Shown piece after piece: positions 1 through 64,000 of a DNA stretch of 64,000 bases (position 1 is its first letter; each line of letters starts with the position of its first letter). Origin of the DNA: Aliivibrio wodanis. GTDB lineage: Bacteria; Pseudomonadota; Gammaproteobacteria; Enterobacterales; Vibrionaceae. The notes under the pieces were generated by a model that saw only the letters and a list, made by a program, of their open reading frames with translations, was not told where the DNA came from and did no database searches. The position numbers were made by a program, and so were the translations under genes. Where the stretch lies: assembly GCA_000953695.1 (NCBI GenBank), contig LN554846.1, positions 2,108,001-2,172,000 on the forward strand. The letters run 5' to 3'.

Positions 1-355
1 CATTCAACTGATGCTCTAATTCACGTGGTGTATAAAGTGGATTAACGTTTACCGCTACCATACCTGCACGTAGTACACCAAACAGCGCAATAGGGTATTG
101 CAATAAGTTCGGCATCATTAAGGCAACTCGGTCGCCTTTTTTCAGTTTAAGTTCATTTTGTAAGTAAGCAGCGAAAGCACGACTGCGCTCTTCTAACTTA
201 CGAAATGTCATTACTGAACCCATATTGATAAATGCAGGCTGATCGGCATATTTATGAACCGATTGCTCAAACATATCAACCAATGAACTGTATTGGTCTG
301 GGTTTATTTCTGCTGGTACGTCTTCTGGGTAACGTGAAAGCCAAACTTTATCCAC
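1..355 (-). CDS. fadD: Long-chain fatty acyl-CoA ligase FadD (5' part only)
   Basis: Only the first 118 codons lie in the window; the rest runs off the left edge. FadD activates long-chain fatty acids to acyl-CoA at the inner membrane for uptake and beta-oxidation. The translated start ([17 protein letters not shown]) and the downstream [13 protein letters not shown] match the N-terminus of enterobacterial FadD closely. The start is GTG at 355, preceded by an AGGAG ribosome site; there is no in-frame ATG nearby. The downstream position after yoaA, tsaB and slp matches the E. coli order yoaA-tsaB-yeaY-fadD. A CRP-like palindrome lies about 55 bp upstream. The AMP-binding motifs are outside the window and cannot be checked. 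Confidence 0.93.
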
Positions 356-410
356 GCCTTTCTCCTATTCTATATACGATTCATTGCTCTTTTGACAATA
401 ACTCAATAAC

Positions 411-426
411 CGTGATCAATATCACT
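411..426. promoter_or_regulatory. CRP-like binding site upstream of fadD
   Basis: The 16-mer CGTGATCAATATCACT fits the CRP consensus TGTGA-N6-TCACA, with GTGA and TCAC half-sites at the right spacing. It is centred about 63 bp upstream of the fadD GTG start. Fatty-acid degradation genes are often under cAMP-CRP control, so regulation of fadD is plausible. No clear FadR site was seen. The assignment rests on the motif only. Confidence 0.5.
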
Positions 427-538
427 TTTGATGAGTAGACTATTTACTCTACAAGTATAGTCAACTATTTTTATTATCAATTACTTATTCGGGGCTTATT
501 TGACCATAAAAATGGCTTTTTTTAAATATGTGAAGCAG

Positions 539-1408
539 TTATGTGGCTATTTTGTTAACCAGAACACTAATATAATCACTTACTTGCTCTGGATGTTCTA
601 AGTGACAATGGTGACCACCTTCTATTTTAAAAGATTCAAAATTTGAAATATGACGATATCGATGGGTTTTCTGCTTTAGATGCCCATAACCTTCATTGCC
701 AATTACAGCAACAACCGGACACTCTATCTTTGAAAGTAATGATAGAGCATGAACTTCACTCATTCGATAAAGTGAATCACATTTCACTTTCGCATCAGTT
801 GTCCATTGCACATGTTCAGATGATGTTGTTAATGAACGAGTGACCATTGGTTCTATTAGTAACTCAGGCAATTGATTCACTTTTGATCGCAACTCAACCG
901 CCGCTTGCTTATCTTTTAAGGTTCGTTGAGGCTTATTCCGATAGCGTTGGCGACTTAGGATCCCTTGGCGTAACCGCTCAGTGATCTTATCTTCTTCTTC
1001 ACTCAATGGGCCTAATGCTTCAATCATCATAAGTGCGGACACTTTTTCAGGAAAAACAGCACAATAAGCACTCGCAATTAAAGCGCCTAATGAATGCCCA
1101 ATTAACACTACATTTTCTAATTTTGTCTGAAGTATTATCTGGTGAAGATCGTCAATATAGTCAAAGAAGTGATAAAAATTATCATCTCCTTTATGGCTTG
1201 ATAGCCCGTGACCAAACCAATCTATCGCGATTAAATGATGACATGGATGATGCTTTGTGTAAGCTTCCATCGTGGTTTTAAACGTGGCCGCATTATCTTG
1301 CCAGCCATGTAAAAATAATACCGTTTGATGAATCTCTTTTGGTTTAATTTCCATCACCGCTAAGGTGCCATGATGAAGTTCAATGCTTGATTGTTGAAAT
1401 GGACTCAT
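539..1408 (-). CDS. Alpha/beta hydrolase fold protein
   Basis: A 289-aa serine hydrolase of the alpha/beta fold. An HGW oxyanion-hole motif lies near residues 34-36, the nucleophile elbow GHSLG places Ser at 106, and the catalytic His is probably in the GGHHCHLEHP stretch near the C-terminus. There is no signal peptide, so it is probably cytosolic. The substrate cannot be told from the sequence. It starts 6 bp after the slp stop codon and precedes fadD on the same strand, so it is probably co-transcribed with slp. The position next to fadD hints at an ester or thioester substrate, but that is only context. Confidence 0.85.
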   Translation of the reverse strand: MSPFQQSSIELHHGTLAVMEIKPKEIHQTVLFLHGWQDNAATFKTTMEAYTKHHPCHHLIAIDWFGHGLSSHKGDDNFYHFFDYIDDLHQIILQTKLENVVLIGHSLGALIASAYCAVFPEKVSALMMIEALGPLSEEEDKITERLRQGILSRQRYRNKPQRTLKDKQAAVELRSKVNQLPELLIEPMVTRSLTTSSEHVQWTTDAKVKCDSLYRMSEVHALSLLSKIECPVVAVIGNEGYGHLKQKTHRYRHISNFESFKIEGGHHCHLEHPEQVSDYISVLVNKIAT

Positions 1409-1414
1409 ACTGTT

Positions 1415-1963
1415 TTATTTTACTTCCTGTACGACTTTCCCACGTCGGCTTTCAATACTACGCTGATGAAGGCATCGGCTGCCAGTACACGGCATATAGC
1501 TCATATTGAAATCATTGGTCACGACGTATTCTTGCACTTGCCATAAATGAATAGCAGTACCCGTTATAACAGGAAAAGAGTAAAGAAAATCACCGACATT
1601 GGCCTTTTCAATTCCATTTGATTGCCCTAAGACCGTAATTAATCGACCTTTTGTATAAGTCACCGGATCGATAAACCCATCAAAATAGACCACAAATCGG
1701 CCATTAGGCTCTTGAGCTATATCTGGTTTTCCAGCAGAAGAAATAGGTAGGTTAACCACTTCAATGCGAGTGGTCGTTTTTAAGTTATCAATACGAGCAA
1801 CAACCCCACCTAAACGTACTTCGCTTGGCCGGCTATGTTCAGCAGCTGCTGAAAAAGCACTGTATTCAGTAATAACTGTTGCTTGAGATGATTTTAATTC
1901 TGTAGGAAGTGAGCTACAACCTGCAAGTAATAACGCAAATAGAAAGCACAATGTCTGTTTCAT
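1415..1963 (-). CDS. slp: Slp-family outer membrane lipoprotein
   Basis: About 182 aa with a lipoprotein signal sequence ending in the lipobox LLAGC, so it is probably lipid-anchored to the outer membrane. Sequence and position between tsaB and fadD match the Slp/YeaY family of E. coli, a starvation- and stress-linked lipoprotein group of unknown molecular function. An in-frame ATG exists at 1978, but AAAGG lies at the right distance only for the ATG at 1963, so I chose the latter. Residues YVVTNDFNMSYMPC near the end include a Cys that could pair with the following CLH cysteine. The symbol is given at family level. Confidence 0.82.
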   Translation of the reverse strand: MKQTLCFLFALLLAGCSSLPTELKSSQATVITEYSAFSAAAEHSRPSEVRLGGVVARIDNLKTTTRIEVVNLPISSAGKPDIAQEPNGRFVVYFDGFIDPVTYTKGRLITVLGQSNGIEKANVGDFLYSFPVITGTAIHLWQVQEYVVTNDFNMSYMPCTGSRCLHQRSIESRRGKVVQEVK

Positions 1964-1986
1964 ATTAATCCTTTTCATAACTGAAG

Positions 1987-2301
1987 CTAGATATAGAGAT
2001 CGACACCGACGAGCTGAGCAAGTTCCTCTCTACGCTTTTGCAGCATAATATCCATATACTCTTCCATTGCTTTACGATTCCCCCCTTCAGGCAAATCATA
2101 TTGCAATCGAGAGTTAGCATACTCTGAAGCATTAAGCTGCTTTACTTGATTAGTAACTGCTGTAGCCACTTTGGACGGCTGAGCAACCATGGCTTTACTG
2201 CCATTAGCTTTCTTAACCTGATTATTCTTTCCAACGGCTTGCTGCTTTTGTACTTTTTGGTTTTGTACTAATGCAGGCGGTAATCCATGAATTGATACCA
2301 T
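1987..2301 (-). CDS. Unrecognised 104-aa protein, Lys/Gln-rich N-terminus
   Basis: I do not recognise this protein. The first 60 residues are basic, low in complexity and probably disordered (repeated Lys, Gln, Val, Asn). The last 35 residues look helical and charged (GNRKAMEEYMDIMLQKRREEL) and are the more likely conserved part. No signal peptide or membrane segment is seen. A strong GAGGGGG ribosome site precedes the ATG, which supports it as a real gene. It sits between tsaB (57 bp upstream) and slp (23 bp downstream) on the same strand, so it is probably in their operon. The E. coli tsaB-yeaY locus has no obvious counterpart. Confidence 0.7.
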   Translation of the reverse strand: MVSIHGLPPALVQNQKVQKQQAVGKNNQVKKANGSKAMVAQPSKVATAVTNQVKQLNASEYANSRLQYDLPEGGNRKAMEEYMDIMLQKRREELAQLVGVDLYI

Positions 2302-2358
2302 AGTGCCCCCTCTTTATTCATTAATAAACGGGGCAAGTTCACCCCGTAAATTTAAAGA

Positions 2359-3060
2359 TTATTCTCGACCAGGAAGCTTTTTCCATGTCACCGTATCGCG
2401 AACATAAACAGGGGTAGACTCTTCTGCTGGCAACGCCAACCCTTGCTCAAATTTTTGTTGCGCTAAAAACGCCATATCTTCAGCATCAGGATAAAGTACT
2501 TCTGATGCTTTGCGCTCTAATGATAATTCCACTAATGCTTCCGTATACGCATCCCAGCCGGTACCTACGGTTAACCACTCACCTGATTGTTCTGGTAAAT
2601 ACGTTAACAAGGCTTCTGGCTTAAACACAGATTCAGCAACGTTATAAGTCCAGCTTGCATCATCATTACGTTGATACATACCAAAGTAGACTTCACCCAT
2701 GCGAGCATCAATCGCTGAGGCTACTTGCGTCGCCCCATGAACGCGGTAGCCCGCTTGCGCCATTGCTTCTAATGTTGAAATACCTATCATAGGTAAATCG
2801 GCACCAAATGCTAAACCTTGAGCAATACCAATACCGATACGAACACCAGTAAAGCTACCTGGCCCTTGACCAAATGCAAGAGCATCTAAATCTTGTAAGC
2901 GCACACCCGCTTCTTTTAATACTTCATCGACAAATGGAAGTACTTTAATCGTGTGTTCACGCGGTGCCACTGCACGTCGAGAATAGACTTTTCCGTCAAC
3001 AATCAGTGTGACAGAACAGTTTTCAGTGGCGGTATCTACCGCTAAAATATTTGCGCTCAT
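2359..3060 (-). CDS. tsaB: tRNA threonylcarbamoyladenosine biosynthesis protein TsaB
   Basis: TsaB (YeaZ), 233 aa, is the partner of TsaD and TsaE in making the t6A modification at position 37 of ANN-decoding tRNAs in the cytosol. The N-terminal [13 protein letters not shown] strand and the [22 protein letters not shown] block are typical of the ASKHA fold of this family. Length equals the usual length (about 230 aa). It starts 7 bp after the yoaA stop codon, matching the E. coli yoaA-tsaB pair, and the two are probably co-transcribed. Confidence 0.96.
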
Positions 3061-3067
3061 TAATGCC

Positions 3068-5029
3068 TCAATTTTCTAAAATGGCTTCTTGTTTTTCTGA
3101 TTCATTTTCATTGGTCTGATTGGCTTTTGCCAAAAACTCAGACACATTACGTAAATCTCGTGTGCGCGGTATCGGTGGTAAACTTTGCAAGAACGTAGAA
3201 CCATAAGGTCGAGTGACCAAACGATTATCACAAATAACCAATACCCCTTTATCTTTAGTATCTCGAATAAGACGACCAACACCTTGCTTTAAGGTGATCA
3301 CAGCATCTGGTATTTGTACTTGCGAGAATGCATCACCACCACTCAACTGACAATCTTCAATTCGAGCTTTTAGCAATGGATCATCAGGTGCTGTAAAAGG
3401 AAGTTTGTCTATGATAACACAGCTTAGCGCGTCACCTCTAACATCGATACCTTCCCAAAAAGCCCCTGTCGCAACCAATAATGCATTGCCCAGTTCCATA
3501 AACTCAGACAATAATTTTTGCTTTGTCGTTTCACCTTGAACTAGCACAGGTAAATCGAGAGTTTGTCTAAATTGCTCCGCCAGATCTCGCATCATTTGGT
3601 GCGAAGTACACAAGAAAAAACAGCGGCCATTATTTTGTTTAATCACGGGTTGTAATAATTCAACTAACTTATCCGCAATGCCATAACTGTTTGGCTCAGG
3701 CAAAAAGCGAGGAACACACAGTAATGCTTGGGTTTGATAATCAAACGGGCTCGGCAGAGAAAATTGTTTTGTCGGCTCTAACCCTAAGCGTTGTGTAAAA
3801 TGAGAGAAATCATCATTTACCGCTAACGTTGCAGACGTAAAAATCCAAGCACCTTCTTTATCAGCCACTTGCTCTTTAAATTTATCAGCCACAGATAATG
3901 GCGTAATATTCAAACTAAAATGACGTGGCGTACATTCATACCAATAGGAATAACCACCAATAGTGGTATCACAAACACGCTCAAGACGGTTCTTCAATAA
4001 AGCACAACGATCAAAAGCCGCATCCAATAATTGACTGCGTCCTAGTGCTAGCTTTAATACATCATGAGCTAATTCAAACGCATCATTGATTCGAACTATT
4101 TCGCGCTGAACCGCTTGTGATTTAATCGCTTCTCGCCAGTTACCCCTAAAATTGGTATCACCTAGAATAATACGAAGATCCATCGCGGCACCCGCTAGAC
4201 GCTCTGCTACTTTTTGTAGCTGACGCATGTCTTTCGCTTCAGTGCGATAACCGATCTCTATATCTTTTGCTAATTCAGTTAACTGGCGACTAGATAGATT
4301 TTGACCAAAATATTGACTCGCAATATCTGGTAACTGATGCGCTTCATCAAAAATAAAAATGTCCGCTTCTGGGATTAATTCACCAAACCCTGTTTCTTTA
4401 ATCGCTAAGTCCGCAAGAAATAGATGATGGTTAACGACCACGACATCTGCATCCATCGCTTTTTTACGTGCTTTAACCACAAAACACTCATCAAAGCTTG
4501 GGCAATCCTTACCTAAACAGTTGTCATTGGTAGAAGTTATTGAAGGAATAATTGGGCTGTCTTCTGCAATCGCTGTGCAATCGCCTAGATCACCCGTTTT
4601 GGTTTCAGATGACCAAGATCTTACTTTAACTAATTGAGTTAATAATTCAGGATCAGCTTGCGGTGTATGGCTTTCTACCAATTGTTGATTTAGCCGCTCA
4701 GGACATAAATAATTTGAACGCCCTTTTAATAACGCAACTTGGCCATAAAAGCCCAATGACGAGGTCATGAGGGGAAGATCACGATGAAAAAGTTGTTCTT
4801 GTAGGTTTTTAGACCCAGTGCTAATAATGGTTTTTTTACCACTAACTAATGCTGGAGCAAGGTATGCAAAGGTTTTTCCTGTCCCTGTCCCAGCCTCTAC
4901 AACTAACTGGGTGCCATTCTTAATTGTGTCATAAACGGCATGAGCCATATCAAGCTGAGGTTGACGAGGTTGGAAACCAGGAATAGCTTTACCTAACGCG
5001 CCTGAAGAAGAAAAAATCTTGGCAATCAT
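3068..5029 (-). CDS. yoaA: DinG-like ATP-dependent DNA helicase YoaA
   Basis: A superfamily 2 (XPD/DinG-type) helicase of about 653 aa. Walker A is [15 protein letters not shown] near residue 46, Walker B is the DEAH box ([13 protein letters not shown]), and the last motif is [14 protein letters not shown]. Cysteines in the [12 protein letters not shown] region, with an earlier Cys, are positioned to bind the iron-sulfur cluster of XPD-like helicases. E. coli YoaA helps repair replication-fork damage together with HolC. An ATG at 5041 is in frame, but AGG lies 5 nt before the ATG at 5029, which I prefer. The gene is followed directly by tsaB. Confidence 0.94.
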
Positions 5030-5108
5030 GTCAACCTGCATTCTAGTGATAAAAATAAGGTGAGATTATGCCAAGATTTTAGAAAAAACCAAATATTAAG
5101 TTTAGGTA

Positions 5109-5297
5109 TTACTTATTTATATATCGGTTCAACCATGCACTCTGGATCGGAGAACTCAGCTCTTTTGCGGCATCGCATGGAGATGTATGGTTTTCAAATA
5201 AATTACATAGCTTACTGTCGTCTAAGTCATCTAGAGGCATTCTCATAATTGAAGCGACACGTTCTTTATAAAGCTTACTAGCTAATGTGTTATCCAT
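5109..5297 (-). CDS. Unrecognised 62-aa protein upstream of yoaA
   Basis: A short acidic and basic protein with no signal peptide or membrane segment; I do not recognise it. The ATG is preceded by AAGGAT at good spacing, and the ORF fills the gap between yoaA and purU on the same strand as yoaA, 79 bp upstream of it. Residues MPLDDLDDSKL and SPIQSAWLNRYI look like two short helices. It could be a small regulatory protein or a chance ORF; the ribosome site and length favour a gene. Confidence 0.5.
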   Translation of the reverse strand: MDNTLASKLYKERVASIMRMPLDDLDDSKLCNLFENHTSPCDAAKELSSPIQSAWLNRYINK

Positions 5298-5462
5298 AAT
5301 TTTTATCCTTAAAATGTAGAGAACAAAAGAAAGTTATACCTCTGCAATGTTCTATTATTTTAATTCTATTTTAATAAAACTGCTTTACGAGCCATTCTTT
5401 TATAGGTACAACCATAGGTATAACAAATTTTAATCAAATACTTTGTGATCACGAGAGATAAA

Positions 5463-6296
5463 ATGGAAAAGAAAATACTACTAACGGATTGCCCTGATTC
5501 TCGTGGGCTAATAGCGAAAATAACCAACATTTGTTACAAGCATCAATTGAACATAGTTCACAATAATGAGTATGTTGATAATGTCACTGGTCAATTCTTT
5601 ATGAGAACGGAGCTAGAAGGTATTTTCAATGACGAAACCTTCTTACTAGACATTGATCAAGCATTACCAACAGGTAGCCACCGTAAATTAGTCACTGAGC
5701 CGTGCAAAAAAGTGGTTATTCTAGTCACTAAAGAAGCACACTGTATTGGTGATATTTTAATTAAAGCTTATTCAGGTGCCATGAATATTGAGATTGCTGC
5801 AGTCATTGGCAACCACGATACCTTAGGTGGACTAATCGAAAAATTCGACATTCCATTCCATCATGTTTGTCATCAAGGCTTATCACGTGAAGAGCATGAA
5901 GAAAAGATGCTGGATGTGATTAACTCATACCAACCTGAATATGTCGTGCTAGCAAAGTACATGCGTGTGTTAACCGCTAACTTTGTTGCCCAGTTCCCTA
6001 AAAAAATCATCAACATTCACCACAGCTTCTTACCGGCGTTTATTGGTGCAAAACCTTACCAACAAGCTTACGATCGTGGTGTCAAAATCATTGGTGCAAC
6101 CGCGCATTTTGTAACGAATGATTTAGATGAAGGTCCAATCATTAAACAAGATGTTATCCCTGTAGATCATAACTTCAGTGCAGAAGACATGGCGATGGCC
6201 GGTCGTGATGTGGAGAAATCGGTATTAAGTAAGGCGTTAACTAAAGTCTTAAATGATCACGTATTTGTATATGGTAACAAAACCGTCATTCTTTAA
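5463..6296 (+). CDS. purU: Formyltetrahydrofolate deformylase PurU
   Basis: PurU hydrolyses 10-formyl-THF to THF and formate, balancing one-carbon pools and feeding formate to PurT. An N-terminal ACT domain (about residues 1-80, CPDSRGLIAKITNICYKH) is followed by a formyltransferase domain with VLAKYMRVL, IINIHHSFLPAF and the GATAHFV/DEGPIIKQD blocks that carry the catalytic Asn-His-Asp set. It is very similar to E. coli PurU along its whole length. An in-frame GTG at 5445 is possible, but the ATG at 5463 has GAGAG at good spacing and gives the usual N-terminus. It is followed by a strong terminator. Confidence 0.97.
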   Translation: MEKKILLTDCPDSRGLIAKITNICYKHQLNIVHNNEYVDNVTGQFFMRTELEGIFNDETFLLDIDQALPTGSHRKLVTEPCKKVVILVTKEAHCIGDILIKAYSGAMNIEIAAVIGNHDTLGGLIEKFDIPFHHVCHQGLSREEHEEKMLDVINSYQPEYVVLAKYMRVLTANFVAQFPKKIINIHHSFLPAFIGAKPYQQAYDRGVKIIGATAHFVTNDLDEGPIIKQDVIPVDHNFSAEDMAMAGRDVEKSVLSKALTKVLNDHVFVYGNKTVIL

Positions 6297-6321
6297 TTCA
6301 GAACATGAGTTAACGGATATA

Positions 6322-6350
6322 AAAACGGCGATCATGATGATCGCCGTTTT
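6322..6350. terminator. Bidirectional intrinsic terminator (purU / hydrolase)
   Basis: A near-perfect hairpin with 13-bp arms (AAAACGGCGATCA and its complement) and a 3-nt loop, with A-runs on one side and T-runs on the other. It sits between convergent purU and the minus-strand hydrolase and can stop transcription from both. Confidence 0.85.
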
Positions 6351-6373
6351 CTATTCAATTCTTATGTTTGTTT

Positions 6374-7186
6374 CTATTGAGCTGCAATAAATTCTATCGC
6401 GTACTTATTGAATTCTTTTGGTCTATCAATATTACACACATGGCCACATTCTGGAATTTGTAATAACTGACTGTGTTCATGTACCGCTACCATCTCTTCT
6501 ACTGGCTTCATAAATAAATAATCATTTGCTCCCATCACATACAGTGTAGGAATTGCTAATTCTTTATCTTTGAAATAACGCATTAGTGGATTTACATCAG
6601 CGGCTAGCTTAAACCAACGTTTAAACTCTTTCTGACACAATTTTTTAGCTTCACGGGTAAAGATATGACGTGATTCTTTTTGGCTTTTTTGTGGCATAAC
6701 AACATAAGAGAACAGTTTATATAACCACATATAAGGCATGATATTTTTCGTCATATCTCCCATCTTAATTAAAAATTGAGATCGAAAATTAAAACGAGTA
6801 ATTGCCCCTGCCAACACCATAGAACTTACTCTATCTTGTGCTAACTCGGCCAAATTACGAATAATAATAGTGCCTAAAGACATACCAACAAAATGTGCAG
6901 ATTTAATATTAAGATGATCAAGTACATCAATAATATCTTGGCTTACCACTTTAAAAGAGTATTGCTTGTTCATGAATTCTTTAATTTTCGAGAAATTATT
7001 CGAACGACCATGACCACGTAGATCAATTAGCAGAACATTAAAATTCTTCCTAAAAGCAGCTACTTGCTTAAACCATGTTGTCGAACTTCCACCCGCACCA
7101 TGAACAAAAACAACCCATTTAGAGCTTGATTCATGTTCATAAGCTCTGTGGAATAATAAAGAATCTGACATCCATTCAACTTTCAT
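6374..7186 (-). CDS. Alpha/beta hydrolase, possible last member of the lipid operon
   Basis: A 270-aa alpha/beta hydrolase: oxyanion motif HGAGG near residue 29, nucleophile elbow GMSLG near residue 103, catalytic Asp probably in GANDYLF and His in ECGHVCNIDRP. The overall look is that of esterases or C-C bond hydrolases; the substrate is unknown. It lies 113 bp downstream of the nine-gene ketosynthase operon on the same strand with no clear terminator between, so it could be co-transcribed and act as thioesterase or tailoring enzyme. That link is inference. The ATG at 7186 has no good ribosome site; Met6 is an alternative start. Confidence 0.8.
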   Translation of the reverse strand: MKVEWMSDSLLFHRAYEHESSSKWVVFVHGAGGSSTTWFKQVAAFRKNFNVLLIDLRGHGRSNNFSKIKEFMNKQYSFKVVSQDIIDVLDHLNIKSAHFVGMSLGTIIIRNLAELAQDRVSSMVLAGAITRFNFRSQFLIKMGDMTKNIMPYMWLYKLFSYVVMPQKSQKESRHIFTREAKKLCQKEFKRWFKLAADVNPLMRYFKDKELAIPTLYVMGANDYLFMKPVEEMVAVHEHSQLLQIPECGHVCNIDRPKEFNKYAIEFIAAQ

Positions 7187-7299
7187 AAAAAATATACATT
7201 GCGATGACTATATCACTTCAAGACAATAATGAATATACATCACCTCATTTCCTGTCGTTGAGCTAACAAGATAAAATAAAGTCATTCTAACCTATTGAT

Positions 7300-8172
7300 T
7301 TATAGATCTAAGGTTAGGGTTATTACTCTATATCGCCCCTCAAAACCATCAATAAACAGTAAGCGACCTTGTTGCTCTTCTATAAATAGATTCAAAGCAT
7401 ACAATTGATTGGTTTCGTAGAAATCACAAACAGGTTGGCAATCAAATAAATCACTAGGCACAACGTCCATAACACAAGTTATTAGATCATTTGAAACTCG
7501 TTGCCCAAATGCGACATGCGTTGCGAAAAAGGCTTGAGTCGTTAATAAGGAAGTCAGATATGCCAGTAACGATTGTTGGTTAAACTGTTGAGGTAATACA
7601 TCAATTTTTGCTTTAGCGCCATTCTTACTTGCACTTAATAACATCCAATTTGATCCCTCTCCTATCACCGTATCTTCTGAAAGTTCTAAATAACCATGAG
7701 GATCAGTAGATTGCTCTACTCGCTCATCCACCCCACCCAACAATATATTCTGTTCTTGTTGGTTTTTTAGACTCGCATCGGCTAGTAGTAATGCATTTTC
7801 AACCACAAACCCTTGCTGCGCTAAGTTTAGGTTTTTACTCTCAAGACCTAAAAATTTCGCAATATAAAACCCAGCAGTATTACTTAATGAGTTAATAAAA
7901 TCGACGGGTTTAGGAGGCATATTTTCCACATAACGCTGCTGACACAATCGATTAAATACCGATAAGTTCCCCTGACCAGAGACCATAAACAGCGCGGTAT
8001 TTTTATCTAATTCTTGCTGCTCTTTAATACCAGAGACACCTAACAGACCAAGCTGAATAAAGCGATCAGTTCGACGAACAAAACCGGACGCCACTTTTTT
8101 GCATTCTGCTTTAACATCAACATCTTGATCTTGTTTAATATTCACACTAGCAACGCAATGCACATACATCAT
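7300..8172 (-). CDS. Ketosynthase-like protein lacking the active-site Cys (chain-length-factor type)
   Basis: A 290-aa protein related to the N-terminal half of beta-ketoacyl synthases (RRTDRFIQLGLLGVSG; SNTAGFYIAKFLGLESKNLNLAQQGF). At the position of the nucleophilic Cys (TACxSG in KAS enzymes) it has Gln (AQQG, residues 119-120), the replacement typical of chain-length factors (KS-beta). The His motifs HGT and GHT are absent, and it is shorter than a full KS (about 400 aa). The end (LLFIDGFEGRYRVI) resembles the terminal FGFGG strand. Its start overlaps the stop of the active KS by 4 nt, so the two probably form a KS-CLF heterodimer. The closest family known to me is the short CLF of aryl polyene clusters. 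Confidence 0.75.
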   Translation of the reverse strand: MMYVHCVASVNIKQDQDVDVKAECKKVASGFVRRTDRFIQLGLLGVSGIKEQQELDKNTALFMVSGQGNLSVFNRLCQQRYVENMPPKPVDFINSLSNTAGFYIAKFLGLESKNLNLAQQGFVVENALLLADASLKNQQEQNILLGGVDERVEQSTDPHGYLELSEDTVIGEGSNWMLLSASKNGAKAKIDVLPQQFNQQSLLAYLTSLLTTQAFFATHVAFGQRVSNDLITCVMDVVPSDLFDCQPVCDFYETNQLYALNLFIEEQQGRLLFIDGFEGRYRVITLTLDL

Positions 8173-9311
8173 ACGACGTCCTTCTTCACAACAAGTGCAT
8201 TATTGTTACCACCAAAACCAAAACAGTTCAGTAAAAATACCCCAGAGTCACACGGGATGCTTTTTTGTGTTGGAGTCCAGTTAATCTCATCATCTTGAAT
8301 TTCAAAGTTTGACGTTTTAGGTATGAATCCGTTGTTAATGGCCTGCATCATGATCACTAACTCACTCACACCGCAACTGCCTAGCGTGTGACCAATATAC
8401 GGCTTTAATGAAAATAACGAGGGCGTTTGAGAAAACACTTGTTTCATGCCATTTATCTCTGCTAAATCACTTAGATTACTTGCGGTGCCGTGTGCCTTTA
8501 CAGCGGTGATATTTTCTTCGCTCACATTACTAGCTTGCAGTGCATTCTTAATTACTTGAGCGATACCAGAACCATCCGGGTTTACGCCTGTCACACTGTG
8601 AGTCTCACACTGACTACTGCCACCACAAAACTGCCAAGGTGATGGTTTAACATCATCACGACTCATTAACAGTGCACCTAAGGCTTCTCCCAATAGCAAT
8701 CCATCTCTGTTTGCATCAAAAGGCTTAGTTTGCTGCTGAGCCAATAATTGCATGGATACGAATCCCTCAAAAGAGTGAGAGGCGAACATTTCCATCCCGA
8801 TGACCAGTGCATAATCGATGACACCCGCCTCCAGCATCGTTGCCGCATCTAAAATGGCATTCGAACTCGAAGTACAAGCGGTGTTGTAAGTTAAACTAAA
8901 TGGATTTAAACCAAACTTAATCGTTAATCTATCGGCATACACACCATTTCCGACTCGACTACCTGAAAACTGAGGTGGATTATTTTCTTTAATACTCGAA
9001 CCAAGTGGGTGCATTAACGACATATCATTGGCGGCACAACCTAAAAACAGGCCACAACGTTGGCGATCTTGCTCTGATATATTGTGCAGTTCAAACAAGT
9101 TGCTGATCAATGTGTCCAAATAAGGAATAGGATCAAACAGCTCCTCAAAATTGCCGTTATTCTGAATCGCGTAATAAGGCAACGTTTTGATCTGTTCAAA
9201 TACATTCACTGATTTATCAACAGTAAGGTATTTGCCCGCTTTCATTAAATCCAATTGCTGTGTTTTATTGCCAAGTGCGCTTAACACGTCACCACCAAGT
9301 ATCGTAATCAT
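8169..9311 (-). CDS. Beta-ketoacyl-ACP synthase (KAS I/II type) of the lipid operon
   Basis: A 380-aa condensing enzyme with a complete Cys-His-His triad: Cys146 in NTACTSSSNA, His274 in VKAHGTASNLSD, His308 in PYIGHTLGSCG. The glycine-rich NCFGFGGNN end is typical. It should condense an acyl primer with malonyl-ACP by decarboxylation. It is clearly different from the housekeeping FabF elsewhere in the window and shorter by about 30 aa. It overlaps the chain-length-factor-like gene and follows the ACP by 5 bp, so I infer a dedicated KS/CLF/ACP module that makes a beta-ketoacyl chain for the DarB-like enzyme. Confidence 0.88.
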   Translation of the reverse strand: MITILGGDVLSALGNKTQQLDLMKAGKYLTVDKSVNVFEQIKTLPYYAIQNNGNFEELFDPIPYLDTLISNLFELHNISEQDRQRCGLFLGCAANDMSLMHPLGSSIKENNPPQFSGSRVGNGVYADRLTIKFGLNPFSLTYNTACTSSSNAILDAATMLEAGVIDYALVIGMEMFASHSFEGFVSMQLLAQQQTKPFDANRDGLLLGEALGALLMSRDDVKPSPWQFCGGSSQCETHSVTGVNPDGSGIAQVIKNALQASNVSEENITAVKAHGTASNLSDLAEINGMKQVFSQTPSLFSLKPYIGHTLGSCGVSELVIMMQAINNGFIPKTSNFEIQDDEINWTPTQKSIPCDSGVFLLNCFGFGGNNNALVVKKDVV

Positions 9312-9316
9312 CGTTA

Positions 9317-9586
9317 TTATTCTGGTTGTAGGTGATCAGCAAGGTGATTAATCGTCGTTACAATACGGCGAAACTCTTTTGGGTCTACCAAACGTAGATT
9401 AAAGTGACGCTGCAATAACATCGAAATTTGCAATCCATCTACTGAATCTAACTCTAAACCACTCTCATCAGAAAATAGCTCTACATCATCTGCCAATTCA
9501 TCTGCTGCGATTTCTTCTCTGTCACACTCTTCAAGGATCATGTTTTTAAGTTTTATTTTGAACTCTGTATCTAACGACCCTTTCAT
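9317..9586 (-). CDS. Acyl carrier protein of the lipid operon
   Basis: An 89-aa acidic carrier protein. The phosphopantetheine attachment motif is LELDSVDGLQI with Ser48. It is distinct from the housekeeping AcpP (77 aa, [10 protein letters not shown]). It overlaps the stop of the permease gene by 4 nt (ATGA) and precedes the ketosynthase by 5 bp. By context it corresponds to DarC-type carriers of dialkylresorcinol clusters. No phosphopantetheinyl transferase is encoded here, so a host enzyme must load it. Confidence 0.88.
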   Translation of the reverse strand: MKGSLDTEFKIKLKNMILEECDREEIAADELADDVELFSDESGLELDSVDGLQISMLLQRHFNLRLVDPKEFRRIVTTINHLADHLQPE

Positions 9587-10749
9587 GAACTTTTCCTTTG
9601 TTTATAAGTAAATACAATACTGGCAATCAATAGTGAAACCACGCCAAATAACGTCAATGCCATGGCTTCATTAAGCACATCCATTACGCTTCCTCGACGT
9701 AAGAAAATATCTAAAAAACCCTCTAATCCCCACGACATCGGAGAAATATTGGAGAAAGTTTGCATTGCTTCTGGCATCACAAACTTAGGCACCATGACGC
9801 CACCAATCGCCCCTAATAAAATATTAACAATGCCGCCAATCGTCGTTGCTTGTTCAATGCTATCAACCACGGTTGCAATCAAAATAGACAAACCAATTGC
9901 CGATAAACTGAGTGATAATGAAACCAATACCAAACCAAAAACCGAACCACCAATCGTTAATGGAGCCGCACCAAATAGAGGAACGATATACATGCCAACG
10001 CCAATCATTAACCAGACTTGCACTTGATTTATCAGCATATAAGGTAATATTTTCCCACCAAACAAGGCCGCTAAGCTGAGATTCATGGTGCTTAATCTCA
10101 TTAAGGTATTTTGTTTTCGCTCACTAATAAAAATGGTCGACATCGGAATAATGACAAAGAACAAGCCAAACACGATCCATGAAGGCACGCTTTGTTGAGT
10201 CGAGGTCGGTTTTTCATCTTGGGATAACTTGGCATATTGGATCTCCATTAATGACGATTCATCAAAAGAATTATCAGCACTGTCATCATCCAAAAAATCA
10301 AAATTATCTTGATTGGCAGAGTTCACTTCATCAAGTTTATTTCCCATCCAACTCAAGGCTATTTGGTTCTTGAAAATGGTCAGTAAAGAGGGAGAGGTAT
10401 CTGCAGCTACACTAATTTTCAGTGGTCGCTCATCTTGATAAAAACCATCAGGAATATCGATAATAAACTGCACCCCCTCTTCTTCAGGTGAGAGGTAGTC
10501 ATTCGAACTCAAAGGATACTGAGTTAATGTTTTAATAGTAGATAATTTAGTCGTTAACGCTTCACTAGCAGCGGTTGAATCTTGATCAATCACTGCATAA
10601 GTCATTAATGATTTATCTTCGTTCATCACATCTTTAAGTGCCAATGACATGATCAAGATAAACACCGCAGGCATAATAAACAATGCAGCTAACGCGTGTT
10701 TATCTCGGCCTACCAATAAGAATTCTTTTATCAACATGGCTTTAAACAT
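9583..10749 (-). CDS. ABC-2 type transporter permease of the lipid operon
   Basis: A 388-aa inner-membrane protein with one N-terminal transmembrane segment (about residues 20-40), a large periplasmic domain of about 150 residues rich in Asp and Ser, and five further segments in the C-terminal half, including the usual GGIVNILLGAIGGVMVPKF block near the NISPMSW motif. This is the ABC-2 architecture of exporters such as YhhJ/DrrB. It overlaps the ATPase gene by 8 nt and the ACP gene by 4 nt. It probably exports the operon product across the inner membrane; the substrate is inferred from context. Confidence 0.87.
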   Translation of the reverse strand: MFKAMLIKEFLLVGRDKHALAALFIMPAVFILIMSLALKDVMNEDKSLMTYAVIDQDSTAASEALTTKLSTIKTLTQYPLSSNDYLSPEEEGVQFIIDIPDGFYQDERPLKISVAADTSPSLLTIFKNQIALSWMGNKLDEVNSANQDNFDFLDDDSADNSFDESSLMEIQYAKLSQDEKPTSTQQSVPSWIVFGLFFVIIPMSTIFISERKQNTLMRLSTMNLSLAALFGGKILPYMLINQVQVWLMIGVGMYIVPLFGAAPLTIGGSVFGLVLVSLSLSLSAIGLSILIATVVDSIEQATTIGGIVNILLGAIGGVMVPKFVMPEAMQTFSNISPMSWGLEGFLDIFLRRGSVMDVLNEAMALTLFGVVSLLIASIVFTYKQRKSS

Positions 10750-11665
10750 CGGTTCTTCCTTTTGATGTTAGATTGATAAATAGAGATTCAAGTGTGGTTG
10801 CACCATAGCGGATTTGTTTCACTTTGATGTGCTGTTGTTCTAATTCACTGATCACTTGAGCAACCAATGTGCTGCTTGAATGATCTAATAGTAAGGTCGT
10901 CGTATCAACTACGCTCACGGCCTCCATATTCATAATAGACAGAGATAGCGGTACCGATGAATGAGGATAAAGCTCTACAATCACTTGCTGACTCTCTTGA
11001 TTATTAATCAATGAGGATATTGAACCTTGCTTAACGATTTGACCCGCATTCATGATTGCCACGTCATCACAGATTTTTTCAATCTCTGGCATATAGTGAG
11101 ATGTGTAAATCACGGTTTTATTGTCTGATTTATACGCCTTAATTGTATCCAAAATTTCATTGCGCGATTCAGGATCAATCCCCACTGTCGGCTCATCAAA
11201 AAATAGAACATCAGGGTTATTTAACAAACCAATCGCTATATTTAAACGGCGCTTTTGACCGCCAGATAAGGTTGATGATTTTTGATCCATCATGGCTGCA
11301 AGGCGATTCGTTTCTACCGCATACGCTAAATTATCTTTTAAGATTTTGCCTTTTATTTTTTGCACACCAGCAAAGAAGTTTAAGTTCTCTTTTACACTTA
11401 AATTCTCATAAAATGCCAAGCTTTGAGGGATCAAAGAGCAGCGCTGACGAATAACCTTTAGATTATTTTTTAGCGGTAAATCAAAAAAAGAGACCTCCCC
11501 AGAATCAAACGACACTAAGCCATTTAAAATGGAGATCAGCGTGGTTTTTCCTGCTCCGTTAGGACCGAGTAAACCATAAATACTATTTGAGGGAATGGAG
11601 AGCGTTAAGTTATCTAACGCTTTCTTGTTACCATAGGATTTATGTAAGCCACTAATTTTGATCAT
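10742..11665 (-). CDS. ABC transporter ATP-binding protein of the lipid operon
   Basis: A 307-aa ATPase: Walker A GPNGAGKTT (about residues 34-42), signature LSGGQKRRL, Walker B DVLFFDEPTVGID, and a switch His in YTSHYMPEIE. The roughly 85-residue C-terminal extension after the nucleotide-binding domain is usual for exporters of the drug and lipid (DrrA/CcmA-like) class. The ATG shares one base with the stop of the BtrH-like gene (TAATG), pointing to coupled translation. It pairs with the downstream ABC-2 permease. Confidence 0.9.
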   Translation of the reverse strand: MIKISGLHKSYGNKKALDNLTLSIPSNSIYGLLGPNGAGKTTLISILNGLVSFDSGEVSFFDLPLKNNLKVIRQRCSLIPQSLAFYENLSVKENLNFFAGVQKIKGKILKDNLAYAVETNRLAAMMDQKSSTLSGGQKRRLNIAIGLLNNPDVLFFDEPTVGIDPESRNEILDTIKAYKSDNKTVIYTSHYMPEIEKICDDVAIMNAGQIVKQGSISSLINNQESQQVIVELYPHSSVPLSLSIMNMEAVSVVDTTTLLLDHSSSTLVAQVISELEQQHIKVKQIRYGATTLESLFINLTSKGRTDV

Positions 11666-12687
11666 TAAAACGCTCGCATTAATGATAAGTACAATTGCTT
11701 TTCTTGCTCAGCAACTGATTCTAATTTTGCTGCAATAATATCAAATTCAATGGCTTTTTTATTTCGAGGGCGGATCGCTTTGGCTATTAATAATGCAAAT
11801 TCACGCCATTCATCACCAATCGCCGTCATCTCAATAGAAGCGGTTTTTAGCTTTTCGTTATCAATCAACTCTGACGCTTCTTGTAAAAAAGAAGCGTAGA
11901 TATAACGAAAACCGGCACCACCGGTACCAATCTCTTCTTGCATACGAATGATATGACCTAAAAATAACTTGGCATAATGCTCGTCTTTATTTTCTAATTG
12001 GCGAATATGCTTGGCTAAAAAATGCATCCCTTTTAAGCCTGCAATAGGCACAGGGGTTTTCAGCATCGTTTTAGCGGTTTTCTTAATGCTTTTTTCAATC
12101 ACACTAGGGTAATCAATCGAACTTGGAATATGCGTTGGATAATACAATGACCCTTTTGGAGCCATAACACCTTTAACAAAACGGGCTTTTTGTAGCGCTT
12201 TCTCTTCGGCTTCAACTAAGTGCTCAAAGACTGGGTCACTGATTTGATAGGTTTGATTTTTTTTATCAACAACAATGAGGTTATGTGCATTAAAATGAAA
12301 ACGCATCTCTTCTGGAAAATACGGCAACCAGAATACAGACGTTTGTGCGCCGACGATTTTACCTTGTTCAAGTAACTCATCTAATCGCTTGGTGCCTTGC
12401 TCTGGCTTTGAAAACTTCTCTAATTTCATTTTCAAACCGATGTTTTTTTGCAATCCTTTCATTATGGATTTTGGCATCGAACGATAGGCAATCAATGGCA
12501 TGCCGCTGAGTTTCACAAATGGAAGATAAGCAAACACTAACGCGCTTGATAAACCAAACACCATTGGCTCTGATAATGGTAAACCATGATGAGTAAGCAT
12601 CGAAGACATGACACCACTCTCGCAGTGTGCATAGTGTTTGTGTTGAAACTGAGTATTATTTTTTTTCAAGGTAGTGGTCATGAACAC
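11665..12687 (-). CDS. BtrH-like protein, candidate acyltransferase
   Basis: A 340-aa protein. The N-terminal part (KHYAHCESGVMSSML, then LSEPMVFGLSSALVFAY) fits the BtrH N-terminal domain, with Cys22 as the likely nucleophile and a His-Asp region (NAHNLIVVD...ISDPVF) that could complete a triad. The C-terminal half is helical. BtrH in butirosin biosynthesis moves an acyl group from a carrier protein to an acceptor amine. Here it could move the product from ACP to an acceptor, or cyclise or release it; that is inference. It lies 7 bp after the 137-aa protein gene and overlaps the ATPase gene. Met3 is an alternative start. The family call is from memory of motifs. Confidence 0.65.
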   Translation of the reverse strand: MFMTTTLKKNNTQFQHKHYAHCESGVMSSMLTHHGLPLSEPMVFGLSSALVFAYLPFVKLSGMPLIAYRSMPKSIMKGLQKNIGLKMKLEKFSKPEQGTKRLDELLEQGKIVGAQTSVFWLPYFPEEMRFHFNAHNLIVVDKKNQTYQISDPVFEHLVEAEEKALQKARFVKGVMAPKGSLYYPTHIPSSIDYPSVIEKSIKKTAKTMLKTPVPIAGLKGMHFLAKHIRQLENKDEHYAKLFLGHIIRMQEEIGTGGAGFRYIYASFLQEASELIDNEKLKTASIEMTAIGDEWREFALLIAKAIRPRNKKAIEFDIIAAKLESVAEQEKQLYLSLMRAF

Positions 12688-12694
12688 GCTTTAT

Positions 12695-13108
12695 TTATTT
12701 TTTATTCGAAAGGTTAGGTAATTTAGTTAATTGCTTAACTGAAATACCTAATGCATCACTGTAGGCCGAAAGCTTAGCTGGCGATAACTTAGCAAACACC
12801 GATGGTGAAAAATGACGTTTAACTCGCCATTGAAACCAACCAACAGATTGCGCTAACACCATTAGATCCATACGTTGAGCAAACATATGATAATACAAAG
12901 AGGACTTTTCCCCTTTTCTTGCTAACTCATACGCTTCAAGAGCTTGACGTTCAAACTCATTTAAGGCTTGCTTAGTGACTTCTTCTTCCACTTCCCAACC
13001 GGTAGAGGCGACCACTGAGTACTCGCCATTTTCATCGGTGGCATACACGGCTTTCGCATTATTAGCGTAGGTTGAAATATTATCTTGCGGGACTTTGTTA
13101 ACTTCCAT
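12695..13108 (-). CDS. Unrecognised 137-aa operon protein
   Basis: I do not recognise this protein. It is soluble, with no signal peptide. It has an acidic helical middle (EEEVTKQALNEFERQALEAYELARKGE), a Trp-containing stretch (VGWFQWRVKRHF) and an end (SAYSDALGISVKQLTKL) that looks like a small helix-turn-helix. The ORF is open further upstream to 13168, but the ATG at 13108 overlaps the DarB-like stop codon as TAATG, which marks the real start. Lying between the DarB-like and BtrH-like genes, it is probably a pathway accessory or regulator; its function is unknown. Confidence 0.7.
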   Translation of the reverse strand: MEVNKVPQDNISTYANNAKAVYATDENGEYSVVASTGWEVEEEVTKQALNEFERQALEAYELARKGEKSSLYYHMFAQRMDLMVLAQSVGWFQWRVKRHFSPSVFAKLSPAKLSAYSDALGISVKQLTKLPNLSNKK

Positions 13109-14256
13109 TAGACCACCTTCAATTGCATAAAGGCGGTAGAGAATCGTCCACTCTCTGGTACGTAACACAATAATGTATCACCCACTTTTAACTCACCAGA
13201 ATGGAACAGCTCTTCTAGCATGATATAAATAGAAGCAGATCCTGTATTTCCTTTGCTTGGTAAATTAGTAAACCAGCGTTCTTGTGGAATATCACAGCCA
13301 GCTTCTAGCATGCCTTGATACAGACGATCACGGAAGTAACCTGATGAGTAATGAGGAACAAAATAGGTCACTTCATCCGCGTTCACTTTACCTTGCTCAA
13401 CTAACTCTTTTAGCGGCTTGGTTACCGTGTATTCAACAATATTATCGTTCAGTTGTTTTACGTCTTGCTTAACTGAAAATATAGATTGATCTAACCACTC
13501 TTGAGATCCATATTCACGCCAGCCTTTTAAGCTGCCATCTGCTTGTTTTTCAGCACCCGCATACATACAAGCATCAAGTTCATTCGCGTAGGATTTTTGC
13601 ATCATCCATTCAATTTCAAGGGAGATTGAATCCGTATTAGGTTGAGACGTTAATAGTGCAGCACCCGCCCCATCACTTAACATCCAACGTAAGAAATCTT
13701 TTTCAAAAGCAATCTCAGGTTGGCGTTCTAGTTCATCCACCACATTTTCAATTTCAGCTTCAAACTTATTGGCTCTCATCATCGCTGATGCATTTTCAGA
13801 CCCGGTGACCACGGCATTATTACTTTGGCCGCTTAGAATCGACATATAGCCATATTTTAATGACATGGTTCCCGACAAGCAGATCCCAGAGGTTGCAATC
13901 ACTTCACAGCTAGGGATCCCGAGTTCACCGTGCACCATTAGGGCATGATTTGGTAAAATTTGATCCGCAATCGTCGTACCACAAGCTAACAACTCGGTGG
14001 AATTAATATCAAAGGAAAGTGACGATAATTTTCTGATCGCTTCTGCTGTTAGCTCAGTATTCGTGTGCGTCGTTTCACCGGTTGCAGGATTAATTGCATA
14101 ATAGCGCTGCTTAATTTTGTTGGATCGCAAAATGAGATTTTTTGCACGAGAGGGACGCGAACCAACTTGTCCAAGAACGTTTTCGATTTCTTTATTACCA
14201 ACGCCATCATTAGGCAAAAAAGCCTGAATGTCATTGATATATACTTTTTTATTCAT
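13108..14256 (-). CDS. darB: DarB/StlD-type beta-ketosynthase
   Basis: A 382-aa KAS III-like enzyme. The triad is intact: Cys126 in SGICLSGTMSL, His302 in FVPHYSSGYFRD, Asn337 in PSKGNTGSASIY. Start (YINDIQAFLPNDGVGN) and overall pattern match the StlD/DarB family, which condenses a beta-ketoacyl thioester with a second acyl thioester to form the cyclohexanedione ring of dialkylresorcinols and stilbenes. It begins 1 nt after the stop of the DarA-like gene and overlaps the next gene. This is the strongest marker of the pathway. The symbol is assigned by family resemblance; the acyl substrates are unknown. Confidence 0.82.
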   Translation of the reverse strand: MNKKVYINDIQAFLPNDGVGNKEIENVLGQVGSRPSRAKNLILRSNKIKQRYYAINPATGETTHTNTELTAEAIRKLSSLSFDINSTELLACGTTIADQILPNHALMVHGELGIPSCEVIATSGICLSGTMSLKYGYMSILSGQSNNAVVTGSENASAMMRANKFEAEIENVVDELERQPEIAFEKDFLRWMLSDGAGAALLTSQPNTDSISLEIEWMMQKSYANELDACMYAGAEKQADGSLKGWREYGSQEWLDQSIFSVKQDVKQLNDNIVEYTVTKPLKELVEQGKVNADEVTYFVPHYSSGYFRDRLYQGMLEAGCDIPQERWFTNLPSKGNTGSASIYIMLEELFHSGELKVGDTLLCYVPESGRFSTAFMQLKVV

Positions 14257-14257
14257 T

Positions 14258-15172
14258 CTAACGTCCTGACGGTTTTTCGTAATAGGTAATGCTTTCTTCT
14301 ACTGCTTTCTTTCTAAAAGGTGAAATAAGTTTCTTTACTAATAAGTTTATCGGTACCAACGTTAATACCATTAGCGCTAAAAATACGGCGTATATAGTAA
14401 TCACTATTTTTCGAGGAAAAGAACCTGGCTTACCTGACTTTTGAATTAGCTTGCCCCACACCATAAATGAGCGTGTGGCGATTTTTTCAGAACCGATCAG
14501 TTTTCCATTTACTGTCACTGCATTCAGGTTTTTAAGTAGCGGTTCTTTTTTCTTTTCTAAATCATTTTCTAATGCACTAACAAGGCGATGACCAAAGCGT
14601 TCACTTTCTTGCAGATCTTGTTCAGATACCCCTGCAGCAGGGAAAATCCAAAATGGATCTTTTTTGCCGGTTAACAACCAACGAGGAGTAGTAATAAATG
14701 CATAAATAGACCCCCCTTGATCGGTTAATACCGCATTATCGATCAATGTACCACCTAACTCAGCAATAACCGCTTTCATCTTCTCTTGCGCCATTACCCA
14801 CATATCACGACAGGCAATAAAAGTAATAACCGGCTTATCTTTAATTAAACGCTTTGCTTGCGCTGTTTTAAGAAATCCAGTCATTGGAATTGAAGGAGAT
14901 AAAAACCACACCGTATAACCGATAATAACTAAGTCATACTCTTCTTCTAAATTTTCTGCAGGCTTCACTTCACAGCCATTCATATAAATCGCTTCAGGAA
15001 AAGCATCAAAGAATGGGTAAAACGACCATGGATAAGGGTATTTATTGACAGGCTCAACACAGTGATAATCAACCTTTACTTCATCACTTTGACGTAAAGG
15101 TGCAGTTGCGAGCTCAACAAATTTTGCAAGCTGCCCACTTTGAGAGTGAGAGACGACTAAAACTTTTTTCAT
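14258..15172 (-). CDS. darA: DarA-like dialkylresorcinol condensing/aromatising protein
   Basis: A 304-aa protein with a flavodoxin-like N-terminus (KKVLVVSHSQSGQL, phosphate-loop-like) and the blocks PYPWSFYPFFDAFPE (46-60) and GYTVWFLSPSIPMTGF (85-100) that I associate with DarA proteins. Residues about 254-280 form a hydrophobic segment flanked by basic residues, a probable membrane anchor. In DarA-DarB pairs, DarA is needed to turn the DarB product into the aromatic resorcinol. It is the first gene of the nine-gene operon; the ATG has no clear ribosome site. A plain flavodoxin or NAD(P)H-quinone reductase fold protein is the alternative. Confidence 0.75.
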   Translation of the reverse strand: MKKVLVVSHSQSGQLAKFVELATAPLRQSDEVKVDYHCVEPVNKYPYPWSFYPFFDAFPEAIYMNGCEVKPAENLEEEYDLVIIGYTVWFLSPSIPMTGFLKTAQAKRLIKDKPVITFIACRDMWVMAQEKMKAVIAELGGTLIDNAVLTDQGGSIYAFITTPRWLLTGKKDPFWIFPAAGVSEQDLQESERFGHRLVSALENDLEKKKEPLLKNLNAVTVNGKLIGSEKIATRSFMVWGKLIQKSGKPGSFPRKIVITIYAVFLALMVLTLVPINLLVKKLISPFRKKAVEESITYYEKPSGR

Positions 15173-15381
15173 AGGCGAAGTAATTTCATTATTAATGTGA
15201 TTATTTGCAAACTATTTTATAGCATCCATAATTATTATAAATAGGTAATCAATATTTTTAACAACTTCCTCATACACTTAGGTACATTCTAGTTATTTTT
15301 CAGGTAAACGTATTTAAAAATTGCGAGTGAGAGCATAAATACATATTTATTGCATTGCATGCTATAAAGAGGTAAAACACA
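15173..15381. promoter_or_regulatory. Divergent promoter region between the lipid operon and the GGDEF-EAL gene
   Basis: An AT-rich region between two divergently transcribed units that must hold both promoters. I see no convincing CRP, lux-box or other named operator. A TGTGATTATTTGCAAA stretch near 15199 resembles only half a CRP site. Confidence 0.45.
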
Positions 15382-15417
15382 ATGAATCGTTTAAAAAACA
15401 GCACAAATAACATATGA
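15382..15417 (+). CDS. Putative 11-codon leader ORF overlapping the GGDEF-EAL start
   Basis: ATG at 15382 is preceded by AGAGG at good spacing and encodes MNRLKNSTNNI. The stop TGA overlaps the ATG of the GGDEF-EAL gene (ATGA at 15414-15417). The downstream gene has no ribosome site of its own, so re-initiation after this ORF could set its expression. This is inference from the layout; a leader of this length could also be fortuitous. Confidence 0.35.
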   Translation: MNRLKNSTNNI

Positions 15418-17207
15418 TCTATTTTTGGAAAAACATTCAACGCCTCCACTTCTGGATAACTGCATTTTATTTTTTCTCTGTCGCTATCGTCAGCCACACT
15501 CTATTATCTGAGCATAATATTGGCGTTTACCTGTATGTTTTTTATCCGATATTAATGCTAATCGCGCGCTTTCATTCCAATAAAAAAATCGTTTATTACT
15601 CTTCTATTCTCTCTTTTTTGATCATTATTCTTGGGAACGCTATTGAACCACTGGATATGGACGCAATTGAAGAGTCTTTTATCGTCATTCCTCTTACCTA
15701 TATTATTCTCTATCCTGGTTCATTATGGCCAATAGCATCAGCGGTAATATTACTATTATCTTATGCCTCCAATATCCCAGCCTCTGAACTTGAAGAGTTC
15801 ATTGAAGATGCGCTTGAGTTGTTGGCTATTTCTGGTTTTGCTTCTGTTATGTCTTTTTATCAACAAAAACTTAGAAAAAAGATGGCTGATTATAAAAAAG
15901 ACAGTGAAACGGATTTTCTAACTCAATTAAATAACCGAAAGCGATTTTATTTTGACCTTAGCCAAATTAAATTAAAGAAAACGAACCAACAACAATTCGC
16001 ATTAATTCAAATTGATCTCGATAGCTTTAAACAAATTAACGATAATTTAGGTCATAACATTGGTGACTTGGTATTGATTGATTTTGCAGCTCGTCTAAAT
16101 ACCATAGAAACAGAAGACATTAGCACTTATCGAATTGGCGGCGATGAATTTACGATAATCATTAAAAACGCCGATATTATGACGGCAACCAACAGCTTAA
16201 TTCAAACTATCTTAAACTTTTCCACTACACCTTATAAGCATTTAAAGTCACACTACAACCTTACGACGAGTATTGGCGTATCGCTATATGAAGATTGTTC
16301 AAACCTCACTAATCTTTGGTGTAGAAATACTGATATCGCAGTATATAAGGCAAAACAGCAAGGTAAAAATTGTGCTCAGTGGTTTAATCAAGCGTTAATG
16401 CAAGAAACTTTTAGGCGCTATCAACTTGAGAAAGAATTATCGACTGCATTAAACGAAAAGCAATTTCATCTTCTTTATCAACCTAAAGTCGTAATACCCA
16501 CGAATACGATCGCAGGAGTAGAGGCACTAATTCGCTGGAACCACCCAGAACTGGGAATGATATCCCCTCTTGAATTCATTTCAATTGCAGAGAAAAGTCA
16601 CGACATTATACCAATGGGGCGATGGGTATTAAATGAGGCGTGCAAACAAGGTAAAGCATGGTGTGATAACGGAACCCCTATTTCTATTTCGGTTAATGTT
16701 TCCGTCGTTCAATTATCCCATGATGACATTATCGGCTCTGTCCGTGATGCTTTGAACGATTCAGGATTAGAAGCCAAATACCTGCAACTTGAAATAACTG
16801 AAACCGCCTTAATGAAACAGCCAGAAAAAGTGATCCAACAGTGCATTCAATTACGCAAATTAGGAGTGACAATTGCCATTGATGACTTTGGTATTGACTA
16901 TTCATCTCTTCGTTATCTAAAACAATTACCTGTTGATATTATTAAAATCGATAAGTCATTTATTGATGATTGTGCAACGAACGAAAAAGATCACATGATT
17001 GTTCGTACCATTATTCAACTCGGTCATAACTTAGGGATTGCTGTTACCGCTGAAGGTATTGAAGATAAGGAACAGCTTAATATACTGAAAATTGAAGGGT
17101 GTGATAAATACCAAGGGTATTACTTTTCAAAGCCTGTCGACGACTCACAAATTAATACATTACTCTTAAACCAAAGAGTTCTGCGCAACACTCATGCAAT
17201 AAAATAA
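15414..17207 (+). CDS. Membrane-bound GGDEF-EAL cyclic-di-GMP enzyme
   Basis: A 597-aa protein. Residues 1-150 hold about five to six transmembrane segments with no recognisable extracytoplasmic sensor. A GGDEF domain follows (about 165-320), with an intact GGDEF motif at 242-246, then an EAL domain (about 340-590) with EAL at 370-372 (VEALIRW) and IDDFG near 490. Both catalytic signatures look intact, so it could make or degrade c-di-GMP. The start lacks a ribosome site and overlaps a short leader ORF. It is divergent from the lipid operon; no functional link is evident. Confidence 0.92.
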   Translation: MIYFWKNIQRLHFWITAFYFFSVAIVSHTLLSEHNIGVYLYVFYPILMLIARFHSNKKIVYYSSILSFLIIILGNAIEPLDMDAIEESFIVIPLTYIILYPGSLWPIASAVILLLSYASNIPASELEEFIEDALELLAISGFASVMSFYQQKLRKKMADYKKDSETDFLTQLNNRKRFYFDLSQIKLKKTNQQQFALIQIDLDSFKQINDNLGHNIGDLVLIDFAARLNTIETEDISTYRIGGDEFTIIIKNADIMTATNSLIQTILNFSTTPYKHLKSHYNLTTSIGVSLYEDCSNLTNLWCRNTDIAVYKAKQQGKNCAQWFNQALMQETFRRYQLEKELSTALNEKQFHLLYQPKVVIPTNTIAGVEALIRWNHPELGMISPLEFISIAEKSHDIIPMGRWVLNEACKQGKAWCDNGTPISISVNVSVVQLSHDDIIGSVRDALNDSGLEAKYLQLEITETALMKQPEKVIQQCIQLRKLGVTIAIDDFGIDYSSLRYLKQLPVDIIKIDKSFIDDCATNEKDHMIVRTIIQLGHNLGIAVTAEGIEDKEQLNILKIEGCDKYQGYYFSKPVDDSQINTLLLNQRVLRNTHAIK

Positions 17208-17277
17208 GGTATTAGTTGACCAATGGTTGTTCCTCTAGTACTTATTAATGATGGGACATAGTTTAAAAAGGGATTAT

Positions 17278-17436
17278 ATGAACAAGCTTGTTTTAATTAT
17301 TTTATGTGTACTGCTTCCACCACTAGGTGTTTTCTTTGCAAAAGGGGTAGGAAAAGATCTCTTAATCAACATTATACTGACTCTTTTCTTCTGGGTACCA
17401 GGTATGATCCACGCCCTTTGGGTAACGACTCGTTAA
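17278..17436 (+). CDS. yqaE: YqaE/Pmp3-family small membrane protein
   Basis: 52 aa with two hydrophobic helices joined by a short basic loop. The signatures LLPPLGVFFAKGVGKD and INIILTLFFWVPGMIHALW define the Pmp3/YqaE family, small inner-membrane proteins linked in other organisms to salt or stress tolerance. An ORF start exists at 17248, but the ATG at 17278 has AAAGGG at good spacing and gives the family's usual length. It lies alone between the GGDEF-EAL gene and a terminator. Confidence 0.9.
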   Translation: MNKLVLIILCVLLPPLGVFFAKGVGKDLLINIILTLFFWVPGMIHALWVTTR

Positions 17437-17466
17437 GAAAGTAACTCATTAAAAAACCGTAAAATA

Positions 17467-17503
17467 AAAAAGCGAAACCCTAAATGAAGGTGTTTCGCTT
17501 TTA
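17467..17503. terminator. Bidirectional terminator (yqaE / metE)
   Basis: Inverted repeat AAAAGCGAAAC ... GTTTCGCTTTT with a loop of about 13 nt, followed by T residues on the plus strand and mirrored on the other. It sits between convergent yqaE and metE. Confidence 0.8.
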
Positions 17504-17555
17504 TTTGGTTCCACGTAAATGAACGTTATTAACCAGTAATATTAGTTACTCTTAT

Positions 17556-19889
17556 CTACGCTGCGTTAACTTGCCATTTCTTACGCAACGTTTTTGCCGC
17601 TTTTACCATGTTTTCAAGCGCCGCTTCTGTTTCTTTCCAGTTACGTGTTTTCAAACCACAATCTGGGTTCACCCATAAACGCTCAACAGGCACTTTTGCT
17701 GCTGCGGTTTCAATTAAATCAACAATCCACTCTTCGTTTGGAATGTTTGGTGAGTGAATATCATAAACACCCGGTCCAATCTCATTTGGATAATTAAAGT
17801 CTTCAAATGCTTTCAATAATTCCATGTTTGAACGAGACGTTTCTATCGTGATCACATCTGCATCTAACGCTGCCACTGATTCGATAATCTCATTGAACTC
17901 GCTGTAACACATGTGAGTATGAATTTGAGTTTCTGATTTCGCACTTGCCGCTGAGATCTTAAACGCTTCTACTGCCCAATCTAAATACGCTTTTTGATCG
18001 CTCTTTTTAATCGGTAATCCTTCACGAATTGCTGGCTCATCAATTTGAATAATATTAATGCCCGCTTGCTGAAGATCAGAAACCTCATCACGTAATACCA
18101 GAGCTAATTGCTGTGCGATTTCTTTGCGAGTAATGTCTTCACGTGGGAACGTCCAACCAAGAATCGTGACAGGGCCTGTTAGCATACCTTTCATTTGCTT
18201 GGTTGTTAGAGACTGTGCGTACTGAGTCCAATTGACTGTAATTGGAGCTTCTCGCTCAATATCTGCCACCACGATAGCCGGTTTAACACAACGAGAGCCA
18301 TAACTTTGAACCCAACCAAATCGTGTTGCTTGAAAACCATTTAGATTCTCCGCAAAGTATTCAACCATATCATTACGCTCTGCTTCACCATGTACCAATA
18401 CATCCAAATCTAAACGCTCTTGACGCTCAACTGCATCAGCAATATGACCTTTCATTGCCGCAACATAATCTTGTTCGTTTAACTTACCTGCACGATACGC
18501 GCTGCGCTGTTGGCGAATATCAGAGGTTTGTGGGAATGAACCAATCGTTGTTGTTGGCAATAATGGTAAACCCAATTTTTCAGCTTGGTGTTGTGCTCGA
18601 ACTGAATACGCATCTGCTCGCTCTGCTAACGCAGGGGTAATTGCCGCTAAACGTTGCTGTACTGCAGGCTTATTAATGTGCTCTGCTGTCTCACGTTCAC
18701 GCAGTGGTTGACTGTATTGATGACACGCTAAGATTGCATTTTGATTTCCATCCAGTGCACCACCTAACAAAGTCACTTCTTTTAGCTTTTGTTTTGCAAA
18801 CGCAAACCATTGAGTAGTTTCTTGTGATAATTCTGTTTCTTGTTCTAAATCTACAGGGCTATGCAACAATGAACATGAGCTCGCAATCCATAACTTATCA
18901 CCCAGCTTTTCTTTCACTGGTTGTAGTTTCTCATGTAGACGTTCTAAATCTGCTCGCCATACATTACGACCATTAATCGCACCAACAGACAATACCCACT
19001 CTTTTGGTAATGCAGCTACAATCGTGTCTAATTGTTTAGGATCTGCTGATATATCAATATGTAAGCCATTTACCGCTAATTCGGTGATCTTATCTAAATG
19101 ATGCTCTACACCATCAAAGTACGTTGTTAATAATAACTTCACATCACTTTGGATTACTTGATAAGCCAATTTAAATGAATTTGCCCATGCTTTTGGTAGT
19201 TCAAGCGCTAGAATTGGCTCATCAATTTGTACCCATTCAACACCAAGCGCAGATAACTTCGAAAAAATTGCCTGGTAAGCAGTGAGTAAGCGAGGAAGAA
19301 GCGCTAAACGATCAAACCCTTGCTCTACTTCTTCATCATTCACTTCTTTGCCTAACCACAAATAGCTTAATGGGCCAAGAAGTACTGGTTTAACGCTATG
19401 CCCCTGCTTTTGCGCTTCTGCAATTTCATCAAATAGCTGTGACCAGCTAACGTTAAATTTATCGTCTTTAGAAAATTCAGGAACAATATAGTGATAATTA
19501 GTATTAAACCACTTAGTCATATCTGAGGCCGCTTCACCACAACCACAGCTGTTTTGAGATTGACCACGACCCACTTTAAATAAGGTATCTAAATCAGGAA
19601 AACCGTTATTGTGACGAGCTGGTACATGACCTAATAGAAGACTCGTCGTTAATACATGATCGTACCAAGCAAAATCACCCGCAGTAACGAAATCAAGCCC
19701 TGATGTGGTTTGATCTTTCCAATGACGTTGACGTAATTCACTGCCAACTGCTAATAATTCTTTTTTCTCTATCTCACCACGCCAATATTTTTCTTGTGCA
19801 AATTTCAACTCTCGTTGAGCACCTACTCGTGGGTAGCCTAAAATATGAGTGACTGTTTTTCCTACTGTATTGTTTAATTCTGTTGTCAT
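17556..19889 (-). CDS. metE: Cobalamin-independent methionine synthase MetE
   Basis: A 777-aa cytosolic enzyme that moves a methyl group from 5-methyl-THF-triglutamate to homocysteine. The N-terminal half begins with [18 protein letters not shown]. The catalytic C-terminal half has [11 protein letters not shown], the zinc ligands in HTHMCYSEF and [10 protein letters not shown], and the [11 protein letters not shown] block. Length is as expected (about 755-775 aa). It is divergent from metR. A MetR consensus site and MetJ-box-like repeats in the shared promoter region predict activation by MetR with homocysteine and repression by MetJ with SAM. Confidence 0.97.
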
Positions 19890-19904
19890 TGACTTAATTC
19901 CCTT

Positions 19905-19920
19905 AGCCGTTTGGATGGCT
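19905..19920. promoter_or_regulatory. MetJ-box-like palindrome before the metE ribosome site
   Basis: AGCCGTTTGGATGGCT forms the core of a TTAGCC/GGCTAA inverted repeat directly upstream of the metE ribosome site (minus strand). It matches two tandem MetJ boxes (AGACGTCT) at about 11 of 16 positions. It is weaker than the copy at 20027. Confidence 0.4.
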
Positions 19921-19974
19921 AAACAATGACGTTTTTTATCACTATCTACAACGTCGAATACTTCACTTTGATTA

Positions 19975-19987
19975 TGAATTTATTTCA
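19975..19987. promoter_or_regulatory. MetR binding site in the metE-metR intergenic region
   Basis: TGAATTTATTTCA is an exact match to the MetR consensus TGAA-N5-TTCA. It lies about 85 bp upstream of metE, where MetR would activate metE and repress its own gene. Confidence 0.7.
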
Positions 19988-20026
19988 ACTAAGTGTTCTC
20001 TTAATTTAAATGTATTAATTTTATTT

Positions 20027-20042
20027 AGCCGTCTAGATGTTT
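20027..20042. promoter_or_regulatory. Tandem MetJ boxes upstream of metR
   Basis: AGCCGTCT followed directly by AGATGTTT matches the tandem MetJ box consensus (AGACGTCT twice) at 13 of 16 positions. It lies about 70 bp before the metR start, fitting SAM-MetJ repression of metR. The same region also has the inverted repeat TTCACTTTACTGTGAA at 20056-20071. Confidence 0.6.
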
Positions 20043-20110
20043 ACTTTGTTCTGTTTTCACTTTACTGTGAAGGTAACTAAGCTTACTCAAACGGAACTTG
20101 AGGTACAGTA

Positions 20111-21022
20111 ATGATTGAATTAAAACATCTAAAAACATTAACTACATTGCGGGATACTGGCTCATTAACAGCAACGGCTAATGCCCTCCATTTAACCCAA
20201 TCAGCCCTTTCCCACCAACTGAAAGATTTTGAAGCTCGCCTTGGTAATCATGTTTTTTTACGTAAAACACGCCCGGTAAAATTCACCTCAGAAGGTGAGA
20301 TCTTATTAAAACTGGCAGATGAAGTTTTGCCGAAAATGGCCAGAGCTGAATATGATATTGCCAGCCTAAAAGAAGATTTACATGGTCGACTGCATATGGC
20401 TATAGAGTGTCACTCTTGCTTTCAGTGGTTAATGCCTGCGATTAAAGAATATCAAGTTGGCTGGCCTGAAGTTGAATTGGATTTTTCATCAGGCTTTGGT
20501 TTTGAGCCTTTACCTGCATTAGTGAATGGTGATCTAGATTTAGTGATCACATCTGATATTCAAGCTCGTGGTGAGATACATTACGAGCCATTGTTTGATT
20601 TTGAAATGCGCCTTGTCATGGCAACAAACCATCCTCTAGCGAATAAAGAATGTATTGAACCTGAGGATTTGATCGATCAAACCATGCTAACTTATCCAGT
20701 CCAAAAACAGCGCTTAGATGTCGTAAAACATTTCCTATCACCAAATCATGTTGAACCCGCCAAATGGAAACAAGCAGAAAACACATTAATGTTGATACAA
20801 ATGGTGTCGGCGGGTTTAGGTGTGGCGGCACTGCCTAACTGGGCAATCAGTGAATTTTCAAGACAAGGATTAATTGAGAGTAAACCATTAGGGAAAGGAT
20901 TATGGAGAAGATTGTTCGCTGCCGTTAGGGACAGCGAACATGATAAAAGATATGTACAAGCATTTTTCTCTACTGCGAAACAGCAGAGCCAGAGTCATTT
21001 AGATGGAATTAAAATGACTTAA
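20111..21022 (+). CDS. metR: LysR-type regulator MetR
   Basis: A 303-aa LysR-type regulator with an N-terminal winged helix-turn-helix (IELKHLKTLTTLRDTGSLTATA, about residues 1-60) and a periplasmic-binding-protein-like effector domain. It matches MetR (AIECHSCFQWLMPAI, LDFSSGFGFEPLPAL). MetR activates metE and related genes with homocysteine as co-effector. It is divergent from metE, the classic arrangement. Confidence 0.95.
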   Translation: MIELKHLKTLTTLRDTGSLTATANALHLTQSALSHQLKDFEARLGNHVFLRKTRPVKFTSEGEILLKLADEVLPKMARAEYDIASLKEDLHGRLHMAIECHSCFQWLMPAIKEYQVGWPEVELDFSSGFGFEPLPALVNGDLDLVITSDIQARGEIHYEPLFDFEMRLVMATNHPLANKECIEPEDLIDQTMLTYPVQKQRLDVVKHFLSPNHVEPAKWKQAENTLMLIQMVSAGLGVAALPNWAISEFSRQGLIESKPLGKGLWRRLFAAVRDSEHDKRYVQAFFSTAKQQSQSHLDGIKMT

Positions 21023-21069
21023 ATCGAGGTATCTTCTATTGCTTTATTTCTATTGCGTTAATTTAAAAC

Positions 21070-21264
21070 TTATCTATTTTTAAATTGATTCGTTAATGGG
21101 TCGTATTGATAACCCAAGCCACTGAGCTTGTCTTGAACTCCTTGTGTATCAAGCTCATACACGCTGGACAATTCTTCTAGACTGTGACATTCCAATCGCA
21201 ATTTTTCATTAATGATGCCGAGTAGAATTCCACTTTCTAGTCCGTGAGCATTACTTAAATCCAA
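21070..21264 (-). CDS. DUF4250-like small protein
   Basis: 64 aa, soluble, with no signal peptide. The pattern (ILLGIINEKLRLECHSLEELSSVYELD, then a short linker and LSGLGYQYDPLTNQF) fits the DUF4250 family of small helix-turn-helix-like proteins of unknown function. It lies alone on the minus strand after metR. The family is assigned from memory. Confidence 0.65.
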   Translation of the reverse strand: MDLSNAHGLESGILLGIINEKLRLECHSLEELSSVYELDTQGVQDKLSGLGYQYDPLTNQFKNR

Positions 21265-21331
21265 TCTTCACCCTCCATGTTGCTTAAGAGACACCCTTAG
21301 ATTAGATCAGTTTTAGAAAGTAATGCGTGCC

Positions 21332-22039
21332 CTACATCACAAAAAACAACTGAAATTGATAATAACCAGAAATAGCCATAATAACGCTAGAAGCAAGCAA
21401 CATTTGCCACTTTACAGCTTGTTGTTTAAATAAGTGAAAGCTCCACAAACCAATACTTAATAGCATCAAGCCTAATGCAATACCTAACTTAACCGCCATC
21501 TTATCCAAAAATATCTCATGAATACTTAACGTTTGGCACAGCAAAATAATAGCCATAACAATTCCACTCACCACACCACTGATCGGCAATAATTTATGAA
21601 ATGCCTGTAAGCGAGTTCGCGCCAGTGTGAGAAGCAAATGGGTTAATAACGCACCAAATAAAAATGGACCTGTGATTGCAAAAAATAACTGTGTAAATGA
21701 ACCTGAACCCAAGGCTAAATTAACAAAACTTGCTCCTGCAAAACCATTAGATAATGCCATAATAATCAATGGTCCTTTATCACGAGTTTTTCCAGTTTTA
21801 ACACTCAAATAGAAAGCAGCAATAGCTATCGCTGGAACAAAATTAATGGCAAAAATCGAGGCATAAGTCATACCAAATCCAGCAACAACACACCAACCTA
21901 AAATCAATACGGGTAACCATTTATGGATGCGCCCACGCTGACCGGGACAAATATCACCTTTATTTAAGATAATGGTTAATAGGATTTGTGCACCTAGCAG
22001 TGCAGGGATCAAAATATATTGTAAGGTTTGAAAAAACAT
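21332..22039 (-). CDS. Unrecognised multi-pass membrane protein
   Basis: 235 aa with about seven hydrophobic segments and very few charged residues; no signal peptide beyond the first helix. A conserved-looking loop (GDICPGQRGRIHKWLP) sits after helix 1, with a Cys-Pro. I do not recognise a family. No neighbour on the same strand gives a clue; dcuC is divergent 323 bp away. It is probably an inner-membrane protein of unknown function. Confidence 0.7.
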   Translation of the reverse strand: MFFQTLQYILIPALLGAQILLTIILNKGDICPGQRGRIHKWLPVLILGWCVVAGFGMTYASIFAINFVPAIAIAAFYLSVKTGKTRDKGPLIIMALSNGFAGASFVNLALGSGSFTQLFFAITGPFLFGALLTHLLLTLARTRLQAFHKLLPISGVVSGIVMAIILLCQTLSIHEIFLDKMAVKLGIALGLMLLSIGLWSFHLFKQQAVKWQMLLASSVIMAISGYYQFQLFFVM

Positions 22040-22362
22040 AATTACGCCACCGATTTAGAATGACAATAGTATAAACCCTATTTTCACTTCGTCTAGTGAT
22101 GGAAAAAAAACATCACATTATTCGATCTCTCATAATTCCATCTCTCTATTTTCAAATTTTCATCCTTTTAGAATAAGACGATTAACACTAAAGTATCATG
22201 CTATTAACAGTATTATTTATTATTTGTTTTAGATCATAGAGAGTTCAAGTATCAGATGTGCCACAGATAAAAATTAGGTAAGTTTCTATTACGAAATGTG
22301 TAAGAAAATGTATATAAGTTACACAATTTTTGTATTTTTGAAATTTAATAGGGGAAAATTCC
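22040..22362. promoter_or_regulatory. Regulatory region upstream of dcuC
   Basis: Holds the divergent promoters of dcuC and the membrane protein gene. The clearest element is an inverted repeat with 7-bp arms, TGTGTAA at 22297 and TTACACA at 22319, 15 nt apart and ending about 38 bp before the dcuC ATG. No clear FNR or CRP consensus was found. Confidence 0.4.
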
Positions 22363-23730
22363 ATGTTGGAGTTAATGATTGGTTTAGTAATCACCGTTTT
22401 GGTGGGGTACTTTATCGTAAAAGGATACAAGGCGGCTGGTGTACTACTAACTGCTGGTTTAGCATTACTTATTATTGCAGGCTTATTAGGTCATACCGTT
22501 TTACCTGCAAAAGTTACCGCGACAGGTAACTTATTAACAGATGCACTAGAATACGTAAAATATATGCTGCAATATCGTGGGGGCGGCCTAGGTATGCAGA
22601 TCATGCTACTTTGTGGTTTTGCTTCTTACATGACTCACATTGGCGCAAACAATGTTGTTGTAAAACAATTCTCTAAACCATTAGCTTTTATTAAATCACC
22701 TTACGTTTTACTTGTAGCAGCTTATATCGTTGCTTGTTTAATGTCTCTTGCTGTAAGTTCTGCTACAGGTCTTGGTGTGCTACTAATGGCAACGCTATTC
22801 CCTATGATGACAGCGATGGGGATCTCTCGTCCTGCAGCAGTTGCAGTCTGTGCGTCTCCAGCAGCCATCATTCTTTCGCCAACTTCTGGTGACGTTATCG
22901 TAGCCGCTGAAAAATCGGGTATGCCTCTACACAGTTTTGCTGTTGAAACAGTGTTACCTGTTTCTATCTGTGCAATCATTGTTATGGCTGCTGCCGCTTT
23001 CTTCTGGAATAAATACCTAGATAAGAAAGAAAATACACCAATGGAAAAAGTGGATATTTCTGCAATGGAAGTAAACGCGCCTTCTTACTACGCGATTTTA
23101 CCTTTCTTACCAATCGTTGGTGTTTTTGTCTTCAATGGTGAAACTATCCCAGGCTTATCTCTAGATATTTATACCATCGTTGTTGCCTCAATCTTCATCG
23201 GTGCAGTCATTAACTTTATAACTAATCGTTTCAATGGCAGAGCTACACTAGAAGACCTAGAATCTTGCTATGCAGGTATGGCTGATGCCTTTAAAGGCGT
23301 GGTAATGCTATTGGTTGCTGCTGGTGTATTTGCACAAGGCCTAATGTCTGTTGGTGCAATTGATAACCTTCTACACCTAGCTGATAAAGCGGGTGCTGGT
23401 GGTGTTGCATTAATGCTTCTTCTTACTGGTTTAACCGTAGCAGCAGCTATTGCGACAGGTTCTGGTAACGCACCTTTCTATGCATTCGTTGAGCTTGCTC
23501 CGCAACTTGCTGAGAAAATGGGTTTAAGCCCTGCATTCCTAATCATTCCAATGCTTCAAGCCTCTAACCTAGGCCGCACAATTTCACCAGTATCTGGTGT
23601 TATCGTTGCGACATCTGGTATGGCTAAAATCAGCCCATTTGAAGTTGTGAAACGTACTTCTGTGCCTGTTATTTGTGGCTTAATCACGGTAATTGCAGGA
23701 ACGATGGTACTTGTTCCAATGTATGCATAA
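22363..23730 (+). CDS. dcuC: Anaerobic C4-dicarboxylate transporter DcuC
   Basis: A 455-aa inner-membrane carrier with about 12 transmembrane segments. The start MLELMIGLVITVLVGYF and blocks such as SPTSGDVIVAAEKSGM and TGSGNAPFYAFVEL are typical of the DcuC family, which exchanges or exports succinate and fumarate in anaerobic growth. A good ribosome site (AGGGG) precedes the ATG. It is followed by a strong terminator, so it is probably monocistronic. Substrate direction cannot be read from the sequence. Confidence 0.92.
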   Translation: MLELMIGLVITVLVGYFIVKGYKAAGVLLTAGLALLIIAGLLGHTVLPAKVTATGNLLTDALEYVKYMLQYRGGGLGMQIMLLCGFASYMTHIGANNVVVKQFSKPLAFIKSPYVLLVAAYIVACLMSLAVSSATGLGVLLMATLFPMMTAMGISRPAAVAVCASPAAIILSPTSGDVIVAAEKSGMPLHSFAVETVLPVSICAIIVMAAAAFFWNKYLDKKENTPMEKVDISAMEVNAPSYYAILPFLPIVGVFVFNGETIPGLSLDIYTIVVASIFIGAVINFITNRFNGRATLEDLESCYAGMADAFKGVVMLLVAAGVFAQGLMSVGAIDNLLHLADKAGAGGVALMLLLTGLTVAAAIATGSGNAPFYAFVELAPQLAEKMGLSPAFLIIPMLQASNLGRTISPVSGVIVATSGMAKISPFEVVKRTSVPVICGLITVIAGTMVLVPMYA

Positions 23731-23753
23731 TATGCTAAATAGATAACAATCTT

Positions 23754-23788
23754 AACGCCAGTGGTTTAATTCGACTGGCGTTTTTTTT
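23754..23788 (+). terminator. Terminator after dcuC
   Basis: Hairpin AACGCCAGT ... ACTGGCGTT with an 11-nt loop and a run of eight T residues. The rest of the gap to ygiQ (to 24124) is AT-rich and shows no convincing gene; see the rejected 26-codon ORF at 23939. Confidence 0.85.
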
Positions 23789-24124
23789 AATCTATAGCCT
23801 ATTTTCTATTAAATTTTGTGATACCCCATCAAATCAGCTCTTTCCTTACAAACAATTTACCTAATGTTCACGTAAAACTAATTAATTGAAGATACATTTG
23901 TCCTATTCAATATTTCAATCAATACGAGCACATTCCCCATGATTAAAGACACGGCTATCATTTTTACCCTCTCTTTTTTAGCCATCTCTATTACCTATTT
24001 ATGCCGTTTATACATCTAGTTCTATCTTGCTATTAGACGCCCCTACTTATATTGAGGGCTTTATTTTCTGGTTAAATCACTCGCAAATCGGTATAATTCG
24101 GCCTCCAAATTCTGAGGTGAACTA

Positions 24125-26527
24125 ATGCACAACGTAACTCCAATAAACGAATACCCGAAATTCTGGGCAGAATGCTATGGAACAGCCCCTTTCTTTCCTA
24201 CTTCTCGTAAAGAAATGGACCAACTTGGTTGGGATAGCTGCGACATTATCATTGTAACTGGGGATGCGTACGTGGATCACCCAAGTTTTGGTATGGCGAT
24301 CATCGGACGTTTGCTAGAAGCACAAGGCTTCCGCGTTGGTATCATTGCTCAGCCAAAATGGGACAACAAAGACGAGTTCATGGCTCTTGGTCAACCAAAT
24401 TTATTCTTTGGTATCACTGCTGGTAACATGGATTCAATGATCAACCGTTATACCTCAGATAGAAAACTTCGTCATGATGATGCCTATACCCCAAACAATG
24501 AAGGTGGTAAACGTCCTGACCGTGCTGTACTGGTATATTCTCAACGTTGTCGTGAAGCGTTTAAAGATACGCCTATTGTTTTAGGTGGCATTGAAGCAAG
24601 TCTACGCCGTTTAGCACATTACGATTACTGGTCTGATAAAGTTCGTCGCTCAGTACTGTTTGATGCTAAAGGTGACATACTTCTTTTTGGTAATGCTGAA
24701 CGTGCTTTAGTTGAGGTGGCTCATCGCCTTGCTAATGGCGAAGATGTTAAATCAATGACTAATATTCGTGGTACTGCGGTAAATCTACCCGCAGAACCTG
24801 AAGGCTTTAAAATCATTGACTCTTCTCGTATTGAAAAGCCAGGTAAAGTTGCTTTTGTTCCAATCAATCCATACGCAACAGAAGAGCAATGTGAAACCAA
24901 CAAAGCTGAAGTAAAAGAAGAGGAGCCACAAGTTATTACGGTAACGGCCTCTCGCCATGATTCAAAAACAACAGCGATTCGTATTCCACCGTATGAAAAA
25001 CTAAACGGTGACCGTATTCTTTATGCTCACGCTAGTCGTATTATGCATTTAGAAACCAATCCATACTCTGGTCGTGCATTAATCCAGCGTCATGGTGATC
25101 GTGAATTATGGGTAAACCAAGCGCCAATTCCTCTGACAACAGAAGAGATGGATTTTGTGTTTGACTTGCCTTATGCGCGTGTTCCACACCCTATGTATGG
25201 CAAAGCTAAGATCCCTGCGTATGACATGATTAAAACATCAGTCAACATTATGCGTGGTTGTTTTGGTGGTTGTTCATTCTGTAGTATTACCGAACACGAA
25301 GGTCGTATTATTCAGAACCGCTCTAAAGAATCGATCATCAATGAACTAGAAGAAATTCGTGACAAAGTTCCTGGATTTACCGGCACGATCTCAGATCTTG
25401 GTGGTCCAACAGCGAACATGTATCGTTTAGGCTGTTCAATACCTAAAGCAGAAGCAACCTGTCGTCGTCCTTCTTGTGTTTTCCCTAAGATCTGTGACAA
25501 GTTAAATACTGATCACGTACATACGATTGATTTGTACCGTGAAGCTCGTAAAGTTAAAGGCGTTAAGAAAGTATTAATTGCTTCTGGTGTTCGTTACGAC
25601 TTAGCAATTGAATCTCCAGAATACGTGCGTGAGTTAGTCACCCACCACGTTGGCGGTTATTTGAAAATTGCACCTGAACATACCGAAAAAGGCCCATTAG
25701 ATTTAATGATGAAGCCAGGTATGGGAACGTACGACCGCTTCAAGTCTATGTTTGAAAAATACAGCCAAGAAGCTGGTAAGAAGCAATATCTGATCCCTTA
25801 CTTTATCTCTGCTCACCCGGGTACAGAAGATGAAGACATGCTGAACCTAGCGATGTGGCTGAAGAAAAACAACCTTGAGTGTGATCAGGTTCAGAACTTC
25901 TATCCATCACCAATGTGTAATGCAACCTCAATGTATTACTCAGAAACAAACCCACTGAAACGCGTGAAATATAAAAAACGTGAAGATGTGACGGTAGCTA
26001 AAGGTGAACGCCAACGTCGACTGCATAAAGGCTTATTACGTTATCACGATCCTAAAAACTGGAAAATGATCCGTGAAGCACTAACAGAGATGGGTAAAAA
26101 GCACCTTATTGGTGACAAGCCACACTGTTTAGTGCCAGAAGACGATATCGATACACAAACACCTGCTGAACGTCGCCAAACAGGACGTCACGGTGCGAAA
26201 CGTTTTGCAACTAAGCATACTCAAGCACAGTTTGATGGTGACCCACGTAATAGTAATAATCGTGGTGGTCAAAATAAGAGTAATCGCAACGGTAAGCCTA
26301 GCTCTCAAGGTCAAGGTCAAGCTCAAAACCGTAATGGTAACGGTGGAAAACCAACAGGACACGCGAGTTCGGATAAGCCTGCATCAAGCGGACAAAAGAA
26401 TGGCGTTCGTAATGGTTATTCAAACAGTAAACCAAGTGGCAATGGTAAACCTAAAGCCACTGGTAATAAACCAACCGCCAATAAGCCAAGCGGTACAGGT
26501 GCTAAACGTAAACCAAAGCACCGTTAA
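24125..26527 (+). CDS. ygiQ: YgiQ-family radical SAM protein
   Basis: An 800-aa protein. The radical SAM iron-sulfur motif is Cys379-x3-Cys383-x2-Cys386 ([10 protein letters not shown]), as in the YgiQ/UPF0313 family whose reaction is not established. It begins with the typical [21 protein letters not shown]. The last 100 or so residues are low in complexity (Asn, Gly, Lys, Ser, Gln), probably disordered and possibly RNA-binding. It has its own GAGGTG ribosome site. A MITE-like repeat begins right after the stop codon. Confidence 0.93.
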
Positions 26528-26692
26528 TAATACCAATTCCAGTAATTCTCTAGTCATTATTACTGGTTAAATCACATAATAGCTTCGTTAAAAATTATTT
26601 AAGTAGAATAACTACTTATCAGAATTTTTGCCTTGCTCTTAAGTGGTTTTCCTGCGTAATAAATAGACCATTTAATTAATGGCAATGGTATA
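26528..26692. repeat. MITE-like palindromic repeat after ygiQ
   Basis: About 165 bp starting at the ygiQ stop codon. Its ends are imperfect inverted repeats (TAATACCAATTCCAGTAATT against TTATACCATTGCCATTAATT on the other strand, 16 of 20 match). Inside are three smaller palindromes: CCAGTAAT/ATTACTGG, AAGTAG/CTACTT within AAAAATT/AATTTTT, and CCATT/AATGG. No ORF. This is the layout of a non-autonomous mobile repeat. No second copy was seen in this window, so repetitiveness in the genome is not shown. Confidence 0.5.
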
Positions 26693-26743
26693 ACTCTTTC
26701 TTAATTAATGACTCGCTCTTAAATAGAAAAAATTAACAAGTAT

Positions 26744-26774
26744 AAAAAAGCGAACCAATGCGGTTCGCTTTTTT
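26744..26774. terminator. Bidirectional terminator (ygiQ / tyrS)
   Basis: Perfect hairpin with 13-bp arms AAAAAAGCGAACC / GGTTCGCTTTTTT and a 5-nt loop, between convergent ygiQ and tyrS. Confidence 0.9.
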
Positions 26775-26834
26775 ATTGTCCGAATATAAAGTAATGAAAC
26801 AGAGTTATCTACTCCACTCCATTACTAATTTAGT

Positions 26835-28115
26835 CTATTTCCAAACGTATAGGTTAAACAGTTTTTTACCACGTTTGATTACGCTGTATTTACCGAATAA
26901 TGCGTCTTCTTTCTTAAGAACAACTTCAGAATCAGCAACTTTTTCACCGTTTACTGAAACCGCGCCATTACCAATAAATTCACGCGCCATCTTATTTGAT
27001 TTTGCTAGTTCAGATTGAGTTAGCACTTCAACGATAGTTTGCTCTGAAGCGTCAAGTTCAGTCATTGGTAGACCATCTTGTGCTAACTGTGCTAAGTCTG
27101 TTTCTGTTAGAGAAGCTAAATCACCAGAGAACAAAGCGTCTGTAATACGCTCAGAAGACGCTAAGCCCTCTTCACCGTGGACTAAGCGAGTCACTTCTTT
27201 AGCTAGAATACCTTGACCTGCAGGACGACCTTGAACACTCTTATCGCTCTCTTCAATAGCAGCAATCTCATCAACAGATAAGAAAGTGAAGAAACGTAGG
27301 AAATCATACACATCAGCATCAGCAGTACCCAACCAGAATTGGTAGAATGCGTATGGAGATGTTTTGCTTGGGTCTAACCAAATTGTACCTGATTCAGTCT
27401 TACCAAATTTAGTACCATCAGATTTAGTTACTAGCGGTAAAGTTAAACCAAACACTTTATTACGGTTCATACGACGAGTTAGATCAATACCACCAGTGAT
27501 GTTACCCCACTGATCAGAACCGCCAATTTGTAACGTACACTCTTTAGCTTTGTTTAATGCCGCAAAGTCATACGATTGAAGCAGCATATAGCTGAACTCA
27601 GTAAATGAGATACCAGAACCTTCACGGTCAATACGCTGTTTTACCGATTCTTTTTGAATCATTGCATTTACGCTGAAATGCTTACCAATGTCACGCATGA
27701 ATTCGATTACATTGATTTCACCGATCCAATCTAGGTTGTTAACGACTTCTGCGCCATTTTTCTCTTCTGTAAACTCAACAAAAGCAGAAACTTGAGTGCG
27801 GATTTTATTTACCCAATCACCAACAACATCTGATGTATTTAATTGACGCTCAGCCGCTTTAAAGCTTGGATCACCAATCAGGCCAGTTGCACCGCCAACA
27901 AGCGCTAATGGCTTGTGACCCGCTTGTTGAAAACGCTTAAGCACTAACAAAGGTACTAGGCTACCAATGTGTAGGCTGTCTGCTGTCGGATCGAAACCGC
28001 AATAGAGAGTACGACAGTCAGTTGAAAGGTGCTCAGCTAATTCTTCGTCTGCTGTGCACTGTGCAATAAGCCCACGAGCTTTTAAATCCTGCAATAATTC
28101 ATTTGTTGCTGTCAT
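26835..28115 (-). CDS. tyrS: Tyrosyl-tRNA synthetase TyrS
   Basis: A 426-aa class I synthetase charging tRNA-Tyr. The HIGH-like motif is HIGS (49-52), the KMSKS-like motif KFGKT, and the tyrosine pocket includes [20 protein letters not shown] and [16 protein letters not shown]. The C-terminal 60 residues form an S4 RNA-binding domain. It is highly similar to E. coli TyrS along its length. No T-box or other leader is seen. Confidence 0.97.
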
Positions 28116-28473
28116 AGATAACCTACTTGTACTCTAAATTTCGGTATAAAAAAGAAGATTCGATTTTACACATTTACCCGCTAAATAACAGACTTTGTGC
28201 GTAAAAAGCCACTATGAACTATTATCTATTTCATCTCTTCATTTTATTAGAAATCTGTTTGTTACAATTGCTTTCAATTCCAAGAGCACAAAGTTCAAAA
28301 ATTGACCTTAATTTAACATCAAGAATTGTAATTCTGTGATGCTTAACTCAAACCAAAACAATGATAATTTTCACCTCTTGAATCTGCTAAATGTGCCCAT
28401 ATTTATTTAGTAGGTGTTGCTAAGATGCTGTCTACTTAGTTGCTATTTCTTTCTGTCTTGCTAAGGAAAAAGA
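28116..28473. promoter_or_regulatory. Promoter region between tyrS and relV
   Basis: An AT-rich region holding divergent promoters. The only notable element is an imperfect palindrome at 28317-28341: CATCAAGAATT and AATTCTGTGATG around GT, with one bulged base. It lies about 130 bp before relV and could be an operator or hairpin. No gene was seen. Confidence 0.35.
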
Positions 28474-29244
28474 ATGAAAAAGTTTGCCCGTGCCGCAGTC
28501 CTAATGGTTTTAGTATTTGGACGTCCTCAAGCACAAGCTTCCTCATTAATTGAGTTTATTGAACCTGATTATCAAGAAGCAAACCAATCAGAGATCGATC
28601 ATCAACATGTCCTTCACAGCCTAAATGGTTTACTTTCGATTCAAAGTTGGAACCATTTCTCACATCAACCTTATGATGATTTTGATATTTTAAATTCTAA
28701 GGCTCATCAAGCTCAGAGAGAATTAGAAAACATCTGCAAAGAAACCGCATTAATGTCAAATGCCCAACCTCAATTTGCAGGTGTAAAAAGTACCGAGCGA
28801 GCTTTATTAAAGATTGAACAAGAATTAAATGGTCAGGTAAATAAATTAACCGACATGGCAAGAGCTACGGTAGTTGCCGATTCAATACCTGATTTAGTGA
28901 CCGCTTATGAATCAATAAATAGAGAAACAACTGTACTGAGTGTCACTAACCGTTTTGCAGAGCCAGCTAAATCGGGCTATCGCGATATTAAGTTATTGGT
29001 AGAGCTACCAAAAACAAAATTAGTTGCGGAAATACAGCTGCACTTAAAAGAGATTGCAACGGTAAAGAATGGAGCAGAACATAAACTGTACGAAGAAATT
29101 CAAAATATCGAGCGTTTAACACTGGTTGAAAATAGAGAATTCACTGAATTTGAGCAAGCTCGTGTTGCTAAATTAAGAGTGTTATCTCAATCACTATACG
29201 CAAATGCTTGGCAGGCCTATTTACCGACCCAAGCGCTAGCGTAA
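28474..29244 (+). CDS. relV: RelA/SpoT-domain small alarmone synthetase, RelV type, with apparent signal peptide
   Basis: A 256-aa protein with a single (p)ppGpp synthetase domain (about 95-200) and no hydrolase or regulatory domains. Lys105 in VKSTERALLK, Asp127 and Arg130 in LTDMARATVV, and Glu186 in LVAEIQLHLKEI correspond to residues known to be needed in V. cholerae RelV (offset of two). RelV makes (p)ppGpp from GTP/GDP and ATP without ribosomes. Oddly, residues 1-22 look like a Sec signal peptide: basic start MKKFAR, hydrophobic core, then PQAQA before SS. This conflicts with a cytosolic ATP-using role unless it is uncleaved or a later start is used. The ribosome site AAGGA suits the ATG chosen. 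Confidence 0.85.
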   Translation: MKKFARAAVLMVLVFGRPQAQASSLIEFIEPDYQEANQSEIDHQHVLHSLNGLLSIQSWNHFSHQPYDDFDILNSKAHQAQRELENICKETALMSNAQPQFAGVKSTERALLKIEQELNGQVNKLTDMARATVVADSIPDLVTAYESINRETTVLSVTNRFAEPAKSGYRDIKLLVELPKTKLVAEIQLHLKEIATVKNGAEHKLYEEIQNIERLTLVENREFTEFEQARVAKLRVLSQSLYANAWQAYLPTQALA

Positions 29245-29295
29245 ATAACCTCTTTCTTTTAATCTATTGATTCTAGTCTACGACATCAGAAACTA

Positions 29296-29330
29296 AAAAG
29301 AGCAACCAATAATCTATTGATTGCTCTTTT
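29296..29330. terminator. Bidirectional terminator (relV / ynhF)
   Basis: Arms AAAAGAGCAA and TTGCTCTTTT around a loop of 15 nt, between convergent relV and the 29-codon ynhF gene. Confidence 0.8.
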
Positions 29331-29360
29331 CTTTTTATCTGCTTTTGCTTGTTTTGTATT

Positions 29361-29450
29361 TCATGCCATCAAAACCAAACTTCCAAAAAAAGCTAATCCT
29401 GAAAAAACAGCTACCGTTGTAATAAGTGCAAATTTAAAATCACTGTCCAT
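29361..29450 (-). CDS. ynhF: YnhF-family 29-aa membrane peptide
   Basis: ATG at 29450 is preceded by GGAGAGAGG, a strong ribosome site, and the ORF ends in TGA at 29361. The peptide starts MDSDFKFALITTVAVF and is one hydrophobic helix. Length (29 aa) and pattern (M-x-x-D-x-KF-x-L-x-TT) match the E. coli YnhF inner-membrane peptide of unknown function. It ends just before a terminator. Confidence 0.75.
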   Translation of the reverse strand: MDSDFKFALITTVAVFSGLAFFGSLVLMA

Positions 29451-29618
29451 AACAACCTCTCTCCACCCTTGTTTGATAACAAAAATTTAACAGTAATTTG
29501 AAGTATCTTCAAGGAATTAGGGGAAGTACAATAACAAGTTGGTATTAGCATCACAATGTCAGCATAATACCTCTAACTTTAGGCTAAAAAATATGACTTA
29601 TAATAAATAGGAGAAAAA

Positions 29619-30200
29619 ATGAAACGGATAGCATTACTTGGATTATTAGCCATCACACCTCTTCCTTTGATGGCACAATGGTATATAACTCCTGCTATTG
29701 GTATCGCGACAGGTGGTATGGTTGAAAATAAAGATGGTGATACTTTCAAAGTCGAAAATGACAATTCCTTATCTTTTACAGTTGAAACTGACTATGATGC
29801 AGGCCGCATAGGTCTCTTTTATAGCACCCAAAGCAGTGAAGTTAAGTCGTTAGGCAATAAGTCTCGCTTTGATTATTTGCACTTTCAAAGCGCTCTTGAT
29901 TTTCCATTAACGACAAATTTAAATTCATTTTTTGGTCTTAGCCTAGGCGCAACTTACACTGACGTTGATTGGAGCGATGATACTATTCAATTTTCAGGTG
30001 GGGCTTTTACTGGTTTACAATATCATTTTACTGACAACATTGCTCTACAGCTTGAAGCTCGTTGGCTGGCAACCTCAGTTGATAGTGATTTTGATAGCGC
30101 TTGTGGTGTAGGTTCAACTCACAGTGCTTGTGTTATTCGATATGAAGCAAGTTGGATGAATCAAATTCAAGGAAATCTTGGATTACGTTTTAATTTTTAA
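29619..30200 (+). CDS. Outer membrane beta-barrel protein
   Basis: 193 aa. Residues 1-19 are a Sec signal peptide ending PLMAQ. The rest alternates polar and hydrophobic residues as in an eight-stranded outer-membrane barrel (LSFTVETDYDAGRIGLFY, FFGLSLGATYTDVDW, LQLEARWLAT) and ends NLGLRFNF, with the terminal Phe typical for Bam recognition. Two cysteines (ACGVGSTHSAC) probably form a surface-loop disulfide. The function is unknown; it resembles small OmpW/OprF-like or porin-family barrels. Confidence 0.85.
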   Translation: MKRIALLGLLAITPLPLMAQWYITPAIGIATGGMVENKDGDTFKVENDNSLSFTVETDYDAGRIGLFYSTQSSEVKSLGNKSRFDYLHFQSALDFPLTTNLNSFFGLSLGATYTDVDWSDDTIQFSGGAFTGLQYHFTDNIALQLEARWLATSVDSDFDSACGVGSTHSACVIRYEASWMNQIQGNLGLRFNF

Positions 30201-30213
30201 AACATCATAAAGA

Positions 30214-30262
30214 AAAGTGAGTATTTAATTTTCGATAATTAATTATAAGATGCTCACTTTCT
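30214..30262. terminator. Possible terminator after the beta-barrel gene
   Basis: Arms AAAGTGAG and CTCACTTT about 31 nt apart with an AT-rich inner stem, but a weak T-tract. The rest of the gap to the symporter gene (30263-30569) is AT-rich with no gene seen; TAATACCTCTA at about 30471 also occurs at about 29566. Confidence 0.45.
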
Positions 30263-30569
30263 CATCGATTCATACTTTTTTATAAAAATACAATCAATTA
30301 GTTAACCTTAAATCAACAACAGCACTCCCCAGATCAAGGCAACATTACAAGATCATCCCTCTTTTAAAACCGAAAAAATCAGAATAAAACACTAATCAAA
30401 CTATATAAATCTACTTTTTGTTAATATTGCCTTAACAAGTATTTATAGGTAATCTTCCTGTAATGCTTAGCTAATACCTCTAGTTTGAGCAAATTTATTT
30501 CAATTTAAGTAGAGAATGATACTAAATAAGCTTCAATTCTCAGGGAAAAGTTTTTTAAAGGAGTGTTTT

Positions 30570-32036
30570 ATGAAGCGTGAACAATGGGGATCTCGTGCTG
30601 GATTTATCCTTGCCGCAGTAGGATCTGCTATAGGTCTTGGTAATATTTGGCGTTTTCCATACATGGCGTATGAGAATGGTGGCGGTGCTTTCTTCATCCC
30701 TTATCTATTTGCAATGCTAACTGCTGGTATTCCATTTATGATTATGGAATTTGGTATGGGCCATAAATTCAGAGGCTCTGCACCACGAACATTTGCAAAA
30801 CTAAACAAAAAATACGAATGGCTTGGTTGGTTCCAAGTATTAATAGCCGCTGTAATTGCAGTGTACTATGTTGCTGTTATTGGCTGGGCTATCTCTTACT
30901 TCAGTATGTCTTTTTCTCAAAGCTGGGGACAAGATACTAACGCGTATTTCTTTAACGAATACCTAAAGTTAGGTGACAACTCACCAACAAAACTTGGTAG
31001 TATTCAATGGCACATCGCTATTCCAATGGTTATTGCTTGGGCAATCACTTTTGTCGCTATTTTTAGTGGTGTTAAAGGAGGTATAGAGCGTGCAAGTAAA
31101 ATCATGATGCCTTTACTGTTTATAATGGTTGTTGCTTTGATCGGTAGAATGATAACTCTACCAGGTGCTCTAGATGGTCTAAACTACCTATTCCAACCTG
31201 ATTTTAGCAAGATCACAGATCCAAAAGTATGGTCAGCCGCTTATGGTCAAATCTTCTTTACCCTAAGTGTCGGCTTTGCCATCATGCTGGCTTATTCAAG
31301 TTACTTACCTGAAAAGTCAGATGTGAATAATAACGCCTTTATGACGGTACTGATTAACTGTGGTTTCTCTATTATCGCCGGTATTCTTATCTTTTCTATT
31401 TTAGGTAACATGGCACATGAGCAGAGTAAGCCATTAACTGAAGTGGTTAGTGCAGGTGTTGGCCTTGCCTTTGTTACTATTCCTGCTGCTATTAACTTAC
31501 TGCCTGCTCCTTATATTCTTGGCCCTTTGTTCTTCTTTGCTTTGGTTATTGCGGGATTAAGTTCTCACATATCGATCATTGAAGCGGTGACTTCTGCTTT
31601 CATTGATAAATTAAATTGGTCACGTAAAAAAGCAGCGTCTGTTGTGTGTGGTGTTGGCTTGGTAGTTTCAATGGCGTTTGCAACTAATGGCGGCCTACTA
31701 CTGCTTGATTTAGTTGATTACTTTATTAATAACATTGCGCTACTAACAAGCTGTCTAATTGAACTGTTTATTATGGGTTGGTTAGTGAAACTTGCTGATA
31801 TCCGCTCGCACGTTAATAAAATATCTGAGTTTACGATTGGTAAATGGTTTGAGATCTGCTTACGCTTTGTAAGCCCTGCTTTCCTAGTGGTTATCTTAGG
31901 AACAAATATCGTTAATACGTTAACTGATGGTTATGGCGGTTATGCTCAATTCGATTTACTGCTACTTGGTTGGGGTCTTATTGCCGCAATGCTAGTGGTT
32001 GGTATCGTAATTAATAAATCAAGCAAGGAGGCTTAA
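30570..32036 (+). CDS. Sodium-dependent transporter of the NSS family (MetP-like)
   Basis: A 488-aa protein with about 11-12 transmembrane segments. Signature REQWGSRAGFILAAVGSAIGLGNIWRFPY is the sodium- and substrate-binding helix 1 of neurotransmitter:sodium symporters. The ATG at 30570 has AAAGGAG and begins MKREQW, so the upstream start at 30516 is rejected. A 31-aa MetS-type small subunit follows 1 bp later, which makes it a MetPS-like amino-acid importer (methionine or alanine in Corynebacterium). The actual substrate is unknown. Confidence 0.9.
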   Translation: MKREQWGSRAGFILAAVGSAIGLGNIWRFPYMAYENGGGAFFIPYLFAMLTAGIPFMIMEFGMGHKFRGSAPRTFAKLNKKYEWLGWFQVLIAAVIAVYYVAVIGWAISYFSMSFSQSWGQDTNAYFFNEYLKLGDNSPTKLGSIQWHIAIPMVIAWAITFVAIFSGVKGGIERASKIMMPLLFIMVVALIGRMITLPGALDGLNYLFQPDFSKITDPKVWSAAYGQIFFTLSVGFAIMLAYSSYLPEKSDVNNNAFMTVLINCGFSIIAGILIFSILGNMAHEQSKPLTEVVSAGVGLAFVTIPAAINLLPAPYILGPLFFFALVIAGLSSHISIIEAVTSAFIDKLNWSRKKAASVVCGVGLVVSMAFATNGGLLLLDLVDYFINNIALLTSCLIELFIMGWLVKLADIRSHVNKISEFTIGKWFEICLRFVSPAFLVVILGTNIVNTLTDGYGGYAQFDLLLLGWGLIAAMLVVGIVINKSSKEA

Positions 32037-32037
32037 T

Positions 32038-32133
32038 ATGACAACTGGTGCAATCATTATGATGGTTCTTGGCCTTGGGATCACTTGGGGAGGCGCAGCC
32101 TTCTGTATCCGTAAAGCGATGAACAGTAACTAG
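32038..32133 (+). CDS. MetS-type small subunit of the NSS transporter
   Basis: 31 aa, a single hydrophobic helix (TGAIIMMVLGLGITWGGAAF) followed by a basic tail. It starts 1 bp after the symporter stop, and its GGAGG ribosome site lies in the last codons of the symporter. Sequence pattern and position fit the MetS small-subunit family needed by MetP transporters. It is too short for most gene finders. Confidence 0.85.
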   Translation: MTTGAIIMMVLGLGITWGGAAFCIRKAMNSN

Positions 32134-32162
32134 AAACTACTTTCTAGAAAATGTTAGTCTTA

Positions 32163-32189
32163 AAGCAGATCTTCGGATCTGCTTTTTTT
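32163..32189 (+). terminator. Terminator after the transporter pair
   Basis: Hairpin AAAGCAGATC TTCG GATCTGCTTT with a UUCG-type loop and a T-run. Confidence 0.9.
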
Positions 32190-32224
32190 CGCCGTTTCAT
32201 TTTAAATTAATTTAGAAGGTAAAA

Positions 32225-32851
32225 ATGACCATTCTCTATTCATTTCGTCGCTGCCCTTACGCTATGCGAGCACGGCTTGGGCTTGCTCTCTCTGAAAAAT
32301 CGGTACAGCTTCGTGAAATCATATTGAAACATAAACCCGAAGCAATGATACAGGCATCCCCTAAAGGCACTGTTCCTGTCTTAATTGAAAAAGATGGACA
32401 TGTAGTAGATGAAAGCTTAGATATCATGAAATGGGCTTTAGAAGGCTCTCAACTGTTAAAGTCAGCAACGAGTACCATGCATTTATTAATAAAAGAAAAT
32501 GATGAGGTATTTAAAGGCTGGTTGGATAAATACAAATACGCTGATCGCTACCCTGAACATTCAGAAGTTTACTACCGTGAGCAAGGTGAGATATTTTTAG
32601 AGAAACTAGAACGACAGTTAACGGATTCAAATAGATTATTTAGTAATGAATACAGTTTTGCTGATTTAGCCATTCTTCCTTTTATTCGCCAGTTTGCGTT
32701 TGTGGACATTAATTGGTTTACCAACAGCAAATATCAAAACGTATATCGCTGGTTAACTGCTTTTATTGAGTCAGAATTATTCCTATCTGTAATGAGGAAG
32801 TACCCTACTTGGTTAGAGTCAAACCAGGAGTTCATATTTCCTGAAAAATAG
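32225..32851 (+). CDS. Glutathione S-transferase-like protein
   Basis: 208 aa. The N-terminal thioredoxin fold begins TILYSFRRCPYAMRARLGL, with a CPYA motif that could make it a Cys-type (glutaredoxin-like or omega/beta class) GST. GTVPVLIEKDG gives the cis-Pro, and DESLDIMKW the Glu-Ser glutathione contact. The C-terminal half is helical with FADLAILPFIRQF as the N-capping box. It is cytosolic and the substrate is unknown. It is flanked by terminators, so it is a single-gene unit. Confidence 0.87.
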   Translation: MTILYSFRRCPYAMRARLGLALSEKSVQLREIILKHKPEAMIQASPKGTVPVLIEKDGHVVDESLDIMKWALEGSQLLKSATSTMHLLIKENDEVFKGWLDKYKYADRYPEHSEVYYREQGEIFLEKLERQLTDSNRLFSNEYSFADLAILPFIRQFAFVDINWFTNSKYQNVYRWLTAFIESELFLSVMRKYPTWLESNQEFIFPEK

Positions 32852-32892
32852 CACTTCTATTTATTTTCGATTTACTCAACTTAGAAAAACAA

Positions 32893-32918
32893 AAAAGGAG
32901 ACTCGAAAGTCTCCTTTT
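32893..32918. terminator. Bidirectional terminator (GST / ptsG)
   Basis: Arms AAAAGGAGAC and GTCTCCTTTT around a 6-nt loop between convergent genes. Confidence 0.88.
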
Positions 32919-32942
32919 ATTATTCATCGATAAAAATGATAA

Positions 32943-34373
32943 TTAGTTATGAGTAATCCACTCATTCATATCTGTTTTCAAGTTATCAGACTTAGTACCG
33001 AAGATAGCTTGAACACCAGAACCTGCAACAACAACACCTGCAGCGCCAAGTTGTTTCAGTTTATCTTGATTTACCGCTTCAACACTTGCTACAGAAACAC
33101 GTAAACGAGTAATACAAGCATCAAGGTTTGTGATGTTCTCTTTACCACCAAATGCAGCAACTAGTTCACCTGCTAATTCAGAACCAGTAACAGCAGGTCC
33201 TGCATTCTCGTCTTCATCTTCACGACCTGGAGTCTTAAGATCCATCGCTTTGATTACAGCGCGGAATACGATGTAGTAGATTACAGCGTAAGCAATACCT
33301 AAGCCAACAAGAAGAAGCATGTTTTCTGCACGTGGTGATTGAACAACAAAGTCAATGAAACCATTTGAGAACGTGTGACCGTGAACAACACCTAATGCAT
33401 TAGTTAGCATGTATGCTACACCAGCAAGTACTGCGTGGATTGCATAAAGAACAGGGGCAACAAATAGGAATGCGAATTCAATTGGTTCTGTAATACCTGT
33501 AAGGAATGAAGTTAACGCAGCAGAAGCCATGATACCCATTACTTTAGCGCGGTTTTCAGGTTTTGCTGAATGTGCAATCGCGATTGCAGCAGCAGGAAGA
33601 CCGAACATTTTGAATAAGTAACCACCAGCCAGTTGACCGAAACCGTTACCTGCAGCACGAGATGCGTCATCAGCAGTAAGGAAACAAGTCATGATACCAT
33701 TTACTTGCTCACCAGCAGCGTTCACACAAGAACCTGCTTCGTAGAAGAAAGGTACGTTCCAGATATGGTGAAGACCAAAAGGAATTAGAGAACGTTCAAT
33801 TACACCATAAATACCAAATGCCATTACTGGGTTTTGGTTAGCAGCCCAATCAGAGAATGCCGCAATTGCGCCACCGATTGGAGGCCAAACGATAGAAAGT
33901 ACAAGACCTAGAGCAATAGAAACAAAACCAGTTACGATTGGTACTGCACGCTTACCAGCGAAGAAGCCTAAATATTCTGGAAGTTGAATACGGTAGAACT
34001 TATTGAAAGCCCAACCAGCAACACCACCAGCAAGGATACCACCAAGAACACCAGTCTCGATACCATCAACACCCATTACTGTTGCCATCACTTTAAGTGT
34101 AGCAACCATGATGCCGTAACCAACAACAGCTGCTAGACCAGCAACACCATCATTGTTTGTAAAACCAAGTGCAGTACCTACAGCAAATAGCAGAGCCATT
34201 TGACCAAATACTGAACCACCAGCTTGTTCCATTAAGTGAGAAACCACTTCAGGAAGGAAACTAAAGTTGGCTGCACCAACCCCTAAAAGAATACCAGCTA
34301 CAGGAAGAACTGATACAGGCAACATAAGTGCCTTACCAACTTTCTGTAGATTGGCAAAAAGGTGTTTAAACAT
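32943..34373 (-). CDS. ptsG: PTS glucose-specific enzyme IICB
   Basis: A 476-aa sugar permease. The IIC membrane domain is residues 1 to about 380 ([31 protein letters not shown] start; [15 protein letters not shown] substrate motif). The IIB domain is about 395-476, with the phosphorylated Cys420 in [10 protein letters not shown]. It imports and phosphorylates glucose using phosphate from EIIA-Glc. There is no fused IIA domain. The long upstream gap (about 450 bp) holds a candidate Mlc-type palindrome. Confidence 0.95.
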
Positions 34374-34671
34374 GTTTTGCTCCTAATATTTATAAATACA
34401 ATTGAAACATTCAAGACCTACTAGTGAATTACGGCAATATCCCCCTTGCCTAATGTAACTAACATAATTGTAAGTAATCGTGTCTCTAATCAAACTGTCG
34501 CTAAATATAGACCTATGTAAAAACACTTTCTAGCATGTTTTCATTTATTGTTTTAAAACCCTGCAGCGATCACAAAAGCAAGGCGTAGTAAAAGTAATAC
34601 AAAAAATACAACTTAAATATAAACCAATGATTTGTATCATAAATAACAAAAAATAGTAGAAAAACAAATGT

Positions 34672-34691
34672 TATTTTTAGCAACAAAAATA
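34672..34691. promoter_or_regulatory. Candidate Mlc/NagC-type operator upstream of ptsG
   Basis: TATTTTT AGCAAC AAAAATA: perfect 7-bp arms around a 6-nt centre, preceded by T. It resembles the TTATTTT-N6/7-AAAATAA style of ROK-family repressors, about 300 bp upstream of ptsG. The rest of 34374-34771 is AT-rich with no gene seen and no full CRP site. Confidence 0.35.
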
Positions 34692-34771
34692 GATAGGGCA
34701 AATAAACAGCTTACGCAATCGATTACTTATAAAATAAGTAATCAAAACCTGTAAAAAATCAATTTAATAAA

Positions 34772-34797
34772 AAAAGAGAGACCCAAGCCTCTCTTTT
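34772..34797 (-). terminator. Terminator after ycfH
   Basis: Hairpin AAAAGAGAG ... CTCTCTTTT separated by a short loop, at the end of the holB-ycfH unit. Confidence 0.75.
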
Positions 34798-34821
34798 GAT
34801 TATTTTATCAACAAATTCAAA

Positions 34822-35613
34822 TTATTTGTTCAAAAAAAGTTTTTTGAAATTATTGGTGGTTACTTGAGCAACCTCTTCAATTGATTTCCCTTTTAACAAG
34901 CCAATATACTCAGCGACATCCCTTACATAAGCAGGTTGATTCTCTTTCCCTCGAAATGGAACTGGAGCTAAATATGGAGAATCGGTCTCAACTAAAATAC
35001 GTTCTAAAGGTAAGCGGCGAACCACATCTTTCAATTCAGCTGCTTTATTAAACGTTACAATTCCTGATATAGAAATGTAAAAACCTAAATCCATCGCCGC
35101 TTCTGCAAATTCCCAATCTTCAGTAAAGCAGTGTATTACACCACCACATTTATCTGCTTGACCATTTTTTAGAATAGCTAAAGTGTCTTCTCGAGCCTGT
35201 CTTGTATGAATAATTAATGGTTTATTATACTCAACAGCAACTTCTACTTGCTGCTCAAATAAATCACGCTGACGAGGAGCACTTTCTGGTTGATAAAAAT
35301 AATCTAAACCCGTTTCACCTATCGCAATAACACGCTCATTTGCTGCATATTGACGGAAAATAGCCAAATCAAACTCAGAATCAACATCTAAAGGGTGGAT
35401 CCCACAAGAGGCATGAACTTCAGGATGGTCTTTAATCATTTCCATCATATTTGGAAAAGCATCCAAGGTTACCCCTACAGTAAGAAACTGCTCTACTCCA
35501 CGCTGTTTGGCTTTTTCAAGCACATCTGCAACGCTAGTATGTAGATCACTGTAATTTAATTTGTCTAAGTGACAGTGTGAATCAATTAACACATTACTCT
35601 CCGATAAACTCAA
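34822..35613 (-). CDS. ycfH: TatD-family metal-dependent hydrolase YcfH
   Basis: A 263-aa TIM-barrel metallohydrolase. Metal ligands are seen in IDSHCHLDKL, IGETGLDYFY, IIHTRQAREDT, GGVIHCFTEDWE and ETDSPYLAPVPFRGKEN. TatD-family enzymes are magnesium-dependent 3'-5' exonucleases or D-aminoacyl-type hydrolases. It overlaps holB by 20 nt, the E. coli holB-ycfH order, and is last in the fab-pabC-mltG-tmk-holB run. Confidence 0.92.
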   Translation of the reverse strand: MSLSESNVLIDSHCHLDKLNYSDLHTSVADVLEKAKQRGVEQFLTVGVTLDAFPNMMEMIKDHPEVHASCGIHPLDVDSEFDLAIFRQYAANERVIAIGETGLDYFYQPESAPRQRDLFEQQVEVAVEYNKPLIIHTRQAREDTLAILKNGQADKCGGVIHCFTEDWEFAEAAMDLGFYISISGIVTFNKAAELKDVVRRLPLERILVETDSPYLAPVPFRGKENQPAYVRDVAEYIGLLKGKSIEEVAQVTTNNFKKLFLNK

Positions 35614-36565
35614 ATAACCATTGAGTTAATAATAATTCTTTATTTAGCCCAGGGTGAGCATTCAACTGTTGTCTCAATTCATTCAAGCTTAAATATTGCT
35701 TATAAACTATATTGGTTGGGATACTTTTTGCTAAACGCTCAATACTCTCTTGCTCATCACAATGCACCCAACCTATAACAACACCTAATTGTCGCTTTTG
35801 AATGTCGGACAATAAATAACTTAACCAACAAAGACCTTCATCTTCTAGCTTAACTAAGCTTTTAACCACATCAGAAGTGGCACAAAAAGAAGAACTCACA
35901 CAAGCGCTAAAATGAGCAAGAAGCTGTTGGTGACTCGCTTGTTTCTTATCTTGATAAAAACTTTTAACAGCTAATGGTAAATAATTATTCAAGACAATAG
36001 ATTGTGGGCTTATTGTCAGTTTTTCCGTCTCAGCTAACCACTCAGCAATGACTTCTGCACTAATCACAGGTTGTAACCAAACTTGGCAACGACTACGAAT
36101 TGTTGGTAATAAGTGATGCGCAGAATTAGCTAATAGTACAAATTGACAGTTCTTAGGTGGCGCTTCTAATGTTTTAAGCAATGCATTGGCTGCCGACTCT
36201 GTCATTTTCTCAGCCGGCTCAATAATGATCATTCGTTTAGCATTAAATTGTGATGATTCTAATGCCCACGAATTACACTGCCGGATCTGGTCAACAGAAA
36301 TAGATTTACCTTCGATTTCTGGTTTGATCCAGTGCAGATCAGGATGGTTTCCTGACTCAACCAAACCACAACTATGACAAAAGCCACAAGGTTCAGTCCC
36401 TTGCGTTAAACACAATAACGTATCAGAAAAATACTGAACAAGAGCATCTCTACCCGTTCCATCCGGCATCGCACATAAGATGGCATGAGGCAATCGATCT
36501 GTCGCGATCAATTGCTGCCATTGCTGCCAAACACCTTGTTGCCAAGGATATAGTTTAGTTGCCAT
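35594..36565 (-). CDS. holB: DNA polymerase III delta-prime subunit HolB
   Basis: 323 aa, the clamp-loader delta-prime subunit. Zinc-binding cysteines lie in [20 protein letters not shown]; the AAA+ fold shows [23 protein letters not shown] with the SRC motif (TIRSRCQVW) close after. No functional Walker A Lys-Thr pair is present, as expected for delta-prime. It overlaps tmk by 11 nt and ycfH by 20 nt, so translation is coupled. Confidence 0.95.
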
Positions 36566-37187
36566 TAGTCGCTAACCAAGTTTCTAATGCACTAATAATT
36601 GATTGCGTTACTGTTTCTAAATCTTGCCCAGCATCGATAGTAATAATAGTTTCATCACTATTGGCGAACTCTAAGTAACGTTCACGACTACGCTCAAAGA
36701 AATCCAGCTTCATCTGCTCAATTCGATCCAACTCTCCACGAGCTGATGCGCGTTGAAGACCTAATTTCGGATCAATATCCATATAGATAGTGAAGTCTGG
36801 TTTAAAATCACCAAGAACTGTATTTCGCATTGTCGCCATTAAATCACGATCAAAACCACGGCCACCACCTTGATAAGCTTGTGAAGATAAGTCATGTCGA
36901 TCGCCAACAACCCACTCGCCTCTTGCCAATGCCGGCTTAATCACATTACCTACAAGTTGCGCTCGAGCTGCATACAGTAGTAATAACTCGGCCATATCCG
37001 TTAATGGTTCATCTGGATGGCCTTGTTTAACTAACTCACGCATTTTTTCAGCTAATGGTGTGCCACCAGGCTCTCTTGTCGTCACTGGTTTATCAATACC
37101 ATGCTTAGCAAGCGTTGCTAATACGTTTTTAATTGCAGTACTTTTACCTGCGCCTTCTAGGCCTTCAATTACAATAAATTTAGACAT
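36555..37187 (-). CDS. tmk: Thymidylate kinase
   Basis: 210 aa; phosphorylates dTMP to dTDP. P-loop GLEGAGKST at residues 9-17, [11 protein letters not shown] with the DR(E)-type substrate motif, [15 protein letters not shown], and the [15 protein letters not shown] typical of the bacterial type II enzyme. It overlaps holB and follows mltG by 2 bp. Confidence 0.97.
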
Positions 37188-37189
37188 GA

Positions 37190-38200
37190 TTAATTTCTTA
37201 AGGTTCTTAGGTAAGCTCTAACTGCTTTGTTATGCTCAACTAGTGATTTAGTGAATTTATGACCGCCAGTACCATCTGCAACAAAATAAAGATAACGACT
37301 GGTTTCGGGGTGAAGAGCTGCTTTTATTGATGCAGGGCCAGCCATTGCAATCGGCGTTGGCGGTAACCCATTGATGGTATAGGTATTATATGCGGTTGGA
37401 GTACGTAAGTCTTTTTTACGAATATTACCATCGTATTTATCTCCCATTCCGTAAATTACAGTTGGATCTGTTTGTAAACGCATTCCACGCTTTAAACGGT
37501 TAACAAATACAGAAGATACTCGTTCTCTTTCTGAATCAATCGCTGTTTCTTTTTCAATTATAGAGGCTAAGATCAACGCTTCATAAGATGACTTTAAAGG
37601 TAAATTTTCTGATTTAGCTTTCCACTCTGTATCCAGCACTGACACTAACGCATTATGAGAGCGACCTAGAATATCAAAGTCACTCATTCCAGCCGTATAA
37701 TGATACGTTTCAGCTAAGAACAGTCCTTCTAGTTTAGGACGATCAATCCCTAACTTCTCCGCAATTTCTTTTTCTGAAAGATTACTTAGTTCGAGAGCTA
37801 AATAAGGCGCTTGTTCTAATTGTTGTTGCCATTCAGAAAAACGACTTCCTTCAACAAACGTAATCGAAAATTGGTGTTCTTTACCTGTTTTTAGTTGAGT
37901 TAATACCGTGGCTAACGATTGGTTAGGTTCAACCCAATAGGTACCCGCTTTAATTTCTGTAAGCTCTGGAAACAATCTATGAGTAAAACGCGCCCATTTG
38001 ATTTCTGAAATCCATTGTTTCTGTTCAAACTGACGGACTAGTTTTCGATAACTAGTACCTGGTTTTACCTCAATTAACTGAGCATCCTTTAATAAAACAT
38101 GTTGCTCTGTAAATTGAGTCGCTTGTTGATAGCCCCAAAAGCCAACACCAACCGCGCCTATCGCTATGAGTAAAATAAGGAATAACAATTTCTTTAGCAC
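37190..38200 (-). CDS. mltG: Endolytic murein transglycosylase MltG
   Basis: 336 aa with a single N-terminal membrane anchor (about residues 5-25, then periplasmic). YceG-family blocks [14 protein letters not shown] and [22 protein letters not shown] hold the catalytic Glu in IEKE. MltG cleaves nascent glycan strands and limits their length. It overlaps pabC by 7 nt. Confidence 0.95.
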
Positions 38201-39003
38201 GAGTACAATCTCTCCTGGAACCTGTGTGTAAATTTATGTTGAGTGAATTTAGTATTAACAATTGCATTGATTGGTACAATTTCAAATAAAGCATTAGTGA
38301 TAAAAACTTCGTCAGCATTTTCTAGCTCACATAGTTCCACACTACGTTCATTTAGCTCTAATTGAGATATTTTTATCAACTGTTGTAGGTGTTTCTTCAT
38401 CACACCTTCGATACCTGAAAAAGACAAATCAGGAGTAAAGATCCTACTATCCTTAATCCAAAAAATATTAGCTATCGAGGTTTCTATAACCTTGTTATTA
38501 AGATCAAGAACCACAACATCTGTTGTCTCTGTTTTTGCTATTTCATCTTTGATTAATACTTGCTCTAATCGATTTAAATGCTTCATTCCAGCAAGGTGTG
38601 GAGATGATAAACCAAGCTTAATCGTAGAGACACCTAATTCAATGCCATTTTTTTGCCATTGCTTATAATGGCTTGGATATTGAAAATCAGACACGATGAC
38701 TTGAGTGGTCACACAGCCTTCAGGCGAATAACCTCTGCCTCCTGCCCCCCGGCTAATTAATATTTTAATACCGCCAAGCGCGATACTTTTCGCAATACTG
38801 CAAACCTGCGCTTCTAATTCATGCCAATTAGGAGGCGTCATCATTAAACGTTTTGCGGAGACTCTAAGGCGCTCTAAATGAAAAGGCCATAAACATATTT
38901 CACCATTTTCAACTTTCATGGTGGTAAAGAAGCCATCTCCATATTGGGTGCTTCGATCATTAATCGGTAATGTTTCGGATTCAACACCATTAATCCAATA
39001 CAT
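38194..39003 (-). CDS. pabC: Aminodeoxychorismate lyase PabC
   Basis: A 269-aa PLP enzyme of fold type IV that converts aminodeoxychorismate to p-aminobenzoate for folate. Lysine in AGMKHLNRLEQV is the PLP Schiff-base residue; Glu in the ETSIANIFW block and STQYGDGFFTTMKV are typical. It lies 100 bp after fabF, behind a hairpin terminator, and overlaps mltG. Confidence 0.94.
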   Translation of the reverse strand: MYWINGVESETLPINDRSTQYGDGFFTTMKVENGEICLWPFHLERLRVSAKRLMMTPPNWHELEAQVCSIAKSIALGGIKILISRGAGGRGYSPEGCVTTQVIVSDFQYPSHYKQWQKNGIELGVSTIKLGLSSPHLAGMKHLNRLEQVLIKDEIAKTETTDVVVLDLNNKVIETSIANIFWIKDSRIFTPDLSFSGIEGVMKKHLQQLIKISQLELNERSVELCELENADEVFITNALFEIVPINAIVNTKFTQHKFTHRFQERLYSC

Positions 39004-39023
39004 AGAAACTCCAGATAATAAAA

Positions 39024-39054
39024 AAGGCGATTTGATATAATATCAAACCGCCTT
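39024..39054 (-). terminator. Terminator between fabF and pabC
   Basis: Arms AAGGCGATTTGATA and TATCAAACCGCCTT with one mismatch and a 3-nt loop, T-run on the minus strand. It probably ends most fab transcripts, with read-through or a separate promoter serving pabC. Confidence 0.8.
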
Positions 39055-39103
39055 CAAAATATAACTAACTGAATGAAACTAATTAAGCTTCATAAACAAG
39101 TTA

Positions 39104-40348
39104 TTACATTTTCTTAAAGATTAGTGAGCCGTTCGTACCACCGAAGCCGAATGAATTACAAATAGCGTATTCCATGTTCGTTACTTTACGAGCAGTATGA
39201 GGAACTAGATCGATATCTAGGCCTTCTTCAGGATCATCAAGATTGATCGTTGGTGGAACAATTTGATCAACCAAAGACAGTGCTGTGATAATTGCTTCAA
39301 CAGAACCGGCAGCACCTAATAAGTGACCTGTCATTGATTTTGTTGATGATACTAATACTTGCTTAGTACCCGCTTCACCAAGTGCACGTTTAATGCCCTT
39401 AACTTCAGCAACATCACCCGCAGGTGTTGAAGTACCATGAGCATTAACATAACCGATTTGTTCACCCGTTACGCCCGCATCACGCATGGCAGCTTCCATC
39501 GCTAGCGCACCACCAGAACCGTCTGGCGTTGGTGAGGTCATGTGATAAGCATCACCGCTCATACCAAAACCAACTAATTCACAGTAGATTTTCGCGCCAC
39601 GAGCTTTTGCATGTTCATATTCTTCAAGAACCATCATGCCCGCACCATCACCTAGAACAAAACCATCACGGTTTTTGTCCCAAGGACGAGATGCGCCTTG
39701 AGGGTTTTCATTGTTTGTAGATAGTGCTTTAGCTGCACCAAAACCGCCCATACCTAGCTCTGTAGATGCTTTTTCAGCACCACCCGCTAGCATTGCATCA
39801 GCATCACCATAAGCAATCATGCGTGCCGCATGACCAATATTATGAAGACCTGTCGTACAAGCCGTTGAAATTGCGATATTAGGACCACGTAGACCACGCA
39901 TTATCGACATATGACCAGCGATCATATTAACGATTGTTGAAGGCACGAAAAACGGGCTGATCTTACGAGGGCCTCTTTCTGTAAATGCTTTGTAGCCTGC
40001 TTCAATTAAGCCAAGACCACCGATACCAGAACCAATTGCAGCACCAATACGGTGTGCATTTTCTTCAGTAACGTTAAAACCCGAGTCATCTAATGCCTGA
40101 ATGCCAGCAGCAACACCGTATTGGATAAATAAATCCATTTTACGAGCGTCTTTCTTAGACATGTACTCTTCAGCATTAAAGTCTTTTACTAGACCTGCAA
40201 AACGAGTAGTAAACTCAGTGGTATCAAAGTGTTCGATATTACCGATACCACTTTGACCTGCTAACAGCGCTTTCCAAGATGCTTCAACAGTGTTACCCAC
40301 CGGTGTTAGCATACCCATGCCTGTAACAACTACACGACGTTTGGACAC
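39104..40348 (-). CDS. fabF: 3-oxoacyl-ACP synthase II FabF
   Basis: 414 aa, the housekeeping elongating ketosynthase. Triad: Cys in [12 protein letters not shown], His in [11 protein letters not shown], His in [12 protein letters not shown]. It elongates acyl-ACP and controls the palmitoleate to cis-vaccenate step with temperature. It lies 91 bp after acpP behind a hairpin. Confidence 0.97.
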
Positions 40349-40396
40349 GATATATTTCTCCGGAATTAATTGATATTAGATAGGGATTGTAGCGTA

Positions 40397-40428
40397 TAAA
40401 AAACTCAGGCGGTCAAGATGACCGCCTG
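40397..40428 (-). terminator. Intrinsic terminator/attenuator between acpP and fabF
   Basis: GC-rich perfect stem CAGGCGGTCA / TGACCGCCTG with a 3-nt loop, then GAGTTTTTT on the minus strand. It would lower fabF relative to the abundant acpP transcript. Confidence 0.82.
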
Positions 40429-40439
40429 GAAGGTATTTC

Positions 40440-40673
40440 TTACTGTGCGCTAGTTACGTAGTCGATAGCAGCTTGAACAGTTGTGATCTTCTCAGCTTCT
40501 TCATCTGGGATCTCAGTGTCAAACTCTTCTTCTAAAGCCATTACTAGTTCAACTGTATCTAGTGAATCTGCACCTAGGTCATCAACAAATGATGCTTCGT
40601 TTTTAACTTCAGCTTCATCCACACCTAGTTGCTCAATGATGATTTTCTTTACGCGTTCTTCAAGATTGCTCAT
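40440..40673 (-). CDS. acpP: Acyl carrier protein AcpP
   Basis: 77 aa, highly acidic. The phosphopantetheine site is Ser in [19 protein letters not shown]. It carries acyl chains for fatty acid, lipid A and lipoate synthesis. It has its own 170-bp upstream gap, so it probably has its own promoter, and is followed by the hairpin before fabF. Confidence 0.98.
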
Positions 40674-40843
40674 TTTTAATTTTCCTAATTACAGATTTCG
40701 CTGATTTGCGATACTTGCTGTATTTTATTCATTAATAAGAAAGTTGCAAGGCTAAGATCGCTGGTCAAACCACGAAATTCGTGATTTTTAGTGCAATTTT
40801 AACCCAAAATTGACTTAAGTCACCCTTAAATCAATTTCATAAA

Positions 40844-41581
40844 TTAAACCATGTACATGCCGCCATTCACATGCAAAGTTTCACCGGTGATGTAAGCTGC
40901 TTCTGGAGACGCTAAAAAGACAACTGCAGCCGCAATTTCTTTAGGGTCACCTAAGCGACCAGCAGGTACAGATGATAGTGTTGCAGCTCGCTGCTCATCA
41001 TTCAAGGCTTTTGTCATATCAGTTTCGATAAAACCTGGAGCAACCGTATTTACAGTAACACCACGAGAAGCTACTTCACGTGCCATTGATTTAGTAAAAC
41101 CAATTACGCCCGCTTTTGCTGCTGCGTAGTTTGTTTGACCAGCATTGCCCATAGTACCAACAACAGAACCTACGTTGATAATACGACCATTACGTTTTTT
41201 CATCATGCCACGAAGAACTGCTTTAGATAAACGGAAAATTGACGTTAGGTTAGTATCTAAGATATCCATCCATTCATCATCTTTCATACGCATGAGTAAG
41301 TTATCACGAGTAATACCAGCATTATTAACTAAAATATCAATCGCACCAAATTCGTCATTAATTGTTTTAAGTACTGTAGCAATAGATTCTGCATCCGTTA
41401 CATTTAATGCAAGACCTTTACCGTGCTCACCTAAATACTCACTGATTGCAGCAGCACCATTTTCAGAAGTTGCAGTACCAATAACCGTTGCTCCGCGTGA
41501 CACTAATTGCTCAGCAATCGCACGACCAATACCACGGCTAGCGCCAGTAACTAAGGCAATTTTGCCTTCTAAATTCATCAT
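40844..41581 (-). CDS. fabG: 3-oxoacyl-ACP reductase FabG
   Basis: A 245-aa short-chain dehydrogenase reducing 3-oxoacyl-ACP with NADPH. Cofactor motif TGASRGIGRAIA, NNAG, active-site Ser in NVGSVVGTMGN and YAAAKAG (Tyr-x3-Lys). ATGATG at the start leaves a one-codon choice. It lies 19 bp after fabD. Confidence 0.97.
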   Translation of the reverse strand: MMNLEGKIALVTGASRGIGRAIAEQLVSRGATVIGTATSENGAAAISEYLGEHGKGLALNVTDAESIATVLKTINDEFGAIDILVNNAGITRDNLLMRMKDDEWMDILDTNLTSIFRLSKAVLRGMMKKRNGRIINVGSVVGTMGNAGQTNYAAAKAGVIGFTKSMAREVASRGVTVNTVAPGFIETDMTKALNDEQRAATLSSVPAGRLGDPKEIAAAVVFLASPEAAYITGETLHVNGGMYMV

Positions 41582-41600
41582 TTATTACTATTCCCTTTAA

Positions 41601-42524
41601 TTACTTAGCAGCTTCAAGAGAAGCAGCATCATTTACAGCTGCTGCGCTAAGTGATTTAACGATTCGTTTAGTTAAACCAGTAAGAACTTTACCTGGACCA
41701 ACTTCATATAATGTTTCAACACCTTGTTCAGCCATGATTTCAACAACTTCAGTCCAACGTACTGGGCAGTATAATTGACGAACAAGTGCGTCTTTAATTT
41801 TTGCAGGATCAGTTTCAGAAATAACATCAACGTTATTAATCACTGGCAATGCTGGAGCCGAAAACTCAAGGCTCTCTAATGCTACCGCTAACTTATCAGC
41901 CGCAGGTTTCATTAGTGCACAATGAGATGGAACCGATACTGGTAAAGGAAGCGCACGTTTTGCACCCGCTTCTTTACATAATACACCAGCACGCTCAACA
42001 GCATCTTTATTACCAGCAATAACCACTTGGCCTGGTGAATTAAAGTTTACAGGAGAGACAACCTCACCTTGTTCAGCTTCTTCACATGCTTTAGCAATCG
42101 AGTCATTATCTAAACCAATGATAGCAAACATAGCACCAACACCAGCAGGAACCGCTTCTTGCATCAATTGACCACGTAGTTCAACCAGTTTGATTGCTTC
42201 TTTAAAGTCAATAACACCCGCACATACAAGTGCTGAGTACTCACCAAGACTATGACCGGCTAAAACTGTTGGTTGTGCTAAACCTTGCTCTTGCCATACA
42301 CGCCATAATGCAACAGAGGTTGCTAATAATGCAGGCTGAGTACGAAACGTTTGGTTTAAATCTTCCGCTGGGCCATTTTGAACAAGTGACCATAAGTCAT
42401 AACCTAGCGCTTCTGATGCTTCTGCAAAAGTTTGCGTTACAACATTATGTTGCTCACCTAATTCAGCAAGCATGCCAACAGCTTGAGAGCCTTGTCCTGG
42501 AAAAACGATAGCAAAATTGCTCAT
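41601..42524 (-). CDS. fabD: Malonyl CoA-ACP transacylase FabD
   Basis: 307 aa. Nucleophile Ser in GHSLGEYSALV (about residue 92), catalytic His in VPSHCALM, start FAIVFPGQGSQAVGM. It loads malonate onto ACP for fatty acid synthesis. It is between fabH and fabG. Confidence 0.97.
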   Translation of the reverse strand: MSNFAIVFPGQGSQAVGMLAELGEQHNVVTQTFAEASEALGYDLWSLVQNGPAEDLNQTFRTQPALLATSVALWRVWQEQGLAQPTVLAGHSLGEYSALVCAGVIDFKEAIKLVELRGQLMQEAVPAGVGAMFAIIGLDNDSIAKACEEAEQGEVVSPVNFNSPGQVVIAGNKDAVERAGVLCKEAGAKRALPLPVSVPSHCALMKPAADKLAVALESLEFSAPALPVINNVDVISETDPAKIKDALVRQLYCPVRWTEVVEIMAEQGVETLYEVGPGKVLTGLTKRIVKSLSAAAVNDAASLEAAK

Positions 42525-42579
42525 GAATATTATTTCCTTTAAATAAGCTAGAACACCAAACAGATGTCTAGCTCTTCAA

Positions 42580-43533
42580 TTAAAACTTAACGAGTGCAGA
42601 ACCCCAAGTGAAACCACCACCAAATGCTTCGAGCAATAATGTTTGGCCTCGTTGGATTCTACCATCACGTACTGCTTCATCTAGCGCTGTAGGCACTGTG
42701 GCAGCAGAAGTATTACCGTGACGATCGAGTGTAACAACAACTTGATCCATCGACATGGATAGCTTCTTCGCTGTTGCTTTAATAATTCGTAGATTTGCTT
42801 GATGTGGCACTAACCAATCTAACTCAGATTTATCCATTTGATTTTTCTTGAGAGTTTCCTTCACCAAATTAGACAGTTGAGTTACAGCTACTTTGAATAC
42901 TTCATTACCAGCCATATATAACCATTTATCTGCTTCATCGTTTTTACGAGAAGGAACTGGCAATGAAAGTAATTGACCAAACTTGCCATCAGCATGTAGG
43001 TGAGTAGAAATAATACCCGGCTCTTCACTTTGACCAATGACTACCGCACCTGCACCGTCACCAAATAAGATGACTGTTGAACGATCTGTAGGATCACAAG
43101 TATGAGAAACAGCATCTGAACCAATTACCAATACATTTTTTGCCATGCCTGTTTTAATGTGTTGATCGGCAACACTCAATGCATAAACAAAACCTGAACA
43201 AGCTGCTGATAAATCAAATGCCGGACAGCCTTTAATTTCTAGTAACCCTTGAACTTCACATGCAGCAGAAGGAAATGAGTACGTTGGTGTACTCGTAGCT
43301 AGAATAATAAGGTCAATATCGTTCTTATCAATTCCTGCCATCTCAATAGCATTAACAGAAGCAAGGTGAGCCATAGTAGCTACAGATTCATTTTCACCGG
43401 CAATGCGGCGTTCACTAATACCTGTGCGAGCTAAGATCCACTCATCACTAGTATCGACCATTTTTTCTAAATCCGCATTCGAACGAATTTGTGCTGGCAA
43501 ATAGCTACCAGTACCTAAAATTTTGCTATACAT
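42580..43533 (-). CDS. fabH: 3-oxoacyl-ACP synthase III FabH
   Basis: 317 aa. Triad: Cys in [12 protein letters not shown], His in VPHQANLRI, Asn in [10 protein letters not shown]. It condenses acetyl-CoA with malonyl-ACP to start chains. It lies 5 bp after plsX. It is clearly distinct from the DarB-like KAS III homologue. Confidence 0.97.
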
Positions 43534-43538
43534 GAAGA

Positions 43539-44567
43539 CTAATAATGCCTCTCGAGTAAAACTGCCTCCAAGCGATCACTAATACGGTTAGGTATTTGTC
43601 GCTTGACCTCATGAACCGCTTCCTTGATTGCATTGTTAAAGGCAGATATATCTGCACTTCCATGACTTTTAATAACAATGCCGCGCAATCCTATCAGACT
43701 TGCGCCGTTATACTGGTCGGGGTTCAACCCTTTTAGGCTAGAAATGACATCCCCAAAAAGCCATTTCGCCAAAATTTGTTTAAACTTTGATGTTATAAGA
43801 TGTGATTTTAGTTGTTCTAAAAATAAATGCGCTACACCTTCGCTAGTTTTTAAGCAAACATTTCCAACAAAGCCATCACACACTACAACATCAGCAATAC
43901 CTTGATAAAGTTTATCACCTTCAATATAGCCAATAAACTCGATATTTTGGCACTGATATAACATTTCTGCACAACGCTTTATTTGATCGTTGCCTTTAAT
44001 TTCTTCTTCACCAATATTCAATAAGGCTACTTTTGCTTTACGGCCTAATGATTGCTCTGCTAATTCAGCACCCATTACTGCAAATTGGAATAAAGTCTCT
44101 GCATCACATGACACATTTGCACCAAGATCTAGCATCCAAGTACATTGATTATTTTTTGTGGGTAACGGACTAATGAGTGCAGGACGTTCAACGCCAGGAA
44201 GAAGTTTCAATGTAAAACGGGATAATCCCACTAATGCTCCCGTATTGCCTGCACTAATACACGCTTCTGCGTCTTTACTAGCAACGAGGTCAAGTGCGAT
44301 TCGCATTGAACTACCACGACTATGTCGAAGTGCTTTAGAAGGTAAAGTATTATTACCGATAGCGCTGTCACTATGAATAATAAAGAGTCTTGAATTGGGG
44401 GGGGTATAATTTAGATGTGTTAGCTGTGTAGAAATCTCGTCACGATCTCCCACTATAGATATTTTTAGCTCTGGGAATTGTGACAATGCCTGCACGGCGG
44501 CAGGCACTGTAACTTGGGGACCGAAATCCCCACCCATCGCATCAATTGCAATGGTTAGCTGCTGCAA
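43539..44567 (-). CDS. plsX: Phosphate acyltransferase PlsX
   Basis: 342 aa. Makes acyl-phosphate from acyl-ACP for phospholipid synthesis. [12 protein letters not shown] start, [12 protein letters not shown]-like and [17 protein letters not shown] blocks are family-typical. The conserved rpmF-plsX-fabH order is present. Confidence 0.96.
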
Positions 44568-44577
44568 AGCGTCAACC

Positions 44578-44748
44578 TTACTTGTTGATTACCTTGCGGC
44601 CACGGTAGTAACCGTCAGCTGTAACGTTGTGACGAAGGTGAGTTTCGCCACTAGTTGCGTCTACAGATAAAGCAGCTGTAGTTAGTGCATCATGTGAACG
44701 ACGCATGCCACGCATTGAACGTGATTTTTTGCTCTTTTGTACGGCCAT
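44578..44748 (-). CDS. rpmF: 50S ribosomal protein L32
   Basis: 56 aa, basic; reads [17 protein letters not shown] and ends [11 protein letters not shown], as in E. coli L32. It was found by reading the gap between yceD and plsX; the ATG has AGGAG upstream. It is co-transcribed with yceD and plsX as in other enterobacteria. Confidence 0.96.
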
Positions 44749-44764
44749 GGACCCTACTCCTCAA

Positions 44765-45286
44765 TTACTGTTGTTTTAAAGATTTTAAAACATCAAACGG
44801 ATTCGGTTTCTCTTCCTCTTCAGGAATTTCGCCAAATACCAAATTGTTAGATTTGACCTGACAATCTTTAATGTCATGCATAGCGACTTGCGGCAACGCT
44901 AAAATAAACTCATCAGTTACCAACTCAACGAGATCAACTTCACCTACTTCATTTAAATCTACAAACTCATATTCCTCAGGAACAAGAGCTGCCTTTTCTT
45001 CGCTTAAAAAAGGCGTACACGTAAATGATACATTTAGGTGATGTTCAAAATTTTTATTACAGCGTTGACATTCCAACAATACATCGACGTTAGCTTTACC
45101 AGAGATAACGGCTAATTGTTGTTCGTCAACTTTAAACGACATCGTGACTTCAGCATCACTTTTCACATCTACAGTAGATTCAGCCAAACGCTTTAAAATA
45201 TCAGATTGGATGAAACCATCGTAGTCTAATCTTCGTTGAGCGTTTTGGATTGCATCAACTGTTCGTGGTAATTTTACCTTTTGCAT
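44765..45286 (-). CDS. yceD: YceD, 23S rRNA accumulation protein (DUF177)
   Basis: 173 aa, acidic. The CQRCNKNFEHHL motif and LALPQVAMHDIKDC with ENP/KPNPFDVLKSL end are typical of the DUF177/YceD family, which sits with rpmF and is linked to 23S rRNA accumulation. It is divergent from yceF. Confidence 0.92.
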   Translation of the reverse strand: MQKVKLPRTVDAIQNAQRRLDYDGFIQSDILKRLAESTVDVKSDAEVTMSFKVDEQQLAVISGKANVDVLLECQRCNKNFEHHLNVSFTCTPFLSEEKAALVPEEYEFVDLNEVGEVDLVELVTDEFILALPQVAMHDIKDCQVKSNNLVFGEIPEEEEKPNPFDVLKSLKQQ

Positions 45287-45419
45287 AGGGCGCGCATCTT
45301 ATCTTTCTAAAGCCTTCGAGTCAAAGAAAAACGGCAAAAATTATGCTTTTTTTCTTCCCAGTTGCTATTTCAGCAGAGTTCCTAATAATAAACGAAAAGT
45401 TTAAGAAGAAGAACCCATT

Positions 45420-46001
45420 ATGCAACCAAAACTCATTCTAGCTTCAACATCACCGTTTCGCCAGTCGATCTTAGAGAAGATCCAAGTACCTTTTGATGCA
45501 ATTTCACCCAACTGTGATGAAACACCACAGGAAAATGAATCACCTAACTCGTTAGTGGCAAGATTAGCTGAACAAAAAGCACGCTCTTGTAATATAAAAG
45601 ATCCTAATTGCTTGATCATAGGATCCGACCAGGTTTGTGTCATCAATAATAAAATAATAGGCAAACCACTCACTCGAGAAAAGGCCATTAAGCAACTTCA
45701 AGAAGCCAGTGGGCAAGTTATTACCTTCTATACTGGTTTATCATTATTAAATACTACTACGATGATTACAGAGACGCTCTGTGAAGAGTTTCATGTTCAC
45801 TTTCGTCAGTTAACTACACAACAAATTGAAAATTATATAGATAAAGAAATGCCTCTGTATTGTGCGGGAAGTTTTAAGTGCGAAGGGTTAGGTATTGCTC
45901 TATTTAACAAATTAGAAGGAAAAGATCCAAATACACTTATTGGCCTTCCTCTAATCTCATTGATTGATATGTTAGAACGTCAAGGTTTCTCTGTACTCTA
46001 A
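45420..46001 (+). CDS. yceF: Maf-family nucleotide pyrophosphatase YceF
   Basis: 193 aa. The signature ILASTSPFRQSIL and IIGSDQV are the Maf motifs; ITFYTGLSLL and EMPLYCAGSFKCEGLG follow. The position next to yceD-rpmF and rluC marks the YceF subgroup (m7GTP pyrophosphatase) rather than YhdE. It removes modified nucleotides from the cytosol. Convergent with rluC. Confidence 0.93.
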   Translation: MQPKLILASTSPFRQSILEKIQVPFDAISPNCDETPQENESPNSLVARLAEQKARSCNIKDPNCLIIGSDQVCVINNKIIGKPLTREKAIKQLQEASGQVITFYTGLSLLNTTTMITETLCEEFHVHFRQLTTQQIENYIDKEMPLYCAGSFKCEGLGIALFNKLEGKDPNTLIGLPLISLIDMLERQGFSVL

Positions 46002-46042
46002 CATCTAATAAATAGATAACTCGTCTACAAGCTAGCAAGCAC

Positions 46043-46078
46043 AAAAAAGCGATAAGCATCTTAACAGCGCTTATCGCT
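46043..46078. terminator. Bidirectional terminator (yceF / rluC)
   Basis: Arms AGCGATAAGC and GCTTATCGCT with an 11-nt loop, A-run on one side, between convergent genes. Confidence 0.75.
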
Positions 46079-46104
46079 CACAATAACAAAAATGCTAATT
46101 GAAA

Positions 46105-47052
46105 TTATTTTTTCGCTCGTAGCCCTTTTAGAACTCGCTCCAACTTAGTTTCCATTGGAGCACTAATATCCATCAACTCTTCAGTGCCTGGATGAGTAAA
46201 CTTAATATTTGCCGCATGTAAAAACAATCGATCTAAGCCAAACTGACCTGAATAAGCATCAAATCGTCTATCACCATAGCGATCATCCCAACCAATTGGG
46301 TGGCCAGCATGTTGAGCATGTACACGAATTTGATGAGTACGCCCAGTAATTGGGCTCGCTTGAATTAACGTTGCTTGCTCAAACTTTTCTAAAATTTTAA
46401 AGCGAGTTTCAGAAGGCTTACCGTTTGGATTAACGCGAACAATACTGTTCACTTCATTTTTAAGTAAAGGTACATTGACTACTTTACAAGTACTTTTCCA
46501 TTCGCCCATCACCAATGCAAAATAATATTTTTGCACCGTTTTATTTCGGAATTGTTCTTGTAATCGGCGTAAAGCAGAACGTTTTTTCGCGATTAGCAAA
46601 ATACCCGACGTATCTCTATCAATTCTGTGAACTAGCTCTAAAAAACGAGCATCAGGACGTAATGCTCTTAATGCTTCAATTGCACCAAATTTTAAGCCAC
46701 TACCGCCATGAACGGCAGTACCCGAAGGTTTATTCAAAATAAGAAGGTGATCATCTTCATAAATAATACAACTTTCAAGCTCTGATACCTTTGTTAATTT
46801 AACGCTAGGTAAATCAGGTGCCGTTGATTCTGGTAGCTTCACAGGAGGGATACGAACAATATCACCCTCTTGGATCTTGTACTCAGGTTTAATACGTTTT
46901 TTATTTACACGAACTTCACCTTTACGGACAATTCGGTAAATCATGCTTTTTGGTACGTTTTTTAAGCGGGCAAGAAGAAAATTATCAATTCGTTGCCCTG
47001 CAAAATCGTCATCTATCTCAACGAATTGCACTTTAGGTTTATCTTCATTCAT
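46105..47052 (-). CDS. rluC: 23S rRNA pseudouridine synthase RluC
   Basis: 315 aa. N-terminal S4 domain (about 15-80), then the RluA-type catalytic domain with Asp in VHRIDRDTSGILL. RluC makes pseudouridines 955, 2504 and 2580 in E. coli 23S rRNA. It is divergent from rne, the same arrangement as E. coli. Confidence 0.95.
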   Translation of the reverse strand: MNEDKPKVQFVEIDDDFAGQRIDNFLLARLKNVPKSMIYRIVRKGEVRVNKKRIKPEYKIQEGDIVRIPPVKLPESTAPDLPSVKLTKVSELESCIIYEDDHLLILNKPSGTAVHGGSGLKFGAIEALRALRPDARFLELVHRIDRDTSGILLIAKKRSALRRLQEQFRNKTVQKYYFALVMGEWKSTCKVVNVPLLKNEVNSIVRVNPNGKPSETRFKILEKFEQATLIQASPITGRTHQIRVHAQHAGHPIGWDDRYGDRRFDAYSGQFGLDRLFLHAANIKFTHPGTEELMDISAPMETKLERVLKGLRAKK

Positions 47053-47099
47053 TCGTCTATTCTACTGTCTTAATTCTAATTGATGAACCTTTTTTACCT

Positions 47100-47495
47100 A
47101 AGTTTCAAATAATGACGATTGCTGAGGCTTGAGCTGACTGTTATAGTGAGCCTCTGAAATCAGCCCAGATGGCTATTTCTTCACCTTGGTGAGCATAAAA
47201 GCACCAAAAGAACTAAAAATATACTGCTCGAATGCGGTGATGCGGCAATTGGCGTAAGACATCGATACTGCTTTGAGTTTTTTTGCTTGTTATGCCTAAA
47301 CCATTTTTTATGTTTTAACGACCGCGAATAATTGCGGATCAGCACTATTTTATCGATAGTGTTGATGTGGATTGTGCCCTAGAGCATCCCTGAGTTCCAG
47401 CCGTGAGGCTGCACATGTAATCAGCCTTGGGATCTGGCACCATTTGAAATGGATTAAGATAAGCAAGCTCGACAATTTGTAATGAGTATTCCCTA
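47100..47495 (+). promoter_or_regulatory. Long 5' leader of rne (autoregulatory element)
   Basis: The gap of 443 bp before rne has no ORF but several inverted repeats, for example CACTATTTTATCGATAGTG near 47343 and CAGCCGTGAGGCTG near 47398. E. coli rne has a similarly long leader (rne5) that RNase E binds to cut its own mRNA. Assignment is by position and structure; boundaries are approximate. Confidence 0.6.
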
Positions 47496-50444
47496 ATGAA
47501 AAGAATGTTGATTAACGCAACCCAAAAGGAAGAGTTGCGCGTCGCATTAGTTGATGGCCAGCGCCTTTTTGATTTAGATATCGAAAGCCCAGGTCACGAA
47601 TCTAAAAAAGCTAATATTTATAAAGGTAAAATCACCCGTATCGAACCAAGCTTAGAAGCAGCTTTTGTTGATTACGGTGCTGATCGCCACGGTTTCCTTC
47701 CCCTTAAGGAAATCGCTAAAGAATATTTCCCACAAGGTTACACTTATCAAGGTCGTCCAAATATCAAGGACGTATTGCGAGAAGGCCAAGAAGTTATTGT
47801 TCAAGTTGAAAAAGAAGAGCGTGGCAACAAAGGCGCGGCTTTAACAACCTTCATATCTCTTGCTGGTAGCTACCTTGTTCTGATGCCAAACAATCCTCGT
47901 GCTGGCGGTATTTCTCGTCGAATCGAAGGTGAAGAACGCACCCAACTGAAAGCAGCACTAAGTACATTAGAACTACCTCAAGGTATGGGTCTAATTGTTC
48001 GCACTGCTGGTGTTGGTAAGTCTGCAGAAGAACTTGAATGGGATTTAAACGTACTCCTAAACCATTGGGAAGCGGTTAAACACGCCTCTGAATCAAACCA
48101 AGCACCTTTCCTAATTCACCAAGAAAGTAACGTAATTGTTCGTGCAATCCGTGATTACTTACGCCGTGATATTGGTGAGATCTTAATTGATAGCCCAAAA
48201 ATCTTTGATCGTGCTCGCCAACACATTCAACTTATTCGTCCTGACTTTTTGTCTCGCGTTAAGTTATATGAAGGTGAAGTTCCATTATTTAGCCACTATC
48301 AAATCGAAAGCCAGATTGAATCTGCTTTTGATCGTGAAGTGCGCTTACCTTCTGGTGGCTCAATCGTTATTGACCCTACAGAAGCATTAACCTCTATTGA
48401 TATCAACTCTGCTCGTGCAACGAAAGGTGGTGATATTGAAGAAACAGCATTAAATACTAACCTTGAAGCTGCAGATGAGATTGCCCGTCAATTACGTCTG
48501 CGTGACCTAGGTGGCCTAGTTGTTATCGACTTCATTGATATGACGCCAGTTCGTCATCAACGTGAAGTTGAAAACCGTATGCGTGAAGCTGTTCGTATGG
48601 ATCGTGCTCGCGTCCAAATCGGTCGTATTTCTCGCTTTGGTTTGTTAGAAATGTCTCGTCAACGCTTAAGTCCATCTTTAGCTGAAGCAAGTCATCACAT
48701 TTGTCCTCGTTGTACGGGTACAGGTGTGGTTCGTGATAATGAGTCTCTAGCACTATCTGTTCTACGTTTAATTGAAGAAGAGTCTCTAAAAGACAATACA
48801 ACGCAAGTTCTTGCGGTTGTCCCTGTTGCTATCGCTTCTTACTTACTTAATGAGAAACGTCGTTCAGTTCAACATGTTGAAAAATTCCATAGCGTACGCG
48901 TTATTATTGTTCCTAACTCTGACATGGAAACACCACACTTTGAAGTGGTTCGTATCCGTGAAGGTGAAGAACAAGAAATGTTATCTTATCTTCTGCCAAA
49001 GAAACTAGAAGCATTACGTGAAGCTGAAGCAAAAGAAGTTCCTACTGTAAATATTACGCCTAGAAAGCGTGAAGAGCCTGTACTTCAAGGGTTCAGTGCT
49101 CCTACTCAAGCAGCTCCTGTAGCAAAAGCACCAGAAGCGAAAGTAGCAGAAACTAAAGTTGTCGCTTCAACAGAAGAGAAACCAGGTATTATTACTCGTT
49201 TCTTCTCTGCAATTGCTAACTTCTTCTCTACACCAGAAACAGCACAACCTGCTGAGCCGGAGAAAAAAGTAGAAGAAGAAACACCAGCACAATCACAGCG
49301 TCGTAATCAAAATCGTAACCATGATCGTCGTCGTAACGAAAACGGTCGTAACAACCGCAATGGCCGTCGTAATGGCAATGAAAACCGTAATAACGAGAAT
49401 CGTAATGATAATCGTCGCGGAAAGAAAGTTGAAGATGCGCCAGTAGCTGTAACTAAACCAGTAAAAGCTACCGATAACAAGCCGACTAAACAACCTAAAG
49501 TTCGTAAAGAAATTGCAGAACAAGGTATAAAGTTAGCAGCAGAAGCACAACAGCCATCTCCTCAGGTAGCTGAAAAGCCAGTTGAAAAACGAGAAAAAAC
49601 GGTTCAAGTAAAACAACGTCGTCAGCGTCGTCAATTACAGAAGAAAGTTCGTACTGGACAAACTGTTGAAAGTGAAGTGAAAGTTGAAACAGAAATAGCA
49701 GTTGTGGTTGACTCTCAAGCACAAGCAGCAGGTTCTGTTGATACGAACACTGAGAAGAATACAGAACGTAAAGAAGGCCAACGTCGTAATCGTCGTTCAC
49801 CTCGTCATTTACGTGCAAGTGGTCAGCGTCGTCGTCGTCGTGATCGTCGTCCTTTCAACCCTTCTCGTTTATTTGCTGGTGTTGCATCACCTGAACTAGC
49901 TATGGGTAAAGTCTTCCCTGACTTCACTCGTATTCTAGAGCAGAAAAAAGCCAAGTTACAACAACAAGGCAAATTTGTAGATAACGAAACTCAAAACGCA
50001 AAAGATAAAGTAAATAACTCGACATTAATAAAAACAAATGTCGGTGGTGTTGCTTTCCCTGAAATGGCAATGGGTAAAGTACTACTTCCTTACGTTGCTA
50101 CGCCTATTATAAACGCTGTAGAAACAGTCGTTACTGAAACACCAGTAATTGAAACTCCAACAATCAACGAAGCACCTACGAAAGTAGAAACGCCAGTAGT
50201 TGAGAAAAAAGTTGAAGTTAAAGAAGAGGTAATGACTCCTACTGTTAAAGTTGTTGCTACAAAACCACAATATAAAGGTCAAGCATCTTCAGGGATGACA
50301 AAAGCAAGTGGCCCAACAGAGATTAAAGAGATCACTGTAAAAGCCGCTGCACTGAAAGCTGAACGTTTTGAACCAAAACAAGCGGGTAGCCAAACAGCCA
50401 CTTCTCAAGCAAGTGCTGCAATGGCAAAAACTGCTGGTTTATAA
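47496..50444 (+). CDS. rne: Ribonuclease E
   Basis: 982 aa, core of the RNA degradosome. The catalytic half (1 to about 520) has the S1 domain ([20 protein letters not shown]), DNase I-like Asp residues in VVIDFIDM and the zinc-link CPRCTGTG. The scaffold half starts with an amphipathic membrane helix near residue 561 ([16 protein letters not shown]), then an Arg/Asn-rich RNA-binding stretch and an AR2-like region ([20 protein letters not shown]). After it, the motif PE(L/M)AMGKV occurs twice. The total length is close to the E. coli protein (1061). A strong terminator follows. Confidence 0.97.
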
Positions 50445-50486
50445 TTTTTTAGGCTAATGCCTTCTAACAAATAAACTATCAATTTA

Positions 50487-50520
50487 AGCAAGTTACGTTT
50501 CGACGTAACTTGCTTTTTTT
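50487..50520 (+). terminator. Terminator after rne
   Basis: Perfect 11-bp stem GCAAGTTACGT / ACGTAACTTGC with a TTCG loop and a run of seven or eight T. Confidence 0.95.
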
Positions 50521-50619
50521 ATAGCGTTTTCATGAATAAACATTGAAGTTCATCACGCTTTTCTGTACGATTCGCGCCATACCGTGCTTGAAAAACAACC
50601 AAGAAGATATCTAAAAAAC

Positions 50620-52167
50620 ATGTTTGAATTCCCAAAATTTTCTAATCATTCTGTAAAGAATGACGTTTTATCAGGGCTAACCGTTGCGTTAGCTTTAGTT
50701 CCTGAAGCAGTTGCATTTGCTTTTGTTGCTGGTGTTGATCCAATGGTTGGCCTTTATGCTGCCTTTATTGTTGGTCTAATTACTTCTGTCATTGGCGGAC
50801 GCCCAGGAATGATCTCTGGTGCTACAGGCGCTATGGCCGTTGTTATGGTTAGCCTTGTTGCTATGCACGGCGTTCAATACCTTTTTGCTGCCATTTTACT
50901 CGCCGGCATTTTACAAATTGCAGCAGGCTTATTTAAATTAGGTAAGTTTATTCGAATTGTTCCACACCCAGTAATGATTGGTTTTGTGAATGGTTTAGCT
51001 ATCGTTATTTTCCTTGCTCAACTTGGCCAATTTAAAGCACCTGATGCTTTGGGTAACTTAGATTGGCTGCAAGGTCCTGAAATGATTTTAATGTTAGGTC
51101 TTGTTGCATTAACAATGGCTATCATTCATTTCTTACCAAAACTAACCACCTCTGTTCCTTCTTCATTAGTAGCAATTATTGTTGTTACTGGTTTAGTTCA
51201 AGGTTTAGATTTAGATACTCGTACTGTTGTCGATTTCTTGCGTACAATGAGTGGTGATGAAGCTGCAACACTAGCAGGTTCACTTCCTACTTTTTCAGTG
51301 CCTAACGTTCCTCTTTCTTTAGAAACGTTATACATCATTTTCCCGTACGCATTAATTTTAGCGGCAATCGGCCTAATCGAGTCATTATTAACTCTAACAG
51401 TAATTGATGAAATGACAGGTACTCGTGGCCAATCTAACCGTGAATGTGTAGGCCAGGGCGTTGCAAACGTAACTTGTTCCGTATTCGGTGCAATGGGTGG
51501 CTGTGCAATGATTGGTCAATCAATGATCAACGTTAACTCTGGTGGTCGTGGTCGTCTATCCGGTATCACTGCCGCTCTTGCTCTACTTGGCTTTATCTTA
51601 TTTGCTTCAGGCTTAATTGAGATGATCCCACTAGCTGCATTAGTTGGTGTTATGTTTATGGTTGTTATTGGTACATTTGAGTGGGCAACATTTAAATTAG
51701 CTCGTCGCGTACCAAAACAAGACTTCTTTGTGATTGTATTAGTAACTGTTGTAACGGTTCTAACTGACCTTGCAGTGGCTGTTGGTGTTGGTGTTATAGC
51801 ATCAGCACTTATGTTTGCATGGCAACACGCGAAACATATTTACTCAACAAACTCAATTAATGATGAAAACTCTAAGGTTTATGAGATCAATGGTCCTATA
51901 TTCTTTGGTTCTGCTGCTAATTTCTTAGAGTTATTTGATGTGGAAAATGACCCTCAAGATATCATCATCGACTTTGCTTCATCACGTATTGTTGATCATT
52001 CAGCAATTGAAGCTATTGATACTATTGCAGATCGTTATTCTAAAGCTGGTAAAAAAGTACATCTTCGCCACTTAAGTCAAGATTGCCATGCTCTACTAAA
52101 TAAAGCAGGTAGTCTAGTTGAGATTAACGTAAAAGAAGACCCAATCTATAAAGTAGTAAGCCAATAG
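50620..52167 (+). CDS. SulP-family anion transporter with STAS domain
   Basis: About 515 aa: 10-14 membrane segments (about 10-410) with the SulP signature [27 protein letters not shown], then a cytosolic STAS domain (about 420-510, [12 protein letters not shown] ... [15 protein letters not shown]). SulP proteins move sulfate, bicarbonate or dicarboxylates; the substrate cannot be told here. An upstream GTG (50584) is open, but the ATG at 50620 gives the usual start; neither has a strong ribosome site. Confidence 0.9.
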
Positions 52168-52208
52168 CCTTACTGCAATCTAGGCAATGGAAGTATTACA
52201 TGAAATAA

Positions 52209-52246
52209 AACCCCGATAAGATTTCTCTTATCGGGGTTATTTTTTA
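52209..52246. terminator. Bidirectional terminator (SulP / HD-GYP)
   Basis: Perfect 13-bp arms AACCCCGATAAGA / TCTTATCGGGGTT with a 4-nt loop and T-run. Confidence 0.92.
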
Positions 52247-52283
52247 GTGCTCTAACGAATACCTAATCAAGTAAATATGAGAG

Positions 52284-53738
52284 TTATTTATCCTGATATT
52301 GCTTTGCTATCGCTTTAAATTCATCCTCAACTCGCATAAATGCTTCAACTATTTGAGGATCAAAGTGCGTTCCTTTTCCTTCTAGAATAATACCTCTTGC
52401 CTTCTCATGGCTAAACCCTGGTTTATATACTCGCTTTGAAATAAGTGCATCATAGACATCAGCTAGTGCCATTAAACGACCTGACAACGGTATGTCCTCA
52501 CCTTCTAATTTTTGCGGATAGCCACTTCCATCCCACTTTTCATGGTGAGTTAATGCAATTTCTTTTGCTAGCATTAAGAAAGAACTATCCCCTTCCATTT
52601 GAGATTCAGCAATTGAAAGCGCTTGAGCTCCTATCATAGGATGCTGCTTCATGGTTTCAAATTCGTCGTCTGTTAATTTACCCGGTTTCAATAAAATATT
52701 ATCAGGGATCCCGACTTTCCCAACATCATGCAACGGTGCTGATTTATAAAGAAGGTCTATATATTCATCGCTAAGTAAAGAGCTGTGAGAAGGTAACGTC
52801 TGCAAATCCAACGCGAGTGATTTAATATATTTCTGAGTTCGTAATATATGAGCCCCTGTTTCATTATCTCTTGATTCAGCTAAAGCAGAAAGGCCTACAA
52901 TAGCCGAGTCTCGTGTTTGCTGAAGCTCTATCTTATTCTTCTCTAAATTCGATAGCATATTATTTGTAAGACTTCCTAAAACTCCAAATTCATCATGATT
53001 ATAAATTGGAATTCGCGTACTCATTGAGCCTAAAGATACTTCATTTAATGCATTTTCTTTAGACCTAAGGACCACTGATAACTTCTTACCCCATAGAAAC
53101 ACAATACTGAAAGTGTAGAGAAACAATATGGTACTTATAAAAATAAATTCTTTAATTATGCTTATTTTCCCCTCACCATTAAAAAAACGTTCAGGCTGTT
53201 CCTCTAACCAAAATAGGTCCTTTACCGCAACCATAACAAGCGTTGTAGTCAGAGCAATAACCAATAAAATCATCAAAAACATAAATTGCTGGATGATTGA
53301 CTCTCTTTCGCCATGTAGTTGAGTGTTTAAATAAGGACTATCAGACATATGCTGATATCGTTCAATTAAGGTAAGTTGTTCTGAGATTATCCCAGTGAAT
53401 ACCCCTAAAATAACCATTCCGAAAATTACCTTCAAATTACTTTCGATTGGAAATTCATGATTAACTCCCATAAATATAGAAAGTAAAATACCAAATAACG
53501 TAAAGTTAACGATTTCTTTAACTATTGGAGAGGCTTTGTTAAGTAATGAATTAGGTATAAAAATAAAGAAGCGAACCAAAAGCATAGCTAAAAATGTTAA
53601 TCCAACCTCTACAAAAATTACCTTTTTAGGTAATGATTCGATAAAAGGGCACACAAAAATTCCATAGAAAATGAAAACTATAGCCCCAATACCATATAAC
53701 CCACTGATATTCTTTTTATTTAATTGATAATTAATCAT
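52284..53738 (-). CDS. Membrane HD-GYP domain phosphodiesterase
   Basis: 484 aa. Residues 1 to about 220 hold several transmembrane segments, followed by a HAMP-like linker (LGSMSTRIPIYNHDEFGVLG, about 235-255) and an HD-GYP domain with HD at 337-338 (PLHDVGKVGIPD), HHEKWDGSGYP (GYP at 406-408) and ALADVYDAL. The motif set looks complete, so it probably degrades c-di-GMP. The ORF is open to 53825, but GAGGG before the ATG at 53738 decides the start. Signal sensed: unknown. Confidence 0.9.
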   Translation of the reverse strand: MINYQLNKKNISGLYGIGAIVFIFYGIFVCPFIESLPKKVIFVEVGLTFLAMLLVRFFIFIPNSLLNKASPIVKEIVNFTLFGILLSIFMGVNHEFPIESNLKVIFGMVILGVFTGIISEQLTLIERYQHMSDSPYLNTQLHGERESIIQQFMFLMILLVIALTTTLVMVAVKDLFWLEEQPERFFNGEGKISIIKEFIFISTILFLYTFSIVFLWGKKLSVVLRSKENALNEVSLGSMSTRIPIYNHDEFGVLGSLTNNMLSNLEKNKIELQQTRDSAIVGLSALAESRDNETGAHILRTQKYIKSLALDLQTLPSHSSLLSDEYIDLLYKSAPLHDVGKVGIPDNILLKPGKLTDDEFETMKQHPMIGAQALSIAESQMEGDSSFLMLAKEIALTHHEKWDGSGYPQKLEGEDIPLSGRLMALADVYDALISKRVYKPGFSHEKARGIILEGKGTHFDPQIVEAFMRVEDEFKAIAKQYQDK

Positions 53739-53866
53739 ACAACCCTCATTAATAATTAACACAATAGTGACATTTGTTAAGTAAACTCTCAATATAATAA
53801 TTTGTTGAATAAGTTTTACTCTCATGTGTTCATTGTTATGATTTCATTCTAAACATGGAGAAACTA

Positions 53867-54469
53867 ATGAATAATATAGCAAAAGAACAACGTTATAAGC
53901 AGCGACAGGAAAAAATTAAAAATAATATAGATAAGCGTGTAGGTGAAGCTCAAACAGAAAAAGGCTTATTAATAGTTATTACTGGCAATGGAAAAGGTAA
54001 AACAACCTCTGGTTTTGGCACTGTAGCTCGAGCGGTTGGACATGGCTTAAATTGTGTTGTTGCTCAATTTATTAAAGGTACTTGGGATTGTGGCGAAAGA
54101 AACTTACTAGAAGGTCATGGTGTCCCTTTCTATGTAATGAAAACAGGGTTTACTTGGAATACGCAGGATAAAACCGCTGATACAGAAGCCGCACAGCGTG
54201 TATGGCAAGATTGTAAGAAAAGCCTGTCTGATGAGTCAATCGATCTCGTTTTATTGGATGAGATGACTTACATGGTCACTTATGGCTATATTGACTTAGA
54301 AGAGCTTAAAACGGCCTTAATGAATCGTCCAAAAATGCAATCTGTGGTAATTACAGGACGAGCAGCGCATCGTGAATTAATTGAAATGGCTGATACGGTA
54401 TCTGAAGTTCGAAATGTAAAACATGCTTTTGATTCGGGCGTTAAGGCCCTAAAAGGCATCGACTGGTAG
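53867..54469 (+). CDS. cobO: Cob(I)yrinic acid a,c-diamide adenosyltransferase (BtuR/CobO)
   Basis: 200 aa. P-loop GNGKGKTTSGFG and LLDEMTYMVTYGY mark the CobA/BtuR family, which transfers adenosyl from ATP to cobalamin. The N-terminus is basic and helical. An in-frame ATG lies at 53855, but GGAGA sits at the right distance for the ATG at 53867. It is monocistronic; B12 salvage genes are not nearby. Confidence 0.93.
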   Translation: MNNIAKEQRYKQRQEKIKNNIDKRVGEAQTEKGLLIVITGNGKGKTTSGFGTVARAVGHGLNCVVAQFIKGTWDCGERNLLEGHGVPFYVMKTGFTWNTQDKTADTEAAQRVWQDCKKSLSDESIDLVLLDEMTYMVTYGYIDLEELKTALMNRPKMQSVVITGRAAHRELIEMADTVSEVRNVKHAFDSGVKALKGIDW

Positions 54470-54497
54470 ATCAGCCCTCTATCCTTAATAACAAATA

Positions 54498-54536
54498 AAA
54501 ATGGCCTGTATCAATCGTGATCACAGGCCATTTTTT
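54498..54536. terminator. Bidirectional terminator (cobO / asmA)
   Basis: Arms AAAATGGCCTGT and ACAGGCCATTTT around a loop with an inner GATC pairing, T-run on the plus strand. Confidence 0.85.
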
Positions 54537-54558
54537 AAACTGTTATTATTACGGTAAA

Positions 54559-56697
54559 TTAATTAAAAAGTCCTTTCAGCAGTTTATTTGCCGCTTCTTT
54601 TACTTTTTCATCTTTAATTTTATTACCATACTTCTCTTCAAGCTTTTCTATACCACGATCAATTTCTTTCTTGGCTTTTTGCTGCATAACATCATCAAAC
54701 TCAAGCTTATATTTTGGCTTAGCCCATAGACCCGTAATTCTAATTGGTATCGTCACGTCTTTTAGATCATCAATATCTTTGCCGCCCTGACCTTTCAGAG
54801 AACTAACAATAGAGCTTTTGATTAACATATTTGCCGTTTCATCAACATAATCAGCCGAGCCTTCACCATGAATACGTAGTAATGGGGATACCATCTTAAT
54901 ATTTTTCGTCGTTGCATTGCCTTTTGATAAGTAAAAGTCTGCTGTTAGTGCACTAAAGTCTGTTTTTTCAGCTTCTTCACTGCCTTGAACTTTTTCACCT
55001 TTGATTTTGGCGTAAGTTGTTCTAATCAATAATGGGATATTAACGCCATTCACGGCACCATCTGCAAAATTAACGGATGCTTTCCCTTTAAGATTTTGTT
55101 TTAGAGCGCTTGATTTTAAGCTCTTACCTGAAATATTAAGTGCGATATTACCAGTACCTTCAACTAGACTTTCACCCATAACATCAGTCAATAAAGGAGC
55201 AACCTGTACACCTTTAATTGATTGTTTAAAGGTATACGTTGGTGTTGTATTGCGAGCATCCAATGTTGCAGTCATATCAATCGCACCATCGTATAAATCC
55301 GAGTGAAATTTCGTTAGCTTTAATACACCACGATTAACTGAGAACACAGAAGTAACATTGTGCATCTTGGCATTACTTGCCTTAAATTTATCAATAACAA
55401 TCGAGCCTGCCACATCAAGTGATTTTAGTGCACTTAAATCAGGTTCTACTTCTTTTGTGGTTACGTTTGCCACTTTTTTGCTATCTTTTTCTGTCTTTTT
55501 AACCGTTACTGTCTCACTTTGAGGTAAGGTTGCCAATAACGCATCAACATCAATATTCGGGCTCTGCAATTCAAAACGTACCTTCGGGATATCGTTTAAC
55601 AGCACGCTCATCTTGCCATTAAAATCAGTATCTACCGCTGACAGAGCCAATTTTTCAATCTTTAAATACGATTTATTTAAATCAAATGAGCTGTTAAAAC
55701 CAATAACAGCGGTAACATCTTCATTTGGTATCCCTTCTCCTTTCACATTATTTGTACTTGAAAAGTCTTTAACTTGGACAACGTCTAATGCTTTTGGTAC
55801 ATACAATGCAAATGTAGAGTTTGAACTTACTTGAAGCGCATTAGCCTTACCCGTCGCCTTTAAGCTAATGTTAGCCCACTCATCAAAAGAGAATTGGTCA
55901 ATGCTGAATCTGATATCTTTAAATTTATTTGATGCATCAGAATAAGAAGCAGTAAACTCAGTCTGCTTTAATGACGCCGCATCTAATGTAGCGGCAATAT
56001 TTAAATCAGTCTTGCCGTCTAACGCCACTTTTTGCTGACCTAAGTCTCCCTTTAAATTAAAAGATAACTTTGCCCACTCACCTGGGCTGAACTGAGACAA
56101 TGACAAATTCATATCACTAAAATACATTTTAGTGCCTGCTTTATCATCTTGAATAAGTACTTCCGCATTAGTTAATGCAATACCTTCTAAAGTCACCTTC
56201 CAATCATTAAGTTGTGCGCTAGGTTTTGTATTTTCAGTACTAACCGTTTCTACTGTCGCTTCTATAGATGTCGCTTCCGCTGTATCATCTGTTACTTTTT
56301 CTAGCCCAATGTTATCAAGGTTACTCAACCCATTTTTTAATGTGTGCAACGTAAAAGAAGCACCATCTAGAGTCACTAACCCAATATTAATTTCATGTTG
56401 GAATAGTGGACGTACATTAAGATCTAAAACGGCATTATTAAACTTCACAAGATCAGGAGTAGCAAAGCCATCTGGGTTACTTAGAGCAACTTCACCAATA
56501 GAGAAACCAATCGATGGGAAAAATCGCCACTCAATATCTCCATTAATGGTTAACTGACGTCCTGTTTGCGCTTGAATTTTGTCTTTGATTAATGGTTTAA
56601 ACTCATTAGGATTAACAAGTAATACCAATACTAAAAAAGCAGCAATGACTGCAATAAAAGGGATGCTAACTAATAAGGCTAATTTTTTCACGGCCAA
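54559..56697 (-). CDS. asmA: AsmA-family protein
   Basis: 712 aa. One N-terminal membrane anchor (LALLVSIPFIAVIAAFLVLVLLV is the helix region, about residues 5-27), then a large periplasmic beta-rich domain with the AsmA start NPNEFKPLIKDKIQAQTGRQL and the C-terminal AsmA block (TGNIALNISGKSLKSSAL, NFADGAVNGVNIPLLIR). AsmA-like proteins are thought to move phospholipids or affect outer-membrane assembly. It ends in a lysine-rich helix. Confidence 0.92.
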   Translation of the reverse strand: MAVKKLALLVSIPFIAVIAAFLVLVLLVNPNEFKPLIKDKIQAQTGRQLTINGDIEWRFFPSIGFSIGEVALSNPDGFATPDLVKFNNAVLDLNVRPLFQHEINIGLVTLDGASFTLHTLKNGLSNLDNIGLEKVTDDTAEATSIEATVETVSTENTKPSAQLNDWKVTLEGIALTNAEVLIQDDKAGTKMYFSDMNLSLSQFSPGEWAKLSFNLKGDLGQQKVALDGKTDLNIAATLDAASLKQTEFTASYSDASNKFKDIRFSIDQFSFDEWANISLKATGKANALQVSSNSTFALYVPKALDVVQVKDFSSTNNVKGEGIPNEDVTAVIGFNSSFDLNKSYLKIEKLALSAVDTDFNGKMSVLLNDIPKVRFELQSPNIDVDALLATLPQSETVTVKKTEKDSKKVANVTTKEVEPDLSALKSLDVAGSIVIDKFKASNAKMHNVTSVFSVNRGVLKLTKFHSDLYDGAIDMTATLDARNTTPTYTFKQSIKGVQVAPLLTDVMGESLVEGTGNIALNISGKSLKSSALKQNLKGKASVNFADGAVNGVNIPLLIRTTYAKIKGEKVQGSEEAEKTDFSALTADFYLSKGNATTKNIKMVSPLLRIHGEGSADYVDETANMLIKSSIVSSLKGQGGKDIDDLKDVTIPIRITGLWAKPKYKLEFDDVMQQKAKKEIDRGIEKLEEKYGNKIKDEKVKEAANKLLKGLFN

Positions 56698-56822
56698 AAT
56701 CCATCTAAGTGTATTAAAATAGTAACGATAATGTGAATTATGCCATTAGTTACGCCTAATAAACATAAGGTTATGATTAGTTATAGATCTAAATAATATA
56801 AAGTGATAGAAAACAGATAAAA

Positions 56823-56850
56823 AAAAGGCCAACAATGACGTTGGCCTTTT
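56823..56850 (-). terminator. Terminator after udk
   Basis: Perfect 11-bp arms AAAAGGCCAAC / GTTGGCCTTTT with a 6-nt loop, T-run on the minus strand. Confidence 0.88.
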
Positions 56851-56864
56851 TATAAATCACTATA

Positions 56865-57512
56865 TTACGCTTTTAATAGTCGCGAAATATGAGCTTTCAA
56901 CACATCAATCGCAATTCGGTTTTTACCACCGCGTGGAACAATGATATCAGCATGTTGTTTTGATGGATCAATAAATTGCATGAACATTGGGCGTACTGTT
57001 TTCTGGTATTGCTGGAATACCGATTCCATTGTACGACCACGTTCTTCTACATCACGTTTAGCACGGCGTAATAAACAAATATCTAATGGCGTGTCCATAA
57101 ACACACTTGCGTGCATTAAATTACGTAAACGCGGATCAGTTAAAAGCAAAATACCTTCTAAGATAATCACTTTTTTAGGAGTCATCACTTCAACTTCAGA
57201 AGTGCGAGTGTGCTCTGTATAGCTATAGGTTGGAATATCAACCTTTTCACCACGCATAAGCTGCTCAAGATGCTCACAAAGTAGCTCGTGATCAAGTGCG
57301 CTTGGGTGATCGTAATTTGTTTTGACTCTTTCTTCCATGGTCAGGTGGCTTTGGTCCTTGTAGTAACTGTCTTCAGTTATTACACCAATTTGATGATCGC
57401 CAACTTTTGCTCGTAGTTCGTTATAAATAGTCGAAGCGATCAAACTCTTACCTGAAGCTGATGCCCCTGCAATACCTACGATAATACAGTTTTGATTACT
57501 GTTCTCTGACAT
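56865..57512 (-). CDS. udk: Uridine kinase
   Basis: 215 aa. Phosphorylates uridine and cytidine. P-loop [12 protein letters not shown], then [11 protein letters not shown] and [13 protein letters not shown], the substrate-binding block of the uridine/cytidine kinase family. It follows mrp by 105 bp on the same strand, an order common in gammaproteobacteria near metG. Confidence 0.96.
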
Positions 57513-57617
57513 AAAAGATACCTAAAAGTGTGCGAGATGCGGTGATTAAAATAAAACCGCCTAATTATAGGGATTACGAACTACACTTTCCACCGATAAT
57601 TACACTTAACTTTGACA

Positions 57618-58685
57618 CTATAATGACTTGAACATTATTTGGTCAACAATGACCTCTCCTCGCCAATACAAGCGACTAGACACCTGTTCTGCTAACTGAA
57701 TATAGAGCTGGCTGTGGGCACTTGTCACATTTGAAGCCACACTTGGCGTCCCAGAATCCGTTTCACTTCGAATATCAATATGTAGAGGAAGCTTACCTAA
57801 TAATGGGATCGCATAATGTTTCGCCATTAATTCTGCACCACCAGTCCCAAAGATCGCTTCTTCATGCCCACAATTAGAACAAATATGCACACTCATATTT
57901 TCGACCACACCAATCACAGGAATATCTACTTTAGTAAACATATTTACCCCTTTTATAGCGTCCGTTAACGCGAGGTCTTGAGGAGTCGTAACAATCAATG
58001 CACCCGTTGTCGGGATCTGTTGTGACAAAGTAAGTTGAATATCACCGGTACCTGGTGGCATATCAATGATCAAATAATCCAAGTCAGGCCATAAGGTTTC
58101 ATTCACTAACTGAGACAATGCTTTAGAAGCCATTGGACCACGCCATACTGCCGCTTCTGCTTTATCAACTAAATAACCAATTGAATTACTATAGAGACCA
58201 TGAGCTTCAACTGGCATCATGCGATTATTATCGACAATGTTTGGCTTTTTATCTTCAACACCCAACATAAGAGGTACAGATGGCCCATAAATATCAGCAT
58301 CTAAGATCCCAACTCTCGCACCTAGATGTTGGAGTGCTAATGCTAAATTAACAGCCGTCGTTGATTTACCCACACCACCTTTACCAGAACTTACTGCAAT
58401 AATATTCTTAACGCCTTTCACTGCCGGTTTATTTGTTTTTAAAGTAGCAGGTTTCATTACAATCACGACTGATAATGACGGTATCGCTAAGATTACTTTT
58501 TGTGATTCCACCCAAGAGAGTAATTCCTGCTTAATTGAGCCAGAAACAAAGGGTAATGTTACTGTAATCACGCCAGTTGCCGCGATTGAAACCATATTAG
58601 GGATCTCAGCCCAACCCTCACAAAGTTGTGGATGCGTAAATTCATTTAACCAATTTTTAATCTCTGCCATCGTTGTAAATGCCAT
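57618..58685 (-). CDS. apbC: Iron-sulfur cluster carrier protein Mrp/ApbC
   Basis: 355 aa. Deviant Walker A SSGKGGVGKSTTAVNL and the MRP motif IDMPPGTGDIQLTLSQ. A CxxC (HICSNCGH) holds the bridging [4Fe-4S] cluster. The N-terminal 80 or so residues are a DUF59-like domain. It delivers Fe-S clusters to apoproteins. It is divergent from metG, as in E. coli. Confidence 0.96.
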   Translation of the reverse strand: MAFTTMAEIKNWLNEFTHPQLCEGWAEIPNMVSIAATGVITVTLPFVSGSIKQELLSWVESQKVILAIPSLSVVIVMKPATLKTNKPAVKGVKNIIAVSSGKGGVGKSTTAVNLALALQHLGARVGILDADIYGPSVPLMLGVEDKKPNIVDNNRMMPVEAHGLYSNSIGYLVDKAEAAVWRGPMASKALSQLVNETLWPDLDYLIIDMPPGTGDIQLTLSQQIPTTGALIVTTPQDLALTDAIKGVNMFTKVDIPVIGVVENMSVHICSNCGHEEAIFGTGGAELMAKHYAIPLLGKLPLHIDIRSETDSGTPSVASNVTSAHSQLYIQLAEQVSSRLYWRGEVIVDQIMFKSL

Positions 58686-58818
58686 CTTAGCAACTCCTCA
58701 TCTATTTTTACTCATCCTATCACTAATTGAACCCTTGATCCTCTATGCTTTCTAGCTCGCTTCAGGTACTATTTATCTCTTAAAATTTTCACCCATCACA
58801 TTAAGCGAAAGAGAAGAT

Positions 58819-60879
58819 ATGGCTACAGATCCGAGAAAAATTCTGGTTACATGTGCCCTACCGTATGCAAACGGTTCAATCCACCTAGGTCATATGCTTG
58901 AGCATATCCAAGCGGATATCTGGGTTCGTTACCAACGTTTACGCGGCAACGACGTTAACTTTATTTGTGCAGATGACGCTCACGGCACACCAATCATGCT
59001 TAAAGCTCAACAGATGGGTATTACTCCTGAAGAAATGATTGCAGCAGTTAGCGAAGAGCATCAAAAAGATTTCTCAGGCTTTGACATTAGCTTTGATAAC
59101 TATCACAGCACACACAGTGATGAGAACCGTGAACTAGCCTCTCATATCTACTTAGAGCTAAAAAAGAACGGTTTTATTACTAGCCGTACTATCTCTCAGT
59201 TGTTTGATCCAGAAAAAGAGATGTTCTTACCTGACCGTTTTGTAAAAGGCACATGCCCAAAATGTAAGTCAGAAGAGCAATACGGTGACAACTGTGATAA
59301 CTGTGGCGAAACGTACAGCCCTACTGATTTAATCAACCCTAAATCAGCCGTTTCAGGTGCTACACCTGTAATGAAAGATTCTGAGCATTTCTTCTTTGAC
59401 TTACCTCAATTTGAAAGCATGCTAAAAGAATGGACTCGTTCTGGCTCTCTTCAAACTGAAACAGCAAACAAAATGCAAGAATGGTTTGAGTCTGGTTTGC
59501 AACAATGGGACATCTCTCGTGATGCTCCTTATTTTGGTTTTGAAATCCCAGGCGAAACAAACAAGTTCTTCTACGTTTGGCTAGATGCCCCAATTGGCTA
59601 CATGGGTTCATTTAAAAACCTGTGTGACAAGCGTGACGATCTAAACTTTGATGAATACTGGAAGAAAGACAGCACCACTGAACTTTACCACTTCATCGGT
59701 AAAGACATTGTTTACTTCCACAGCCTATTCTGGCCTGCAATGCTAGAAGGTTCAGGTTTCCGTAAGCCAAACAATGTCTTTGTTCATGGTTACGTTACTG
59801 TGAATGGTGCAAAAATGTCTAAATCAAAAGGCACATTCATTAAAGCAGGGACTTACTTAAATCACTTAGATCCTGAATGTTTACGTTATTACTACGCAGC
59901 TAAACTTAACAGCCGTATTGATGATCTTGATTTAAACCTTGAAGATTTCACTCAACGTGTAAACTCTGATGTCGTAAACAAGATTGTTAACCTAGCTTCT
60001 CGTAATGCTGGTTTCATTACTAAACGTTTTGATGGCAAACTTTCTGATAACTTTGTTGCTCCTGAGCTTTACAACGAATTCGTTGCTGCTGAAGGTCGCA
60101 TTGCTGAGCTATACGAAACGCGTGAATTTAGCCGTGCAATTCGTGAAATTACCGCGCTTGCTGATAAAGCAAACCAGTACATTGACGAAAAAGCACCTTG
60201 GGTTCTTGCGAAAGAAGAAGGTAAAGAACAAGAGCTACAAGAAGTCGCTTCTGTTGGTATTAACCTATTCCGCGTATTAATGGCTTACCTAAAACCTGTA
60301 ATGCCAGAGCTTGCTGCACGTACTGAAGCTTTCTTAAATGAAACGCTGACGTGGGAAGGCATTGCACAACCACTAACGTCTCATGAGATCACTAAGTTCA
60401 AAGCATTATTTGCTCGTATTGATCCTAAGAAAGTAGAAGCAATGGTTGAAGCTTCAAAAGCAGATGCTGCAATTGAAATGGCAGCAAAAGAGAAAGCTGA
60501 AGCGGACAAAGAAAAAGCAAGCCAAACTGAACTAGACAAAGAACCAATCGCAGATGAGATTGAATTCGATGCGTTCGAAGCGGTTGATATGCGTATTGCT
60601 CGTATTATCTCTTGTGAAGAAGTTCCAAAGGCAAATAAACTACTTAAATTCCAATTGGATATCGGCGGTGAAACTCGTCAAGTATTCTCTGGAATTAAAT
60701 CAGCATACAAACCTGAAGAACTAGAAGGCAAGCTAACTGTTATGGTTGCTAACCTTAAACCTCGTAAGATGAAGTTTGGTATGTCTGAAGGTATGATCCT
60801 AGCTGCAGGCCCTGGTGGTAAAGATCTTTGGATCCTTGAACCACACGAAGGTGCTCAACCTGGTATGCGTGTAATGTAA
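58819..60879 (+). CDS. metG: Methionyl-tRNA synthetase
   Basis: 686 aa. HIGH-like HLGH at 22-25, zinc knuckle [22 protein letters not shown] in [11 protein letters not shown] (about 332-336), and a C-terminal tRNA-binding domain (about 580-686, [20 protein letters not shown]). It charges initiator and elongator tRNA-Met. Full-length, dimeric type. Confidence 0.97.
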
Positions 60880-60905
60880 TTCTTTTTTAAAAGATAATTA
60901 CAAAC

Positions 60906-60935
60906 AAAAATAGAGACCAAATGGTCTCTATTTTT
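60906..60935. terminator. Bidirectional terminator (metG / pyrF)
   Basis: Arms AAAAATAGAGACC / GGTCTCTATTTTT with a 4-nt loop and T-run between convergent genes. Confidence 0.9.
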
Positions 60936-60992
60936 TTATCTATTTTGTAGGTGATTACAAATTTAGAATCTTTCACCTATCAAATTACACAC

Positions 60993-61697
60993 TTATAAAA
61001 CTGACGCTAAAGAAAGGTTAATCTCATTTAATACTTGCGATGGATTCTCAGCTTGTGTAATTGGGCGGCCAATCACTAAATAATCAGAACCTGAAGTAAT
61101 AGCATCTACTGGCGTCATAATACGTTTTTGATCACCCACTGCAGAGCCTGCTGGACGAATGCCAGGAGTCACTAATTTAAATTCTTTACCTAGGTCAGCT
61201 TTTAACATTGATGCTTCTTGTGCTGAACACACAACGCCGTCTAAGCCACTATTCTTAGTCAATGCAGCAAGACGTTTCACTTGTTCTTGTGGTGCAATAT
61301 CTAAGCCAATATCCGCTAAATCTTGTTGATCCATACTTGTTAGTACTGTTACACCAATAAGTAATGGACGATCTTTACCATACGGTTCTAAAATCTCACG
61401 TGATGCAGTCATCATACGCTCACCGCCACTCGCGTGAACATTAACCATCCATACACCCATTTCAGCAGCAGCACGTACCGCTTTTGAACACGTATTAGGG
61501 ATATCATGAAACTTTAAATCTAGAAAAACAGAAAAACCACGCTTATGAAGCTCTTTTACAAACTCAGGGCCAAATAAAGTAAACATCTCTTTGCCTACTT
61601 TGAGTCGGCAAGAGCTAGGATCAATTTTATCAACAAATGCTAATGCGTCTGCTTGATTATCATAATCCAATGCCACAATCACCTTTTGGTCTTTCAT
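60993..61697 (-). CDS. pyrF: Orotidine-5'-phosphate decarboxylase
   Basis: 234 aa TIM barrel. Catalytic Lys-Asp set in [12 protein letters not shown], start [14 protein letters not shown], phosphate-binding [11 protein letters not shown]. It makes UMP from OMP. It lies after lapB, behind a terminator; the lapA-lapB-pyrF order is that of E. coli. Confidence 0.97.
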
Positions 61698-61741
61698 TTT
61701 CTCTCCTTGGGAAATTAATCTACTTACATTTTATTTAAAAA

Positions 61742-61764
61742 AAGAGGCACAAATTGCGCCTCTT
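61742..61764 (-). terminator. Terminator between lapB and pyrF
   Basis: Arms AAGAGGC and GCCTCTT around a 9-nt loop, followed by about seven T on the minus strand. It lies directly at the end of lapB, so pyrF depends on read-through or on a promoter in the short gap. Confidence 0.75.
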
Positions 61765-61766
61765 AA

Positions 61767-62936
61767 TTATTCACCATCTAAACCTTTAATAGGCTTAATA
61801 ACGCCCCATCCTTTACAAGAAGGACATTGCCAAAACAATCGATGTGCAGAAAAACCACACTTACCGCAGCGATAGTTTGGCTTCATTTTTAACTGCTCTC
61901 CTACCAAGTGTTGTAAACTTGCTAGACTTGCTTTTGCTCGACCATCTTCAGCCTCATCAACATGATAGCCCATCAGACGGTAGAAGCCTTTCATTGTAGG
62001 GTTTTTAAGGAGCTGCTTAGTCATATAACCTTGTGCTAACGCCGTGCCTTCATGCTTAGCTATTAAATTAGAAAGCATAAGCTCTGCACTTGCTCCAGCC
62101 CCTTTTGCAATCGCTTCTTTTAAAAAATTAAGTAGTGAACCTTCTCTATCTAGATGTTCATAGCACTCAGCTAACAACGGCAATGCTTCACTTATAAAGT
62201 CGATATCTTGATCAAGTACTGACTCTAACTGGCTTGCTGCCCCTTTATAATTTTCTTCTTCTATGAGTAATTTAGCCAAAATAATCGATGCACGTACACA
62301 TTGATTATCAATTGATAATGCTTTTTTCAGATTCTGCTTGGCTTTGTTTAAATTACTCTCAGCAAGCTCTTGCATTGCTAATTCACAGTAGTAGTGAGCA
62401 ATATCAGGTTTTAGCTTTTTCTTACCCATTTTGACTAAACTGTTAGCAAAGGTAATAGCTTGTTCCCATTCGCGAGTTTGTTGATGAATAGCGACAAGTT
62501 GCAATAAAGCCGCTTCTTTATGATCAGGTTCATCGACCAATTGCTCAAATATTTTTTCTGCGCGATCAAGAATACCAGCAACCATATAATCTTTGGCTAA
62601 TTGCTGCAGAGCGATATTACGTTGATCTAACGTTAGATTTGGACGAGCAATGAGGTTTTGGTGAATTTTAATTGCTCGATCAACCTCTCCTCTGCTTCTA
62701 AAAAGGTTACCTAGTGCAAGGTGAGTATCAATCGTATCACTATCAACTTGAAGCAGTTCAATGAAATGATCTACCGCTTTATCTGATTGATCAGAAAGCA
62801 ATAGATTCAGACCCGCCACATATTGACGTGACAGGTGATTAGTATCTTTTTGACGTTGTTGTCTCGCACTCCTATTACCCATATACCAACCGTATCCGGC
62901 AGCAATAGGCAATAATAGGAATAGCAGCTCTAACAT
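61767..62936 (-). CDS. lapB: Lipopolysaccharide assembly protein LapB (YciM)
   Basis: 389 aa. N-terminal membrane anchor (about 1-20), about nine TPR repeats on the cytosolic side, and a C-terminal rubredoxin-type metal site (CGKCGFSAHRLFWQCPSCKGWG). LapB controls LpxC proteolysis by FtsH and so LPS synthesis. It lies 7 bp after lapA. Confidence 0.96.
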   Translation of the reverse strand: MLELLFLLLPIAAGYGWYMGNRSARQQRQKDTNHLSRQYVAGLNLLLSDQSDKAVDHFIELLQVDSDTIDTHLALGNLFRSRGEVDRAIKIHQNLIARPNLTLDQRNIALQQLAKDYMVAGILDRAEKIFEQLVDEPDHKEAALLQLVAIHQQTREWEQAITFANSLVKMGKKKLKPDIAHYYCELAMQELAESNLNKAKQNLKKALSIDNQCVRASIILAKLLIEEENYKGAASQLESVLDQDIDFISEALPLLAECYEHLDREGSLLNFLKEAIAKGAGASAELMLSNLIAKHEGTALAQGYMTKQLLKNPTMKGFYRLMGYHVDEAEDGRAKASLASLQHLVGEQLKMKPNYRCGKCGFSAHRLFWQCPSCKGWGVIKPIKGLDGE

Positions 62937-62943
62937 TCAGCGA

Positions 62944-63228
62944 TTACCCTTTTGTTGAATCCAAGCGTAATTTATCAAGCTCTACCGTTTTCTTATCAAG
63001 GCGCTTGCGTAAACGACGTTGAGTCATACTAACTTTCAAATACATACTTCCACAAATCAACCAACCTAATCCAAAGCCTGTTGCAAAGAAAATGCCTAAC
63101 AAAGTAGAAAGCTGAAAGTCACCCTGAGCCAATAAATAGTTGAAATTAACAACAATTTGGTTCTGAGCTCCAACAGCTAATGAAATCAGAAATAGAGAAA
63201 CTAATAAAACAGCAACAATAATTTTCAC
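62944..63228 (-). CDS. lapA: Lipopolysaccharide assembly protein LapA (YciS)
   Basis: 94 aa with two transmembrane helices (about 2-22 and 42-65) and a basic coiled-coil tail. NQIVVNFNYLLAQGDFQLSTLL is the family block. It forms a small-subunit partner of LapB at the inner membrane. Confidence 0.94.
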   Translation of the reverse strand: MKIIVAVLLVSLFLISLAVGAQNQIVVNFNYLLAQGDFQLSTLLGIFFATGFGLGWLICGSMYLKVSMTQRRLRKRLDKKTVELDKLRLDSTKG

Positions 63229-63315
63229 TGGTCTTCCCTCAAGTTAATGAATATCTAATAATCTCTTATTTTACAGCTCTAAAGATACACCTAAATGCCC
63301 TTAAAATGAACATAA

Positions 63316-63347
63316 AAAAACGGCATACTTAAAAGTATGCCGTTTTT
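63316..63347 (-). terminator. Terminator after ihfB
   Basis: Perfect 15-bp arms AAAAACGGCATACTT / AAGTATGCCGTTTTT with a 2-nt loop. It is a strong hairpin between ihfB and lapA. Confidence 0.92.
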
Positions 63348-63362
63348 ATATGCTAATTCACA

Positions 63363-63644
63363 TCAGCTGAAATTCACACGTTCACGCAGTTCTTTACCTG
63401 GTTTAAAGTGAGGAACGAATTTACCATCCAATTCTACTTTATCACCAGTTTTTGGATTACGACCTAAACGAGGCTCTCGATAGTGTAGAGAAAAACTACC
63501 AAAACCACGAATCTCTATACGATCACCGCCTTCTAGCGTTGTTGCCATCTGCTCAAGGATTTCCTTGACTGTATCTTCAACCTGCTTAGCAGAAAGTTGA
63601 GGCTTTTTACTACACAGTTGTTCAATCAGTTCAGATTTTGTCAT
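63363..63644 (-). CDS. ihfB: Integration host factor beta subunit
   Basis: 93 aa DNA-bending protein. Start [19 protein letters not shown] and the arm [21 protein letters not shown] are typical of IHF beta. It works with IHF alpha in replication, recombination and transcription. It follows rpsA, as in E. coli. Confidence 0.97.
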
Positions 63645-63673
63645 AAATGACCTCTCCTACGTTATCGAAAGAA

Positions 63674-63696
63674 AAGGGAGCATTACGCTCCCTTTA
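63674..63696 (-). terminator. Hairpin between rpsA and ihfB
   Basis: Arms AAAGGGAGC and GCTCCCTTT with a 5-nt loop and T residues on the minus strand; a partial or full terminator of rpsA. Confidence 0.8.
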
Positions 63697-63703
63697 AATT
63701 TAC

Positions 63704-64000
63704 TTATTCGCCTTTAGCTGCTTTGAAAGCGTCAGCCATTGCGCTACCGAAACCACCATCTTCTGGTTGAGTATTCAGTGTTGCCATTGCTTCTTGCTCA
63801 TCAGCTTCATCTTTAGCTTTGATAGATAGGTTAACTACGCGGTTCTTACGGTCTACACCAGTGAACTTCGCTTCAACGCTATCGCCAACGCTTAGGATTA
63901 GAGATGCATCTTCAATACGGTCACGAGAAAGCTCAGAAGTACGGATGTAACCTTCTACGCTATCTGCAAGAGTAATTGTAGCGCCTTTAGCGTCAACAGC
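63704..64000 (-). CDS. rpsA: 30S ribosomal protein S1 (3' part only)
   Basis: The last 98 codons, cut by the right edge. The reading frame covers the sixth S1 repeat ([22 protein letters not shown]... is read through 63960-64000; then [28 protein letters not shown]) and ends FKAAKGE, as in E. coli S1. It helps mRNA binding on the 30S subunit. Confidence 0.95.

What the first reader, a model, noticed from the sequence alone, without database searches (positions are those of the whole stretch)
7300..15172. Nine-gene operon for a dialkylresorcinol-like lipid with its own exporter
Nine minus-strand genes with junctions that overlap (TAATG, ATGA, 8 nt) or are up to 7 nt apart encode a DarA-like protein, a DarB/StlD-type ketosynthase, an unknown protein, a BtrH-like protein, an ABC ATPase and permease, an ACP, a KS and a CLF-like protein. 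DarB/DarA/ACP sets are known to make dialkylresorcinols, and in Photorhabdus such molecules act as signals. The added KS/CLF pair, BtrH-like protein and exporter form a combination I do not know as a described pathway. No ammonia-lyase, ligase, ketoreductase or dehydratase is present, so it is not an aryl polyene cluster, and precursors should come from fatty-acid synthesis or beta-oxidation.
Basis: partly seen in the sequence, partly recalled or inferred. Interest (0 to 1): 0.88.

Follow-up and report, generated by a model that had tools for sequence, protein, structure and literature searches.

The report
Resorcinol half of a polyene pigment
A nine-gene bacterial operon very probably makes a dialkylresorcinol that is joined to a yellow aryl-polyene pigment made by a second gene cluster elsewhere in the same genome; the pigment type and the gene order are already known from other bacteria, so this is a new member, not a new pathway.

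Summary
The nine genes, strand and junctions are as described. The ketosynthase is StlD/DarB-type, not FabH. NCBIfam already names the "unknown" and BtrH-like proteins DarG and DarH. Across three genome draws, 33 of 34 genomes with DarH carry the polyene ketosynthase above its cut-off; the last has a truncated copy. DarH belongs to a papain-like acyltransferase family and keeps an invariant Cys-His-Asp, so it is the best candidate for forming the ester. The operon is present or absent within the genus. The product is likely a flexirubin/arcuflavin-type pigment, not a free signal. New member of a known kind; no chemistry was tested.

The parts
14258..15172 (-). darA: presumed resorcinol-forming aromatase; flavodoxin-like N-terminus with a conserved [ST]Q[ST]GQL stretch, one hydrophobic segment near the C-terminus (from about residue 257)
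   Evidence: no Pfam family, best NCBIfam match flavodoxin PRK07116 at E 0.075, not significant; stretch kept in 20 of 20 rows; hydrophobic segment. The name darA rests on position beside darB and synteny, not on a sequence match to a characterised DarA
13108..14256 (-). darB: StlD/DarB-type ketosynthase with Cys126, His302, Asn337 in the places of a KASIII-type catalytic set (set recalled)
   Evidence: NF005293 598.6 bits (cut-off 450); NF053539 523.2 (cut-off 550, not reached); StlD 5gk0 447 bits against at most 43 for any listed FabH; the three residues kept in 21 of 21 rows
12695..13108 (-). DarG (darD of Azoarcus): small conserved protein of unknown function, 137 aa from ATG at 13108
   Evidence: NF053536 DarG family 172 bits (cut-off 70); flexirubin DarG NF053545 124 (cut-off 170, not reached); no Pfam family; start site
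11665..12687 (-). DarH (darE of Azoarcus): BtrH-like acyltransferase family, Cys22-His135-Asp151; likely start ATG 12681
   Evidence: NF053550 506.6 bits (cut-off 300); PF14399 BtrH_N 168 bits, PF16169 DUF4872 192 bits; residues invariant in the alignments of 11 and of 50 sequences
10742..11665 (-). darF: ABC transporter ATPase, DrrA/NodI-like
   Evidence: PF00005 103.8 bits; TIGR01188 236 bits, under its cut-off 312
9583..10749 (-). darI: ABC-2 permease, six hydrophobic segments
   Evidence: PF12698 123 bits
9317..9586 (-). darC: acyl carrier protein with the attachment serine in LDSVD
   Evidence: NF006617 37.4 bits, under cut-off 70; PF00550 18.8, under cut-off 20.8; DS[VL]D kept in 18 of 18 rows shown
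8169..9311 (-). darJ: FabF-like ketosynthase with Cys-His-His
   Evidence: PF00109 and PF02801 above cut-off; Cys kept in 20 of 20 rows, but the first His is Gln in 3 of 20 (L047, L051, L053); own branch apart from ApeO, ApeR, FabF, FabB
7300..8172 (-). darK: chain-length-factor-like protein without active-site Cys
   Evidence: window protein: no Pfam match; 10 of 24 homologues match PF00109 and 3 match PF13723 at E up to 0.01; hhalign of the family to ApeC probability 85, E 6e-6, to ApeR probability 24, to the paired KS darJ not significant

Best explanation
The operon makes a 2,5-dialkylresorcinol (DAR) that becomes the alcohol half of a flexirubin/arcuflavin-type aryl polyene-DAR ester. Steps: darC/darJ/darK (ACP, ketosynthase, chain-length-factor-like partner) supply an ACP-bound beta-ketoacyl unit (inferred); DarB condenses and cyclises two acyl chains to a cyclohexanedione as StlD does (family-level evidence here; the reaction is recalled from the family); DarA oxidises it to the resorcinol (recalled family function; position only here). 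The aryl polyene cluster 1.14 Mb away builds the polyene acyl chain (genes found, not assayed). DarH moves the polyenoyl chain from an ACP to a phenolic hydroxyl, as BtrH moves an acyl group from ACP to an aminoglycoside (inferred). DarG assists DarH or DarA/DarB (guess). darF/darI carry the DAR or the ester across the inner membrane (inferred).
For: DarB family membership. Same gene order as azo0283-azo0293, whose DAR is part of arcuflavin (comparison by annotation and order, Azoarcus BH72 itself not fetched). Aryl polyene cluster in the same genome, G000:C1 957909-976313: aromatic lyase, AMP ligase, ACP, ApeC-type KS, ApeO-type KS (573 bits, cut-off 407), ApeR-type KS (765, cut-off 470), ketoreductase, ApeP dehydratase, thioesterase, GT/acyltransferases, LolA-like protein, MMPL/RND exporter (Ape names recalled from the E. 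coli scheme). Nesting of DarH in polyene-positive genomes: Vibrionaceae 10 of 10 DarH-positive against 117 of 197 overall (p 0.005); Pseudomonadaceae 16 of 17 against 81 of 183 (p 1e-5); phylum draw 13 of 13 against 88 of 398 (p 1e-9; product of within-family terms 6e-4). In the phylum draw the 13 genomes with DarB above cut-off are the same 13 as with DarH; of the 7 genomes with only a lower-scoring DarB-like hit and no DarH, 3 are polyene-positive. Five genomes with DarH-like hits under the cut-off: 0 of 5 polyene-positive. At least two of six polyene markers in the fetched flank of DarH in 15 of 80 loci. BtrH_N is described as part of an ACP:aminoglycoside acyltransferase close to the C39/C70 papain-like families (PMC10318531, passages), and Cys-His-Asp is invariant.
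Against: No chemistry was done. The two clusters are unlinked here. Within the window's own genus the nesting is not informative (13 of 14 genomes are polyene-positive, p 0.57). The polyene mark is one ketosynthase; the cluster was read through only in the window's genome. The flexirubin authors propose a ligase-like enzyme (FlxW) for the ester (PMC3992019, passages). The polyene cluster has its own acyltransferases for another lipid anchor. DarG and DarH occur without darA/darB in the fetched flanks of three loci, L085, L112, L144, so DarH need not act on a DAR. DarB does not reach the cut-off of the narrower NCBIfam DarB model (523 against 550). One DarH-positive pseudomonad (G614) has only a fragment of the polyene KS (268 bits). 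The first catalytic-type His of darJ is not kept in 3 of 20 rows, so the supply step may differ between lineages.
Confidence: 0.75

Rival explanations
1. The operon makes and exports a free dialkylresorcinol (antibiotic or LuxR-solo signal, as recalled for Pseudomonas chlororaphis and Photorhabdus); co-occurrence with polyene genes only reflects shared lifestyle.
For: It has its own ABC transporter; darA and darB of Chitinophaga give a DAR in a heterologous host (PMC3992019, passages).
Against: 33 of 34 DarH-positive genomes, from nine or more families, are polyene-positive; DAR was not detectable free in Azoarcus extracts (PMC3949708, section 18); in marine Pseudomonas the DAR part of such hybrids is reported to diverge from the free-DAR (HPR) cluster (PMC10165715, passages).
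Confidence: 0.15
2. DAR and polyene end in one ester, but the ester is formed by an enzyme of the polyene cluster (FlxW-like ligase or ApeD/ApeJ-type acyltransferases), and DarH/DarG do something else, such as loading acyl chains on the DAR ACP or shuttling DAR.
For: FlxW proposal in flexirubin; DarH and DarG without darA/darB in the flanks of three loci.
Against: DarH keeps the catalytic set of an ACP-dependent acyltransferase family and is absent from most genomes with polyene genes but no DAR (107 of 117 polyene-positive Vibrionaceae lack it).
Confidence: 0.2
3. An alternative resorcinol-polyketide, with darJ/darK making an elongated chain, gives a new lipid class unrelated to the polyene.
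For: darJ forms its own branch; no call gives the product of the Vibrionaceae operon.
Against: Genes annotated and ordered like darJ/darK belong to the Azoarcus cluster, whose product is a DAR; no ketoreductase or dehydratase family among the nine genes.
Confidence: 0.05

Closest known systems
dar cluster azo0283-azo0293 of Azoarcus sp. BH72 (arcuflavin)
   Same: Same functions in the same order: darA, darB, hypothetical, BtrH-like, ATPase, permease, ACP, KS, last gene (PMC3949708 Table 1); Rhodocyclales relatives fetched here show the first eight in that order by sequence (L080, L084, L098; darK not detected there)
   Different: Azoarcus has a PilT-domain and a prevent-host-death gene inserted; its polyene is xanthomonadin-like and starts from 3-hydroxybenzoate (no ammonia-lyase in its Table 1), here the polyene cluster has an aromatic ammonia-lyase
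aryl polyene-resorcinol hybrid clusters of Pseudoalteromonas and marine Pseudomonas
   Same: Same two halves; strain-variable presence goes with yellow-orange colour in Pseudoalteromonas (PMC9966250, passages)
   Different: There reported as one hybrid cluster; here 1.14 Mb apart
Flexirubin clusters of Bacteroidota
   Same: Polyene-DAR ester, DarA/DarB, tyrosine ammonia-lyase start (PMC3992019, abstract and passages)
   Different: Window proteins miss the flexirubin DarG cut-off, and the polyene lyase misses the FlxA cut-off (358 of 700)
darABC of Pseudomonas chlororaphis and Photorhabdus dar/stl genes (recalled)
   Same: DarB/StlD-type chemistry
   Different: Free DAR or stilbene products; no BtrH-like protein or this exporter module (recalled, not tested)

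Membership tests
Dialkylresorcinol biosynthesis (DarA/DarB) | StlD/DarB-type ketosynthase, distinct from FabH | tested here: met
   598.6 bits, cut-off 450; StlD 447 bits against FabH at most 43; own FabH is a different gene at 42580-43533; in the tree FabH is a saturated long branch outside 15 DarB rows. The narrower model NF053539 is not reached (523 of 550)
Dialkylresorcinol biosynthesis (DarA/DarB) | DarA aromatase beside DarB | tested here: inconclusive
   A conserved flavodoxin-like gene stands directly before darB in 68 of 80 loci, but no call matched it to a characterised DarA
Arcuflavin-type dar cluster | Gene order A-B-D-E-F-I-C-J-K | tested here: met
   Order and annotations; sequence-level in relatives. 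Azoarcus BH72 itself was not fetched
Aryl polyene-DAR ester pigments | Aryl polyene cluster in the same genome | tested here: met
Aryl polyene-DAR ester pigments | Ester of polyene acid and DAR in cell extracts | not testable with these tools
   needs extraction and mass spectrometry
BtrH-type ACP-dependent acyltransferases | BtrH_N domain with conserved Cys-His-Asp | tested here: met
   PF14399 168 bits, NF053550 507 bits; residues invariant
BtrH-type ACP-dependent acyltransferases | Acyl transfer from an ACP | not testable with these tools

The most novel reading that the evidence does not exclude
DarH is the unassigned ester synthase of the polyene-DAR pigments of Proteobacteria: a papain-fold, ACP-dependent acyltransferase that joins a polyenoyl-ACP to a phenol. 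Gain of the dar operon at one chromosomal site then switches a Vibrionaceae lineage from a lipid-anchored polyene to a DAR-ester polyene with its own export route, a modular exchange of the membrane anchor that can be read from presence or absence at that site.
Probability: 0.4. Interest if true: 0.5.

Novelty: new member of a known kind. Interest (0 to 1): 0.28.

Why it matters
Aryl polyenes are among the commonest bacterial pigment clusters, and the molecule that anchors the E. coli form in the outer membrane is stated to be unknown (PMC8253772, 2021, passages). Here a well-defined nine-gene block, present in 6 of 14 genomes of one genus, predicts which strains carry a resorcinol ester and names one enzyme, DarH, as the likely ester former. 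That makes the question testable by one deletion and one mass spectrum. The pathway itself is not new.

Tried and rejected
Rejected: DarB as FabH. Rejected: a stand-alone unknown pathway, after the Azoarcus table and the polyene cluster in the same genome. Considered the downstream alpha/beta hydrolase (6374-7186) as a tenth gene: it is 113 nt away, has a close copy in 13 of 14 genus members, with or without the operon (the fourteenth, G069, has only weak hits and 790 contigs), and was not found in the four fetched loci of other Vibrionaceae genera (L056, L057, L058, L061), so it is left out.

Weak or failed: solved-structure searches with DarK, DarH and DarA gave nothing useful. Profile comparison of DarK with its partner KS was not significant, with ApeC it was, so 'chain-length-factor-like' is a moderate claim. 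The first KS tree used some wrongly extracted sequences (wrong strand) and was thrown away; one search replaces it. In the DarB tree FabH sits on a saturated branch, so the family scores carry that point. The promoter scan gave 17 sites against a shuffle mean of 25, the terminator scan 8 against 6.3: nothing firm; a TTAAAA-16-TATAAT site at 15261-15234 before darA is only a candidate. The strata used for the within-family term were counted by hand from the rows. Of the second ACP-like ORF and the second dehydratase-like ORF of the polyene cluster (L008 7861-8112, 10048-10422) no family search was made.

Print searches: (25 of 47 papers listed); listings with titles and starts of abstracts only, apart from the papers whose passages are cited. 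None of the listed titles and abstract starts describes a dar operon in Vibrionaceae, but the library holds only open-licence papers; Table S7 of PMC3949708 could not be read here (no supplement look-ups) and the 89-strain list of its reference 1 was not looked up, so the Vibrionaceae occurrence may be in print.
Full report
Observation. The only correction is the start of the small protein: the conserved start is the ATG at 13108, giving 137 aa. The block lies between an alpha/beta hydrolase gene and a gene that reads as GGDEF/EAL, followed by a metE-like gene (last two names recalled from the look of the translations, not searched).

What the genes are. DarB matches the StlD/DarB family at 598.6 bits (cut-off 450) and solved StlD structures at 447 bits, against at most 43 bits for any FabH listed; the genome's own FabH is another gene inside the window. 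The small protein and the BtrH-like protein are in NCBIfam as DarG (172 bits, cut-off 70) and DarH, 'BtrH-related acyltransferase' (507 bits, cut-off 300). The KS (darJ) has Cys-His-His; its branch is apart from ApeO, ApeR, FabF and FabB; in 3 of 20 aligned rows the first His is Gln. The last gene (darK) is a KS-like protein without the active cysteine; of three comparisons its family is nearest to the chain-length factor ApeC. Two narrower models are not reached: NF053539 DarB (523 of 550) and the flexirubin DarG (124 of 170). DarA has no significant family match; its name rests on place and synteny.

Known elsewhere. Table 1 of PMC3949708 (seen: outline, sections 3, 18, 22 and passages) lists azo0283-azo0293 of Azoarcus sp. 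BH72: darA, darB, hypothetical, BtrH-like, ABC ATPase, a prevent-host-death and a PilT-domain gene, ABC permease, ACP, ketosynthase, hypothetical. Leaving out the two inserted genes this is the window's order. The product there is a DAR that the authors conclude to be esterified with a xanthomonadin-like polyene, arcuflavin (by mass spectrometry and labelling; no NMR). Hybrid polyene-resorcinol clusters are also reported for Pseudoalteromonas, where presence goes with yellow-orange colour (PMC9966250, passages), and marine Pseudomonas (PMC10165715, passages).

The other half is in the same genome. Contig C1 957909-976313 carries an aryl polyene cluster: aromatic amino-acid lyase (PF00221, 543 bits), AMP ligase, ApeC-type KS, an ACP (and a second ACP-like ORF), acyltransferases, ApeP dehydratase (and a second dehydratase-like ORF), thioesterase, LolA-like protein, MMPL/RND-type exporter, ApeO-type KS (573 bits), ketoreductase and ApeR-type KS (765 bits), plus an O-methyltransferase and a flavin enzyme beside it. 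It lies 1.14 Mb from the window's operon, so a reader of 64 kb could not see it.

Test of the link. I used DarH above its cut-off as the mark of the operon and the ApeO-type KS (NF006618 above 407 bits) as the mark of a polyene cluster. Vibrionaceae: 10 of 197 genomes have DarH, 117 of 197 the polyene mark, and all 10 have both. Pseudomonadaceae (the family of G250; its longest contig match is Pseudomonas subflava): 17 of 183 and 81 of 183; 16 of the 17 have both, and the last, a fragmented assembly (G614), has a truncated polyene KS that scores 268 bits over 185 positions. Phylum draw: 13 of 398 and 88 of 398; all 13 have both. Six of these 13 were also in the two family draws, so 34 distinct DarH genomes were seen and 33 pass. 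Random-draw probabilities are 0.005, 1e-5 and 1e-9; within-family terms of the phylum draw multiply to 6e-4, and within the window's own genus the test has no power (6 of 6 against 13 of 14). Five genomes with DarH-like hits under the cut-off have no polyene mark (G011, G273, G308, G386, G639). In the phylum draw DarB above cut-off occurs in exactly the 13 DarH genomes; eight further DarB-like hits score 302-398 bits, one of them in a DarH genome (G566), and of the other seven genomes three carry the polyene mark (G364, G389, G538).

Anatomy across relatives. 60 of 80 hold eight or nine of the nine genes within the fetched flank. darA-darB-DarG-DarH is the fixed core (68 of 80 in order); in these 68 the exporter/KS block is on the same strand in 38, opposite in 25, mixed in 2, not in the flank in 3. 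So the operon reads as two modules that are joined in Vibrionaceae. At least two of six polyene markers lie in the same flank in 15 of 80 loci.

History in the genus. Six of 14 genus members have DarH. In the five fetched besides the window, the block stands at the same place, beside the conserved hydrolase-purU-dinG genes; four also show the metE side, the fifth (L064) ends before it. Of the eight members without DarH, G019 has the window's arrangement (hydrolase, GGDEF/EAL gene at 77% identity, small ORF, metE) minus the operon, G044 has hydrolase and metE side adjacent, G065 has a spacer of about 0.5 kb (with only part of metE matched), and G061, G053 and G024 have about 6 kb of other DNA in the site (genes read only in G061). 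In G010 the metE side was not found within the fetched stretch, and G069 has no close copy of the hydrolase. The operon is therefore an accessory trait at a variable site; gain and loss were not told apart.

Mechanism. Shown here: family membership, conserved residue sets, gene order, nesting in polyene-positive genomes. Inferred: DarC/J/K supply the beta-ketoacyl unit; DarB condenses; DarA aromatises; DarH, related to an ACP:aminoglycoside acyltransferase of the papain-like class (PMC10318531, passages) and with invariant Cys22, His135 and Asp151, moves the polyene chain to the DAR hydroxyl; DarF/DarI export. The flexirubin authors suggested a ligase-like FlxW for the ester (PMC3992019, passages), so DarH's role is open.

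Verdict.

Noticed in passing
L085, L112, L144 (Syntrophaceae and Deltaproteobacteria MAGs): DarG and DarH stand together with no darA or darB match in the fetched 9-10 kb upstream; DarG-DarH may be a pair that esterifies other products.
   Followed up: partly
L189 7894-13868 (G061): The site of the dar operon is filled in G061 by about 6 kb of other genes (AraC-type regulator, EamA-like permease, PatB-like aminotransferase, PTS permease, LacI-type regulator; names from the look of the translations, not searched); G053 and G024 have a stretch of the same size there, not read.
   Followed up: no
window 15414-17207: A GGDEF/EAL protein next to the operon; only G019, which lacks the operon, has a close counterpart (77%, in the same place) among the other 13 genus members; the best match in each of the rest is under 40%.
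   Followed up: partly
G506, G364, G538, G566, G277, G389: DarB-like ketosynthases at 302-364 bits sit in open frames of 644-658 aa, suggesting a fused second domain, in genomes that lack DarH except G566.
   Followed up: no
G000:C1 957909-960254: A flavin-dependent halogenase/reductase-like gene and an O-methyltransferase stand beside the polyene cluster on the other strand; they may tailor the polyene head group.
   Followed up: no
L047, L051, L053 (darJ homologues): The first His of the ketosynthase Cys-His-His set aligns with Gln in these three relatives, so part of the family may not be a normal condensing enzyme.
   Followed up: no
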